A DNA stretch of 64,000 bases from Polytrichum commune. Its lineage: Eukaryota; Streptophyta; Polytrichopsida; Polytrichales; Polytrichaceae. Each line of letters begins with the position of its first letter. The stretch's first letter is position 1. Location of the stretch: positions 11,904,001-11,968,000 of the forward strand of contig OX485809.1 of NCBI GenBank assembly GCA_950295325.1. Reading direction: 5' to 3'. A model generated the notes under the pieces. It made no database searches and was not told the DNA's origin. It saw nothing but the letters and a program-made list of their open reading frames with translations. Below are positions 1 to 64,000 of the stretch, piece by piece. The translations under genes and the position numbers were made by a program.

Positions 1-608
1 TTATTGGTATATGGCTTCCATCAACTGCACCCATAACATAGGGAATATGATGCAATTCCTCAAAATCGGCCGCTATTTTTCTAAGTGATTATTCGGTTTT
101 TTTTCTTATAACTAATGGCTTCAAATGTTTTCTCACGGCCATACAAAACTCTCTAACAATTATAGACGTTGTATTTTTATGAACTCCATATAGTTCCCTA
201 CACATTTGCAATGTATTTCCAGTTGCTAAACGAACAACTGAAAGAGCTACTCGAGTTTGCAATGAGATGGTTTCTCTAGTGGGCAACTCTTTTTTATTTA
301 GTGATGGAGCAACAATTGAACACAAGTAGTGGAATGTATTAGGGTTCAACCTGGTATGTTGCTTGAACATCAAAAAAATATAACTTCCCAAAAGTTGTCT
401 AGATATAAACATCATGCTTCGCTCGATCATCCAAATAGTGCGGCATCGCGTTGTATCACCTTCCAGCATCAAAGCTCCCATCATCATCATTGCACTATTG
501 TGTTGGTGAATAGCAACTTGTTGCAAAGCAACTACTACTATGAGAACATGACAAAGTGCCATTAAAAAAAACAAGAGCAACTAAGAGCTTGTGTCTACGC
601 TCCTCCAT
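1..608 (-). pseudogene. PIF/Harbinger (HARBI1-like) transposase, decayed 5' part
   Basis: This would encode the DDE nuclease of a Harbinger element, which cuts and joins the transposon ends in the nucleus. Reading right to left, an ATG at 608-606 opens MEERRHKLLVALVFF. The frame is lost at a run of eight A (T on the coding strand) near 562-570 and resumes in the frame that ends at 89. The middle part contains the family's helical region (TRETISLQTRVALSVVRLA followed by a GVHKNTTSIIVREFC segment). A TAA at 91-89 interrupts the frame. Beyond it, in the same frame, bases 88-1 encode a segment ending IPYVMGAVDGSHIPI, which holds the first catalytic Asp (the GAxDGxHI motif). The gene continues outside the window. 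One frameshift and one stop make it a pseudogene. Confidence 0.72.
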
Positions 609-990
609 GGTGCATAATAAGTACAAATCATGAATGAATTGAGGAAAAGACACCCAAGAAAAGAATCTCCCCGACCACTGCGACACAGTGCTCCAATACA
701 GAAGGGCCAAATGAAGAACACACACAAATCTACATTGGCTGCCAAAACAAGAATAAAGAAGAGTGTCACACTCAAGAACAAAGAAGAGTGGCTCATGTAT
801 TGAGGTGGATACCCTCTCATAATTGCAGCCTCCAAATGGTCCCAACCCCACCTAAATAGGTTTACACATGAAAACAATGAATGGAGTTAGGTTACTTTCT
901 TATTAATGGCCTTGGGGGCCAAGTTGCATGCCACATGGGACATATTGGCCTTCGTTCACAATGGCCTTGGCCCCAAGTCTAAACAAGCCC
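1..990 (-). mobile_element. PIF/Harbinger DNA transposon, partial at window edge
   Basis: The right terminus read inward on the minus strand starts GGGCTTGTTTAGACTTGGG (about 972-990). It is followed on the plus strand by TAA (991-993), which fits the 3-bp TWA target duplication of the PIF/Harbinger superfamily. The body carries a decayed Harbinger transposase on the minus strand. The other terminus lies left of the window, so neither element length nor target duplication can be confirmed. The stretch between the gene start (608) and the terminus shows no second gene. Confidence 0.65.
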
Positions 991-993
991 TAA

Positions 994-1913
994 GTCCTCG
1001 ATGAACAAGTTGCATGCCTTTTGACCATGTCCATTATTGACATGCAAGAATCATTGGTAAAAGCCAATGGACAAACATTATGCCAAGCTTTTGGTTGAAA
1101 ATGAAACTCACATGCAAAACAATGAGATGGTGAATAAGTAGTGTATTTTACCCCAACTTCATGTACAAAATCAAGTATTTCATAAGGCCTTGATAATGCC
1201 AACACAATGGTTGTCAAACCTTGAAAACGTTTTGGTTGCAATTCGATTTGGAGGGTTTTGAGAACTCATAGCAAATTTCACGAACTCACTCTAAATCGGT
1301 ATTTATTTTTGTCATTTCCTCCACACATGACATTTGCAAGGACCACAAAAATATAAGTGTTGAAGACTCCCACAAGAAGGCTTCAATCTTAAAACAACGT
1401 GTCCACTTTAGACACGATAACCTTAAGTATCAGTACCAAGTGGTGTTTACTTTGTGTCCCAAAACCAACATAGCCGAAATCAAACCCTATGCAGGATATG
1501 TTCATTTATTACTTAACTTCAACACCAAGCTTCTTGAGTACAACAATGTTAGGCTTCATATTCAAGTCATGCTTTGTGCTATGTTATGCAATCAACCCTT
1601 AAAGCATCATGAAGCCATATCTACCTTTTTGCACATTTTGTATTTGGTCCACAAACTTTGTCTCCAAGCCAAAGAATCACTTTAAAAAGTAGGGAGTCGG
1701 TCTTGTAAGATTGTACCTTCTAGCCAAAAAGTAGGATCAACTACGGTAATGGTGATTAAATATTTTGTACCTATCAAAACTAAGCTAACATCTGGGCTTT
1801 TTGAACACGTTTTGGGACATTTTGGAAGCACTTTGGCATTGTGGCAAGTAAATCTAGATAGGTCTAATTAGAATTCAATTGGACCAAGAAGTTGGAGAAA
1901 TAATTATATGCAC
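994..1913. other. Intergenic, nothing recognised
   Basis: AT-rich sequence between the Harbinger end and the first MITE. Only short open frames without recognisable domains occur. No RNA gene or terminal inverted repeat was seen. Confidence 0.4.
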
Positions 1914-2527
1914 GGGTGCAAGCATGGTAAAGTGGACCAAAAAAATGCTCATGTATACTAAAAACCATCATTTTTTGGGTCAAAGGCCTAAAAGTACTAG
2001 CTAAGCGTTAATTAAATTGGAATTTTTTTTATGATGACCTTTATAGTTGTGTTAAATACTCAAATGTAGAATATCAAGTTGAGATCTTCAATACTTAGCA
2101 TCAAAAGTGATGCTCAAAAGCAAATGATTGAATCTAGTTTTCGACGTAGATTTCATGACCTTTATTATTTTGAAGGTTGGAATTTTGTAATATTCCTTGA
2201 ATTCATTACCCACTTGAGGGCATCATCACAAAAATTTGTATCAAGCCATCAATTTAATGTAATTTTATCATTTTAAAACAAAGTTTAGACAACCACTTGT
2301 TCAATATCACGTACTTGCACACCACTTGCACTGTCTTCTAAAATATGTAGACTTTTCTTGGAATTTTTTTGAGCATCATAAATTGCTTGGATTTGTAGAT
2401 AAATATGTTTTAAAGTATATATGATCTTTTTTTCTTCATAAAATTCAGAGTTAGTGTATATTTTTAAATCACTTTCACTAAACACTACGCATGGATCAAG
2501 AGATGTCCACTTTACCGTGCTTGCACC
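1914..2527. mobile_element. MITE, GGTGCAAGC family, copy 1
   Basis: The two ends form an inverted repeat: the left end reads GGGTGCAAGCATGGTAAAG and the right end is the complement of GGTGCAAGCACGGTAAAG. A second copy lies at 62245-62793 in the opposite orientation. The two share internal sequence, for example a block around GTCTTCTAAAATATGTAGAC at 2334-2353. The flanks TGCA (left) and TGCA (right) could be a target duplication but are offset by a base or two. No coding capacity was seen. Confidence 0.6.
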
Positions 2528-5284
2528 TGCATCTTCTTATCTACCATTCAGATTTGAGTGCTTGGGAAATGTATTTTTTCCATTGAATAATTGTCTCACA
2601 TGAATCCGTAATTAACATGTGCCCAAAGCAAGCCTAGGGAACACACCATAGTATATAAACTCCAAAATCAATTTATCTGTTTTGTGGATGGGTTGAACTC
2701 ATATGCAAGGGTCTAGAAGTAAAAATGTTGCCTTGCAATCAATATTCCATCACTATGATAATAATAAATTGTGATGATGCCCTGAAGTAGATAATGAATT
2801 TTATCTTGACAATTTTTAGTAAGATAAAATATTTTTGGTTTAAGGTATACGTATCTTATATGGCATGTAGGCATGTGGCACACGTGTCCAAACTGCACAA
2901 TCTTGAATCATGAGGGGGGGGGGGATGGTGCACTCATAGTAAATTTTTGGAGACACTTGCAATAACCACTTATTTTCAAGGGGGGGTATTATTTTTAAGA
3001 ATTAGAATATTAGGAGTCCTTCAAGTAGATAAAAATCTACTAAGCTAAAATTTTTAAGACCCTATTGGTAATTAGAAATCTAGAATGCATTCATTATTAA
3101 ATACCCTATTTTTCTTACAAATTTTTGATAGCCTTTAATTTTTAGCTGAAAGGGGGGGGGGTGCATTGTGAATTGGCATTTCAACAATGGGATTGCATTA
3201 TAAAATTTATTTATTTATTTATTTATTTTATAAAAATCACATATATAATATATACATTTAAAAGTAATAACCAATAAAAATGAAAATTTCAAATAATTCA
3301 AAAAATCCATTAAAAAATCCCTCAAGTTGCGACTCGGGGGGGGGGGGGCAATTGAGGAATCCAAAAACAATATTGAAAAATATGTAGTTCACCATTTTCT
3401 TCTTACTTCTCCTCACAAATAAATAATGGATTTCCAATGCACCAACTTCACATTCAAATTTAAAATAGACCAACTTCACATGGTTCAACTCCACATCCAA
3501 ATAAAATCCAAATTATAGACTCTGACCTCTCTAATATCACACACGTGGCAACCAAAGTGCACATGTTTTTAAAGATGTTTGCATTGATAACATAGAAGCG
3601 TGATATTGCAAAATTTAGTGTAGTGTGTAACATTATGGAGAAATGTTGAAATTGATGACTCCATACATGGGACACAGATAATCTCCCTACCTAGGAGCTC
3701 ATAGGTAGTTGTTGTGAGGGTTTGGGTTGAGGGATTGGAATTTGGAGCAAATCATCATGCAAGGAAAATAAGGATAATAACAACACTTCATGAAGAATGA
3801 GGCTTATTGTTTTGGAATGAATAGATAGAGCTTCCTTTATGTGTATTGTTGGTTAGCTACTAGGCAGTCGTTGTGAGGGTTTGATTTGAGAATATAGTAC
3901 CCTAAACCCTAAACCTTCCACCCTAAAACCCCACAATATGTGAATTGTTAATGTGGAGATTTGAGAAAGATTGACATATTGGTTGATGGTCAACTTGACA
4001 TCAATTACGAAACAACATACTTTATTCAAGCCCGTGAAGAATTAGCAAGCAAGTGTGGCATTGTAAACAAATTTTGGCACCTCTCTTGTGTTTATAAAAT
4101 GAACATAAGGATCTTCATGAAGTGGTTATATAGGTCCTTTCTTATAATGTTCTTTATTCACCCTACAATGACAAGCATATTTTAAGCACGTAGTACCATT
4201 CACCCTACTTATATTTTTCTATCCATGTGTACAAATAGGTAGTTAAAATGGAAATGTAGACTTGACATCTATAATTATTTTAATAAGCAAGTACATTAAT
4301 GCGTATTCTAACGTCATTATGTAAGACTCTATGATATGTTATGATTATACTTATGTGTGTGTTGTTATATGTGTACTTATTAGTTTAGAAGGTTGGTAAG
4401 TCAATACTAACCGAGTATCCAATTGCATCATTGTCCTTACCTTTCATTTCCACCTCAACCTCTCCCATCACACTTTGGAAAGGACATTCAAGGTCGTCAA
4501 TATGAGAATCAAGAAGTGTCTTAACCAAACTAAGGTTTTGAAGGGGTACATCATATTGTAATGACAGAATTGCACTCTCATACACAATAATTGGGGGTCA
4601 CAAATTGCAATACACACATTATGACACACAATTATTGAGCCTAGATTATGTGATCATTCTCGTGCTCATAAAATGACCATATGGGTCACTCCCTATAATG
4701 GACATGCCCACATGGGTTACTAATTTTAATCATACATCTATATTTTAAAGGTGTAAATCCACAAACGGACTCCAACTATAGCAACCATTATAAGTTCCAA
4801 TCATGTTGACCGTCGAGGCTAGAATGGTTACCCTAAAGGTCAAGAAGTGTTGTTATTTGTACTTGCCATGTAGCCATTGGGTAGGTGGTTACAGTATATG
4901 AGAAGACATGGACATGATGAGTACGAACATTTGGTGTCATAATGAAGACATTGAAGTCAACATGTGGTGGGAATTTAGGTCCAGATTTGGCCAAAAAATC
5001 CAAATTTATCTAAATCATTGTTATTTTCTTGCCATGAGTTGCAATTGGTGGTTGGAATGGATAAGTTTTCTCCTAACCTAGTGTTAGAAGACTCTTTATG
5101 ATGACATGCTGTTTGTGGATAATAACCGATCAGCTCATGGACATAATCATGTGGAGATTATGAGTGATATAGTGTCTTCTTGGATGAAAAATTAGCAGGA
5201 GTTCTGATAGATAATCCTTGTGCTCTTGGATGAGCGATCGGTTCTGTTGGATGGATGAGAGGTTCGGTCGTATGCAATGATTCC
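2528..5284. other. Intergenic upstream of CYP23
   Basis: AT-rich DNA with no gene that I can support. It holds four long G tracts (2914-2924, 2980-2986, 3152-3161, 3336-3348) and an ATTT microsatellite near 3204-3230. It also holds a TTTAGTGTAGTG motif near 3622-3633, which matches the terminus of the CACTA-like MITEs found elsewhere in the window. Two adjacent CCCTAAA units occur near 3900-3915. Confidence 0.4.
2914..3348. repeat. Cluster of poly(G) tracts and ATTT microsatellite
   Basis: Runs of 11, 7, 10 and 13 G lie at 2914, 2980, 3152 and 3336, separated by AT-rich sequence. A run of ATTT units lies at about 3204-3230. Homopolymers of G this long are unusual in AT-rich plant intergenic DNA. 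Confidence 0.8.
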
Positions 5285-5427
5285 ATCATTCCCTCCAGAC
5301 AGGCTGGGAAGGGCGCCCGGGTACGACCCAGCCCGGCCCGGGCTAATGGCACCCGTGCCGCACGCGATGATGGAGACGAGGCAAGGCTTCGTCGGGGGAG
5401 GGCTGGGGTTTGCATTGAATTTTGGCG
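5285..5427 (+). promoter_or_regulatory. GC-rich 5' flank / presumed 5' UTR of CYP23
   Basis: About 140 bp immediately before the CYP23 start codon are markedly GC-rich (for example GCCCGGCCCGGG at 5333-5344) compared with AT-rich DNA on both sides. This is where a promoter or 5' leader is expected. No convincing TATA box was seen, so the transcription start is not placed. The assignment rests on position and composition only. Confidence 0.35.
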
Positions 5428-8400
5428 ATGGCGATCGGAAGAAGAGCTCCACTGGTCCTTTGCGTTGCCGTCCTGCTCTTCTTCTCCTGCCTGGCACATG
5501 CACAAGAAGAACCGGAGCTTGGAACAATCCGAGTCGTCTTTCAGGTAATCATCATCATCGTCGTCTTATATAAATTGTATCCTTTGCATCCTATTTCCTG
5601 TTTCCGATCGCCTATCATTTAGTCTTAGAGAGGATGTGGATGAGCCCGTATATGATGGCTGATAATCTCCCCGCATTTCAAAGTGATTTAATTCTGTTTT
5701 TCTTCTTTTGTGAACACCTTTTCGCGATTTCTAAAAACCCTGAACCTCTTCGGGGCTCTCAATTCACATGACTAATGCTGTTCGGATGAAATTTTGGAGA
5801 TGAATATTTCTGTGAATTTTATCTATGTGTGATGGTAAGGCAATGATTGTGGACACGAGCCTGTATATTCTGGCTGGATTCCCCCCCCCCCCGCCGCGGC
5901 TTCTAGAAGGACCTTCAACACGTTTTTCCAAAACTCTGAACCTCGTCGGGGCTTTCATTCCACACGACAATGCTGTTCGGCTGAAATAAAGTTGGTTTCG
6001 GAGATGAAAATTTCTGCAAGTTTGGTATGTGTGATTGCAGGGTGATCTTATAGACAGGAGTCTTTATATTCTGGCTGGTAATGGCCTCCTGTTTTAAAGT
6101 GGGTTCATTCTTGTTTCTTCTCAGAGGACCTTTCCGCAAATCTTCCAAAACCCTAGCTCTGAATTTACATGATAATGCTGTTTGGATGAAATAAAGTTGT
6201 CTTCGGAGATGTATCATTTTGCTATTTTTTTGTATCTGTGATGGCAAGGCGATCTTATGGACATGAGCTTTCCTTTTTCATAAGCCTAGGTGCTCAGGAG
6301 CCGTAGCTCAACGAACGTAAAACTGGAATTAACCACATATTAGCCCGGGCATGACAGGAGTGTGTGGTTTCTCTCGATATTCTAGGTTGCATGTTTTAGT
6401 AGTTGTAGGATTGGTTAGTGCATTATGATCATATTTGAACTGATCCTAGTGGGTGCATATTCTGGCTGGGAGTGGCCTCCCATGATTTTAAAGTGAGTTT
6501 TTTCTTTCTTTTTCTGGGAGGACCTTTCTGCAGTTTTTCAAAACCCTGAACCTTGTCAAGGCTCTCAATCCACATAAGAATGCTGTTTGTATGAAATGCA
6601 GTTCCTCTCGGAGTTGAATATTCTGTGATTTTTTGTATTTGTGATGGCATAGTGATCTTGAGAGCATGAGCTTTATTTGTCATAACCCTGGGTGCTCAGG
6701 ATTGCAGCCCAACAAATATAAAACAGGATGTGACCACATAGGCCAGGCATGGCAAGAGTGTGAAATTATGAAGTTTTATAGTTGTGAGATAAGTTTGTGA
6801 GATTACGTTTCAACTGATCCTGGTGTGTGGTGAACATCGGCAGACAAAGTATGGAGATATTGAATTTGGATTCTACCCCAGTGTTGCTCCCATTACTGTG
6901 GCGCATATCATGAAATTGGTTCGCCTCGGTGCATACAACACCAATCACTTTTTCCGGGTAACTTACTCTTGATATCCCTTTATCAATATAGCGGGCCATT
7001 TCATTTTTATAGTGCTCATTCACAACCACTTCATGTGACTATTTATGTTCAGTTGGTCCAGGCATTAAGATGGGCACAATTTGGTGTGCTGCCTCCACTA
7101 TCTGGTATCTTGAGCTCCCCGATTCTGTCAGGGACACATTCTTACCTGCCTGTTCTTGTTTCATTGCTTTTTGTGTCAGGTGGACAAAGGATTTGTGGCC
7201 CAGGTGGCTGATGTGATAGGAGGCCGTGAGGCGCCGTTGAGTGCAGAGCAGAAAGAGGAAGGCGAGAAGACTGTTCCTGGAGAGTTCTCTAACGTGAAGC
7301 ATGTACGGGGCATTTTGTCGATGGGCCGGTACGCATCACTCTTTACATTCTTCAGCTTGCACAGTGTGTGCAGATTTTTTACATGCCTCTAAATGCTTTT
7401 CCAGATTTGTAGATTTAGAATATAAATGTAAATGTAAATATAAATATATCCATCTATAATATTAATGGTGTGACTGAGGCCAGCTGAGGAGGCTGGTTTA
7501 TAATTTAGTTTTAGTTACATACATACTTTAATATGTTGGATATATCAACATAGTTGATATACTCAAGTTGCAATGCAACAGGTCATAATGCTAATATACA
7601 TATAATAAAAAAACAGAAGCTGCACTAATATGATATTTAGTATCATATGGTATTTAATGTCACTATGATAACTTTTCGAATAACACCTCTTATGAATAAG
7701 TTAACAGATACTGTTGTGGATGATGGATGAGTTCATCCATTGGCCAAAACCCTACCTTCTCTTGTCAACAAATTGTGATGAAATATTGTCATGGATGATT
7801 GAATTTGGATGAGAGAGCACTTGGTAAGTGGCAGTAATTGCAACATTGTAAATGTATAATTCCGCCAAAAATTTACAAGGAATGACAGATATTGTTGGGT
7901 TAACACTTAGTGTTGGTGACACTATAACATGGTTTACAATTAGTATTGAGCAAGACAATTAGAATTGGTGACACTAAATATCAGATTTGTATTAGCAGTT
8001 TGAGGCAGCCATATTTAGGATTTCTTACTCAAATTGCTGCATATCAATGTTTGGAGTTTAACATGGTTTTGCTTCATGTGCAGATATAGCGATCCTGATA
8101 GTGCTGCGTCGTCATTCTCAATGCTTCTTGGGAATGCACCCCACCTCGATCAGCAGGTTAGATTTATTGTTGGTGTTTGTGCTTATGGATGTGTCTGATG
8201 ACACCTGGATATCCTGGAACGGCTATCCAATCAAAGCTGGAGTCTGATTACTGCAGTTAGACTGGGGCTATCTGCAATTGTGTCTGTCATCGTGACATCT
8301 ACCTTGCCATGGAAATGATTTGGCAGTATGCAATCTTTGGAAAAGTGACCAAAGGTGATGAAGTTCTGTCAAGGCTTGAGGATTTACCAACACACACAGA

Positions 8401-9247
8401 AGGAATGTTTGTCATGGTGAGTGCAGCCCCTTTGTGTCTAGTCACCTCTACATCCCTCAAATGTATTAGTCATTCTAAGTCTGTTGCTGAATATAGTGCA
8501 CATTATCAGCTCTTTACTAATGCCTGTTCTTAAGAAGTGGCACTGCCTCCCAAATGATCAGAGGTGTACAGAAGGCATGTTGAAACTTAAATCTTGTTTT
8601 AAATGTGGAGAATGGGACTTGTTCTTTTGGTACTTCAACTAACAGCCAATTAACCTTTGCACTGCATGATGTTGCTGCAGCCACTCGAACGAATCACCAT
8701 TCTGTCAACATATTATTATGGTACGAATTCCTCATTTAGACATTAAACAAACTGGGACTTTTTGTCAATGCCTTTTGTTGCTGAAGGTCTGTTTGTCATT
8801 CTTTAAGTCCACTCTTCCATCCATTATTTAGTTTACAACAACCCTTCTCCAAGAAGTGTAAGAATTTTATATCAAACTAGACTGTAAGAGAGTCTCTCCA
8901 TGGCTGTTGTTGAGTCTAGGGACAATATTCATTGAAAGAAATTTGGGTGATGTTGTAACAGATATTCGGGAGAAAAGTGGTGGTTTAAGTTGTGAAGAAG
9001 AAGTTGAAAGCCTGAGAAAGCGCCTAGTGAAAGCCAACAATGTGCTTGAAATGCAGGTATGCATATCATGTTTATCAAAGTCAAGCATCTAGTATATGAT
9101 CTCATGCTCGGTAAACCCTAGTTTGTGCGTTTGGCTGTTTGCTCGTCATTCTTCAGTCAAAGTGCAATCTTAAACTCCAAACAAGTCAATAATAGAAAAG
9201 TTGGATGCTGTGGTTGTATTTTACAGAGGATAAAATGCCTTCCCTGA
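5428..9247 (+). CDS. CYP23: Peptidyl-prolyl cis-trans isomerase, cyclophilin CYP23 type
   Basis: Secretory-pathway cyclophilin; the family isomerises Xaa-Pro bonds during folding. Proposed exons: 5428-5544, 6844-6957, 7180-7328, 8084-8156, 8327-8416, 8681-8720, 8920-9056, 9227-9247. All introns are GT-AG, the phases agree, and the product is 246 aa. Residues 1-25 form a signal peptide ending AHA. The cyclophilin fold follows: YGDIEFGFYPSVAP in exon 2, GFVAQVADV in exon 3, GILSMGR across exons 3-4 and YAIFGKVTKGDE in exon 5. The tail CEEEVESLRKRL could form a short helix, and the protein ends RIKCLP. The arginine equivalent to catalytic Arg55 of CypA is present (R77, HFFR). The positions of Phe113 and Trp121 appear as Ser139 and His147, so cyclosporin binding and strong activity are doubtful; this rests on my alignment by eye. 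Order and motifs match plant CYP23. The ATG at 5428 gives the signal peptide. The exon 7 acceptor (8919) is the least certain junction. Confidence 0.88.
5640..6720. repeat. Diverged tandem repeat in CYP23 intron 1
   Basis: A unit of about 200 bp recurs within the 1.3-kb intron 1. The anchor ATGCTGTTYG starts at 5775, 5970, 6175 and 6580, giving steps of 195, 205 and 405. One intermediate copy appears lost or replaced near 6300-6450. Each unit carries recognisable pieces such as CCCTGAACCT, TATTCTGGCTGG and GTGATGGCA. A run of 12 C starts at 5881. The copies are clearly diverged, so the array is old. Confidence 0.75.
7623..7997. mobile_element. CACTA-like MITE in CYP23 intron 3
   Basis: About 375 bp inside intron 3 closely match 11919-12301 along their whole length. 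Shared blocks include GAATGAGTTCATCC-like, CTTCTCTTGTCAACAA and TTTACAATTAGTATTGAGCA. The ends form an imperfect inverted repeat (TGATATTTAGTATCA on the left, the complement of TGATATTTAGTGTCA on the right), with degraded CACTA outer bases. Being intronic and non-coding, it does not interrupt the reading frame. Confidence 0.65.
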
Positions 9248-9523
9248 GACATCATCTTCAACGTTTTGTAAGAATATTGCCATTCCTGGACTCACATGCG
9301 ATGGAGGCCCGTATTCAGCATGGTCTACCTCAAGAACTTCTCAATGGCTGGGACAGTCTGTACATCTGGAGGTCTGAATGCGATGTTGTGTGACCTATAC
9401 ATATTCAAGGATCTCTCCCCCCAAAAAATCTCAGGCTAGATACTGTGTCCAACACTTCAGGTTGATTGCTCTAAATGCAAGTGGTCATAGCAATGTCTAT
9501 TAACAAAATATCCAGTCTTTATT

Positions 9524-9862
9524 ATGCATATAATATGTAAGAGGTCTAACTGGTCTGAGAGAAATCTTGCAAAGGCAGGAACTTCCACTAACAGAAAGAT
9601 CTGGATGGTGCATGTGGTAGTACCTCAGACTGCATGCATAAAATATGAGGTCTAACTGGTCTGAGAGAAATCCTGCAAAGGTAGGATCTTCCAACACTTA
9701 CAGAAAGATCTGGATTGTGCATTTGGTAGTACCTCAGATTGCATGCATAATATGTAAGAGGTCGAACTGGTCAGAGAGAAATCCTGCGAAGGCAGGATTT
9801 TCCATTGCTTACGGAAAAATCTGGATGGTGCATGTGGTAGTACCTCAGATTGAATGCAAGGT
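9524..9862. repeat. Three-copy tandem repeat downstream of CYP23
   Basis: Three copies of a unit of 106-111 bp; the anchor GAGGTCKAACTGG starts at 9541, 9647 and 9758. Each copy ends in a GGTAGTACCTCAGA block. The repeat starts about 280 bp after the stop codon and could lie in the 3' UTR or just beyond it. Confidence 0.8.
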
Positions 9863-11466
9863 TGTCTGTATCTGGTAGGAAGTAATTTGGCATGGTAGGA
9901 AAGTTTTTTTGATCCTATTGTCACTTTGGACAACCAAAAGCTATCCTAGGGTTGTGAATTTGTTGTTGTATTTGAGTGAGGTGCTGTATCATTCTAAGCT
10001 ACATATGTATCTGATATTGTGTGGCATTAAAATTAATGTGCCATGTTAATTGGAGTGGTCTTTGTGACTTGTCATGGAGCACCAAGTGTCATGTGAGACC
10101 TTCTGTAGTTGCCAACTAGTGATTATAAGACAATTAATTCGGGTTGATGATGAATAGTGTGGGCCACACTAAATCATATGTTTGGAGTAGCATGATAGTT
10201 TCACTTTAGTCCATGAATGTTCATTATGTTCCAGCTTCCTGTCTCGGGCTCATGTTATTCTAATCCTTTATTTGAAAAAAAGAGAGCAGTGTTTCATTTA
10301 TCTGGAAGAGCAACTGAGAAACCTAACTCAATGACACTAGAAGTCTGATCTGAAAGTAGGGAATTGGTAAGCTACCACGCTTCTTTGTGCAGCACCATGT
10401 GTCCCCCCTAGGTATGTGGTTGCCACATGGTAATTGCTAACACGTACTTGGGTTGATGAATAGAGTGGTCCACACGAAATTGGACTTCAGTGTAGTTTTG
10501 ATTCAATGCACACTGAAAGAGACCCTTCTGTATGAGTACGGTGCGTTGAGTTTTTCTTACAGTAGCTTGAGTCATCCTCATAGGTCTAGAGGTGCATTTA
10601 CATATATTGCTCAGTCCTACAGAAGGAAATAAGGTTTAAATTGACCTTGTTTCCCTGTTTTCAGAATCTTTCTGATTGCATGCACAAAGTAAATGGCCCT
10701 ACCATTAGTGCACATTGATCATTCAATATTGCTAGAATTGATATAACTTATTCACTAAGCAATGGACTGGGCAGTTATGCAGCAATTCACAGGGTTACTT
10801 CTGCAACTAACTTTTGAGTCTTGGAGGAAGTGTGAAAGGAAACAAAACCAAAATAGAAGTGCCAAAGTAAGTCTTGCAAATGCTCTGGGATCTCTTGGTT
10901 GACAAATTAATGGTACAAAATGTGGACATGCTTTTGATGGCAATTCTACACCTCAAACTTATGTATGATGACTGACCAAAGGGTGGGTGGTGGTATTTGA
11001 ACTGGACCATGGTAACAGGATTTCTTGTCTGAGATCCTTTGGGTGCATCCTCTTGACCTTTCCAGACCAGTTTCAAAACTTCATATTTGAGAAATTCCTA
11101 CAAAATGTAGGTTTATAGGACACCACATGTAGTGTCAACCTATAAATTCCTGTGTAAGATCTTTGCTGTAATTTGTATGTCGTGTTCTGTGAGAATTTGG
11201 ACAAGAGTAACATAATATTGGAACTACTTCCTCCTCAGATACCAACCTCCAAAGAGACATGGAGAAAATGTGCAGACAAGAGTGTGCATACGATACATTG
11301 ACAAGAAGCTCCTCCCAGAAGAAAGTGGAATATGTGGAAGACTGGTTAAGCTGACAACTTTCCGCGTACAATTTTCTTCCCTTGATCAGCACCACATCAT
11401 CTATAACCCCTGAAAATTCCAAAGCAATGATAAGGTCATGTTTCATTTTACTTGCATACTTATCAT
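9863..11466. other. Intergenic, no gene recognised
   Basis: No supported gene. Two loosely similar segments (about 10070-10230 and 10380-10500) share a TTGCCA...GGGTTGATGA...GTGG.CCACAC pattern and may be remnants of one repeat family. No terminal inverted repeats were found for them. Confidence 0.35.
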
Positions 11467-11800
11467 GTACACTCTAGACTCTGTAATGTCAACCCCTCTT
11501 ACATCCCAAAACCCTAGGGAACATAAGTCCTCAGTTGAAATCTCACTCCTTATTGTCACGGTTTTGACATTAAAATAAACCACCCAAGAATTCAAGCCAC
11601 ACTTGCATGCATCATGTTGTCATCATTGTAACCCCATTGTAATTAATATTATTATTGCAAATGCTGATTGTGTTATTCCATGATGTCACATGCTACACTA
11701 ATTCTCTTTTATCATACATTCATGTAAACACTACACAACTCCGTAATATTATGTGCACTTTGGTTGCCACAAGCATGATATTACAAAGTTTAGAGTGTAC
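11467..11800. mobile_element. Small inverted-repeat element (MITE)
   Basis: The left end GTACACTCTAGACTCTGT and the complement of the right end (GTACACTCTAAACTTTGT) form an inverted repeat of about 25 bp with four mismatches. The 334-bp element has no coding capacity. An inner block with ATGTGCACTTTGGTTGCCAC (11751-11770) also occurs on the other strand near 3546-3565, so the family has another relic there. Confidence 0.5.
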
Positions 11801-11918
11801 TCTAAACCTCCCACAATTTATCCAAATTGAAGATTTTATAGACAAAAGTAACAACAATCATGTGATGTTCGAATCAATTTTATGTAATAAAAGAGGGGCT
11901 TCATTTAATTATCCTAAA

Positions 11919-12301
11919 CACTACGCTAAAGATGATATTTAATGTCATATGGTATGTAATGTCACTATGTTAACTTTTTGGATGACACTTCTTATGAATA
12001 AGTTTACAAATACTGCCATGGATGATGAATGAGTTCATCCTTTGGCCAAAACCTTACCTTCTCTTGTCAACAACTTGTGATGAAACATTGTCATGGATGA
12101 TTGAGATTTGGATGAAAATCACTTGGTAAGTGACAGTAATTGCAACACAGGAAATCAATAATCCCCCACAAAAAATTACAAGGAATGACAATATAATGTA
12201 GGGTTAACATTTAGTGTTGGTGACTCTGTAACACGGTTTACAATTAGTATTGAGCAAGATGATTAGAATTGGTGACACTAAATATCATGTTTAGTGTAGT
12301 G
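11919..12301. mobile_element. CACTA-like MITE, best preserved copy
   Basis: The left end CACTACGCTAAAGATGATA and the complement of the right end (CACTACACTAAACATGATA) make an inverted repeat of about 29 bp, with CACTA as the outermost bases. The 383-bp body is homologous to 7623-7997. Its ends match those of the shorter element at 25916-26137. No clear 3-bp target duplication could be read. CACTA-superfamily membership rests on the terminal bases only. Confidence 0.6.
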
Positions 12302-12846
12302 TCTAGATTAGAAGTGAATGTGAATGGTTGCAATACTATAAGATAAGCTTAGGTGTTGTTACAAATGAATAGATGTGGCAGATGCCAATGATAGTTATGT
12401 AAATTTATGAAACTTGTGTTGATTTCAACCTGCTTTGTATTGAAGGCCAGGGAACTTTATTACCTTTCTAAGTTAATCCACAGCATACATGTAATACGTA
12501 TGAGCAAGAGGAGGCTTTAAGTCATGCATGGTGATGAGAAAGGGATGATTTGTCTAATTTGAGAATACACTCCTAGAGGGTTGCTGCGTTTTCTATTGAG
12601 GGCCCCTTAACAATAAGGTACTGAGGCCTTAAAGTGACACTTTTAAGAAGCTTTTGCTATTTCAGGAAGGTTAAATAGTTTGGAAAATTTTCAAAAAATT
12701 CTATAGGTCAGTTAATCTATACAAAGTCTATAAAAAAACCTTAAAAAATAGTAAATTCATATGCAACCTATAGAAATTCTCAAGGTCGTCTTAAGGAAAG
12801 AGCCCCCCTTTTTTTTTGTCAACTAGGGGATGGGGGTGGGGGTCTA

Positions 12847-14036
12847 TTGATGTTGGGTTGCTAAGTGCGAATCACCAAAAAATCAATCTTATCGTAGGTG
12901 AGGATCTTCTATTAAATGAAGGTGTTGTCTCCTTTTGTGGATCACTTCTTACACCGCCTCGTTGAGCGGAATGATCCCCAAATAGCCATTGTGATTGGCC
13001 AAAGTTGGTGCTCTTCTAAAAAGCGTTCTTGCATCCTTCTTACACCGCTATTATAAATGGCTAAAGAGGTATTATTTTATACCTATGCCACACGTGATTA
13101 ATCGCTTTTAACAATGACTTACTTGATGGTACCATTGCACTCACTTGTTGATGGCTTAAGGATAAAAAAAATATAGGTGTCACCATGGAAGGTGTTACTT
13201 TAAGGCCTCCATACCTTAGAGGTTGAATTGATAGCTTCAAGAACACACGGTTTTGGGAGTTGGATATTTGGAGTTGATAATCTTTCATCTAATGCTCAAA
13301 TTGTTGAGAGGTTGACCATTCTTCAAGGGGCGAGTGTCAAAAGCCAGGCCAAACTCTCAACATTATTCATTTGTCTCATCATGGAGGTAGTTCAAGATTA
13401 TGACCAAGAGCTTATTGAAAACAAGTGAGAGGCTTGTCGTAGTCGTTGATGTTGGGTTGCTAAGTGCGAATCACCAAAAAATCAATCTTCTCGTAGGTGA
13501 GGATCTTCTATTAAATGAAGGTGTTGTCCCCTTTTGTAGATCACTTCTTACATTGCCTCGTTGAGCGGATAGATCCCTGAATAGCCTTTGTGATTGGCCA
13601 AAGTTGATGCTCTTCTAAGAGCGTTCTTGCATCCTTCTTACACTGCTATTATAAATGTCCAAAGTGGTGTTGTTTTATACTAAATGCCACATATGATTAC
13701 TCACTTTTAACAATGACTTACTTGATGGTAGGTACCATTGCACTCGCTTGTTGATGGCTTAAGGATTACCAAAGGGAAGGTGTTACTTTAAGGCCTCCGT
13801 ACCTTAGAGGTTGAGTTGATAGCTTCAAGAACACATAGTTTTGAGAGTTGGATATTTGGAGTTGATAATCTTTCATTTGAAGCTCAAATTGTTGAGAGGT
13901 TGACCATTCTTCAAGGGGCGAGTGTCAAAAGCCAGTCCAAACTCTCAACATTCTTCATTTGTCTCATCATGGAGGTAGTGCAAGATTATGACCAATAGCT
14001 TATTAAAAACGAGTGGAAAGCTTGTCGTAGTTGTTC
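12847..14036. repeat. 599-bp tandem duplication
   Basis: The sequence starting TTGATGTTGGGTTGCTAAG at 12847 starts again at 13446 and is followed for about 590 bp with only scattered differences and small indels. Both copies carry a short open frame reading ...WIFGVDNL... (13228-13428 and 13816-13998). I do not recognise it, and in the second copy it ends early. A G-rich stretch precedes the array (12825-12843). Confidence 0.85.
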
Positions 14037-14588
14037 CACATGGGATCCATCAGGATATCATCTACACAGTCTACATCTAGTAAGAAGTTCAAGCTCTCAA
14101 ATCTTCTGTCCACAAACATTTTGAAGTCTTCGACAAGGTGCGTGTGTATAGATAGATAGATAGATAACTAGATAGACTATGGAAATTGTTTGCAACTAAT
14201 TGATATTGCTACCAAGTCTCGGGTTCAAACCCATCAAACGCTCCAGACCTCCAAAATACACATTATAGAATCAACATTTCACACATACCTGCTGGCTGAC
14301 AGTGTTCAAGATGTTGCTTAGCAAATATTTTGCAAAACTGAATCTGACCCTGATTGTCAAACTAAACAATCATTTGTTACATTTATGTACATTATGATTG
14401 AATCTTTCTCAAGTTTGGGAAGAGCCTCCACCCACTTGTCGTTTCAACAATGACAGCCATGTACTTAAATTATGTGTGTGAAATTCGATCATCCATCAGT
14501 AGAAGCCCAAGTGTCCTTATAAATATTTATTCCGATGACGAACTTGTCTCAAAATGCTGGCAAAAGTTCCACATAAGTCACAATCTTA

Positions 14589-14984
14589 GGGTCGGTTCAC
14601 ATGGGTCCCAAGTCCCAAGTCCCACTCATGTTAGCAAGTCCCAACATGGAGGCGGGACCCCAACTTTTGAGCTTCAAGAAACCATTAAAACATGGTTGAT
14701 TATAAGCAAAGTCGGATCTTGATTATTTTATACAGAAATATTCATGGGACTTGTGTTGAGAGTTGGGTCTAGCTGTTTTGTTCGACCCAACTCTCAACAC
14801 AAATCCCAAGCCTCTTCTCCAAAAGTGTTGCCATGTAGGTATTCATGTCAGGCTTGGGGATTTAGGACTTGGGGCCCATGTGAAGTGGTCAGTCCCAACT
14901 TTCATGATCTCAACAGTTGAAATTGCATTGATTGACCTCAAGTGACTTGGGGCTTAAGAATTGAGACTCCATGTGAACCGGCCT
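14589..14984. mobile_element. Tourist-like MITE, GGTTCACATGG family, copy A
   Basis: Bounded by TTA at 14586-14588 and at 14985-14987, the typical Harbinger-type target duplication. The ends GGGTCGGTTCACATGG and the complement AGGCCGGTTCACATGG are inverted repeats. An inner inverted repeat pairs TGTTGAGAGTTGGGTC (14755) with GACCCAACTCTCAACA (14784-14799). A second copy is at 26482-26777. Short open frames inside are chance. Confidence 0.75.
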
Positions 14985-15716
14985 TTAGATTTCAACCTGA
15001 TAGAAGAGGGAACTCTAAGGTGAATGGGTTAAAAATGGACAATTTTACTTCTACACCCACTCATCATGGATACTAAACACACACCCAGTTGGAGATGATT
15101 AGCAAAACCGAATTGAGGTGGGGGCAGAAGACACGTGAATTTTCTTTAAATTGATTTTGTTTGAATTTTCTTTGGTATGATAAGATTGTCACTTTGAATT
15201 TGGACCCTAACCGTTGGAGATCGTATAATTTTTGGCCTTTACCACTAAATTTGGCAAAGACTTTGTGCTTTAACAAAGTGTCGAGGTCTCTCGTGCAAAG
15301 GAGAAATGGCAAGGTTATCTTTATGCAAACTACATATATTAGTGGTCACAAGTTTGAGCTCCTCTTTGCTCTAGGAAAGAGGCAACTTTCATGTGGTCCA
15401 ACTGGCATAAGGCGGTTGCAGTCAGTGAATGAAGAGCTCGCATTTCTCTAGCCTCCATTTCTAAACACTAGCAAGTGGGTCAAACACAATTTTTGGGATT
15501 ACACCCAAGCCGGAAGGGCTTGGAGACGGGGCTACATTTCTTATGCATGAACTTAGTGGTATTAAAATGGGCAATTATGAAAATTTTCATTGGAAATAAA
15601 ATCCTCTTTGTTGAAAGAATCTATAGTCTTCTGTTGATTGGATTGGTGTTTGGCATCTCCTTCGGGGCATTACCCATTGGACTAATTGAATTGAATGCAA
15701 TTCATGTTTTCATCCC

Positions 15717-16125
15717 ACGGGGAGGTCACTTCATTGTCAAGTTGACACCACGTGCGGACAAAGTTTGCTACCCCTATATTACATGCCATATATAATTTTA
15801 AAATTTATGATATTTTTTCTACATATGCGTAACCATTGATAGTATCTTTTGTATACTTTTTTGAAATTTTTAGTCATCTTTAATTTTTTTTAGTGATTGT
15901 TTTAGTTCAATTTTGTGTCATTCTAGTTAGAAATGGTATGTTTTATGAAAAAAACAAATCATCAAATTTTGTTACCACTTTTGACTATGTCATAGGTACT
16001 ATGTATATCTACTCATGAAAAAAAATTGATAAAATTTTGACCTATTTTGGTGGTGCAACTTACCAAAAGAAGATTTTTTTGGTCGCACGTGGTGTTCAAC
16101 TTGACAATGGAGTGATCTACCCGTG
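15717..16125. mobile_element. Inverted-repeat element with about 44-bp termini
   Basis: The left end (from CACGGGGAGGTCACTTC through CATTGTCAAGTTGA and CACCACGTGCG, 15717-15757) is repeated in inverted orientation at 16084-16125 with a few mismatches and one extra base. The 409-bp element is AT-rich inside and has no coding capacity. No convincing target duplication was seen, so its superfamily is open. Confidence 0.6.
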
Positions 16126-17370
16126 TTTCATCCTTTGTTTTCATATGGTCATAGTCTTTAATAATTACCACTTATGTTCTTGTTAGGATTTGCATTTGGG
16201 TTCTAGGTTTCTAGTATTTACATACTGAAGGGTCTTGGAGCACTCGTGGACTTCCTTGAGTTTTTCTCTTTGGATTGTGGGTGACTTATTATGTTTTTGT
16301 CTTTGTTTGTTTGATACAATTGTTGAGTTACATGCTATGGATGAAAAAACATTCAATGACTTTCTAATTGGAAAGTGAAAGTGAAAGTTATGTTTACTAA
16401 AGGATTATTTAATTCATAATTGTTATTTTGTACATGTAGTGGAGGCACATAACACATTAGATTGAATCATTTAACTAAACGGAATGATCATTTAACTTAA
16501 CGGAATCACATCTAGATAGAATCTAGAATATTGAATGGATTATGAGTATCGAACACCTTATCCACCCCATCGCACTATGTCCATTTTGTGCTAGTCGCAT
16601 TCTAAGTCCATGGGCATGCAAAGTCGGTCTAGGTAAGGACAATGGTCACACTGCCTCATTAAGGTTAAGATAAATCAATAAACATCATAACCTGCAAATT
16701 TGTTACTACATTGTTGCATGATCCATTAAATTATCAAATTATTATGAAAAGACTATTGTTCATATCGGCGTACCCTTGGTCATGGTTACATGTGGTCTTT
16801 GGAACTCAAAAAGATTATTGATAAGTTGTGACTCCTTGCATTGATATTCATGGTATAGCGAATCGTGACTACTGGACTATGCTTCGTTGCAAGGGAAAGA
16901 CCGCGTAATTGCATGTACTGCACTAAGTGATCCTAATACTCCATCCACTAACCTCATATTCTCCTAAAATTCACTTAAAAACAAATTTTCACCTAAGTTG
17001 AATATTCCAATCTCATTATAAAGTCATTATAACCTATCAATTAACCTAATAGTGACACTTGGAATTCAATCTGCCACTTATTTAATGTTTCATGTATGGT
17101 TTTATTTAAGTGGGACCCAATAAAAAAAAGCTTATCTACAAGGCTTGTGAAGTTGTTGAGTGCATTTAATCGCATTGAAATGACTGCTTTGAAATATTAT
17201 GCAGTATGGAATCAAAATTAAACTAAGTTTTTTATTTATATGGCCTAAAAAGATGGTATTTATTTATTTATTTAGGCATTTTACTGATATGTGTGGTTCT
17301 AACTAGGGGGTAAGAATCCTATCGGTATCTAATAACCATCTTATTGGTGGCCTCAATCTTTGAACGTAAG
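16126..17370. other. Intergenic, possible leader of the copia relic
   Basis: No gene seen. As the stretch directly before the copia relic, it may contain its decayed LTR and leader, but I could not find a matching LTR downstream. Confidence 0.3.
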
Positions 17371-19220
17371 ATGACATCACTTGAAGGTGGGGGTGCTAGA
17401 GTTATTGACAAGTTTAATGGAGATTGGAAGTCCTTCAATAATTGGAATTCCAAATTGAAGATGAAATTGGGTTTTTGTGGATCTTAGGGGCATTGTGGAC
17501 AAATCCAAGGAAGGTCCACCTTCCAACGTTGATCCCAAATTAAAGAAAGAGTATCAAAGGCATGTCAATAAGGCAATGTCCATTATTGCGTTCAATTTGG
17601 TGGATAATAAACTTGTACACATTAAGAGTTGTAAAGGAACAGCAAAGGCATGAAAAATCCTTTGCAACATTCTCTTTGTTTATCACAAATTCTTCATGTG
17701 CAAGATGCAAGAATGTGATGACTTGTTAGACTACATCAACAAGGTTAAGGTACTTGTGAATCAACTTGTTTGCTTGGAGGCACCTATGAGAATGAAGATT
17801 TTGTCATGACTTTGCTCAAGAGATTGTCACCCTCATATTAATACTTGATCATCGCTTTGGAGACCATATCGATGATGGAGCTGATTATGAAGTATGTAAT
17901 GATACGTTTGATGCACAAGATGTTGAAGATGAAAAAAAATCCTAAGATGATAATGTCGTAATGGACATTAAATGAATCAAATACCTTGTATGTGTCAAAT
18001 GCCATCCTATGGGAAGTTGCGTGTTTTATTCATTTCAAATTCATGATCTACTTATATAAATGCCGTCTATGTTGCATTGCAAATGCATAGTCATCATTTT
18101 CTTTGGCGTTGTTTGTATTTTTTTTGTCCTTGTTCTTTTCCTTGTAGCAAAAATACGCATTGTAGCCCGGTTTGCCACAATAGTAGCACGTCTTGATGTC
18201 TTTGTGTAAAAATGGATTGCACCTTTTTATTTTAAAGCAATACCATTGCGACATTATCACCTTAGGTTTTTATTTTATTTTCATATAAATAGATCTTGAA
18301 TTTGACACCCACTTTCAATCCACTCGACAAAAGCTTACTCACCGAGAGAAATTTTTCTTGCAAGTTGGGTACATGAAAGACAATTTTTTACAAATATTTT
18401 TTATTTCACCTTTCACTAGCACCTCAACAACAATGGATCACATTCCGATAGCTTCCACAACAAGGACGACAATCCATAGGCGGTGCAAGATGTTTTATGA
18501 CCTTCATTGAAGTTTTTTTTTTTTTAAATGTGTGGGTGCATATAATGAAGGCAAAATGTGAGTATTTGAAGAAGTTCAAGGCCCTTGTAAAGACGCAATT
18601 AAAAAACAAAATCAAGGTGTTTTAGTTGGATAATGGTGGTGAGTTTATTTCCGAGGAAATCCACCATTTCTTGAATGGACATAGTTTCAAGAAGCAAATA
18701 TCCATCCCATATAGGCTTTAATAAAATGGATTGGTAGAGCATACAAACCGCTTCATTATGAAGATGACAAGGAACATGCTTCATACTTAAAAGCTCAATA
18801 CATCATTTTGGATGGAAACGGTGGCAAATGCGGTTTATACATGTAATCGGTGTCAAACAAGGGCATTTCCAGCTATTATACTTGAAGAAGTGCAGAGCGG
18901 GACGATGCCTTTGCATTGTATAAATGTGTGTGTTTAGATATATTGCATATGCAATGGTGTTGAATGAGTAGAGGGGTAAGCTTGATGCAAAGGCATCAAG
19001 TATTTGTTCCTTGGTTATTGTCAAGGTACCAAAGTATATAGGCCCATGCGTTTGAAAACCAATAAGATCGTGAATAATAAAGATTGTGGTCATGGAGGAT
19101 AGTACAAGTATTGGGAATGATTTGAAAATCCTTCTAAGTGAAGAAAATGATACTCCCATGGTGGTTGGTATGGACGAATCTTGCAAATCACCTTTCGTCA
19201 ATGACAATAAAGATATTGAA
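17371..19220 (+). pseudogene. Ty1/copia retrotransposon relic (gag and integrase pieces)
   Basis: From the ATG at 17371 the translation gives MTSLEGGGARVIDKFNGDW and further pieces typical of plant copia Gag (VDPKLKKEYQRHVNKAMSI, LDYINKVKVLVNQLVCLEAP), broken by stops and frameshifts. The zinc-knuckle region reads on the minus strand at 18260-18048 (CYYCGKPGYNAYFC, with the zinc-binding His replaced by Asn). Plus-strand integrase pieces follow: LDNGGEFISEEIHHFL near 18627, NGLVEHTNRFIMKMTRNML near 18729 and a decayed AVYTCNR segment. Protease and reverse transcriptase are not recognisable and no LTR pair was found. It is old and cannot be functional. Confidence 0.75.
17941..18266. other. Local inversion inside the copia relic
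   Basis: The 24 bases at 17941-17964 (starting CCTAAGATGATAATGTCG) reappear as their reverse complement at 18243-18266 with two differences. Between them the coding sense flips. Gag reads on the plus strand up to this point. The zinc knuckle and the following DYAFAMQH segment read on the minus strand. The most direct reading is an inversion of about 300 bp with a duplicated breakpoint. Confidence 0.6.
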
Positions 19221-22035
19221 AAACATAAGAAGAAAGTGGGAAGTAACCAAGTTATAACTTAAGAAACAAGATAAGGACTAGCAAGCATATGATGTTCTTC
19301 AATACCTCTGCCCCAACATAATTATAATGAGGGAATGCAACCACCTTTAGGTATTCATGAAGAGGGGGCCACCTTTCGAAGAGCGAAAACACCCCATAAG
19401 GAAATGTTGGCCACTTGGAAAATGATGGAAGAATTATATATTGTCCCAACATGGTGAAGAAACGGCCAATGTGGCATATTTTAGTGATTATTTGAAGTTG
19501 TGTGAAGCCATGCACTTCAAAATATGGCTCTTGCAAAGAAGAGGCAACAATCACTATCAAGGGCAATGAAATTGCAATCCTTTAATAACTTGCAAAGTGG
19601 CAGTGTTGAAGCTAGAAGATTAAATTGTATTGAATCTAGAGCGTTAGGTTGTTTGTAGTCATAGGATAGTAGTTGTTAGAGGAATGAATAACGTTTAAAT
19701 AAACCCATATGGTTTGTGGGAAGTGGAAGTTGAGATATCCCATATGCATTGTATGAACCAAGGAGAAAAAATGGAATAAAAAGCAAGGCAAAGAATGAAG
19801 GTGACCGTCTCACTTCAAACATTGTTCATATGTCTTTGTGTATGTGTATTTCCTTGTGCAATTTGATCTCTAGTTCTACCATGCTTCAATATCCAAGATA
19901 TGATTTTTTTTTTAATTTTCATGAACCATATCCACAATTTAATCTTCCTCTAGAGTCCACGCACGATAAATAGGGTTCGTGCTGACTATGTGGTATATAT
20001 GCACCCCACCAAATGCAAAGAGGACTCAAGACAAGATCTTCTAAACCATGAAGACAACTTGACACATGTTCCAAGTATGTGGGAAACTTGTCTTAGTGCT
20101 CCTCTATTCAACATCTCAATATCCATTCACTCATGAGCATTTATCTATTTTTTTTTCTATCATTTTCTATCATTTTCTTACATCCTTTGAATGTTCTAGA
20201 TAATCTTCCGGTCTTGTCATAAAAAGTGATGGAACATTCTTGAGACGATCTTTCTAAGGTTCACATGCACCTCTAGCTCAAGCTCTCTAGCTCCTCCTTG
20301 GAAAACTGACCATATATCGGAAATCAAAGCACGAGGTCGACAAAAAAGCATGCATACAATCTAGATATGTTAAGGTACATGTGGGTATTATTCGGTTGTT
20401 TTTCATGTTCTCCAACTTCTATTGGATTCACACATTGAAAATTGTGTTGCATTAACATATCTACAATGAACTATCAATAAATAAAAAATTGGACCTCCTC
20501 TGATTAAGTTACGATTACCAAAAGACTTGCATATTTGTTGATTTTTTAGTTAGATAAACATAGGTCCTCCCAGTTATATTCATTTTTGAATGTGGAGTAG
20601 TCAATACAATATGAAAACATAGTCCAATCTCTTTTTGATATGTATCTTTATGGTGTCCAATGGTTGATCATCACCTAACCACATACCAATCAAATATAAG
20701 GGTATGATTAAGAAAAGTAACCAAATAACACTTGCGTACCTTACATAATGAAATGCATGGGTGTCAAAACAAGAATTTTACTCCAGAGAATAATGTACCG
20801 GGAAGTTAGAAATCGCTTCTAAAATTAAGAACAACAACATGTTTCATTCCTTCTAGTGTAATCATCTTTGTGATCTTGAGTACAATGAACGGGGGGGACT
20901 GACCGCTAGTTACAAATGAAGCAATTGAGTTTGAGAAATAACCGGTTGAAGTCCAAGACTTCATGAATTATTGATCATGTTAGAGGAATCTATAAAATAT
21001 ACCTCAAATGAATAAAGAAAAACTAAAAGATCACAACTTGTAACCAATTGGACTACCAAACGCTAGGATTTTGACCAATTATGCCCAAAAATCTCCCCAG
21101 ACACTACTTGAGTAGGTTTTGCTCTATGTATGAGATTCACCAACTAACCATCACATCGTTCAATTGTTCACATGTGATCATCATTTCAAAAACATTTGAG
21201 AAGATGCAATGGTTGCAAATTTGAAATCATCAAGTTGGGACAATTAGTGAACTTTAGTTTATCTAAATTTGGATGATGGAATGGATGTAGATCCTATATA
21301 TATATACACATGCATGTGTACAAATTTGGAAAACATACATGTAAAATTTGAATGTTCATATGCCTCTTCTAGAGGCAGTCAAAGTTCTTTGACCGGATGA
21401 TGAGTGTCTCACACATTGAACTTGAATGCCATCCTTTGGAACATGTTTGCTTTGAGTTGTTGCCCAAATTGCTAAAGTCTTAGTAACAACCATGGGCTAG
21501 AAAACTTGCCTCGCCTCCTCCTTGCTTAAGTCTAAGTGACCTTCTATATTGATAAAATTTACCATGAAGCAACATTCCCCTTCATATCAAATTGTAATCT
21601 AACGGGAGATTTGTGCCAATCTCTTCTTGAAATATATAAATCACCATGTCAAGTGTGAGACTTGGATGATGATGTGAGGTGGTGATTTAGAATACTCCCC
21701 CAACATGAGATGACCCCTTGAGTCACCAGGGACAATAAAAGGTTAAGTTCACGTGTTCCCATCGGTCATTTGACATTCATTCATAGGTTATGAGTAACCC
21801 ATTTTGATGTTCACTGTTAAAAACCAAGAAAATAGGTGATTTATGTTCAAGTTCAAGAGCAAAGATCTACTCACAATCAAGATAGGTCTTGTTCATTTAT
21901 AAAAAAAAAAATTGTATAAATCTTTGTATAAATCTTTGAACCATTAAAGTAGCTATCAGGCTAATTTAAGGAAATCCACTCGCTCGCTAGATGACCCTAT
22001 GAAATAAAAGGCAACAAGATATGCAACATCCCCAA
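19221..22035. other. Intergenic, no gene recognised
   Basis: No supported gene, RNA gene or paired terminal repeat. The first few hundred bases may still belong to the copia relic, because fragments read in the plus sense without a domain I can name. The rest is AT-rich with only short chance frames. Confidence 0.35.
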
Positions 22036-23915
22036 AAACACAACAAATATTCTCACCCATCTCTCTGTTGAAGACTCTGGCATCAACACAACATCCCTCT
22101 TACCGGACTACATACATTGCATAGGCAAACAATTATTATTCACACTCAACGACAATTAGGACAATTAGTTCGATTAGGACAATTAGAACTAATCTACCAA
22201 ACACATCACCGCTAAATACAGAGGATCACAACACCTTCGCAAACTTTGCTATCAAGAATGCTCATGATCACCCATCGCTTGCACCATGTTTTCACTAGAA
22301 AAATCAAATCAAATATTCATAAACACCACCAATAATTTTTCTTCAATACAACTAACCCCTCTCAAGCTCGTATGGAAACACACACCCCAATACGCTTTAC
22401 TTTCTCAAGACAAGGAAAAACATCCCACTAAATTTCTCAACAAACTCCACATGTATAGCATTACCCCCATCACCCATCACCCAAATCCAAAATTCAACCA
22501 CCCAACATATTTTATCCCCATAATAATCTAAAAATACTCTAGCTAATTCAAATATACGTCAAGGTCTTACCAAAGAAGAAACTAAAAAAATGCAACCCCA
22601 ACAACAACCACCGAACACTCCGCCCATCTACATTAAACATAAGAATAGAGGCCTACCAAATTATGCAATTGTACTACTCGTCACCACTTACATGTCGAAC
22701 ACAAGTCACCACACAAGTGCGACATAATCTTTGGCTCATCCATACTAGTAAAATCCTCAAAATGAATGGGTGTCAGGATAGCGCACCCACCAAACCATAA
22801 ATCCACCATAGAAGCTATCCATTGGGCAAGAATGACCACCAAAGAAGACCCTTCCATCACAACCATAAACATATGCAACTACCACGCCTCAAAAATCCTA
22901 TAAACACACAAAGATATGCAGCCAATTCTCATCATCCCCCCAAACACCTCAGAATTCAACCCCACACCCGAATGGCCCCATTACCTACACCAACACGAAA
23001 ACGAATACACATCAATAATATGCATCCATAACCAAAGAACCCCTCCAAGAAACCAACAACTAATTCAAAACCTCACAACCAACATCTTGGAACTTTACAA
23101 CACACATGTGAAAACCAACCCCACACAACCCACACTCATAGACTACATACTCAAAATTCACAAAACTATCGCGAGCAACCCCCAAAACCATCCCATCCAC
23201 TTTACATAGCAATACAACCCCCCTCCCTGGCACATTGTAGCACATAAATACCCCCAAATACAACCCACAACAATGAATATATAAAGATGGTTCCTTCACA
23301 CTGCCAAACAAACACGGCCTAGGAAACATTGCTACTCAAAGAATATATGGTCCAAACAATGATCTATGTATTGTACAAAGACTCCTTGGGCTACCAAACA
23401 TACTAAGCGCGGAACTCTACGCTCTATTCATTGCCCTCACCACCACAAAAGACCAATTGCAAAACACCTCCATATTTATTGACCGCCTCAACAACATATA
23501 TTTCATTAATAATCACATCCACCACCCCTCATCCCAACACAACCAGCCCGACATACTACTTATCTCAGCCATAGTCCACCAAATTTTATGGACCAAACAC
23601 AACTTAACAATTCAAAAAGTTAGAACATACATTGGAATCTCGGGCAACAAAATCGAAGACCAACTAGCAAACAAAGCAATCACCTGCAACAAACCAACCC
23701 CCACACTCCACATAGACATCGCACACACCATACCTTATTGGCTCAACGGAATCCCAAGAAGCAAACATCACGGAGAAATCCGCAACCTCCAAACATATAA
23801 ACAAATACCACCGCAAACAAGAATTATGAATTGCAAAATCCAATATTCACAAACGTCGACAAATGGGTGTCTAAAGAGCAAATCAATCAAAAAATTCTCA
23901 AACCCACTTTTATGA
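22036..23915 (+). pseudogene. LINE (non-LTR retrotransposon) relic with RNase H end
   Basis: The plus strand is unusually rich in A and C. Near 23393-23460 it reads LSAELYALFIALTTTKDQLQ and continues in 23457-23915 with SIFIDRLNNIYFI, IVHQILWTKHNLTIQKVRT and GISGNKIEDQLANKAI. This is the pattern of an RNase H domain at the C-terminus of a LINE polyprotein: a D followed by N/D motifs, then GNxxxDxLAN. Upstream frames (for example 22286-22531 and 22916-23209) look like broken parts of the same protein, but I cannot identify a reverse-transcriptase motif in them. No poly(A) tail or target duplication was seen. Calling the whole block a LINE is an inference from the last domain. Confidence 0.55.
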
Positions 23916-24904
23916 TGCGCCCAATACATGGAAATAATTACTCTAATAATGAATTAGATATTTATAGAAGATCCGGAAACTAAGAAGAAAATGACAACAA
24001 CCTTAATCTAGATTTGCTAGTTATCAAGACTAAGCGCATGTTTATTAGGGTTTATGATCCTAAAAGAAGTGGGCTAATTGGAAAGTTGTGTGTGTTGGTA
24101 AGGGCATTCATAAACAATGTGCTATGTGGCGAGACATCCAACATCTCGTTCAGGGGAGCGTACTCTGGACAATTTGGATTCAGAGTAATAGCGCAGTCTT
24201 GTTAATGACCAAATACATCATTTGGAATGAATACATCGTCTATCAACACTGAATAGGGTTCTTAAATTCAACAAGACTAACCCTCCCTTCTAGAGGGGGA
24301 AGGGGTGGGAAAACTTTTTTTAAATCTAACACCAATCTTGAGGTGACCTAACAATTCTATGTCGCCACAAAAAGCTTGTGGTGATTTGGAATGGGAAGTT
24401 TCTAGATGAATGATGGGTAGTTTAGGGTTTCATAAGTGGATTGTGTTTATTTAGCTCCTTGATGAACCGTGGTTGTGTTGTTTGAAGTTGGTCTCTTCGT
24501 TCTGATGTGCTTTCACAAGGTGGTGTGGCATGCTTGAGGGGCTCCACCTCCCTTCCAAGTGAGTGTCTCTTCTTGATTCTAAATCACTTTTACAAATAAA
24601 TTAAAAAAAAATTGAGACAGAAGGCTAACAAAGCCAACGCCAAAGCCAAATGCATTAAGAACCAGGAAAACACACCCACATCGAGAGGAGGTGGGGCCCC
24701 TCAGACGTGAAACACCGCGTAAAAAGTACAATCACATGACCCCACCACAGACAACCCACCGGACCACCAAGCTAGGGACAACCCCCAAACCACCCACACC
24801 TCCCAGCAAGAAGCTGAGCTACTTAGCTACGTTTACCGCTTCCAATTCCAGACAATGTGTAACCCCAAACGTGGGGTGCTAGAATGTCCACTGTAGGTGA
24901 GGCA
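23916..24904. other. Intergenic, no gene recognised
   Basis: Only short unrecognised open frames. No paired termini and no RNA gene. Confidence 0.3.
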
Positions 24905-25130
24905 CCACGGGCCTTGGCTTGGTGGTTAGGGCTCATGGCCCCCAATTGAGGAGGTTGTGGGTTCTATTCCCCATGCCGGCGTGGTGCTCACCACCTTAGT
25001 CCACCCAACTATGGTGCGGGGTCCTTGGACCTTGTTGTATGGGTACCTCAAAGCCCTTTGGGGGGATACCATGTCCGGTATCTTCAAGGCACTAGTGGCT
25101 AGCTAGGAACTAGTATAGTGTGTCACTATA
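24905..25130 (+). mobile_element. tRNA-derived SINE candidate
   Basis: A polymerase III-type internal promoter is visible: A-box-like TGGCTTGGTGG at 24915 and B-box-like GGTTCTATTCC at 24960 (one mismatch to GGTTCGANTCC). They are 45 bp apart, as in tRNA genes. The flanking GTTAGGGCTCATGGCCCCC and GAGGTTGTGGG resemble the heads of plant SINEs. It does not fold as an intact tRNA, because a matching acceptor stem is missing. The 3' end is not determined; 25130 is an estimate. Confidence 0.5.
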
Positions 25131-25915
25131 GTGTCCATCCTCAAAAGGGGAGAGTAGTATTGTCCCAATGTCCCCTTGTCCAGTGGGCATCGGGTCATTG
25201 GCATTACGAACGGACACTTTATTCACGCCAGCCCCTTAAAAGGGACTGGAGTTTCTATCCACTGTAGGAGGAACAATTCTAATTCACTCTCGGCATTTAC
25301 CAATGGCTCAGTTTCCTTCTATCTCGAAAATGAAAGTGTCCATTTTGAACTCGTGTGTATAATCATTTGCACCCTTGATAAATTAACACCAAACATAGTT
25401 CATGTGATTTATTTCATAGTCTTGAGATATATGGTGGTGCCGGCATCATGTTTAGCACATGAAGATTAATCCGACCAAGAAGAACCGTAAAAACAAGGGA
25501 ATGGACTTCCACTATGTAGTGTTTACGGTGTTAGTCCGCCTGGTGACACGTGCAAGTTAGTAACTTAATAAAGCCGGGTTGTTAATTCTCCATTCATTGA
25601 AGGAGGCCCTAGACCGTCTAGCCTCCTAGGAAGGGGATAGCCACTCATCGGATAGTTATAAGTACCTCCTCCTAATAATAACTGCAAATGAGACAAAGAA
25701 AAGGGGCTATCCAATCATGCCCTCATGATAAGGGTTGTTTTTTTAGTATTTTTGTAGAAAGTTCAAGCCGTGGCATTCCAAATGGAGGATGGAAAGGATG
25801 GGGCACCGCATCTATTCTACCCACTTGCATTGCAAGCTCGTGCTTGCTATTCATGTACTTATGGGATTCAATTCGGTGAATCCCAAGGGACATGAAAAGG
25901 AATCACTATTATGTC
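25131..25915. other. Intergenic, no gene recognised
   Basis: Two open frames (25176-25469, 25688-25879) show no recognisable domain. Nothing else identified. Confidence 0.3.
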
Positions 25916-26137
25916 CACTAGGTATTGTATTTAGTGTCACTTAGTGTTTGGAAATCGCAATGCTATCTCTACTTGATGTATATCTCCCACTTTGCCAAAA
26001 ATATGTCAAATTGATTGTTTGGACATTATAGAATATCAACAACTTCACTTGGGAAAGAGTTGTATCAATAGTAAAAAAACATAGTATTGTGTAACTTCAA
26101 ATAAAGAGTGACACTAAATATCGTATTTAGTGTAGTG
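25916..26137. mobile_element. CACTA-like MITE, short copy
   Basis: The left end CACTAGGTATTGTATTTAG and the complement of the right end (CACTACACTAAATACGATA, continuing TTTAGTGTCACT) are inverted repeats that match the termini of 11919-12301. At 222 bp it is shorter than the other two copies and may be a deletion derivative. Confidence 0.55.
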
Positions 26138-26481
26138 TAACATATGACTTTGCACTTGAGGGCCCATGACCACACGACATGATTTTGAAAAGTGTCTTGG
26201 GATGGCCTTTGGACACTTCTTTGGGGCCCTTGGCTCAATTGCATTAACCTCCTTATAGATTTGCTTTTTCTTTCTAATCTAGATTTCCATGATATGTTTT
26301 GAGCATATTAAGGGTAGTACGAGGTGTTGAAAATGTCCATTATAGGCACTTCCACCCTAACATGACCCAAACTATCTCAATGGACAGTCCACTTGGTATG
26401 TGGGCCATATGAAAATTGTTGTAGGGCTACATTCAATTGAGAATATGATTGTGTGTGCTTTTCAGTTTGAGTATGTAATAA

Positions 26482-26777
26482 GGGCCAGTTCACATGCGGT
26501 CTACATCTCAAGTCCCACTCATGTTAGCAAGTCCCAACATGGAGGCAAAATCCCAAACTTTTGAGACTCAACAAACCATTAAAATACGCTTAATTATCAT
26601 TAAAGTTGGATCTTGATTACTTCACGCAAAATAATTCGCTGGACTTGTGTTGAGGGTTGGGTCTAGCTTTTTGCTTGAACCAACTCTCAACACAAGTCTT
26701 GAGTTTTACCTCCAAAAAGTGTTGCCATGTAGGCATCCATGTCATATTTGGGACTTAGGATCTGTGTGAACCAGCCC
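26482..26777. mobile_element. Tourist-like MITE, GGTTCACATGG family, copy B
   Basis: Flanked by TAA on both sides (26479-26481 and 26778-26780). The ends GGGCCAGTTCACATG and the complement GGGCTGGTTCACACAG are inverted repeats. The interior matches copy A (14589-14984), including the TGTTGAGGGTTGGGTC / CAACTCTCAACACAAGTC inner hairpin. Shorter than copy A because one arm lacks about 100 bp. Confidence 0.75.
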
Positions 26778-27117
26778 TAAGTACATTTATCCCGATTATG
26801 GAGATGGATGTGCTATGAACCAAACCCTCACCAAGGGTAACTATATGTTGTTGAAAGTTCAAAGCCACCACTTGTAAGGACCAGGATATGCTTTGACAAT
26901 AAGTAGTGGCATTCAAGGCCATCTTTGGCTTTTGAAAGCATTCACAACTGATGTAGCCAAGTCAATCAATGGCTTTTGGAATGATGAATGAGAAGGTTTA
27001 AGGGCAGTTTATGCATAATGACCATGCAAAATGACTGCAACAATTCTCCAAGCATTTATTAGTCAAGAACAAGATTCCAGGAATCCAGTCCAAGGTCGGA
27101 TGGGGAGGAGTTACTTA

Positions 27118-28066
27118 GGGCCGCTTTACACTATGGACCATGAAATCGGACCATGAAAGAGGGCCTTTTTCAATGGTCCGAGTTCATGATCCGACTTCTT
27201 AAAAAATCAGTTTTGAAAGCCTTGGGCCCCTCACTAGGTGTAAACCGAATGTGGACCAAGAAGAATGACCATGCACCAAAAAATGAATGTGCTGATTTTT
27301 TTTAAATATATGTTCAAAAAAGGCATTTTTGAAAGAAAAAAAAAATCAAGTTTTCTTATTCTCTTGCCTTCTTTTGGGCTTTACTTGTTTTCACTTCTTG
27401 TTAAATGTGTCGAAGATGTGGCTTGCAAATCTTCTCACAACAATTTTTACAAAAAGAAATGAGCGATTTAATTTGTACATGTTCAATGTAATTTACATGT
27501 GACGTGTACCTTGTGTTGTACATTGAGCATTATTTGCAACCCGCTTCACCATGTGTACTCAAATTCTTGAGTTCTAGATGTCCCACATTGTTAGATGAAA
27601 CATGTGTGAGCATGTTTAAGGGGTAGAGCATGAAATAAATGGTATGTCTCATTAGATATGATATGATCTAGGCACATAGAGGGCAGACTTGCTTCTCAAG
27701 ATTCATTACATCATATAGATGTTGAACAGTGTGCCTTGTGAGCCTTATCTAGTGAGAAGAGTTGTATATAAAACCCCCCAAAAAAACTCATTAAAAAAGT
27801 ATTATAGCGTCATTTCTCTGCTATAGGCCCCTGCCTTTTCCTACCATACCACCTCTCTTGCCCCTCTCATCGCAAAACCCATTGGACCATGTCAATGTAT
27901 TAATTATGCCTTAAAATATGTCTTTTGGGGACCTCGACCTCCATGGTCACTCTACCATTTTTTTTCCTTGGTGTAAATTGAAGTGGTCTCAGGACGAGTT
28001 CATCAACCAACCAACGGTCTTCCAACGCCCTCGAACGACTTCATGGTCCATAATGTAAACTGGCCC
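27118..28066. mobile_element. Tourist-like element, GGTTTACACYATGG family, copy 1
   Basis: Bounded by TTA (27115-27117 and 28067-28069). The left end reads GGGCCGCTTTACACTATGG and the right end is the complement of GGGCCAGTTTACATTATGG. The left arm shows CTCACTAGGTGTAAACCGA and the right arm TTTTGGGGACCTCGACC; both recur in the copies at 34445 and 63143. The element is 949 bp and non-coding. Confidence 0.75.
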
Positions 28067-28069
28067 TTA

Positions 28070-28260
28070 GGGGTAGTTTATATCATAGACCACAAAGTTG
28101 TCACATGTCCGAGGCCCTTTTTCCATGGTCACATTTCATGGTCACACTTCCATGATCCGATTTCTAAAAAATGCAATTTTAAAGCCTTTGGACCCTCACT
28201 AGGTGTAAACCAAACGTAGACCAAGAGAAGTGACAATGCACCAAAAAATGAATACTCGTA
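28070..28260. mobile_element. Half copy of the GGTTTACACYATGG family
   Basis: Immediately after the TTA of the previous element a second left end begins (GGGGTAGTTTATATCATAG) and continues through AGGTGTAAACCAAACGTAGA. No right end follows, so this copy is truncated or was the target into which the neighbour inserted. Confidence 0.55.
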
Positions 28261-31200
28261 GATACAATTACCTATATATAGTTAGTATATATTGCATTTA
28301 CTTTGTGTAATCATATACATTTTTGGCAACAATAAATCATCTTATCCAACCTTGCTTGTTTTTCCTAGTGCCACTTGTGTACTCTTTTAATCATGGTATA
28401 TTGTGAGTTTTGAGTTTTGTGATCTTCAACTCAAAGACTCCTTTCCTTTAGTGCTTCATACAAGAGTTTAAAATGCAATCCCTTATGTATGTTTGCATGT
28501 TTTGCAATTATAATGACTTCTATGGAATGTTGTGAAGTCCTTGGTCTAGATGTTGTTTCACAATGCTTCCCAAATTAAACTCTTAAGATGTTTCTAGAAT
28601 TCCTATGAACCTAAAGGAATTATGGATACTCGTGCCCAAAACCAAAGGAACTTGAGATAATCCTCTATTATTACTTGAGGGGAGGGGTATTTGGCAATTC
28701 CATGTGTTTACTTGCACTCTACATGAGTCAATTGCGTTGTAGTTACTTCACTTAACAATGTTCGTTTCCAAGGAAAGTCCTTCGAATGTCATGATTTAGT
28801 ATAAGAATGCTTGGAAAAGAAATCCTTAGGTTTCATTGTATCAGCCCAAAACCCTCACCCTTAGTTGCGTCCTAATCCAAGTGAGAGCCATGGGTGACAT
28901 GAGCCTAATTGCACTTGTGAACTGATATTCCCAACTCAACCCACTCCTACACATAGATAATGTCAATTTCCCCAGTTTTATTCCAAAGGAGCACAAGGTT
29001 ATCAGTGTTCATAAACACTCTGGCACCTTGTGATTATCCATTGTCCAAGCCCCTTTCATAACAATGCCAAGTACCACTTGGACTTCCACACCTCACACCC
29101 ACTCCATTGGTGTTCTAATCCCCTCACAACCCACTAATTCTATCAGTTAACCTAATTACCCTCTAATTCTAAACTATTTAGCTAAGATCTACCCCCCCCC
29201 CACTATGCATAAATACTTAAACCTTCACTTAGTCACGGCAAGGGCCCTTCAGTTTGTCCACCTAGGTCACAATTACACGTTGTTTGGTTGGGACGAGCCC
29301 GTCAACTAGCCGTCATTTGCACTTCACCTCCCGTCAATCCGAGCCAGGTGCTAACTTGGTAAGCCTCAGCAGTCTTCCCGGTTCCAGCAAGGTTCTAGTT
29401 TGCAAGTCAGTGTGTGCCGAGGCTCTGTCTCAGCCTTCGCCTCCTCAGCTGATGTGCTTCTACCACCCATCCCCCTTATTACTTCAAATTCTACCTCGCC
29501 CCTGGGTGCATTCGAGCTCCTTCCTGACTCGTGATGAGGTGAGCCAGTGACGCTCATGAAGCTCCGAACCACCCTGTTCTTGCTTCCGAATTCAACTAGC
29601 ACATCAGAATCTGAACTAGTATCCCCCCTTCACAATGTGGTGCCCTTGTGCATTCTGAGCTTGCATCAGATAGTGCTAATGAACATTTTCATGTGGTTGC
29701 AACATTAAATGAATCTCCTTTGTTGCCACTTGCCCTGTGCACAGTCCCCCTGTACTCATTTCTCTTCACTGAACGACAATTGAAACTTTGAAGTCTCGAA
29801 TTCCAAGTGAAATTTTCAGGTTCTTACACTGTCAACGATAGTTACCCCCTTTAAAAATGATTGGACTCAACCTCTTGCCCAACTTCCCTTGTGATTGTGT
29901 GATTCACCGAACTCTGCCACCCTTCGACACAACTCCCCTTTCCTCTTCCAGCATTGACAGCTTGAACTAAGTTCGCCGCTAATCCTTACATCCTCGGCGT
30001 TATGCCCTGCATTGACCCTCCTCCTTCTTACTGGCCTCCTTGGCCAGGGATCCCATGCGGCTGGACCCAGGCCGCCGCCGCAACCGAGACGCTCTTGCAC
30101 ACCGAATACAGAGAGAGTTTTTTCCTTCCCGAGCCCGAGAAATCCAGGGCATTCCCTGGATCCGGAGTTTAAGGATAACCCAATCTTCTAACTGCCTAAC
30201 TCCCAATCCGAACCACACCCAAGCCTAAAACAAACACCAACAAGTCTAATTCGATCACTAAAAACCCAGCTCACAGTTAAATTAATAGACACTAAGGTCC
30301 AACACTTAGCATTTAAATCCAACTAATCCAATAAGTTCCCACAAATACTAAAACACCCCCTAACCCTCTAACACTAGATTCAATTCCAAACTCATAACTT
30401 GCACACTTTTTATGTTTTGAATAATTAATAAGGAACTTCAAATCCTAATTCTAGTAGCCTCTAACTCTAAAGCACATACGGGCACATGACTTTGGGCTCA
30501 TACATTGATTTACTTCAATTCATACCTTTTCCTGATAAGTACTTCTAAGTTTCCTTTGAACCACATTATTCTTGTTTTTCATGTTCCATTATGTGAGCTC
30601 TCAAGTACCATCAACGTAAGTCATTGTTTCCAATTTCAAAATACTAAGTTGGTGGTTTTTCCAAACTTTGAAACTATCTCAAAACATGCGGCACCTTGCT
30701 ATGCTCCATCCAACTTCCCTTCCACTGCATCACCATCCTCATTAACAACAAATCATGGTCCCAAACCTCAAGATGCACACAAAGACTCACATGATCAATC
30801 GCAATCCATCGTAAGTGTTCCCAAAATTTGCATGCAAACGAAATATGCATAAGCATCACAACACACCACTTCCTTTGCTACTGCATGCGGGAGACAACAA
30901 GACAAACTCAAACACCATCAAGAATATCCAGATTACCAAGACAAACTCAAGAAGTGATCAACTAGCATTCCATAAGGCATAACAAAACCATCCAACGATG
31001 CACATGGTTTAGGTGATTAAACTCGGTGCCAAAGTCCCCTTCAATAGGCGATCCACATGCTTTCCATGCTATACATATGTTTTCTTTATATCTTGGCTAA
31101 GCCCTCCCCCCCTTTGAGTGCCTTTGAAAGCCTTTGAGTGCTTGATGGCAAGTGGTTCTCCAACCTGAGTCACAATCTCTCTTAGATGGGCATAAAACAA

Positions 31201-31394
31201 ACAAATCACTGCACACCATGTGCAATTGAATTTTGAACCTTTGTCTGTCATATTTTACTAATTGGGAATTCAAAAAATAAAAATGGTGCCCATTTCATCC
31301 CAAATTGCAACCCTTTCTTTCCACTCTTTGATGTGATGCAACTTGTTGAGAGGGAGATTGATCACAGCGATGCAACCAATGACAATTCTATTGC
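28261..31394. other. Intergenic, no gene recognised
   Basis: No supported gene. A GC-richer patch lies at about 29290-30220 with overlapping frames on both strands that I cannot assign; it could be part of an unrecognised retroelement. A tract of 10 C starts at 29192. Confidence 0.3.
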
Positions 31395-31397
31395 TAA

Positions 31398-31896
31398 GGG
31401 CCACTTCACACACGAGCCAAGAGTTATGACCATGAAATTGTGAGAGCCCAAAAGAAAGTGTTCAAAGGCCGTCCCAACACACCTCCAAAATCATGTAGTA
31501 TGGCCACGGACCCTCGAGTGTAGTGTGAAGTCATATGTGACCAATCCCTCAACCAAATGCTACTTCAATGAATTTCTATTCATCCAGGTTTTCACGCACG
31601 ATAAAATAGAATAAATCAATGGTTGTGAGCGTTCAGAGTGCCATGGTCTCCCAGTTTTGTGTTGGGCCTACCTCCAAGAGGTGATTTTTTAGAATAGTCC
31701 AAGTGACCATGAAACATGATCCATTCGATGCCATGTAGGAATCCATGTAGACTTGACATCCATCTTGCATTCACATACTCCGTTGGTCCCTCAAGCGTAG
31801 TGTGAAGCGAACTTGGACCGGCTCCCCCTTTTCCACCAATGAGAGTGCTTGAAGTGTAATGGTCTCGGGCACTCAGTCTCGTGTGTGAAGTGGCCC
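31398..31896. mobile_element. Tourist-like element, GGGCCACTTCACACACGAG family, copy 1
   Basis: Flanked by TAA (31395-31397 and 31897-31899). The left end GGGCCACTTCACACACGAG and the complement of the right end (GGGCCACTTCACACACGAG) agree over 19 bp. The interior is homologous, in reverse orientation, to 34977-35489. 499 bp, no coding capacity. Confidence 0.85.
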
Positions 31897-31899
31897 TAA

Positions 31900-32522
31900 G
31901 TAATGAGTTTAGGTGTTGGGATGTTTACCCTTAATGTGATTTTAGGTATGTACTTGCATCGTGGGCCACTAAAAGCCGTCTCCGGTAGTTACCATCATGC
32001 CATGGATATTGAACCGTGTGGCTTGCCTTGTCCCAGTCTCATAGCTAGGGTGACGTTGATCCTCAACTACAATAAAGAGTCCTATTAGTGTGGGTGAAGA
32101 ATTGATTTGAAAATAAATTGCGGGCCACACTAATTTACTAGTCGAGGTGGAATTAACATGGGTCCAAGACCCAAGTTTTCCCCTTAGTCTTCATGAAGAT
32201 CTCCGACCAACACACTGCATATTAGTTAAAGGGAAAAAATAGCACAAAATAAATTAATCGTACAAAATCAATATGGCCTATGCTAATTTTCTACTAGAAG
32301 TTTAGCATGGGTTGAAAAAAAAATGGCCCATGTTAATTTCCATTATGAGTAACGTAGGTTGTAGAAAATTACTATGGTCCACACGAATAAGACTATTTAT
32401 TGTGCTTCATAATATGGACAATCAAGTTGTCCAGCCTCCAGTAGCATTTCCTTGGGAAAATCCACCATATTGATTGCAAGCAGAAAAGGTTTTACCTCCC
32501 TTAACGTGTTCACCTCACACTA
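31900..32522. other. Intergenic, no gene recognised
   Basis: AT-rich, with repeated fragments of the type GGGCCACACTAATTTACTAG and CCCATGTTAATTTCC. No gene. Confidence 0.3.
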
Positions 32523-32661
32523 CTAGGATTGTGGGTTCCAACACACACTTGCAATTGGCACAATGGCCCTTGGTGTCGAAGTAGTCATTTGCCAAATGAT
32601 CGTTTTTACACCAAAGGACCATTGCGTCAATTGCAAGTGTGTGTTTGAACCCACCATCCTA
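32523..32661. repeat. 139-bp near-perfect palindrome (foldback)
   Basis: The left half (CTAGGATTGTGGGTTCCAAC...) pairs with the right half (...GAACCCACCATCCTAG) at roughly 85 percent over almost the whole length. The centre is at CATTTGCCAAATG and there is essentially no loop. Such a structure could be a tiny foldback transposon or a young hairpin RNA locus. No target duplication is obvious. Confidence 0.7.
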
Positions 32662-33622
32662 GTTATAAAAAGGTTTGCCCACTCATGCACACATATGGTC
32701 ACTTTGTAAGCTCCTTGTTGTTTGCCTCGTGACCCTAGCATATTTGTAATCTCTAAGCTAGTAATGGAAACCAAAAACTTGACATAGACTTTCGGGTAGG
32801 TCAAATAGCTTGGAAAATTTTCATAGACAATCAAGAGATCCAAACAACTATGAAGAGTCTACATAATGTTTTTTTTTGTCAAAAAATAAAAAATCATGTG
32901 CAGAGTACATAAGAGTACATAAGAGTACATAAATTTGCAAAGGTATTTAAAGAAGTGAGCCTTTTAGGCAAGTTACATAGCTTGGGAAGTTTCTAAACAA
33001 TTTCCATAGAATTGAAAAGCTATTAAGAGCTTGCATAAATATTTTCAAAGATTAATAAATTCATTTGCAACCTAAAGAAATTTGCAAAGTTATTTTTAGA
33101 AATGAACCTTTTAGGAAAGTTAAATATCTTTTAAAAATACAAAAAAAATCCATGAATATGAAAACATATGAGAAGTCTACAAAGTGACTATAAAAAATAC
33201 TACATTTATATGAAATGCACAAAATTTGCAAGAATATAGTAACTCTATGCAATAATTGTGCAATGACTATATGCAATAACTATGTGCATTCACTAGGTGC
33301 AAAAAATTTGTTACCAGGTGAGTTCCATTGCCTACTACATTTTTTTGTCTAATTTGTGTGGTCCACATAAAAATAAATTAGTACTTGCCTTGGTTAACAT
33401 CATTTTGGATGAAATTTGTATTGTCATTTCAAACACCATATCCATGCACTTAGGGCTCTTTGTGGTGCGCCATTGGACAAACATTAGGTACGAGCAAAAA
33501 AATAACTCGAGCACATACTAAGTAAAATAGCCCTAACTTTTGCATATGTAATTCAAATTAGACATGCTTTGATTTGCTAAAATCCCATTTCAGTTGCTAA
33601 TGAGAAACACATACACGTTTTT
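32662..33622. other. Intergenic, no gene recognised
   Basis: AT-rich. Contains three head-to-tail GAGTACATAA units near 32905-32935 and no gene. Confidence 0.3.
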
Positions 33623-33670
33623 AAATCCCTAAACGTGTACGTATTAGTACTTGTACACGTTTAGGGATTT
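33623..33670. repeat. Perfect 18-bp inverted repeat
   Basis: AAATCCCTAAACGTGTAC (33623-33640) and its exact complement (33653-33670) are separated by 12 bp. Function unknown; it could be the end pair of a very small foldback or a chance hairpin. Confidence 0.65.
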
Positions 33671-34441
33671 GTACATAGTAGTACTTGTACTGAGGACATG
33701 TTGCACGAAAGCCATGGGCCATGGCTCTTGGGAATCCTTGAATTCTTATTGGTTGAAAGTGTCATGGGCCCCCACTTTAGGTTTACATGAGGGAAGATTT
33801 GAACCACATCCCATAATATCTTCAATGGATGAAAAATCTACATAGAATCCCACATGGTATGTATGGATAATGTTGGCCGGGATTGTAGGGAATTTTTTTG
33901 GGGACAACTTTTGAAGGTAGATTTAGCAGAATTTGCAACGGGAATTTGGTTTTCCACTAACTTAGAGCTTGTGCCCTCCAAAAGACTTTGGGTTATAGTC
34001 CATGGACTTCTCTATGCTCTCATCCAAAAAGTTGGGTATTATGGTCCATTAAGAGCCATGTCCTAATAGAGTTATCCAAAAAGTGCTTCAAAACTTTCTA
34101 TCAAGAGCTCCTTAGCTCGTCATACATTGGATCCTATTTTGAAAGTTGGGTGCAAATTTTGGAACCTCCTCTTCCCACCTCTCAAACTTTAAAATAGGGT
34201 ATGTGCAAATCCCGGATTGACCTATGCAAGGCTAGCTTTGGCCCACCCATCCTAGTAGGACAAGCTAGAAAGCCAAATTTTTGATAGCCCAATGCCGCTC
34301 TTTGTGTGGTAATTTAAGCATTAAGAAAAATTGGGTGACTATGTGTTGACTTCTCATGATCCCAAGGTTTTGGACTAATACCCATGGTTTCATCTCCTTT
34401 ACTTTACAACAATTGTAATGCCTTTGATGCATACAACGCCC
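33671..34441. other. Intergenic, no gene recognised
   Basis: Three short plus-strand frames (33651-34197) overlap one another. They show no recognisable domain and no splice pattern that I can support. Confidence 0.3.
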
Positions 34442-34444
34442 TTA

Positions 34445-34973
34445 GGGCCGGTTTACACCATGCACCATGAAGTTGGACCTTGGAAGATGGCCTTTTTCCA
34501 TGGTCCAATTTCTTAAAAAATCAATTTACAAAGCCTTTGTGCCCCTCACTAGGTGTAGACCAAATGTGGACCAAAGAATGAATGTGTTGAATTATTTTTT
34601 AATATATGCCCAAAAAGGGTAGTTTTAAAACAAAATCAACTTTGACCATTCTCTTGTCTTCTTCTTTTTTCATCTTGTCTTCCCCCCAAAAACAATCTCA
34701 TAACATATTTATTACAACAACATTTATTGCCATGGGTCCCTTCCTTTTTCTACCATAGCACCTTTTTTGCCTCTCCCACCATAAAACCGGTTGGACCATG
34801 TTAGTGGACAATGTAGGGCTATAAAATATGTCTTTTGGGGAGCTCAAACTTCATGGTCACTTTCACATTTTTCCATGATGTAAACCGAAGTGGTCCCGGG
34901 ACGAGTTCAACATCCAATCACAGATTTTATAAGGCCTTGGGTCAACTTCACGGTCCATGGTGTAAACATGCTC
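34445..34973. mobile_element. Tourist-like element, GGTTTACACYATGG family, copy 2
   Basis: The left end GGGCCGGTTTACACCATGC follows TTA (34442-34444). The right end, read as complement, is GAGCATGTTTACACCATGG followed by ACCGTGAAG. The interior matches 27118-28066. The right border TAA (34974-34976) is shared with the next element, so the two abut. Confidence 0.7.
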
Positions 34974-34976
34974 TAA

Positions 34977-35489
34977 GGGCCACGTCACACACGAGAGCGA
35001 GAGCGAGAGCCCATGACCATTCCACTTAAAGCACTCTCATGGGTGGAAGAGGCGGAGCCGGTCCAAGTTCGCTTCACACAACGCTCGAGGGACCACCAGA
35101 GTATGTATGTGAATGCAAGATGGATGTAAATTCTACAAAGATTCCTACATGGCATCGAATGGATCATGTTTCATGGCCACTTGGACTATTCTCAAAACCC
35201 ACCTCTTGGAGATAGGTCCCAACACAAACCAGGGAGACCATGGCACTCCGAACACTCACGACCATCGGTTTATCCTATTCCATCATGGGTGAGGACCCCG
35301 CAGGTGTGGAAACTCATCGAAATAGCATTTGGTTGAGGGCCCGGTCACACACGACTTCACACTACACTCGAGGGTCCGTGACCACAGTTCGTGATTCAGG
35401 AGGTGGTCTTGGGACGGCCTTCGGACCCTTCTCTTTTGGGCTCTCCCAATCTCATGGTCACGGCTCTTGGCTCGTGTGCGCAGTGGCCC
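34977..35489. mobile_element. Tourist-like element, GGGCCACTTCACACACGAG family, copy 2
   Basis: The left end GGGCCACGTCACACACGAG and the complement of the right end (GGGCCACTGCGCACACGAG) are inverted repeats. The interior is the reverse-orientation homologue of 31398-31896, for example GGACCATGGCACTCC-like and ACCTCTTGGAGATAGG blocks. Flanks are TAA on the left and TAG on the right. The open frame at 35240-35638 crosses its right end and is not a gene. Confidence 0.75.
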
Positions 35490-37751
35490 TAGACCCCAGG
35501 CGTTTGTGTCAAATACCACTCCCATTGGACCAACCCTCATATACACCCAACGCCACCCTTTTCAAGCCCTGTACCCTAAACCAAGGGAAAAGCAGGGGCC
35601 CGAGTGCCAGCAAAAGGGAATGTATAAATAGGGTTTAAGCCTACAACGTTGTAATACACTGCTAGCTAGCTGAAGGGAGAGAGGGATGCATGTGAATGTG
35701 CATCATCATACATACACACACCTGCTGCTGCTGCCGGCCTTGGAGTGCTTTTTGAAGGGGAGCCACTTTCTTTTCCACATGAGGGGAATCTGGGCCCAGG
35801 AATAGAGAGGGTAATCCAAAGCTGACATGCGATTGGAGCATTCGCCGCACCCCAATTGACGGCTGTGGGATGCCTATCCATATCTACTCATGCTCCCGTT
35901 TTAATATAACATCATTCATATATACACACCCGGCTGTGTTATTAGAATACAATACAATTTATTAGTACGGTGGGGGGTGGATGAGTGGCCCCCTTTTGCA
36001 TCGCCTTAAAAGGACCCCACTGTGTCAGGAAACAAAATATCCCCGTCTTCCGGAGCAGCTAAACAGCATGTGACCACAGCATGTGACCACATGATAAACT
36101 CTCAATATTTAGACGCGGGAGACTCTTCGTCTTTCCGGGCTCCACTCGCCAAGGTCAAAACGTAGGGCCCAAGTGGTGGAATGGAGCTGGTGAGCGGACG
36201 GACCCAAATTAGTGTGGATTGCAACACTGCCATCTACACTAATTATGCGGTACTGTATATGTGTTTGTTTTACGTTGGCATGAATGAAGGAATGTCCTTG
36301 CAGGAAAAACTCACCGTAACATTAGTTGGGCAAGTGAGTAGGTTGGGTTTGGCCGGGAAGATGTCATTTCAGGTGATGGAATTATACCGTATGGATGCTT
36401 GTCAATAAGTAGGTTTAGCTCGAGGGGTTGATCACACTGGCTAATTATGGCACCATCCGTCGGCAACTCCGGTTGCAATAGTGTGGAAAGTGGTGGGCCG
36501 TGTGAGCCCAAAACGGTGCCCACATGTGTGGTTAACCCTTAAAAGTTATTAGGAATTGTTTCTTTTTATTGTGATTGCTATTTCAAAACTAAAAAGAGTG
36601 CAACCCTTGTGTTTGGAGTGTTTTAGAGTTAACAAGTGAATTATGTCACTTGTGTGTTGTGAGAGGGTTAGTGTTAATTAGATTTAGTTAAAAGTATTTG
36701 TGGTTAGTACTTTAGTTATTCGGGAAGGGAATGTGAGTTGTTAGGCTTAAAAGCTAGATTTAGTGCCCGAATTGGGCTTGGGAGCTGCCCACATTGGGAT
36801 AGGGGGTTAATTAAATTAGGCTTGAGCCATGTTAGAACTAGGTCCTCATAGGGTGGCAAGGGAACTGGATTTTCGGAAGGGATCAGCTGCCGAGGGAGCC
36901 AAGAGCGGCAACTCTCGGCGAAGGAACTCTCTCTCTAGTTTTTTTTTGGCACTGGGGGCATCGGCGAAGGGAGGCTAGGGAAATCCATGTGATGAAATGG
37001 GTGTGGCTGAGCGGGATCCGACCACCGGGTCTGCAATTAGTTGAAGGGGATTGAATGGGAGCGAAGAGGTTGAGGTCGGATGGAAGAGGAGACAGCCGAG
37101 AGCTGTGAGGAGTGGGTGCAGGTTAGAAGCCGGAGTGGTGAATAAATGAGGGTTGGCTGCGAGCCAACAACTGCCCGAGATTCTACACTGGAGGAAGTCC
37201 ATCACAGGTAGCAGGGAAGTGAGGGTGCGGAGATCCAGGTTGCGGGGTTGAATACAAAAGATCCTTCTCTCGTGCATTGTTACAATGTTGGATTCAACTA
37301 AAAAGAATGGGTTATGAGGTTTTCACTGTGGCATTGGCCAGTCAGGGTGAGAACCTTCAGGAGACTAACTGCTGGTTGCTACTAGAAGGAGAGAGCGCCC
37401 CTCGAGCTAATCGGAATTCGGCTGCCCAGCCAGGGTTTAAGGAGATGGGGCCTTCTGTGGCCCAGAGGGAAGCAAACAGGGCACGACCAACGATGTCAAA
37501 GAGGGAGCTGACTGCTAGACTGCCGGTTCGAGACCAGGCACAACACCGGTCAGCAGCCGATAGCCAAGGGCGAGCTGACGGGAAGTGACGGGCAACTGCC
37601 CCCCCCCCTCGAACAATGTAGATTTGTGATTAAAGGATCGAGACTGAGGATTAGATCAGTGGTTGGGCTAAACCTGCCTGTTGACGGGTCGAGGAAAACG
37701 GATTAGATTAGTATGGGGAAGGGATTAGTGGGTAGAGGGAACATAGTGAGT
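35490..37751. other. Unassigned DNA left of the copia insertion
   Basis: No supported gene. A CTGCTG run lies at 35723-35734 and a duplicated CAGCATGTGACCA at 36064-36090. From about 36480 the DNA becomes more GC-rich, with open frames that I cannot assign (for example 37277-37588). This part may be the left half of an older repeat whose right half continues at 56899, because the copia element inserted between 37756 and 56894. A run of 10 C starts at 37599. Confidence 0.35.
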
Positions 37752-37756
37752 AGTTC
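37752..37756. other. Target-site duplication of the copia element (left)
   Basis: AGTTC directly before the 5' LTR equals AGTTC at 56894-56898 directly after the last 3' LTR piece. Five bases is the normal copia duplication length. Confidence 0.9.
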
Positions 37757-38005
37757 TGTTAAGGCAGCCTATAGCTAGCCTGACGACCTATAGCCGAATA
37801 TAGATGACGGTAGCCACCTTCCGGAAGGTGGCTACACTATCCCCGCGGTAGTGGGTCCGGGGTTAGTTAAACATAGTATTGTAGGCTACTAAGTGGCGGC
37901 TAAGTCCCATTAATGTACTTAGTCTTAAAGCATATATATACGACCACATGACTCTTGTTAGTCACTTGTACTATCACACTTACCGGCTATTGCCTAGTCT
38001 TAACA
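37757..38005 (+). repeat. 5' LTR of the copia element
   Basis: 249 bp, TG...CA. It contains a perfect 26-bp palindrome at 37810-37835 centred on TTCCGGAA and a TATATATA stretch at 37932-37940, a plausible promoter TATA box. The primer-binding site should follow; CGTTATCAGTCACG at 38006 is loosely like the copia TGGTATCAGAGC site but not a confident match. Confidence 0.95.
37932..37940 (+). promoter_or_regulatory. TATA box of the copia LTR
   Basis: ATATATATA inside the LTR, 66 bp before its end. It is the expected core promoter for the retrotransposon transcript and is also present in the split 3' LTR at about 52530. Confidence 0.5.
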
Positions 38006-38802
38006 CGTTATCAGTCACGATTGCTTGAGAGCTCCTAGTTCAAATTTTTTTCCTCTCTTTCCCGCTCAAGACTAAGCTTCAGCCCTATATAAACCTTAGC
38101 TCACTATCTAGCTCTCTCTCTCTCTCCGCTCCGCTATACCACGCGGAAGCGCTGGTCCTGCACCAACTCATATGATTTACTCTTTAGAACATATTGCAAC
38201 TAGTATCAATGAATCGGACTACAAATTAAGAGAGACCCTGATAGTTAGCTAGAACATCTTAGAGTTTTGCTGCCATAGATAACTTTTTGTCGCTGCTACA
38301 GATAAATCTTCCTTGCTGCAGAAAACTTTCTCCCTTTTGCTACTACAGAAAATCTCACTTTTTGCTGATAGACTTTTCTGGTTGCCACAGATACTATCTT
38401 CTTACTACTTCAGTAAACAAACTCTTATCACTGCCGCAGATAACTCTTATTATGGTTGCAGATATTAACTCCTCTTTTGCAGATAGACTATTTCTGCTGC
38501 TGCCGAGAGCTACATTTTGTTACTACATAAACACACATTGACAAAACTAACTCTGATAAGCCATCCCTCCCTCCTCTCTACTTTTGATGCTTTGTCCGAG
38601 TTAGATCAGCTCTAAACTAACAATGAAATCTGAACCAACAACAAATACAGTCTGGGTATATATATAACCCCACTTTATTACAACAGAAGTATATTTGTAT
38701 ACTTCAGATGCTACACTTGTTGAATCAGATTACAATAGGCTAAAACTAAAAAGTATCATCACTCTAGTAAATTGTTGCCATCTGATTCCTAGATGACCTG
38801 AA
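38006..38802 (+). other. Copia leader with degenerate CTGCNACAGATA repeats
   Basis: Untranslated leader between the LTR and gag. Between about 38260 and 38520 an irregular unit of the form TTGCTGCYACAGATAAC recurs about nine times at steps of 20-40 bp. Its role is unknown; packaging or dimerisation would be guesses. A CT microsatellite lies near 38110-38125. Confidence 0.6.
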
Positions 38803-39759
38803 ATGGCATCATCTTCGAATCAGAGAGTGACATTAGCTACCATAAGCCGACCTCCAGCAGATATCGGTGCAAACATGAAAACCAAATTTACTCCCCTTGC
38901 TACCGATGGGTCAAACTATCTAGAATGGGAAAATGATGCTAGGTTAGCTCTAGGAGCCGAAGAGACAACTATCTATCTTGATAAAACTACAACTGAGGGT
39001 CAACCAGATTCTCTCAAATGTCAAGTATTGATTCTTCTCCGAAGGCACATACACCCATCCTTGAGACAACAATACATTAAAGTAGATCACCCCGCTGACT
39101 TGTGGACTCAGCTACGTGACAGGTTCCATCATGAACAAACCATCTTTCTACCCGAGGCTAGAAATGACTGGATTAATCTCAGGGCCCTTGATTTTCCCGA
39201 CCTACTCTCATTCAACGGGGAACTCCACCGAATCTCATCACAACTCAGTCTGTGTGGCGAGCCAGTTACTGAGGCTCAATTGATCGATAAGACTCTCTCC
39301 ACCTTCCCACCTGCTTCTGCAATTCTTGCCCAGCAATACCGAAACATGAAATTTGAGAAACATAGCACACTGATGTCTCACCTCCTTCTCGCAGAGAAAC
39401 ATCAGGCCATGTTGCTTAAAAATGCAAAATCCAGGCCCGCACGTGAGATCCACGCCATGATAGCTGCTGGACCATCAAAAGGAGTGCTGGCCATACACCT
39501 CTCGGAGGCACCGCGCCGATCTCCAAGGGGTTTCCAACGCCGACCTCCACCTAGGTCATTCAAATTCAAGCCTAGGGACCAAAAACCGAGGTATGTTCCG
39601 CCAAAATATAACGCCTCAACGCTATCGGCATCCTCATGTCATAAATGTGGCCGCCTCGGCCATTATGCGAGAGATTGCCGAGCATCGGCTTACGTAATTG
39701 AGATGTATAAGGAGCTACAAAAATTACGTAGCCAAAATAGAGAGTCTTATGCAATCTAA
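38803..39759 (+). CDS. Copia Gag protein
   Basis: Structural capsid protein of the retrotransposon, 318 aa, intact. The N-terminal half has the plant copia Gag pattern: FTPLATDGSNYLEWENDAR near residue 30, then a helical block through LWTQLRDRFHHEQ. A basic, proline- and arginine-rich linker follows. The single zinc knuckle CHKCGRLGHYARDC spans residues 279-292 (C279, C282, H287, C292). The ATG at 38803 is the first in this frame. The TAA at 39757 ends Gag, and the same frame continues as pol. In most copia elements Gag and Pol are one frame, so this stop is either a nonsense mutation or a Gag/Pol ratio device. Confidence 0.85.
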   Translation: MASSSNQRVTLATISRPPADIGANMKTKFTPLATDGSNYLEWENDARLALGAEETTIYLDKTTTEGQPDSLKCQVLILLRRHIHPSLRQQYIKVDHPADLWTQLRDRFHHEQTIFLPEARNDWINLRALDFPDLLSFNGELHRISSQLSLCGEPVTEAQLIDKTLSTFPPASAILAQQYRNMKFEKHSTLMSHLLLAEKHQAMLLKNAKSRPAREIHAMIAAGPSKGVLAIHLSEAPRRSPRGFQRRPPPRSFKFKPRDQKPRYVPPKYNASTLSASSCHKCGRLGHYARDCRASAYVIEMYKELQKLRSQNRESYAI

Positions 39760-42700
39760 ATTCCGTCCATCCCTGATATGGACATAGAGAATTACATGAC
39801 TGTCACAACTCCAATGACTCAAGGTATGGAGGCTGCCCTCTTGGACAGCGCCTCTACACATACCATATTGAGGAGTTTAACGTTTTTCTCATTCCCGGCT
39901 AGTAACATAGGTTGGCGGACTAGCCACGTTACAACAATAACGGGACAAAAAAACATAACCTTCAAAGAAGGTACAACAACTGTTTTGTTGCCCGGGGACC
40001 ACCAGATAACATGCCGGGACGCTATGTATGCTCCCGATGCCCCCCGGAGCTTGATCAACTACCGGGACTTAAGGGCAAATGGTATCCACGTCTCTACCAC
40101 TATAGAGAACGATGAAGAGGCGCTGACACTCAGGCAGGGACAGAGGACCCTCGCCACCGCATTAGCGGGAGTCGACGGCCTGTATGAGATCGCTATCAAA
40201 GCGATTAGCCCCGCCCCTAGGGTTGAGGAAGAAGTTAGCTTGGTTGCACGGGAGAGAGGTCCCAGTGCGAGAACCCGCAACTTAGCCTGGAAAACTGGCC
40301 TATATCTCACGGCGGCTGCCCTTTCAGATATATGGCATAAAAGGCTTGGGCACCCTGGCACTATCATATTTCGGATGATGATTCCCCTCCTGGCTGGCCA
40401 TAACCTCACATCCGCGGATGTTGCCAAGATAGCCCCATGTGAGGCGTGCATTGAAGACAAGATGATCAAGAGGCCGTCCCAGTAGCAACTTCCCACCGAA
40501 TTGCCGCCACCACTCCATCGACTACAAGGTGATATTTGTGGACCCATCAACCCACCTTCAAGTTCTTTTCGATATTTCCTAGTGCTTATATATGCATCCG
40601 GGAGCCACCTAGAGGTTGCTCTCCTAACTACTAGGAACCTTGTATTTTCCAGAATTCTTGCAATTCTGATACGCTATAAAAACCATTTTTCTGAACACCC
40701 TGTCAAGTTCCTCTGAATGGACAATGCATTAGAATTTCGTTCACATGTATTTGAAGATTATTGTACCGCATCAGGAATCACTTTTACATATGCCGTACCT
40801 TACGAGCATTCTCAAAATGGTTTTGCAGAAGCTTTCATATAGAAAGTTCAGCTAGTAACTAGGCCTTTGCTCATCCATGCTAAGCTCCCAGATTCATTCT
40901 GAGGCCATGCGGTTCTTCATGCCGCAGCCCTCCTACGGTTGAGACCAACCTTACTCAACCAACAAACTCCACATGAACTCATTGCCGGCCGGCCACCCAA
41001 CATTATCCACCTACGTGTATTTGGTTGCCAGGTTTGGGTACCCATACCCGAATCACAACGAAAAACCATAGGGATCCACCGATCCGAGGCAATTTACCTC
41101 GGATATGACTCACCCAACATCATTAGATACATGGACCCCAAGAATGGGGCCATCCTCAAAGCCAGGCTAGTAAACTGTAAGTTCATTGAACACATATTTC
41201 CCACCCCACCAATTGACCGCACAGTCAAACAAGTCCCATTAAACTTCCAGGCTCCGGATACCTTGACCCTAAACCCAGATCCTCGAACTTCACTAGCCGA
41301 CACCGAAGTCACAAAACTCCTAAACTTGAAGGACCTAGCAGAACAGATTCCCGATGGTTTCTACTCCGGCCCTAGAGTACTTCGGAACCCACTACCCGGG
41401 ACAGGTAACACTATAGCTAACAAGAGGTTGGCATCATTCAACTCCAAACCAACCAAGGTTCAACGCACCACATTCAACACTGAAGTTGCACCGGACCCAT
41501 TCACGTTGCCCGCGGCTAAAGCATCACCGGAATGACCCGATTGGAGCAAAGCTCTAGAGACCGAATACGTATCCCTCAAGAAATACCAGGTATTCGGCGA
41601 GGTATCTATTGAACTCACAAAACCTCCAGTGGGCCCGAAACTAATTTTCTCTAGAAAATTTGATGCCAACGGCAAGTTGCTTCGATTCAAGGTCCGCCCT
41701 GTTGCTCAAGGCTTCTCGCAACGGCCGGGAGAGGACTTCGACCAAACTTACGCCCCCATCCTGGATATCACATCATTCAGGTACCTATTGGCATTCGCAG
41801 TCCATTTTTGCCTTGAAATCTTTTTTATGAATATTGTAACGGCATACCTATATGGCAACTTGGATATGCTCTTGTATATATCACCCCCTCCAGATTTCTT
41901 ACCAAAGCTGTCTACCCCCTCACCCGGGAGATTTCTAGGCTTACGCATATGTAAGGCACTATACGGTTTAAAGCAAGCCGGCAGAATATAGTACCACCTA
42001 CTCTGTGATTTTCTGATTTCACATGGGTTTTTGCATGATTCAACTCTACTATGCATCTTTACCTTAATCCAAAATTCACAATATCTAATTGTGGCCGTCT
42101 ATGTGGATGATCTAAATCTAATTGGATCCCCCGCATTGTATAAGCACACCGAAGCTTTACTAACGGCCCAATTTGACATGAAGTTGCTCGGAAAGACCTC
42201 GTTTTGCCTTGGTTTACAGATTCAGCACTTTTCAAATGGCGTCCTCCTACACCAACTGTCATACACCCGCAAGCTGCTCAAAATTTTCAACATGGACCAA
42301 GTTCACGCGTTGGCTGCACGGTTGCACCGATGATCGGGAGGAGCCGTAGTGATGACGACCCGTATCAACCTTGCTCGGAGGAGGAGGAGATAGTGGACAT
42401 GTCCAAATACCTCACGGTGGTTGGAGCTTTCACATATCTAACCACGCACACGCGGCTGGACATTGCCTTCGCAAAGAATATAGTCGCGAGGCACAGTCAA
42501 AAGCCGACCGCCCGCCATTGGAATGGCGTTAAGCACCTACTCCGATACTTGAGAGGAACGGAGGACCTCGGGTTGTACTATAGAAATGACACAAATTGCG
42601 AGATCACAGGATATGCTGACTCTGGATTCAAAACAGATGAGGTAATAGACAAATCTCAGACCGGTTACATATTCATCAAGAACGGAGCGCCGATATCATG

Positions 42701-43086
42701 GAAATCGGCCAAGCAAACTGTGACTGCCACATCCACGAATCATGCCGAACTCTTAGCATTTCACGAAGCATCAAGAGAGGCGGTGTGGCTAAGGACAATG
42801 CAAGATGAACCAGAAGTTCAAACCAACGGTCATATTCGAGGATAACGCATCATGTGTGGCTCAAATGAACACGAGGTTTATTAAGGCTGATCAGGTGAAG
42901 CACATCAGCCCACATATATTCGGATTTGCTCAAGACCTTATAGAAACAGGCCAGATTGAAATAAAGAAGATAGAATCCGAAAACAATATAGCCGATATGC
43001 TCACAAAGGCCTTACCGGCTTACAAGCATAAGAAGCTAGTGTTAGAGGCACGAATGAAAACCTTACACAAACTCATTTCAAACTAG
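39760..43086 (+). pseudogene. Copia Pol (protease, integrase, RT, RNase H), with stops
   Basis: Same frame as gag to about 42310. Protease: LLDSASTHT with catalytic D348 (counted from the gag ATG). Integrase: the pre-integrase segment IWHKRLGHPG, then the CEAC zinc-binding end, DICGPINPP, MDNALEFRS and RLRPTLLNQQTP with LRVFGCQVW. Reverse transcriptase: VRPVAQGFSQRPGEDFDQTY, KALYGLKQAGR and the active site YVDD (codons 1100-1103, at 42100). RNase H: YADSGFKTDE, SWKSAKQTVTATSTNHAE, VIFEDNASC and ADMLTKALP. Nonsense codons lie at 40483, 40714, 40840, 40900, 41533 and 41989, and frameshifts near 42310 and 42830. Three of the stops replace tryptophans conserved in copia proteins. Not functional as it stands. 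Confidence 0.9.
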
Positions 43087-43165
43087 ATTACACTCTTTTC
43101 TTTATTACTGCTTTTCCCCTTTGGGTTTTACAGTAGTAAAGTTTTTAATGAGGTAATCGCTATAG

Positions 43166-43177
43166 TTCGAGGAGGAG
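43166..43177 (+). promoter_or_regulatory. Polypurine tract of the copia element
   Basis: The purine run GAGGAGGAG lies directly before the 3' LTR start at 43178, where plus-strand DNA synthesis is primed in LTR elements. Confidence 0.6.
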
Positions 43178-43222
43178 TGTTAAGGCAGCCTATAGCTAGC
43201 CTGACGACCTATAGCCGAATAT
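43178..43222 (+). repeat. 3' LTR piece 1
   Basis: Identical to the first 45 bp of the 5' LTR, ending GAATAT. The 9.2-kb DNA transposon starts at the next base. Confidence 0.95.
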
Positions 43223-43431
43223 GGGCGAAAGCAAGCTAAGGTGGACCAAAACGGGCGGGAGTCCATGTCCATAGTGTCCATTTGTGATCTTTGTAAAGTA
43301 ACAATGTTGACCTAGCTGTGCTTAGCTGGCGAGGATGACATGGCTCGGCTGCCACTGCAATTAGAATAACGGTCAAACCATTTGGATGAATGTGAACCCG
43401 AATGTAAGGCTACCCTTCGTATGCCTACTCT

Positions 43432-43450
43432 GGTTAGGGTTTAGGGTTAG
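43432..43450 (+). promoter_or_regulatory. Telo-box motifs upstream of the RING-like gene
   Basis: GGTTAGGGTTTAGGGTTAG, two to three head-to-tail telo-box units (AAACCCTAA on the other strand), about 160 bp before the start codon at 43609. Telo-boxes are known plant promoter elements of genes active in dividing cells. The right-hand gene of the same element has them too. Confidence 0.5.
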
Positions 43451-43608
43451 TGTCTCGTCTCCCTCGTGCTGGTTTTGGGAAGCTTTGATTGTGCAAGCTG
43501 TTGACGCTTTGATTGTGTTTGCTGATGCTTAATGCCGTTGCGCCACGAGCCGCACAACACTGTTGTAAGGAGTGGATTTTAATTGCGCACGGCGTCTGAT
43601 TAGTGAAG

Positions 43609-46488
43609 ATGGCATGCGGCACTCAAACACTTGGCAGTGAGGCTAGAAGAGTGAGAATTAAGTTAGAAAGCGAGAGACCACCGTTGTCTCAACGCGTTGG
43701 TGGTTATGCTGCTCCCATTTATGCGAGGGCCCCAGATTTGTTTCCATTGAGGAAAGATGGGGGATACACGCGAAAAGAGTTCCATGAAAAATATGGTTTA
43801 GAGATCTTTGGCTTGTCGCCAAAACAACTAAGATGCCCAGATGATTGCTCAGAGCAGGAGCTTATAGGTTTCTTTGGACCGGTTATAAATAAAAATGGTT
43901 TCCGGTACATGGGTTTAGAAGATGTTAATTTGATTGCAAAGATAGAGCTCAGATGGATGCAAATACACCAGAAGTCGCAGATGCAATCCACTAGGTTGAT
44001 TACGAAGGGCATGGCAAGAGGAATATATTGCGAAGAAAAAAAAGATCGGAAGGTGAACTGGGCGGCATATGCAGAGTGGACCAATGCAGAGCAGTGGAGA
44101 CGAAGGATGAGGATCAAGAGGCCTGGAGGAAGAGGGGATGACAGTTCATTCTTCTCTGATGATGAAGACCTCACAGAAATTGATGACCACGGATCTACCC
44201 AATCGAAGATCAGTATGCAAGAATGCGGATTAGGGTTTAGGCGGGATTTGGCCGGGGTTGAAGTTTTTTCTTGTTCGGGTGGGGTTCCTGAAATGACAGA
44301 GATTTGGAAGAGTTTTCAGAGTCACGCCCTGAAGGAGCTTGCAAAAGTCGACAACAGATTGTTGCTGGGTTTGAAAGCAAAGGAGGAGTACACATTGGCA
44401 GAGGTGCGAGCAAGGTCCCAGAAGGATTTCGTCTACAATTGCCTTGCCTATGCTCGAGAGAAATTGGATAGGTTACATGCTGAACTTGAGCAGGAGCGGC
44501 AACGCATTGAAGCTGGTGGGAGCAACACTAGTGAGGAGGATGCTCAGTTCCAAATCATGAGTAGTAGATTTAGGGCGCAAGAATTTCTTGTTAGCGACTT
44601 TGAGGGGATGGCTGATGAAGGAGATGTTGAGTTGGAGAAGATCGATAAAGGTGAGGAGGGTATAGTTGCTAGGGTGGCTGAACTAGAGGTTGATTCCAAG
44701 AAGGCTGGACGCTTAAGTCGAGCTGTGGAGGTTATCCTCACCAGGTTAGATTCAGGGGCATGGTTGTTTAGATCCATAGCACCGCAACCATTTAAGCATA
44801 GTAAGCCAGATGGGAAGGAATGGGTTATGTTAGAGAAATGTTCTTTTTGTGGATTAGGGTTTGAGCCAGTATGGGATGTGAGACTTGCATCTTGCAAACA
44901 TGGCTACCACGAGTGGTGTTGCAGGTTTCACTTTGAGAAATCAACCAAGTGTGTTGAGGAGGGTTGCGATGAGGAGATGCACGAGGGGTGGTGGAGTGCA
45001 GTTGGTTTGGTAAAGCCAGGCACATCTGCAAGTGTTTTCTCAACTCCAAGGGCGATCAACAAGCTTCCAGATTCACCACTAGGTTCTCTTTACTTTCCCA
45101 TCTCCATAGTGTTCAGCTTTTGGTCTATATTAATGGACTCTTGGATTTTGGTTTAGAGTTTAGCGAGAATTAAAGACTAAAGGTCCACTCCAATATTCTA
45201 AAGTCTATCTTTTCATCAACCTCGTCATACTGAAGTCCATGAGGATCATGCACTAGTACATAGAAGTAGACAATAGTGAGTGATCCCCTACCAATAGTCC
45301 ATATTTGTGGCTCTTAGTGATGCAGGAGTCCATGTCAACATGCATTTGTACATAGAAGAGGCAATATTGAGTAATCCCTATCCAACAATCCATATTTGTC
45401 TTTCTCAGTGATGCAGGAGTCCATGATAATCATGTAACACCACATAGAGGTAGAGAGTAGTGAGTGATCCCCTACCAACAATCCATATTTGTCTTTCTCA
45501 GTGATGCAGGAGTCCATGATAATCATGTAACACCACATACAGGTAGTGAGTAGTGAGTGATCCCCTACCAAGAGTCCATACTTGTGCATCTTGGTGATGT
45601 AGGAGTCCATGTCAACATGCATTTGTACATAGAAGACACAATATTGAGTAATCCCTATCCAACAATCTATATTTGTCTTTCTCAGTGATGCAGGAGTCCA
45701 TGATAATCATGTAACACCACATAGTGTATGAGAGTAGTGAGTGATCCCCTACCAACAGTCCATACTTGTGGCGTTTATGTGAACGTAATGTGCTTTGGTA
45801 TGCAGGTGTGGAGTTTATTGGTACCCCCATCAAAGGTCAAGTGGATCAACATGTGCAATCTATGAGTTGCATCTCGTCTAGCCCTACAGCCACAACCTCA
45901 GGTACTTTATTTCTGAGTGTGCCACAACAAGGACCATCTTCAAATAATTTGCCCCATTCTACTCCAAGTGTTGAACCAGAGCCTCCAGCCCCAATTTCAA
46001 TAGAGAAGCAACCTCCAGCAATGTCAACCAAGTCGAATCCTTTGTCGGAACCTGTTCTGGGTGACGTCACGGAAAAAAAAATACAGTCTACAAAAGGAAC
46101 AGGAGCCACAAGGGTGCATCCGAAGGCTACTGTCACATTTGAAGATAACGAAGAAGATGAGGTAGATGATGAAGAGGATGACGAAGAAGAGGAAGAAGAG
46201 GATCAAGAAGAAGAAGAAGAAGAAGATGGAGAGGAGGCAGAAGAAGTGGAAGGAGTGGAGGAAGGAGGTCGATTGAAGAAGGGTTCCCACAAAAAGGTTG
46301 CAGCTAAGCGCAAATCGGCTGCTACTCATCGGGCTGGGAAAAGGTCCAAAGTGAAGAGCAAATTTGACGGGGCTCCAAAGCATGCCAATGGAGTTGTCAA
46401 CGCAGGAAAGAGGAAGAAGACACCGGTTGTTGACAGGATATCGAAGGCCTCCAACACCCGTGCTGGGAAGGCCCAAAGCTCAAAGTGA
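43609..46488 (+). CDS. Transposon-encoded RING-H2-like protein with acidic and basic tail
   Basis: Accessory gene of the 9.2-kb transposon; I do not recognise the family. Exon 1 is 43609-45082 and exon 2 45806-46488, a GT-AG intron joining in phase to give 718 aa. The N-terminal half lacks a known domain. Residues 270-390 are rich in charged helix (AREKLDRLHAELEQERQ) and may be coiled coil. Residues 411-453 hold C411-x2-C414-x14-C429-x-H431-x2-H434-x2-C437-x10-C448-x4-C453. This is close to a RING-H2 finger, except that the last pair is spaced by four residues instead of two. A Ser/Pro-rich segment and a glutamate/aspartate run (about 604-646) follow, then a Lys/Arg-rich tail (647-718). Likely roles are nuclear, DNA- or chromatin-binding, or ubiquitin ligase; all of this is inference. 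Splicing was inferred from sites and frame only. The intact frame contrasts with the broken transposase. Confidence 0.7.
45224..45775 (+). repeat. Tandem repeat in the intron of the RING-like gene
   Basis: About six copies of an 88-94-bp unit fill most of the 723-bp intron. The anchor GATGYAGGAGTCCATG occurs near 45320, 45410, 45504, 45598 and 45686, with a more diverged first copy at 45230. Each unit also has a GTGAGTGATCCCCTACC-type block. GAGTCCAT, present in each unit, also occurs in the transposon's subterminal regions. Confidence 0.8.
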
Positions 46489-47993
46489 GCCCGGTCCATA
46501 TTTGGACTCCCTTGCAATATGTACATACCAAAGAACATAAATTTAAACAGCACATCAGGAGATTGAAGTCATAGCTATTAATTGAGTCGTGAACATTGGT
46601 TTTACAATAACGTTTAGTACAGAAATAAGTAAAGTTTTTTGTGTTTCCAGCAATACGGTTTCAAGACATGAGAATTCTTTGGATTATGCTCAGATAATTC
46701 CAGAAATGAAGAGAATTCCTAGTTCACTTTCTTAAGTATAGGTTGATCATATCCTAATGATTTGTGAATGAAAAGAGGGTCAAATTTACAGCTCTCTACC
46801 ATAGAAGAGGTATCTCGATTGCTAGTGCTTGCACACTCGTGTATGACAGCAATAAGGTACAAAGCAAGTATAGAATGTGAGAAACCTTGCCTGCATTGTT
46901 TACTAAAAGTTGTAGCTTGCCAGGTGGATCATCCCCTCCAAAAAGCTATTCTACAACTTTTGAAAACTTAAGGATTGAGGGTACAGATCACAAATCAAGT
47001 TCTAAAGCCTGGCATGTTGCACCAAGACCATGTGGTTCAATTTCAGCTTGGACCTCCCACAAACGCTGCTAAGTAGTGACACCATACGAAGGTTAATTAT
47101 GAGCGGTCATTACACAATTGTGCACAAACCTTGGAATGTAGTTATAAGACTTGAGGTCAGGTTCCTATCTATGACAACAGTATCTAGCAGTATTCACCAT
47201 ATGTTCCATCTTAATGAGTTCGGCAGTGCCTCTTCCTGGCCACTTACACATTAGAGTGAAATTAATTGGACTATGGTATATCACGTTCATTTCCGAGTAT
47301 ATCACATTGATCTCCAACACAGGACAAGGATGGTTACTATTCTGCTATTGGCATGCACTCTGTTTTCTGATTGCATCATGGGTTCAGTGATACAACTCTT
47401 GTTAGAATAATAGGTTCAAATACGTCTCAAGGACCTTCCGCTCCCACAATGATCACAACGTCTCTTCACATAAGTATAGTTGAGCAAGTAAGTGTAGCAA
47501 CCATGGAAAAATGCCCAAAGAAAAATCCCAAAGAAAAATAGTTGCCAAACCGTGTGTATTTAAAAACACAATATACATCTTTCAGGGTTCACCTAATTCC
47601 TACATCAAGATAGCCCTATCTAAGAGTCGATAGCTCTTCAACTCCATTCAGGGTGTCACTACATCTCTCCATTATTTGCAGGTTGATGCTGCAAAGGGGA
47701 TGCCAACATGCGCCCACGGATCTTCAAATGCCCCGCAATGCTGCGCCAACAACGCAACATTGTGATTGTACTTCAAATCTCTATATGATGGCAATGATGC
47801 ATGTCAAAAATCGCATTATGCATGTCACAAAGCGAACACACAAGAGGCAACAAGAACATAATTGACGCACCTTCATACTTGCAGCAATATCAGCCATATA
47901 ATCTTCTGTGATCACATATTGACCATGCACTGAAGCATGCACAAAAAACCCTACATGCCCACAAGAAAGTACAACATACAAGATGTGCAGCAA
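46489..47993. other. Gap between the convergent transposon genes
   Basis: No recognised gene in about 1.5 kb. It must contain the 3' ends of both transcripts. Short frames on either strand look accidental. Confidence 0.4.
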
Positions 47994-50900
47994 CTAATCT
48001 TCATCTGCTTCAAGAGTTGCTATGACTGACATGATGCCAGCCTGAGCGTCTGCAGGTAATTCATACACCACATCGTTCCCTTGAACCTTGTGGTCCTTGG
48101 GAGGCATTATGAATTTCACAGCTCTTACAAAACATGCATGCATATATACAGTATGGGAATGTCTTAGAAGCACATATGAATTTTCTGCAGTCCCCCACTT
48201 CTGGTAATACTTTCCGGCTACTACTTCGTCCCCTTCATTGAACGAGGTACCCCACTTATCAGTGAATGGAGCCTTAACAGTATGAAGAGCCTTAGTGCAT
48301 AGAATAATCCAAAAGTCCTCACCTTCGTCGTTACCTGATGCTGCATTAACTGCAAAAATGTCTCCAACATCAAGGGTGGCCGCTAGAAGCTCCCCTTCTG
48401 CCCCATAAGCACTACTACCATCCCAAACCCGCAACATGCTTGCCCTCATGAACTCTGGATCTGCAAGCTGCAAGATAGTAGGAGTCCATTCTCCCGTCCA
48501 CTTCAAATTCACACAATTAGCATAGTCATTGTCAGTACAGTGGGCACAAAAGCAAGCTAATTCCTTCACCATCAACATTCCAACTTGGATTTTGTTGGTT
48601 GCCATGATGGAGTGAAGCTTCCTTGTTCCAGGAACAAAATCGCAAGAATGGGTATTATCCCTCAAAGGCTGCACCTCAGACTCGAGCACATGGTGAAAAT
48701 ATCGTCTTAAAGGCTTTCTATGCCCCATGTATGACGTCTCAGGCCTCTCGGAAAGATTGGCTGTGAGGTAACTCACAACATCTCCAGCATTTTGGAGTTT
48801 CACACCGTACGGTTTTAGCTGCTCCCTTCTGATAAAACATTTGACAACTGCACCAGCCCCATCATGGGGCCCCTTCCCATGACCTAACCCAAAGAAACTC
48901 CAGAGCATAGAGCAACCATTTGTCATATTAGGATAGCGACTTATAAAGTAAAAAGGCTTCTTGGACTTAAATTGAGATGCACAACCATCTGACCAAACCC
49001 AATGTTGTTTTGGCTCAAAACCGTTCCTCTTCATATGGTCCTAGTGCAAGCCAAAACAGTGCTGAACAAACTCTGAGTCATGGTGCTTGTCATCTGAAAT
49101 GTAAAAATGATACTCTGTCAAAATGAAAGTATCTTCATTGTATGGGTCTAGATCTGGGTTGTGTCTGAACGTAATATGAACCAATATACTAACCTGATAA
49201 GAGTGCCAATGCATGCTCTGCACCTCGATCTGGATCTCAAACTTGTAATTCTCTGCAAAGTCCACTACAGATACAACTGTATCCTTGGGAAAGGTTTGAA
49301 TGCTTTTCTTAAATTGTGCATCTTCCCATCGGGCCACAAAGTTATGTGTTACAAAAGCCTGCAATTTAGGCTTCAAATAATCAAAGAACACATCAGCTGT
49401 TGTTTTTTTGTACACAAGGCTCAGTTTCTTCAGGACTTTACCTTTCTTTGAGAGGGTTTCCTCGTAAGCAAACCGTCTCCACTCGACTTGCCTACCGTCT
49501 GTCCCTTCTTCCTCGTCCTTGCACAAAGGGAACTTCTGAATACCGCATCTACCACACTCACCATATAAGCATTTGACGTCATGCCACTCGTCAAATTCGC
49601 CTTTTGGACAGACCACAGACTCCCAACATGATGTCAGCCCTTCAAACTCTATAGAAGAAGCATCACAGCTACCTGACTCCATTCTATGCTGGCACGAGTG
49701 CTCTTTGGGTCTAGTCGCATGGTATTTGTTGAGAGCAATTCTCAATTCATTGAGCTCTACATGGTATATACAACAACATGTGTTGCGCTCTTTCATAGCT
49801 TTGATGAAGAATGGTTTCAAGCTGCAGAAGGAGCGCTCGCCCGCAATAACTTCAGGATGTGCTTTCTGGAATCTGATGAAAAATTGTGTCTGCAACACAT
49901 CAACCATACACTCTGAATGTGAGTGCATTCACTCAATCGCGCGTCCATGCATTCAATAAACTACTATCTGTCACATTCATCTAGTCCATGTTCAGTGTAA
50001 CAATGTTCTTGTATTCCATTTTAATTGTACAATCACAACTGTCATGGACTTCTTACATACGGGAGTCCACTAGTGATTCACTATGGACTCTTCACCATAA
50101 ATGAGTACATAACTGTCCATACAAAGACACTCTACAATAATGTATCCACAGCCATGAACTAGGCTCCTAAACATGATGCTTACAAATGGACATGTAATGT
50201 ATGGCAGTCCTAAACTTGTTAGGCGTAGTCCATTCAAACCTATGGTTAGTGACTTTTGAGAAGCTACTAGACTTATGTGACTAAAACTGAATAGAAAAGC
50301 CCTTTGCAGTATTCAATCCATTGTCGTGGACTTTGCAGGGATGGGACATGCAAAATTGAATATGGATATGGACAATTGAACGCACTAGTGTATCCAACTC
50401 TCCATAGAGTGCTTCTATAAACTCGGTATTGGTATTCAAGATTTTTTACAAAGGAATTGAAGATTGTCATACCTGAGTCTCCTGCAAATAATGTGTGGGC
50501 TTCTCGTCTCGCACACTTGCAGAGATCCGCTTCCGAGTCACGTCCTTCTTATTGGGAGACACTCTTGTCTCCAAAATCCACCACTTGATTATAATATGCT
50601 TTTCATCAAGTGTGATACCATCAACACGCTTTGTCCTCACTGACAAAGAAAACAAAAAATCTCCCGCAGTGTGCATAACCTCCCGCCTCACAACGGCCTT
50701 AGAGACATTGCGGTGGTGGATGCGCAAAACCTTTGCAACCTGCCTTGCCGAGGAGTCGCCCTGTTCAAGGATCGACGCATCCAAAATGGCATGCTTTATT
50801 GCCAATTTTGAAGCACTATTTGCGCTCCTGACTTCATCTAGGCGTATAGTAACACCACGCAATATCTCTTGTTGTGCAACGGCTACCTTCTTTGGCAAAA

Positions 50901-51324
50901 CATAGTCTGGAACATCGACACATAGTCGATTATGATTGAGGACCCTCCCAATAACCGACCTTCTAGATCTAGGTCCAGGGCACACATCTAAGTTCCTCTG
51001 GATACACTCAACAATAACGGAAGCAAGTCTGCTCTCTTCACGCCTAGTCATAGAGTCCTCAACGTCCCGCATTACGTCTCGATCGTTGCGCTCCACACAT
51101 TCTACTTCTGTGTGACAAAGTAGGGACTCTTTCCGAATCCCATCGATCTTTGCAAGAAGAGCGCGGCTTCTTGCTTTCCGCGCATTCTGCACAGCTAATC
51201 TTGTCAACCTTGCTTGCTCCTGTACTTGGGAGGCATGATATGCATTAAGAGCTGCAGCTTGACGTAGTTGAGGTCCTGGCTGCCTCACGCCTGCCCTTCT
51301 TTCCTTCACCTTCCGAGACCCCAT
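47994..51324 (-). pseudogene. DDE/D-type transposase of the 9.2-kb element (one in-frame stop)
   Basis: Presumed transposase, about 915 codons. Exon 1 is 51324-50473 and exon 2 49889-47994; the 583-bp GT-AG intron joins in phase within ...HYLQETQ/TQFFIRF. Exon 1 is basic at its start, with a probable helix-turn-helix at residues 185-215 (SARQVAKVLRIHHRNVSKAV) and the segment TRVSPNKKDVTRKR. Exon 2 begins with a Cys-rich region (residues 322-407), then VVSVVDFAENY (D494), WSDGCASQFKS (D585) and GHGKGPHDGAG (D627), a likely RNase H-fold catalytic triad. Near 680-710 is a CFCAHC cluster, and the C-terminus (DFWIILC...KWGTSFNEGDEVV...VRAVKFIM) looks like a small beta-rich reader domain. A TAG at about 49043-49041 lies between D494 and D585; the frame continues unchanged beyond it. 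The start ATG at 51324 is the first in frame. Proteins with this D...SDG...HGKGP pattern are widespread in eukaryotic genomes as uncharacterised transposases. Confidence 0.72.
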
Positions 51325-51361
51325 TAAAACACGCGCATCCAAACGCAGAAGGCTCCGAAAT

Positions 51362-51380
51362 CCCCTAAACCCTAAACCTC
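51362..51380 (-). promoter_or_regulatory. Telo-box motifs upstream of the transposase gene
   Basis: CCCCTAAACCCTAAACCTC lies about 40 bp before the transposase start codon at 51324 (minus strand), with another AACCTAAACCCTAG at 51628-51641. It mirrors the telo-boxes before the plus-strand gene at the other end. Confidence 0.5.
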
Positions 51381-52163
51381 AACCCCAATATCATACAACC
51401 CCAAAATCAGTTTTCCCAAAACAAAATGATACATACAATTATCCACACGGTTGCACCTACAAACTGCGAGGTCAACTTTGCTCAAGAAAAAAAAAAACCC
51501 ACACGCAATCACCTGCACTTGAATCCAATCTCTCTCTAAGCCGCCTCTGGTGCAATTAATTTCAATCCTGGGCACGCCTCTTCCGTCCAAACTTGAAGAT
51601 TGGGTGTCAATCTGATACTCAAGAAAAACCTAAACCCTAGCCCCGGAATGCCAACTTGCATTGATAAGCGCCCTCAACAACTGTGAAAAATCCAAACAAG
51701 CATACGCTCCGGCAGGGCCCAAGGAGCGTCAGGGAGCAAACTGAACGGAGGAAAGTTGAGGCTCGAGCGAAGAGGGAGGGATGAAATCTGACACTGGGAT
51801 GAAATTCATCCTAGGGCCTCAATATGACGAGACTGGGAATAGGGTGCATCTCCGTGACTACAATTTTGCAAACGGGCATAAAATCTGAATTAAAATCTAG
51901 ACAACCCTAGATTAGGACTTCTTAAGAAAATGTAGTGAAGGTTGTCTCATGAAAAATTAGGAAGTAGGGGGTCAAAAGTTACACCAAAAATAGTTCAGAT
52001 TTTTGAGGACTCAAAAGTCCATATTAGCACATATAAGTGTGTGTTCATTGAATTTTTTGAGAGGAAACTATTCTAATAACTTATCTCTATTTAAATTTGT
52101 AATCAATATTGGGGTTTACCTTCTCTAATATATAGGATTTGAGTCCATACACCCTATAACTAA

Positions 52164-52365
52164 GGACTGTGACAGTCCATATGGAAGACATTCAAAAGTC
52201 CCCCCCTTTGAGAATACAATAATTTTTTCAAATAAAACTCTACTACATGATAGTATACCAAGTCTTCAACATATATACAAGTCCTTTTCATGTAAACAAC
52301 ATCTCCACACAAATTGAGGGCCCTACAAACTTATAAAGCCATAAATCTATGGACTGTGACAGTCC
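52164..52365. repeat. Subterminal near-palindromes GGACTGTGACAGTCC
   Basis: The 15-bp near-palindrome GGACTGTGACAGTCC, followed by ATA, occurs at 52164-52178 and 52351-52365, within 235 bp of the right end. Related AGTCCATA words occur nearby (about 52010 and 52142) and in the left end (about 43252-43275). These are candidate transposase-binding sites. Confidence 0.5.
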
Positions 52366-52395
52366 ATAGTGGTCCACCGTAGCTTGCAATCGCCC

Positions 52396-52558
52396 ATATA
52401 GATGACGGTAGCCGCCTTCCGGAAGGTGGCTACACTATCCCCGCGGTAGTGGGTCCGGGGTTAGTTAAACATAGTATTGTAGGCTACTAAGTGGCGGCTA
52501 AGTCCCATTAATGTACTTAGTCTTAAAGCATATATATACGACCACATGACTCTTGTTA
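52396..52558 (+). repeat. 3' LTR piece 2
   Basis: Matches positions 42-204 of the 5' LTR, starting with the duplicated ATAT and ending TTGTTA. One difference: the palindrome here reads GCCGCC where the 5' LTR has GCCACC. Confidence 0.95.
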
Positions 52559-52819
52559 GAGCATCCCCACCAGACCGGGCACCGCCCCGGGCATAATTGC
52601 ACCGGTGGCATCCCGGGCATAGTGTGGGTTTACCCGACATATTGTTGGAGCCCACTAGCTCGGGTACATGCCCCTCTTCGAGGCCGGCCCCCGCCCGGTA
52701 TTACCCCCTTGCCCGATTCCATTAGCCTTGCCCGATGTCTTGCCCGGATACCGATTCCGTGCCCGATGTGTTGCCCGATTCCCTATCCGATCCCTTTCGG
52801 TTCTCCGCCCGGAAATATA

Positions 52820-53449
52820 CTAAAATCCCTCGTTAACTAATTCACTGATTAACTAATTCATCTCTATTGCTCGTGTGCTTCCAAAGCCAATAGTGGACTT
52901 GCAATGCTTCTACCGTGGGTTACTAGCACCTTAGGCAGAAAATACACAATGAGTTTCTTCAAGAACTCTTGAAATAGGAGTTCAAAGACCTTGGGTGTTG
53001 CCTACTCAAGTTAGCAACTATCATCTTATCTAAATTCCCTACTAACTTTCGAAAACTAATAATTCCATTCACACCAAAGAGTTATTTAATAAGAAACTAG
53101 ACAACCAATGATGCATGACATTTAGCATCACTAAGCTTTAATGTAGGTGGACCAACATCAACCATGTCCATTCTACACTAATAACCCTAATTCTCATTAA
53201 GTTCCCAATGATAAGTGCAGTTTTCCAAATAGTACCCAAGTGAAAAAGAATGTATTTTAGATGTACATAACATAAATGAAAGGAATTTTAGCATTAACTT
53301 ACCTCTATAATATGATACAACGGAGATTCTAAATGTCGCATTATCGAGCGCTGTACTCATATAAAAGAGCGAGTTTTGAAATTAAAAAGTTGGGTCTTGC
53401 AAAAAATGTGTCGTAATATTGAGGGTGTTATATTAACGAGGTTCGACTG
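52820..53449. mobile_element. Pogo/Emigrant-like MITE
   Basis: Flanked by TA (52818-52819 and 53450-53451). The right end, read as complement, starts CAGTCGAACCTCGTTAATAT, like the CAGT-starting termini of plant pogo-type MITEs. The left end is CTAAAATCCCTCGTTAACT, sharing CCTCGTTAA but apparently missing a base or two at its very tip. 630 bp, no coding capacity. It is nested inside the Harbinger-type element. Confidence 0.5.
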
Positions 53450-53451
53450 TA

Positions 53452-55160
53452 GAACCATGGTCTCTCCTTTCTTTTGTGTGCAGTGGTAGGATAAGGGCCG
53501 TACGTTGGGTTTGCACTACTAGGGTCCTCAACCAAAAACTTTCCAGAATGTAGCGATCCTTATTAGTGGAGAGCCAAGAATGTCGCGATCTCTGTACAGA
53601 GTGTACTCGGACCACATACTTTATACCTCCGAAGTGGTAATTTGTGGCGTCGCAATAATTTGGGACATAGTATAATAGATGATGATGCCCATGAGTTCGG
53701 GACACGGTCTGATAAAGGAAGGGAAAGGAAAGGAAAGAGTGCCCAATACATGTGAGTGGGGATAACTGCATACACAAAAAACCTTAAAATAATACGAACT
53801 CAAAGATTCGACACTGTTAGTTGATTCGACACTGTTAGTTGATTCGACACCGAAGGCCACTTTGAAGACCCCGACGCAGTGATCAGGGAGAATTTTACGC
53901 ATGATCGGTTGAGATCCTAGTGTTTGCAAGTCCAACCGGTTACATCATGTTGACATCCTTAGGGTTCTCCTTCGCTAAACTGGGGTATATTCCTCTCTAT
54001 ACAGTCCTCCAGAAGATATGACTTTGTTAGATTTTTTCTTCTCGTCTCCAATTATTTCTTCAACTCGAGACAGTGGTTTCAGAAGCTTGAGCGAGTTGGC
54101 AAGTGTGTGAGCATGCACACAAATTGAAGCGTTACAATCTTAGCATAAGCCAGGACTCTGCCAATGATTACATGGTCTGTCGCAACCCTTGCTAGCCCCC
54201 TTAGCAATCTTGCCAATTTTCGTTTCTAGCAAAGGTTACGAGCGCTAACCCTTCGCATTCCGCCATGCTAATGGATAGCTCCTCTTACCCCGGACCAATA
54301 GTTCATAGGAGGGAACCAACCCTCCTACTTTGCTTTCGGGACTCACCCCTTAATCGGTAACCCATTTCCCCAATGTGGACTTCCATCCATGGAAGTCCAA
54401 TCCTATGTTGATCATCGCGTTGCCGGAGCAACACTACGACAACCCGAACCATACTAGGCAACTATGGCCTCACAATAGGCCAAAGCCCATGGAGGCCTTG
54501 CCGTTCGGCCTCGGGTGGGTGAGGCCACACCACCTCACCCATATAAGCCTCTAGGACTTCACGCGGGGCCCCTACCCCACCGTCAACCAACCTCTTGTCT
54601 CTCTACCAAGAGTTGGGGCCAAGTGGACATTTTCCTTTAGCTGCTGGGCCTAGAACCCCCCAGCAGCTTCAGACCATCATAACTTCCTTGTATGATGTCT
54701 GATCATAACAACCAACCACTCCATCTTCATCTACGCTTCATGTAGATGCCGATGGACTCCTCACTTGCCCCATTCGGGCAAGTATTGAGGAAGTTATGTC
54801 TGTTTGAACCTTTGCAGTCCCGGGAATCACTCCCAGGCACTGCTGTACCAGGGCGCTGTCCCGGGACAGCACCCCACTCAAATGGCCATAACTCCTAGCT
54901 CACACCTCCGATTGAGGTGTTCTTGAGCTTTCTAGAATCACCACGCCATGAGCTACGCATAACTCATGGCCTTCCCCTTGTGCCTCCTAGTCTTCGTGTG
55001 TGGGAGGCGTTCCCAACGCCCGCGGCCCTCACCCACACTAGGATCACTTGGGCCCTCTCACCAACGGTGCCATAAGTCCCGGGTGTCACTCCGGGGTCCC
55101 CCTTGTGCCCATGGTGTTTCGGGCACTCATGGAGAGGTGCGCGACATGGTCCCATAACCG
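53452..55160. other. Unassigned interior of the Harbinger-type element
   Basis: No recognisable transposase. A unit GATTCGACACTGTTAGTT is repeated near 53804-53845 (two full copies plus a partial one). From about 54400 the sequence is GC-richer (for example CCCGGGACAGC at 54859) and may be captured or inserted sequence of another repeat. Confidence 0.4.
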
Positions 55161-55227
55161 TCGTCAAAACCCCAAGTTGCAGGTATAAAGGAAAAAATTC
55201 ATGGAGCTCCAGGGAGCTGGAGCGTGG

Positions 55228-55312
55228 CGTGGTTTGTGTTTGTGTTTGAGTTTGATTTTGAGTTTGATTTTGAGTTTGTGTTTGAGTTTGTGTTTGAGTT
55301 TGTGTTTGTTGA
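55228..55312. repeat. TTTGWG hexamer microsatellite
   Basis: About 13 units of TTTGTG, TTTGAG and TTTGAT in a row. The long glutamine/threonine or lysine-rich frames across it on the minus strand are products of the repeat. Confidence 0.85.
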
Positions 55313-55436
55313 CGCCGCGTTTGAAGAGACGTTGCATAACATTGCACATTGGAATCCAATTAAGACAAATGAATTGCAGACATAAATCAGGAATACAAAT
55401 ACATAATTATGAGCCTAACTCTAACAAATACATAAT

Positions 55437-56621
55437 TCAGATTTGCCTAGGTACAAACTGTTCCCGAATTGCAGGGGTCCAAAACTGGCTAAAGAGTTCA
55501 TGAGGATCAGCAGAGAGTCGTCGACGTTGTGATGGGGGAGGGTTAATTGCGAAGTCATTAGGTTGAGAATCTAGGATGGTGGTTGTATCCTCATCACAAT
55601 CCGAAGCTGGTTGGCCGAAGTCATTCCTAAAAGCATTTAGATCAGCTACCCTCCTCCTATCTGCAAACAAGTCGGAGGAATCATCCTCACAATCATCATC
55701 AGCATCATTTTTTTCATTCAAATTTCCTGTAAGCCCTAACCCTTGTGTTGGTGCAGGTGCAGGTGCAACAGGCGTGTTGGAGCAGACTCCAAACCGAGGA
55801 GGAGCAGGCTCGTTGGAGGCAACAACCTGTGCCTTGAGCTTTGAAAGCTCTTGGGTCCTGCGGAGGTGGAGCCACTGTTTAGCAAGGTCACAGGTAATGT
55901 TCTTATCCTCTACTGTAAACAAGCTAAAAACATTTTGCTGAGCAATTTGCTCAGCTTTCTTCAATGTAGCTGCAGCAAAGTCAGTTGTAGCTTTTGCATT
56001 AGCGCGCAAAGCTAGCTCCTTCCCCTTACTTTGTGCATGCTCGTTTTTTGCCGACTTAGCACCCTGTAGTCTTGTCTGTGCAGGTGGCGATTCGGTGGAG
56101 GGAGCCTGGCCATTCGGAGAAAGCAGATCGCGACGATCAACAGGCAGCCCCTCTCTTGAGGGCGGATCAAACCCTCCACCCTTTCGCTTGCCCATAAATA
56201 TTGCCGCAAACCTAGGATAGCTCTTTAACAACAACCAGCAATATTTTAGAACAAATGCCTTCCCACATTTTTGCTTGTACAAGCTCATAGCATCTAATAC
56301 AAAATCATCCTCACTCTTCCCACTCTCATTCAGATCTCTCACCGACTGATAGCAACTACTGAACTTGGCGACAAATTGCTTGATGTCAGACCATTTTGTC
56401 TCTAGAGACCTAGCAGGACGATCAGCTCCTCCCTCGGATTTATGTCTAGCATAGTGCGTTGCTACATTGATCCAAAATTGTGCATTCTTCTGCCCTATCC
56501 CTCTCCTGGCATCGGTGGAAGTATGCATAAAACTTCGGCAACACTGTTCTTCCTCCTCCGGGCAGAAGTTCCTGCCCTTCTTGGTCCTCCCACCCGTTGC
56601 AGGCACACCCCCCCCCTTCAT
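55437..56621 (-). CDS. Harbinger ORF1 protein, Myb/SANT-like DNA-binding
   Basis: Partner protein of PIF/Harbinger transposases; family members bind the element ends and help bring the transposase into the nucleus. 394 aa from the ATG at 56621, uninterrupted. Residues 17-90 form the Myb/SANT-like trihelix (CPEEEEQCCRSFM, FWINVATHYARH, RSLETKWSDIKQFVAKF). Residues 100-138 continue with the plant-specific region (DFVLDAMSLYKQKCGKAF, YCWLLLKSYPRF). A KRK cluster at 145-147 could be a nuclear signal. The C-terminal part is acidic and Pro-rich, as in NAM-associated-like proteins, and ends with the basic QRRRL. An upstream extension without ATG reaches 56720; a run of nine G just after the start (56616-56608 on the minus strand) is a likely slippage site. 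No transposase is left beside it. Confidence 0.75.
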   Translation of the reverse strand: MKGGGVPATGGRTKKGRNFCPEEEEQCCRSFMHTSTDARRGIGQKNAQFWINVATHYARHKSEGGADRPARSLETKWSDIKQFVAKFSSCYQSVRDLNESGKSEDDFVLDAMSLYKQKCGKAFVLKYCWLLLKSYPRFAAIFMGKRKGGGFDPPSREGLPVDRRDLLSPNGQAPSTESPPAQTRLQGAKSAKNEHAQSKGKELALRANAKATTDFAAATLKKAEQIAQQNVFSLFTVEDKNITCDLAKQWLHLRRTQELSKLKAQVVASNEPAPPRFGVCSNTPVAPAPAPTQGLGLTGNLNEKNDADDDCEDDSSDLFADRRRVADLNAFRNDFGQPASDCDEDTTTILDSQPNDFAINPPPSQRRRLSADPHELFSQFWTPAIREQFVPRQI

Positions 56622-56845
56622 GACATGGTGGAATAAGTCCAAAGTTGGGCTAACTACCGGATGGCGTTGGCGGGCAGAACACGGTACCCAAGGCCAATAT
56701 ACCCGAAGAGCTCCTCCCAAATGCCTGGTCCGGTACCCTTTATGGCATTAGCGTCGACTGGTGGACGTTAGAACTTGGCGTCCTGAGCACCGGATTTCCA
56801 GGAGTGCCGTTCAACTGACTTATACCTCTGTTGGTGGGGACGCTC

Positions 56846-56893
56846 TTAGTCACTTGCACTATCACACTTACCGGCTATTGCCTAGTCTTAACA
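56846..56893 (+). repeat. 3' LTR piece 3
   Basis: Starts with the duplicated TTA and continues to the LTR end TCTTAACA. One difference from the 5' LTR (GTCACTTGCAC versus GTCACTTGTAC). Followed by the copia target duplication AGTTC (56894-56898). Confidence 0.95.
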
Positions 56894-56898
56894 AGTTC

Positions 56899-57128
56899 TC
56901 TTGTGTGAGGGTAGGGATTTAGATAGGGTTGAGAGTACTTAGTGTGATACCATGTGGGAGGGAAGAAGTACGGAGAAAGAAAAACATTTTTTAATGCTTG
57001 TACCTACCATCTTGGAATAAAATTGTGTGGTTGAGTTTACTATTGACGGAGCTGATTGATGCTAGGGGGAAGAAGGCATGAAGTAAGAAATGAGAGCAAC
57101 CAACCCCCACCTGGACTATGACGCTAAG
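56899..57128. other. Right flank of the copia insertion
   Basis: Continuation of the sequence that ends at 37751 on the left side. No gene recognised. An AATAAA-like ATCTTGGAATAAAATTG at 57010-57026 could be an old polyadenylation signal. Confidence 0.3.
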
Positions 57129-60100
57129 TGTAGGACTGAATTTTTGGCTATCGCCTGTCTGAAAAGGGCAATTCTTGAAATTTAACGTCTTTCATTCAGC
57201 TATAGGCAGTCAGTAGCCATCCAGAGGGATGAAAGCAGGCAATAGCCGTTAAGAAGTGGTTACGACGGCTAACCACCTGGTCTTCTCTCTCGGCATTAAG
57301 AGGCTGTCAAGAAGGAAGGTAGGCTATTTGCACCCAACAAAGATCTGACATAGTCTCACCATAGTATTAGCAATAGGTATAGAAATCTGTAGCTCAGTGA
57401 TTGAGCCAGGCTATAGTCAGGACCAAGCAAGAAGCTTGGTATCACAATGTTAGGAAGTTAAAGGGCCGCAACAATTGGACCCTGAAATGGAAACATCTTT
57501 TGTGTTAATGAGGAAGTTATGAGCAAGTTATAATGTGTTGTTGTTTGTCTTATGAGTGGAGAGGAATTGTTGAAGTGTGTCATGTGTAATGTTGTGAGGG
57601 ATATCTAGAAGTAAGGTTGGACAAGTAGTCTGACATAGCACTGTAATGTCAAGATCAGGCAAATAGGCTGAGAGGAAGTCCGCAGTTGAATGAGTTAATA
57701 CTGACTAAGAGTGAGTGATCAAGGAGGAACAAAAGAGACTGAGAAGTTAGAGAGTGTGAGGCAATGGTCTGAAAGATCATGAAATGGCTGAGAGCAATGC
57801 TAAGACATGCAATAGTCTGATAGTATGTTAGGAAGAGGCAAGGCAACTGGTCTGGAAAGAGACATGACGGATGAGGTCAGCCTGTCGTAAAGAAGGCAAG
57901 TCATGAGAGAGCTTGATGAGAAGCAGAACATGCAATGGGCCTAGTCAAGAAAAGATAATGGCCATAGTCTGTAGAGAGGGTTGTGAGGTCCCAGAGATTG
58001 TCTAGTAGCCAGCCGAGAAGGGCAATAGTCTTAGGAAGAGGGACAGACGGAAAGGCTAGAGTGAGGCCATCGCCTGGGCTAGCGCCCCAAATTAACAACT
58101 ATTAGTTGGCGAATCAGAGAGAGAAAAGGAGAGCTAGGCGAGTTGTCAGCAGAAAGAGATGGAAGGACTAGAGGTATGCCACAGGCTGCCAAGACATTAC
58201 CTTCCCAAGAAGGAAAGAATATCTTACTGGAGTAAGACTTTACCTTTTGAATGTTGTTGATTAGTTTATAGAGGACTAAAGCCTTAAGGAAGAATATCGC
58301 CTAAGTTGTTGATGTATTGAGTAGTATTGACAATTGGATGGTTGTTTGAGATGAGTCACCAGATGGTTGAAGACTAAGGTGGTGACTTGAGCAAGCAGAG
58401 GCATGCATGAGGCTTGTAAGTTGGTAACCATGAATTAATTAAGGAACTTTACAAGTTCTATCTCTGGCATACTCAAGACAATGTGGTTACTAAAAGACAT
58501 TACCCCGGACTTCGGTCCTGACAAATTGCCCATGACAACTTGCCAAGCTTTTGAGCTTCACGACTGAAATAGGTCAAGATATAGAGTGATAGAAAATTCC
58601 CTGAAGATAGGACGGAATCACTCACGACTGAGGAAGCACAAAGGAACCATAAGAGTGGAGAATAAATGGGATAATGAAGGAATGAAGGAAGAAAGACCCT
58701 AAGATGTTATTAAGAACCTTAATCCAATGTGACATTAACCCTTATAGACACTATCTCAGTCTTCCTGGAGACATCGTTCCCTGGGTTTTGTTGTTTTGAG
58801 ACATAGCAAAAACTTACTACACTAAGGGTGGGAGGTTTGGCCTCACAGGCCGGCATTTGTTTCTCAACATACTCCCTGTAAGACCAATTTTTGGCTATCG
58901 CCTAGCTGAATGAGGCAATTTTTGAATTTTAATGATATCCATCCGGCGAATAGACTCTGTAAGACATTGGAAGCGGCAATTGGAGGCTATCATCACCAAG
59001 AAGCGGTTACAACCTCTAACCGACCCCTCCCCTTCGTCGTCATAAGGAGGAGGCGAGCAAGAAGCAAACAAGCTATTATCATTCTTAGAAATCATGCATA
59101 GTCTCATAGCTAGAGCAATAGGCTGGTAGAAGCACCAACGCTCAGTGATTGAGGTTGGGTGGCAAATAGACAACCCCAAGTGAGATGCTTGCAGGCATAG
59201 ACATAGACTTTCTAGAGCTGAGTGATTCGGACTGTGGTAGCTTTTGAACTTTAACAGTGATAGTAAAGTTGTAATTTCAGTGCTATAATCTTGATAAACT
59301 TGAAGTGCAAGCTTATGTTGTGTGTATGTGCAATTGTCTTGAAGAGTAATGAGGATCTGGATGAGTAAGAACCTGATGGTTAAATATAAGTCGGACAAGA
59401 AGTCTGATGAGGAGCAGGAAAAAATGGGAGTAAAGTTAATGTGTGAAAGATGGGATGAAGGAAGGACTTGGCGATAGACCAAGAGAGAAAGGAGTGAGAT
59501 CGAATAAGATACTCAGAGAAGGCAAAGCTTGTGGAGGCAAGAGTCTTTCTGAGGTAAAGACGTAGTTATATGCAGGAAGGGCAATAGGCTGCGAAGTCCG
59601 AGAGCGGACATATGAGCAAGGAAGTTGTCGATTATGTGGAAAAATGTCAGATTCTTGGATAATGGCAATGAAGTAAAGTCCGAGTGTTTGAGAGTATTAA
59701 GTTTAATGTGAATGCACAAAGTTTGAGCAGGCAATAAGCTGCAAGATAATCACTTACCCTGCGAGAGGGGAGTGAAGATGGGCAGACGGCAGTAAGGCCA
59801 TATTCTGAAGTCGTCGATGAAGAGGCATGACCACTAAAGGGTCAAGACGGAAGAAACTCCCATGAGGGAGATGAAAGGGCAATTGGCCTAGGGAGAGAGA
59901 TATGTGGCGATAAGCAGAGAGGTCGAAGCCTAAGCCATAGGGCGATTGGCAGAAAGAAAGAAAGAGAGAAGACAGTAAGGCCTGAGATGGGTGAGGCAGT
60001 CGCCGAGAGAAGTCTGACATGCCATAACCAATGCAAGGAAGCCTGAGTGCTATAGATATTTCCCTGTGGTAGTTTCCCAGAGAGAGGATATTGCCTGGGC

Positions 60101-60813
60101 AAGTTAGCCGCATATCACCAGCCCATTGGAAGAAATTAGGCAAGGGTTGACGTAAGCATTGACTACAGAGTCAGTTTGAGGGGAAGAAGAAGACTTTACC
60201 TTGTGAGATAAGACTACTGGCATGCAAATCTTCTAGATGATAAAAGCTTGTTAATCAAGGGATATAGCCTGATAAATTTATACATATTTAATGTATTGAC
60301 AAAATGGATATTCTTTGAGAGGAATTGCCATGTCTATCAAAAGATGATGGTGGAGGTTACAGTTTCTAAAGAATTGCCGATGGTTGTAAGTGAAACTAAA
60401 TGGAATTAATTTGAAGTGATTGCAAGCATAATTCATCACAAATAAAGACAAAGATGATTACTCAAAAGACGTTGCCCCGGACATGTTGTCATGCCTATGA
60501 GTTATTGACCACTTGCCAAGATTTTGAGCTTCACGACTGAATTAGGTCCGAGCCTTAGAGTGATAGTACCTACCTTGAAGATAGGACAGACAACACTCAC
60601 TACGGAACCATCACAAATGAATTAATGAGAGGAAGAAAGAATGGGAGGAGTTAATATTGAAGAGAATAAGGAATGAGAATCACCATAGAATGTTATTAAG
60701 AACCTTAACCCAGTGTGACATTAACCCTTATAGACACTAGCTCAGTCTTCCTGGAGACCTAGTTCCTTGGGTTTTGTTGTTTCAAATCATAGTAAAAACC
60801 TAACTACACTCCC
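57129..60813. repeat. Tandem duplication of an unidentified unit of about 1.8 kb
   Basis: Unit 1 (57129-58876) and unit 2 (58877-60813) both start TGTARGAC followed by ATTTTTGGCTATCGCCT, and both end near an ACTCCC. Aligned landmarks include GCTCAGTGATTGAG, CCAAGMTTTTGAGCTTCACG, GATAGGACRGA and GTGACATTAACCCTTATAG. The copies differ substantially, so the duplication is old. Within each unit a short motif of the type GGCAATAGKCTG recurs many times. The arrangement could be two LTRs lying side by side. No coding sequence is convincing on either strand. Confidence 0.7.
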
Positions 60814-62240
60814 CAACAATTTCATAGTTCGAACAGGACGGAAACTTTGGTGTGATTGGGGCATGACAAACGAGAGAGATTTGGGTGAAGCGCCGTCATT
60901 GAATATTACAAGAATGGAACGGGTGATAGTGGATGAATAATTGTTATGGCACAATCAACTTGAATAAGACTCTTGCTTTACCATGGGAATCTATACCCAA
61001 CATCTTGGTCATTGTTTCTTCATGCTAAAGTGTGGTCTTGGCCTCCTTACCGTCCAAGTCGAATTGTTTGTTTTTTAAGATGTGACTAACCATGGTAGAT
61101 CGCAACTAAATCTACTAGGATCTACAACTCTGACTTCCAATCAAAATTACACCTAACTACAAACCACTTTACATGGCCCATGGTCGTTCTAGATGCATGA
61201 TCGGGAGGCACTCTACTTCCTTAAGCAACGCCTAGTCATGGTCTACCCATCCTAAATATTGTCTACCATATTATAGACTATATCTACGTTTTTAGCTCTA
61301 ATCTCTTGCAACCTTAGTTAGACACCTTCTTTAACCACCGTGCCACACAACCCTAATCAGTCTTATATACGCACAACCCTAATGATCGTAGAAGGTGGTA
61401 TTCTTATCTAAGCATCAACCATACTTGCAAAAATGCTACTTCTATGAGATGGCCTCGTATATGTTTCCAACAAATCTTCACTTCGATGTGCAACTCGAAA
61501 CCTTTTAGAAGGATACCAAATCCTCTCTCATTAACACTCTAAGAACTAAGAGTCTAACCCCACTATTTAAATGTGACACTAGTTGGACTAACATCCAACA
61601 ACTAACAAGTCCAAAGTCTTTTTCCTTGACATTAGTAGCAAAACCCCAAACTAACCCTAAAGTGGGCAGATGCCATTCAACGTGAACCTAACCTCAAAAT
61701 TGGTGGATGCCAAGCACTTACCCGCTTGTAAGAAATGACCCCACAACATGTGCTTTAAAACTTAGTCATGGCCTAAGTGTTATTACTAAGTAAAAACCCT
61801 AGATTTTGAAATTGTTCCACCTTTACCATGGACAACCTAGGCTCTTCTCCAACATAGTTTAGGGTTGGAAGTCGCCTGACTTTCGGTTCTAGGGCCATGT
61901 CCCGTGACTCCCTACAAGCTATCGTTAACCAATGAATAGCCTCAAAAGCCTTAACTTGGATTTTGGACACAACCCCATTAATGAGGGCAACTACGGAGGG
62001 TAGTTAAGGAGGCCAAATTGACTTCACTGTTACTAACCATACTAGTCTCTGGAGTGGGGGAAGTCACATGCACCACCCCGTGACTTCACTATCCTTCTCC
62101 ACTTACCTAACCTTTGGGCGTTTGTGCAGCCCCCCCCCCCCCCACCTCACTATCAAAGAACAATACGTCCACCCAAAAGTGAAGCCAAGTGCCACTTTTA
62201 AAGGCTAAGGGTATGCCGAACACCTACGGCAAGCCATCGG
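60814..62240. other. Intergenic, no gene recognised
   Basis: AT-rich, no supported gene. A tract of 14 C lies at 62130-62143. Confidence 0.35.
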
Positions 62241-62244
62241 ACAA

Positions 62245-62793
62245 GGGTGCAAGCATCGTAAAGTGGACAACTCCTAATTCTTGCACATATTTAAGAAGAT
62301 GTTTCATAGCAATATACTAACTTTTTGTGAAAAACAATATCATACGCATTTTAAAAACATGAAGCAATTTATGTTGAAGAAAAAACTTTAAAAAATCTAC
62401 ATATGTTAGAAGACGGTGCAGGTGGTGTGCAAGTATTGTTATTGAACAAATGATTTCGAAAATTCTACAAAAATAGTGAGTTTGATGATGACCTCAAGTG
62501 TATGATGATTTTAAGGAATGTGAAAAAACCCAAGTTCAAAATAATGAAGGTCATGAAATTTACGTTCAAAACCAGATCTAGCCATTTGCATTTGAGCATT
62601 CCTTTTAAATTTTTGAAGATCTCACCTTGGTATTCTACATTTAAGTACTTCACGCAACATTAGAGATCACCATGAAAAAGTAGTTAATTTAAACAACAAT
62701 TTGCTACTACTTTCATGCGTTTGACCAAAAAAACTACGATTTTAAGATACCGGAGCACTTGCTTGATCCACTTTACCATGCTTGCATGCACCC
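62245..62793. mobile_element. MITE, GGTGCAAGC family, copy 2
   Basis: The ends GGGTGCAAGCATCGTAAAG and the complement of the right end (GGGTGCATGCAAGCATGG) are inverted repeats. ACAA flanks both sides (62241-62244 and 62794-62797), a 4-bp duplication. The interior matches copy 1 (1914-2527) in reverse orientation, for example CTACATATGTTAGAAGAC. Non-coding. Confidence 0.7.
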
Positions 62794-62797
62794 ACAA

Positions 62798-63139
62798 TAT
62801 GTAGTAATTAATGCATGGACGATGATACCAACGGCCTTGGAGCTTGAGCCACAACCCAACAATGACCACTTGGGATAAAGAACCTCTCCACTAATTGGCA
62901 TGTCAACTTCTCATGCAAAAAAACTTATATCGTTCCTTGGTGTGGCACCTTGATGAAAGATATTATTATCCCACTATTCCTCAAACATTGGGTGGCATTA
63001 GCGATTACCACATGCCAAATGAGGCAGTGTATGTTGTTGCACTCCTTTTATTTTCACGCCCGATAACTCCTTATACCAATTGGGGGTCTTATGGGGCTCT
63101 CTACTTATGCCAAAGCGTCCCCACCCAAGCCGGAAAGCC
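62798..63139. other. Intergenic, no gene recognised
   Basis: Short stretch between two MITEs, no feature recognised. Confidence 0.3.
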
Positions 63140-63142
63140 TTA

Positions 63143-63638
63143 GGGGCGGTTTACACTATGGAACATGAAGTCATCCCACGGCCGTCTAAGCGATGTGATT
63201 GGACGTTGAAGTCGTCCCGGGACGACTTGGGTTTACACCAAGGAAAAAATGGCAGAGTGACCACGGAGGTTGAGGTCCACAATTTTTTTTTTAAAAGCCT
63301 ACTTTATTCACTGCCATGGTCCAACGGGTTTTCCGTTGGGACAAGCAAAAGAGGTGGTCTAGGAAAAATAGCAAGGGCCCATGTCAGAAAAATGCCGTTT
63401 TAATGATTTTTTTGGATTTTTTTAATGATTTTTTTTCCAACTTAGTTAATGACTCCACTTTTTGGTGCATGGTCATTCTTCATGGTCCACATTCGGTTTA
63501 CACCTAGTGAAGGGCCCATGAACCATGAAAACTAATATTTTAGTAACTCGGACCATGGAAGTCGTCCCATGAAGTCGTCCCACACAAAATAGGCCTCTTA
63601 CGTGGGACGACTTCATGGTCCATAGTGTAAACCGCCCC
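63143..63638. mobile_element. Tourist-like element, GGTTTACACYATGG family, copy 3
   Basis: Flanked by TTA (63140-63142 and 63639-63641). The ends GGGGCGGTTTACACTATGG and the complement of the right end (GGGGCGGTTTACACTATGG) agree exactly over 19 bp, the best preserved pair of this family here. Short frames inside (63080-63403) are not genes. Confidence 0.85.
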
Positions 63639-63641
63639 TTA

Positions 63642-64000
63642 GTCCAACAACTTGCCCTAGTTGTTGGACATCACTAGAAGATATTGTTTCCAAACGAAGC
63701 CTAGTTTGTGGTGGCAGTTGTCTTTGAGTTCAATACAATTTTGATTGGTATCACCATTCTCACTATTATTTTGACTGCAAAGAGGGTGACATTGGGTTAA
63801 ATTCATTTAAAAAATAAAGATTATGTATTTTGGCACTGATGATATCCGTGAATAATTATTGTCACCACTTCAATAGTCACTAGGCATAACACTAAGTAGC
63901 CATTGGTTAGCTACCATAGGTTGGTAGTCGGTGCATCATATTAAAGTTCTAAAAGTGTGTGTCAAGTTGTTTTGAAAGTAGTAGCCACAGTTTGTCGGAA
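63642..64000. other. Intergenic to window edge
   Basis: No feature recognised. Confidence 0.3.

Follow-up and report, generated by a model that had tools for sequence, protein, structure and literature searches.

A probable Sola-like DNA transposon lineage with a conserved RING-H2-like partner gene in the moss Polytrichum commune

A DNA element of 9,173 bp, with two convergent genes between inverted terminal repeats, occupies positions 43223-52395 of the 64,000-nucleotide stretch of Polytrichum commune DNA analyzed here (the window), inserted in the 3′ LTR of a Copia element that is itself young. One gene, on the minus strand, encodes a transposase and the other, on the plus strand, a RING-H2-like protein, hereafter the partner. 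The introns of both genes are predicted from GT...AG sites and reading frame. The features are as follows, with identities relative to the nearest relative in the genome (C6:10563749-10572336; copy 2).

37757-37961, plus strand: 5′ LTR of the Copia element, with an uninterrupted target site
43219-43222: left 4-bp target duplication, ATAT
43223-43248, plus strand: left terminal inverted repeat, GGGCGAAAGCAAGCTAAGGTGGACCA; copy 2 has the same end
43609-45082, plus strand: partner exon 1, with an N-terminal domain, a coiled-coil-like middle and the RING-H2-like module (86% identical)
44839-44994, plus strand: RING-H2-like Cys/His module, C-x2-C-x14-C-x-H-x2-H-x2-C-x10-C-x4-C
45083-45805, plus strand: partner intron, holding a GTCCAT-rich 93-bp tandem array (45258-45769)
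45806-46488, plus strand: partner exon 2, with an acidic run, then a basic tail and a TGA stop (homologous exon in copy 2)
47994-49889, minus strand: transposase exon 2, the catalytic part (91% identical)
48861-48863, 48987-48989 and 49260-49262, minus strand: codons of D627, D585 and D494, respectively, numbered in the full spliced protein
49041-49043, minus strand: in-frame TAG in the transposase (TGG in copy 2)
49890-50472, minus strand: transposase intron, GT...AG
50473-51324, minus strand: transposase exon 1 (83% identical)
50680-50754, minus strand: HTH-like stretch in transposase exon 1, recognized by eye as SSARQVAKVLRIHHRNVSKAVVRRE
52370-52395, minus strand: right terminal inverted repeat, GGGCGATTGCAAGCTACGGTGGACCA
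52396-52399: right 4-bp target duplication, ATAT

A sequence-only reading had described exact borders with flanking ATAT and an uninterrupted target in the sister LTR, a transposase with a D...SDGC...HGKGPHDG pattern, and a second spliced gene for a RING-like protein lying tail-to-tail with the first, and on each of these points it was borne out. The element begins with GGGCGA at 43223 and ends with TCGCCC at 52395, with termini, GGGCGAAAGCAAGCTAAGGTGGACCA and GGGCGATTGCAAGCTACGGTGGACCA, that are inverted repeats of each other over 26 bp apart from three mismatches. Matches to the TIR pattern in the window are confined to these two ends, and none occurred in 100 shuffles. Joining the flanks and deleting one ATAT gives a sequence that agrees with the 5′ LTR (37757-37961) at 204 of 205 positions, and the single ATAT of that LTR, within GAATATAGATG at 37796, represents the empty target. 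The Copia element itself (37757-52559) has LTRs of ~205 bp that differ at one position, and since its LTRs are nearly identical, its insertion is young and that of the transposon younger still; the insertion of the window copy is thus recent.

The transposase carries three aspartates, D494 (VIDFAENY), D585 (WSDGC) and D627 (HGKGPHDGAG), that are invariant or nearly so in 18 aligned sequences, where they occupy columns D210, D301 and D343 of the exon 2 numbering. Their order and settings would fit an RNase H-type D-D-D site, and the three residues presumably carry out catalysis. Neither Pfam nor NCBIfam, searched with all exons, returned a transposase match, nor did a sequence search of PDB, and an AlphaFold2 model of the window's catalytic exon as a single sequence (pLDDT 32) gave a fold without confidence. 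Because of the in-frame TAG in exon 2, the window copy is probably defective, and it is probably non-autonomous unless copies elsewhere supply transposase. The TAG may have been acquired after insertion, or the window copy may have been mobilized in trans.

The Cys/His module of the partner, shared by 12 partner relatives, conserves all of the ligands of the RING-H2 consensus, C-x2-C-x(9-39)-C-x(1-3)-H-x2-H-x2-C-x(4-48)-C-x2-C, with C-x4-C instead as its last spacing. Nine of the 12 members gave weak matches to the Pfam RING-H2 model (PF13639; best E 0.0018), the window protein falling below the curated cut-off, and the best PDB matches of the partner were mostly RING-H2 ligases, again weak (E 0.17-1.4). 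The RING-like stretch alone, modeled with AlphaFold2, reached a pLDDT of 45, and its fold was not usable. On this sequence evidence, RING-H2-like appears to be a fair label. In some relatives, including C4:3392000-3400167 and C1:72556037-72564236, there are two separate partner-like open frames of ~550-570 aa, both opposite the transposase.

Candidate cis sequences are also present. The motif GTCCATA occurs 13 times in the element, a density of 1.42 per kb as compared with 0.14 per kb elsewhere in the window, and the shorter GTCCAT is concentrated at sites near the two ends and within the two introns, one of them being the 93-bp array of the partner intron; both motifs may be binding sites. 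That array comprises 5.5 copies, and copy 2 possesses its own array with the same spacing.

ATAT alone is ambiguous in length, and therefore the duplications of other copies were read. Copy 2, which is 79% identical to the window copy over the first kilobase, has 26-bp ends without a mismatch and is flanked on each side by ATAG, ruling out a 0-bp or 2-bp duplication concealed by the repetitive ATAT. A degenerate end pattern built from the subfamilies found 400 matches in the 408-Mb host genome versus seven for a reversed control. Among 16 elements with a transposase or partner and both ends, the window copy included, 14 possess an exact 4-bp duplication and none a longer one. The sequences duplicated are ATAT, ATAG, TCCT, GTGG, TATG, AAGA, ATAA, AATA, ATTA, TTGA (twice), TAGA, CACA and AAGT, a variety that argues against any fixed target; the duplications are thus 4 bp long and show little sequence preference at the target. 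Collecting genomic copies by their termini was one of the checks that the sequence-only reading had proposed. That reading had listed 25-bp GGGCGA termini and an ATAT site as part of an unfamiliar combination. The ends of the window copy measure 26 bp, its GGGCGA end is common to it and one close copy only, and ATAT is the site of the window copy itself; in more distant relatives, the ends are GGGTGTAGG or GGGTAGATG and the duplicated 4-mers include TCCT, GTGG and AAGA.

Several further structures were noticed among the relatives. A related end sequence, GGGTGNNAGCATGGTAAAGTGGACCA, has ~245 exact copies in the genome, none of its listed places being at a listed transposase locus, and probably marks one end of a non-autonomous family present in high copy number; the other end of that family was not found. 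A 15.7-kb subfamily (C1:24062755-24078455, C4:8184854-8200553, C2:62965576-62999015 and others) possesses an internal end sequence, GGGTGGATGCATGGTTGAGTGGACCA, in the same orientation ~4.66 kb from the partner-side end, with partner matches on both sides of it in at least some copies, and gives the impression of having acquired an additional terminal segment. Two of the copies, C1:24062755-24078455 and C1:24132894-24148594, are inverted relative to each other, their partner-side loci being 100% identical over 4,368 bp, including more than 1 kb of flank, and represent a recent inverted duplication or an assembly artefact.

Sola is the best-fitting known superfamily for these elements, as judged from feature descriptions: the DDD pattern, the 4-bp duplications and its presence in moss. 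Descriptions of Sola (Sola1, Sola2 and Sola3) give it a DDD transposase, duplications of 4 bp, a length of 2-9 kb with some elements exceeding 15 kb, and very variable ends, and include members from the moss Physcomitrella (PMC10741241, PMC9033089). The present lineage agrees in its 4-bp duplications (14 of 16 elements) and in TIRs that at 26 bp, perfect in copy 2, exceed the 11-bp minimum; its three conserved D columns, which follow the expected order in the alignment, are candidates for the DDD triad. The sequence-only reading had found that the element fits no superfamily that it could name with confidence and offered a Sola-like one as a first guess only. That the element fits no superfamily is not supported; the features that were tested fit Sola, and the guess has become the best-supported placement, with membership of Sola being what we infer. 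What sets the lineage apart is the RING-H2-like partner, which is fixed in it and goes unmentioned in the Sola descriptions (PMC10741241, PMC9033089). A gene on the strand opposite the transposase is also present in a giant Sola-1 element of Ectocarpus (PMC12477816).

The association of the two genes extends throughout the genome. At 45 of 51 transposase loci, the partner lies downstream and tail-to-tail (44 within 30 kb, and C4:18818675 at 33 kb), at one locus it has another orientation, and six loci lack a partner match within 30 kb, one of the six being that with its partner at 33 kb. With 90 partner matches in 408 Mb, chance linkage would be expected at ~1%. In 12 linked pairs, moreover, the pairwise divergences of transposase and partner match closely (Mantel r 0.96, 0 of 5000 permutations), and this correspondence spans transposases that are up to ~50% different. 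Comparison of the window copy with copy 2 gave dN/dS values of 0.16 for transposase exon 2, 0.41 for transposase exon 1 and 0.31 for partner exon 1; purifying selection acts on both genes. By virtue of this linkage, co-divergence and dN/dS, the partner is a long-standing functional component, and it is the unusual part of the element, conserved across the whole lineage in the host genome.

That the genes have co-evolved in ~45 copies within one genome suggests that movement of the element requires two proteins, and we consider it likely that this is a DNA transposon of the cut-and-paste type, from a Sola-like lineage, that employs both. The transposase, with its HTH-like N-terminus and DDD domain, would bind the ends through the 26-bp TIR and the subterminal GTCCATA motifs, excise the element and reinsert it at staggered cuts, generating 4-bp duplications at almost any site. 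The partner, which probably assists the transposase, would be a required helper that most likely binds the transposase or the DNA-bound complex, or else acts as a ubiquitin ligase whose substrates are host proteins or the transposase; alternatively, it might shield the element from the host. End binding and the partner's biochemical role are both predictions of this scheme.

It is conceivable that the partner is instead a passenger that is not needed for transposition, for instance one that promotes the persistence of the element through anti-silencing or host control, although we regard this as the less probable account. A RING-H2-like module suggests ubiquitin ligase activity that could be directed at host silencing proteins, and the two partner-like ORFs of some subfamilies are what might be seen with an adaptable accessory factor. 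Moreover, the giant Sola-1 element of Ectocarpus, Sola1-1_Ec32 (21.5 kb), likewise has a second gene opposite its transposase, but one that is ParB-like with a DNA methyltransferase rather than RING-like (PMC12477816). Set against this, linkage at 45 of 51 loci and the matched divergence exceed what would be expected of optional cargo, and are compatible with a helper and with a silencing antagonist alike. Linkage and co-divergence thus demonstrate the importance of the partner to the element, and would fit help in transposition as well as protection from the host.

A wider reading of the same facts, possible and put forward only tentatively, is that the lineage represents either a superfamily not yet described or a deep branch within Sola that is likewise undescribed, in which a DDD transposase and a co-evolved RING-H2 ubiquitin-ligase-like partner form an obligate two-component system. 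The narrower proposition, of a separate undescribed superfamily that is obligately two-component and resembles Sola only in its 4-bp duplication and D-D-D arrangement, seems rather unlikely. Such a superfamily would be in keeping with the lack of any library model matching the transposase, but we know of no Sola model in Pfam, and so no match was to be expected there either way. It would also be in keeping with the lack of any described element with such a gene pair in the papers searched; these papers likewise yielded neither a Sola element accompanied by a RING partner nor the HGKGP motif. Sola is said to occur in bacteria too (PMC10741241), and no relative of the transposase was found in prokaryotic or viral contigs with a transposase-profile scan and two short peptide patterns, although the contig scans relied on those short patterns. 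Against a separate superfamily, the lineage fits Sola in the length of its duplications, its DDD pattern, its size, its variable ends and its host group. LFY-family genes mark the host as a streptophyte.

Assignment to another described superfamily, namely Harbinger, MuDR, ProtoRAG/Transib, Kolobok, Ginger, EnSpm, KDZ or Dada, is highly improbable in view of the observed 4-bp duplications of varied sequence and GGG...CCC ends, and no Pfam transposase model matches. MuDR is a plant element that also has two convergent genes, mudrA and mudrB, the second of unclear role, but its inverted repeats are long and its duplications ~9 bp, unlike those of the present element. Mutator duplications of 7-12 bp likewise differ from the 4 bp observed, as do the longer ones of KDZ and Zisupton (8 bp) and Dada (6-7 bp). 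Kolobok duplicates TTAA (PMC9587614) and Ginger has TG...CA termini (PMC10741241), neither of which is seen here. Tail-to-tail gene pairs are found in Harbinger and Pangu of Ectocarpus, which differ in their 3-bp TNA or ANT duplications (PMC12477816), and in ProtoRAG, whose RAG1L and RAG2L genes lie between inverted repeats and which differs by its 5-bp duplications and Transib-type transposase (PMC7481187). Vertebrate RAG1 has a RING finger (PMC4411706), a likeness to the module of the present partner, but in the RAG system the RING belongs to the transposase, RAG1, and not to its partner. Finally, it is scarcely credible that an assembly join or degenerate repeats were mistaken for a transposon: the target duplication is exact, the sister LTR preserves the site without interruption, and a second full copy, at a different locus, is flanked by a duplication of its own, ATAG.

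The Sola-like placement is therefore retained, and what is new is a RING-H2-like partner fixed in a Sola-like lineage, which makes this a two-component Sola-like lineage. Sola is among the least studied of the eukaryotic transposon superfamilies, and the present lineage comprises dozens of copies, several of them with intact exons and near-identical sequence. With its fixed partner, it would provide a concrete system in which to ask whether a RING-type protein acts as a transposition factor or as a silencing antagonist, and it offers a parallel to the RAG transposon, with tail-to-tail gene pairs and RING domains occurring in a different superfamily.
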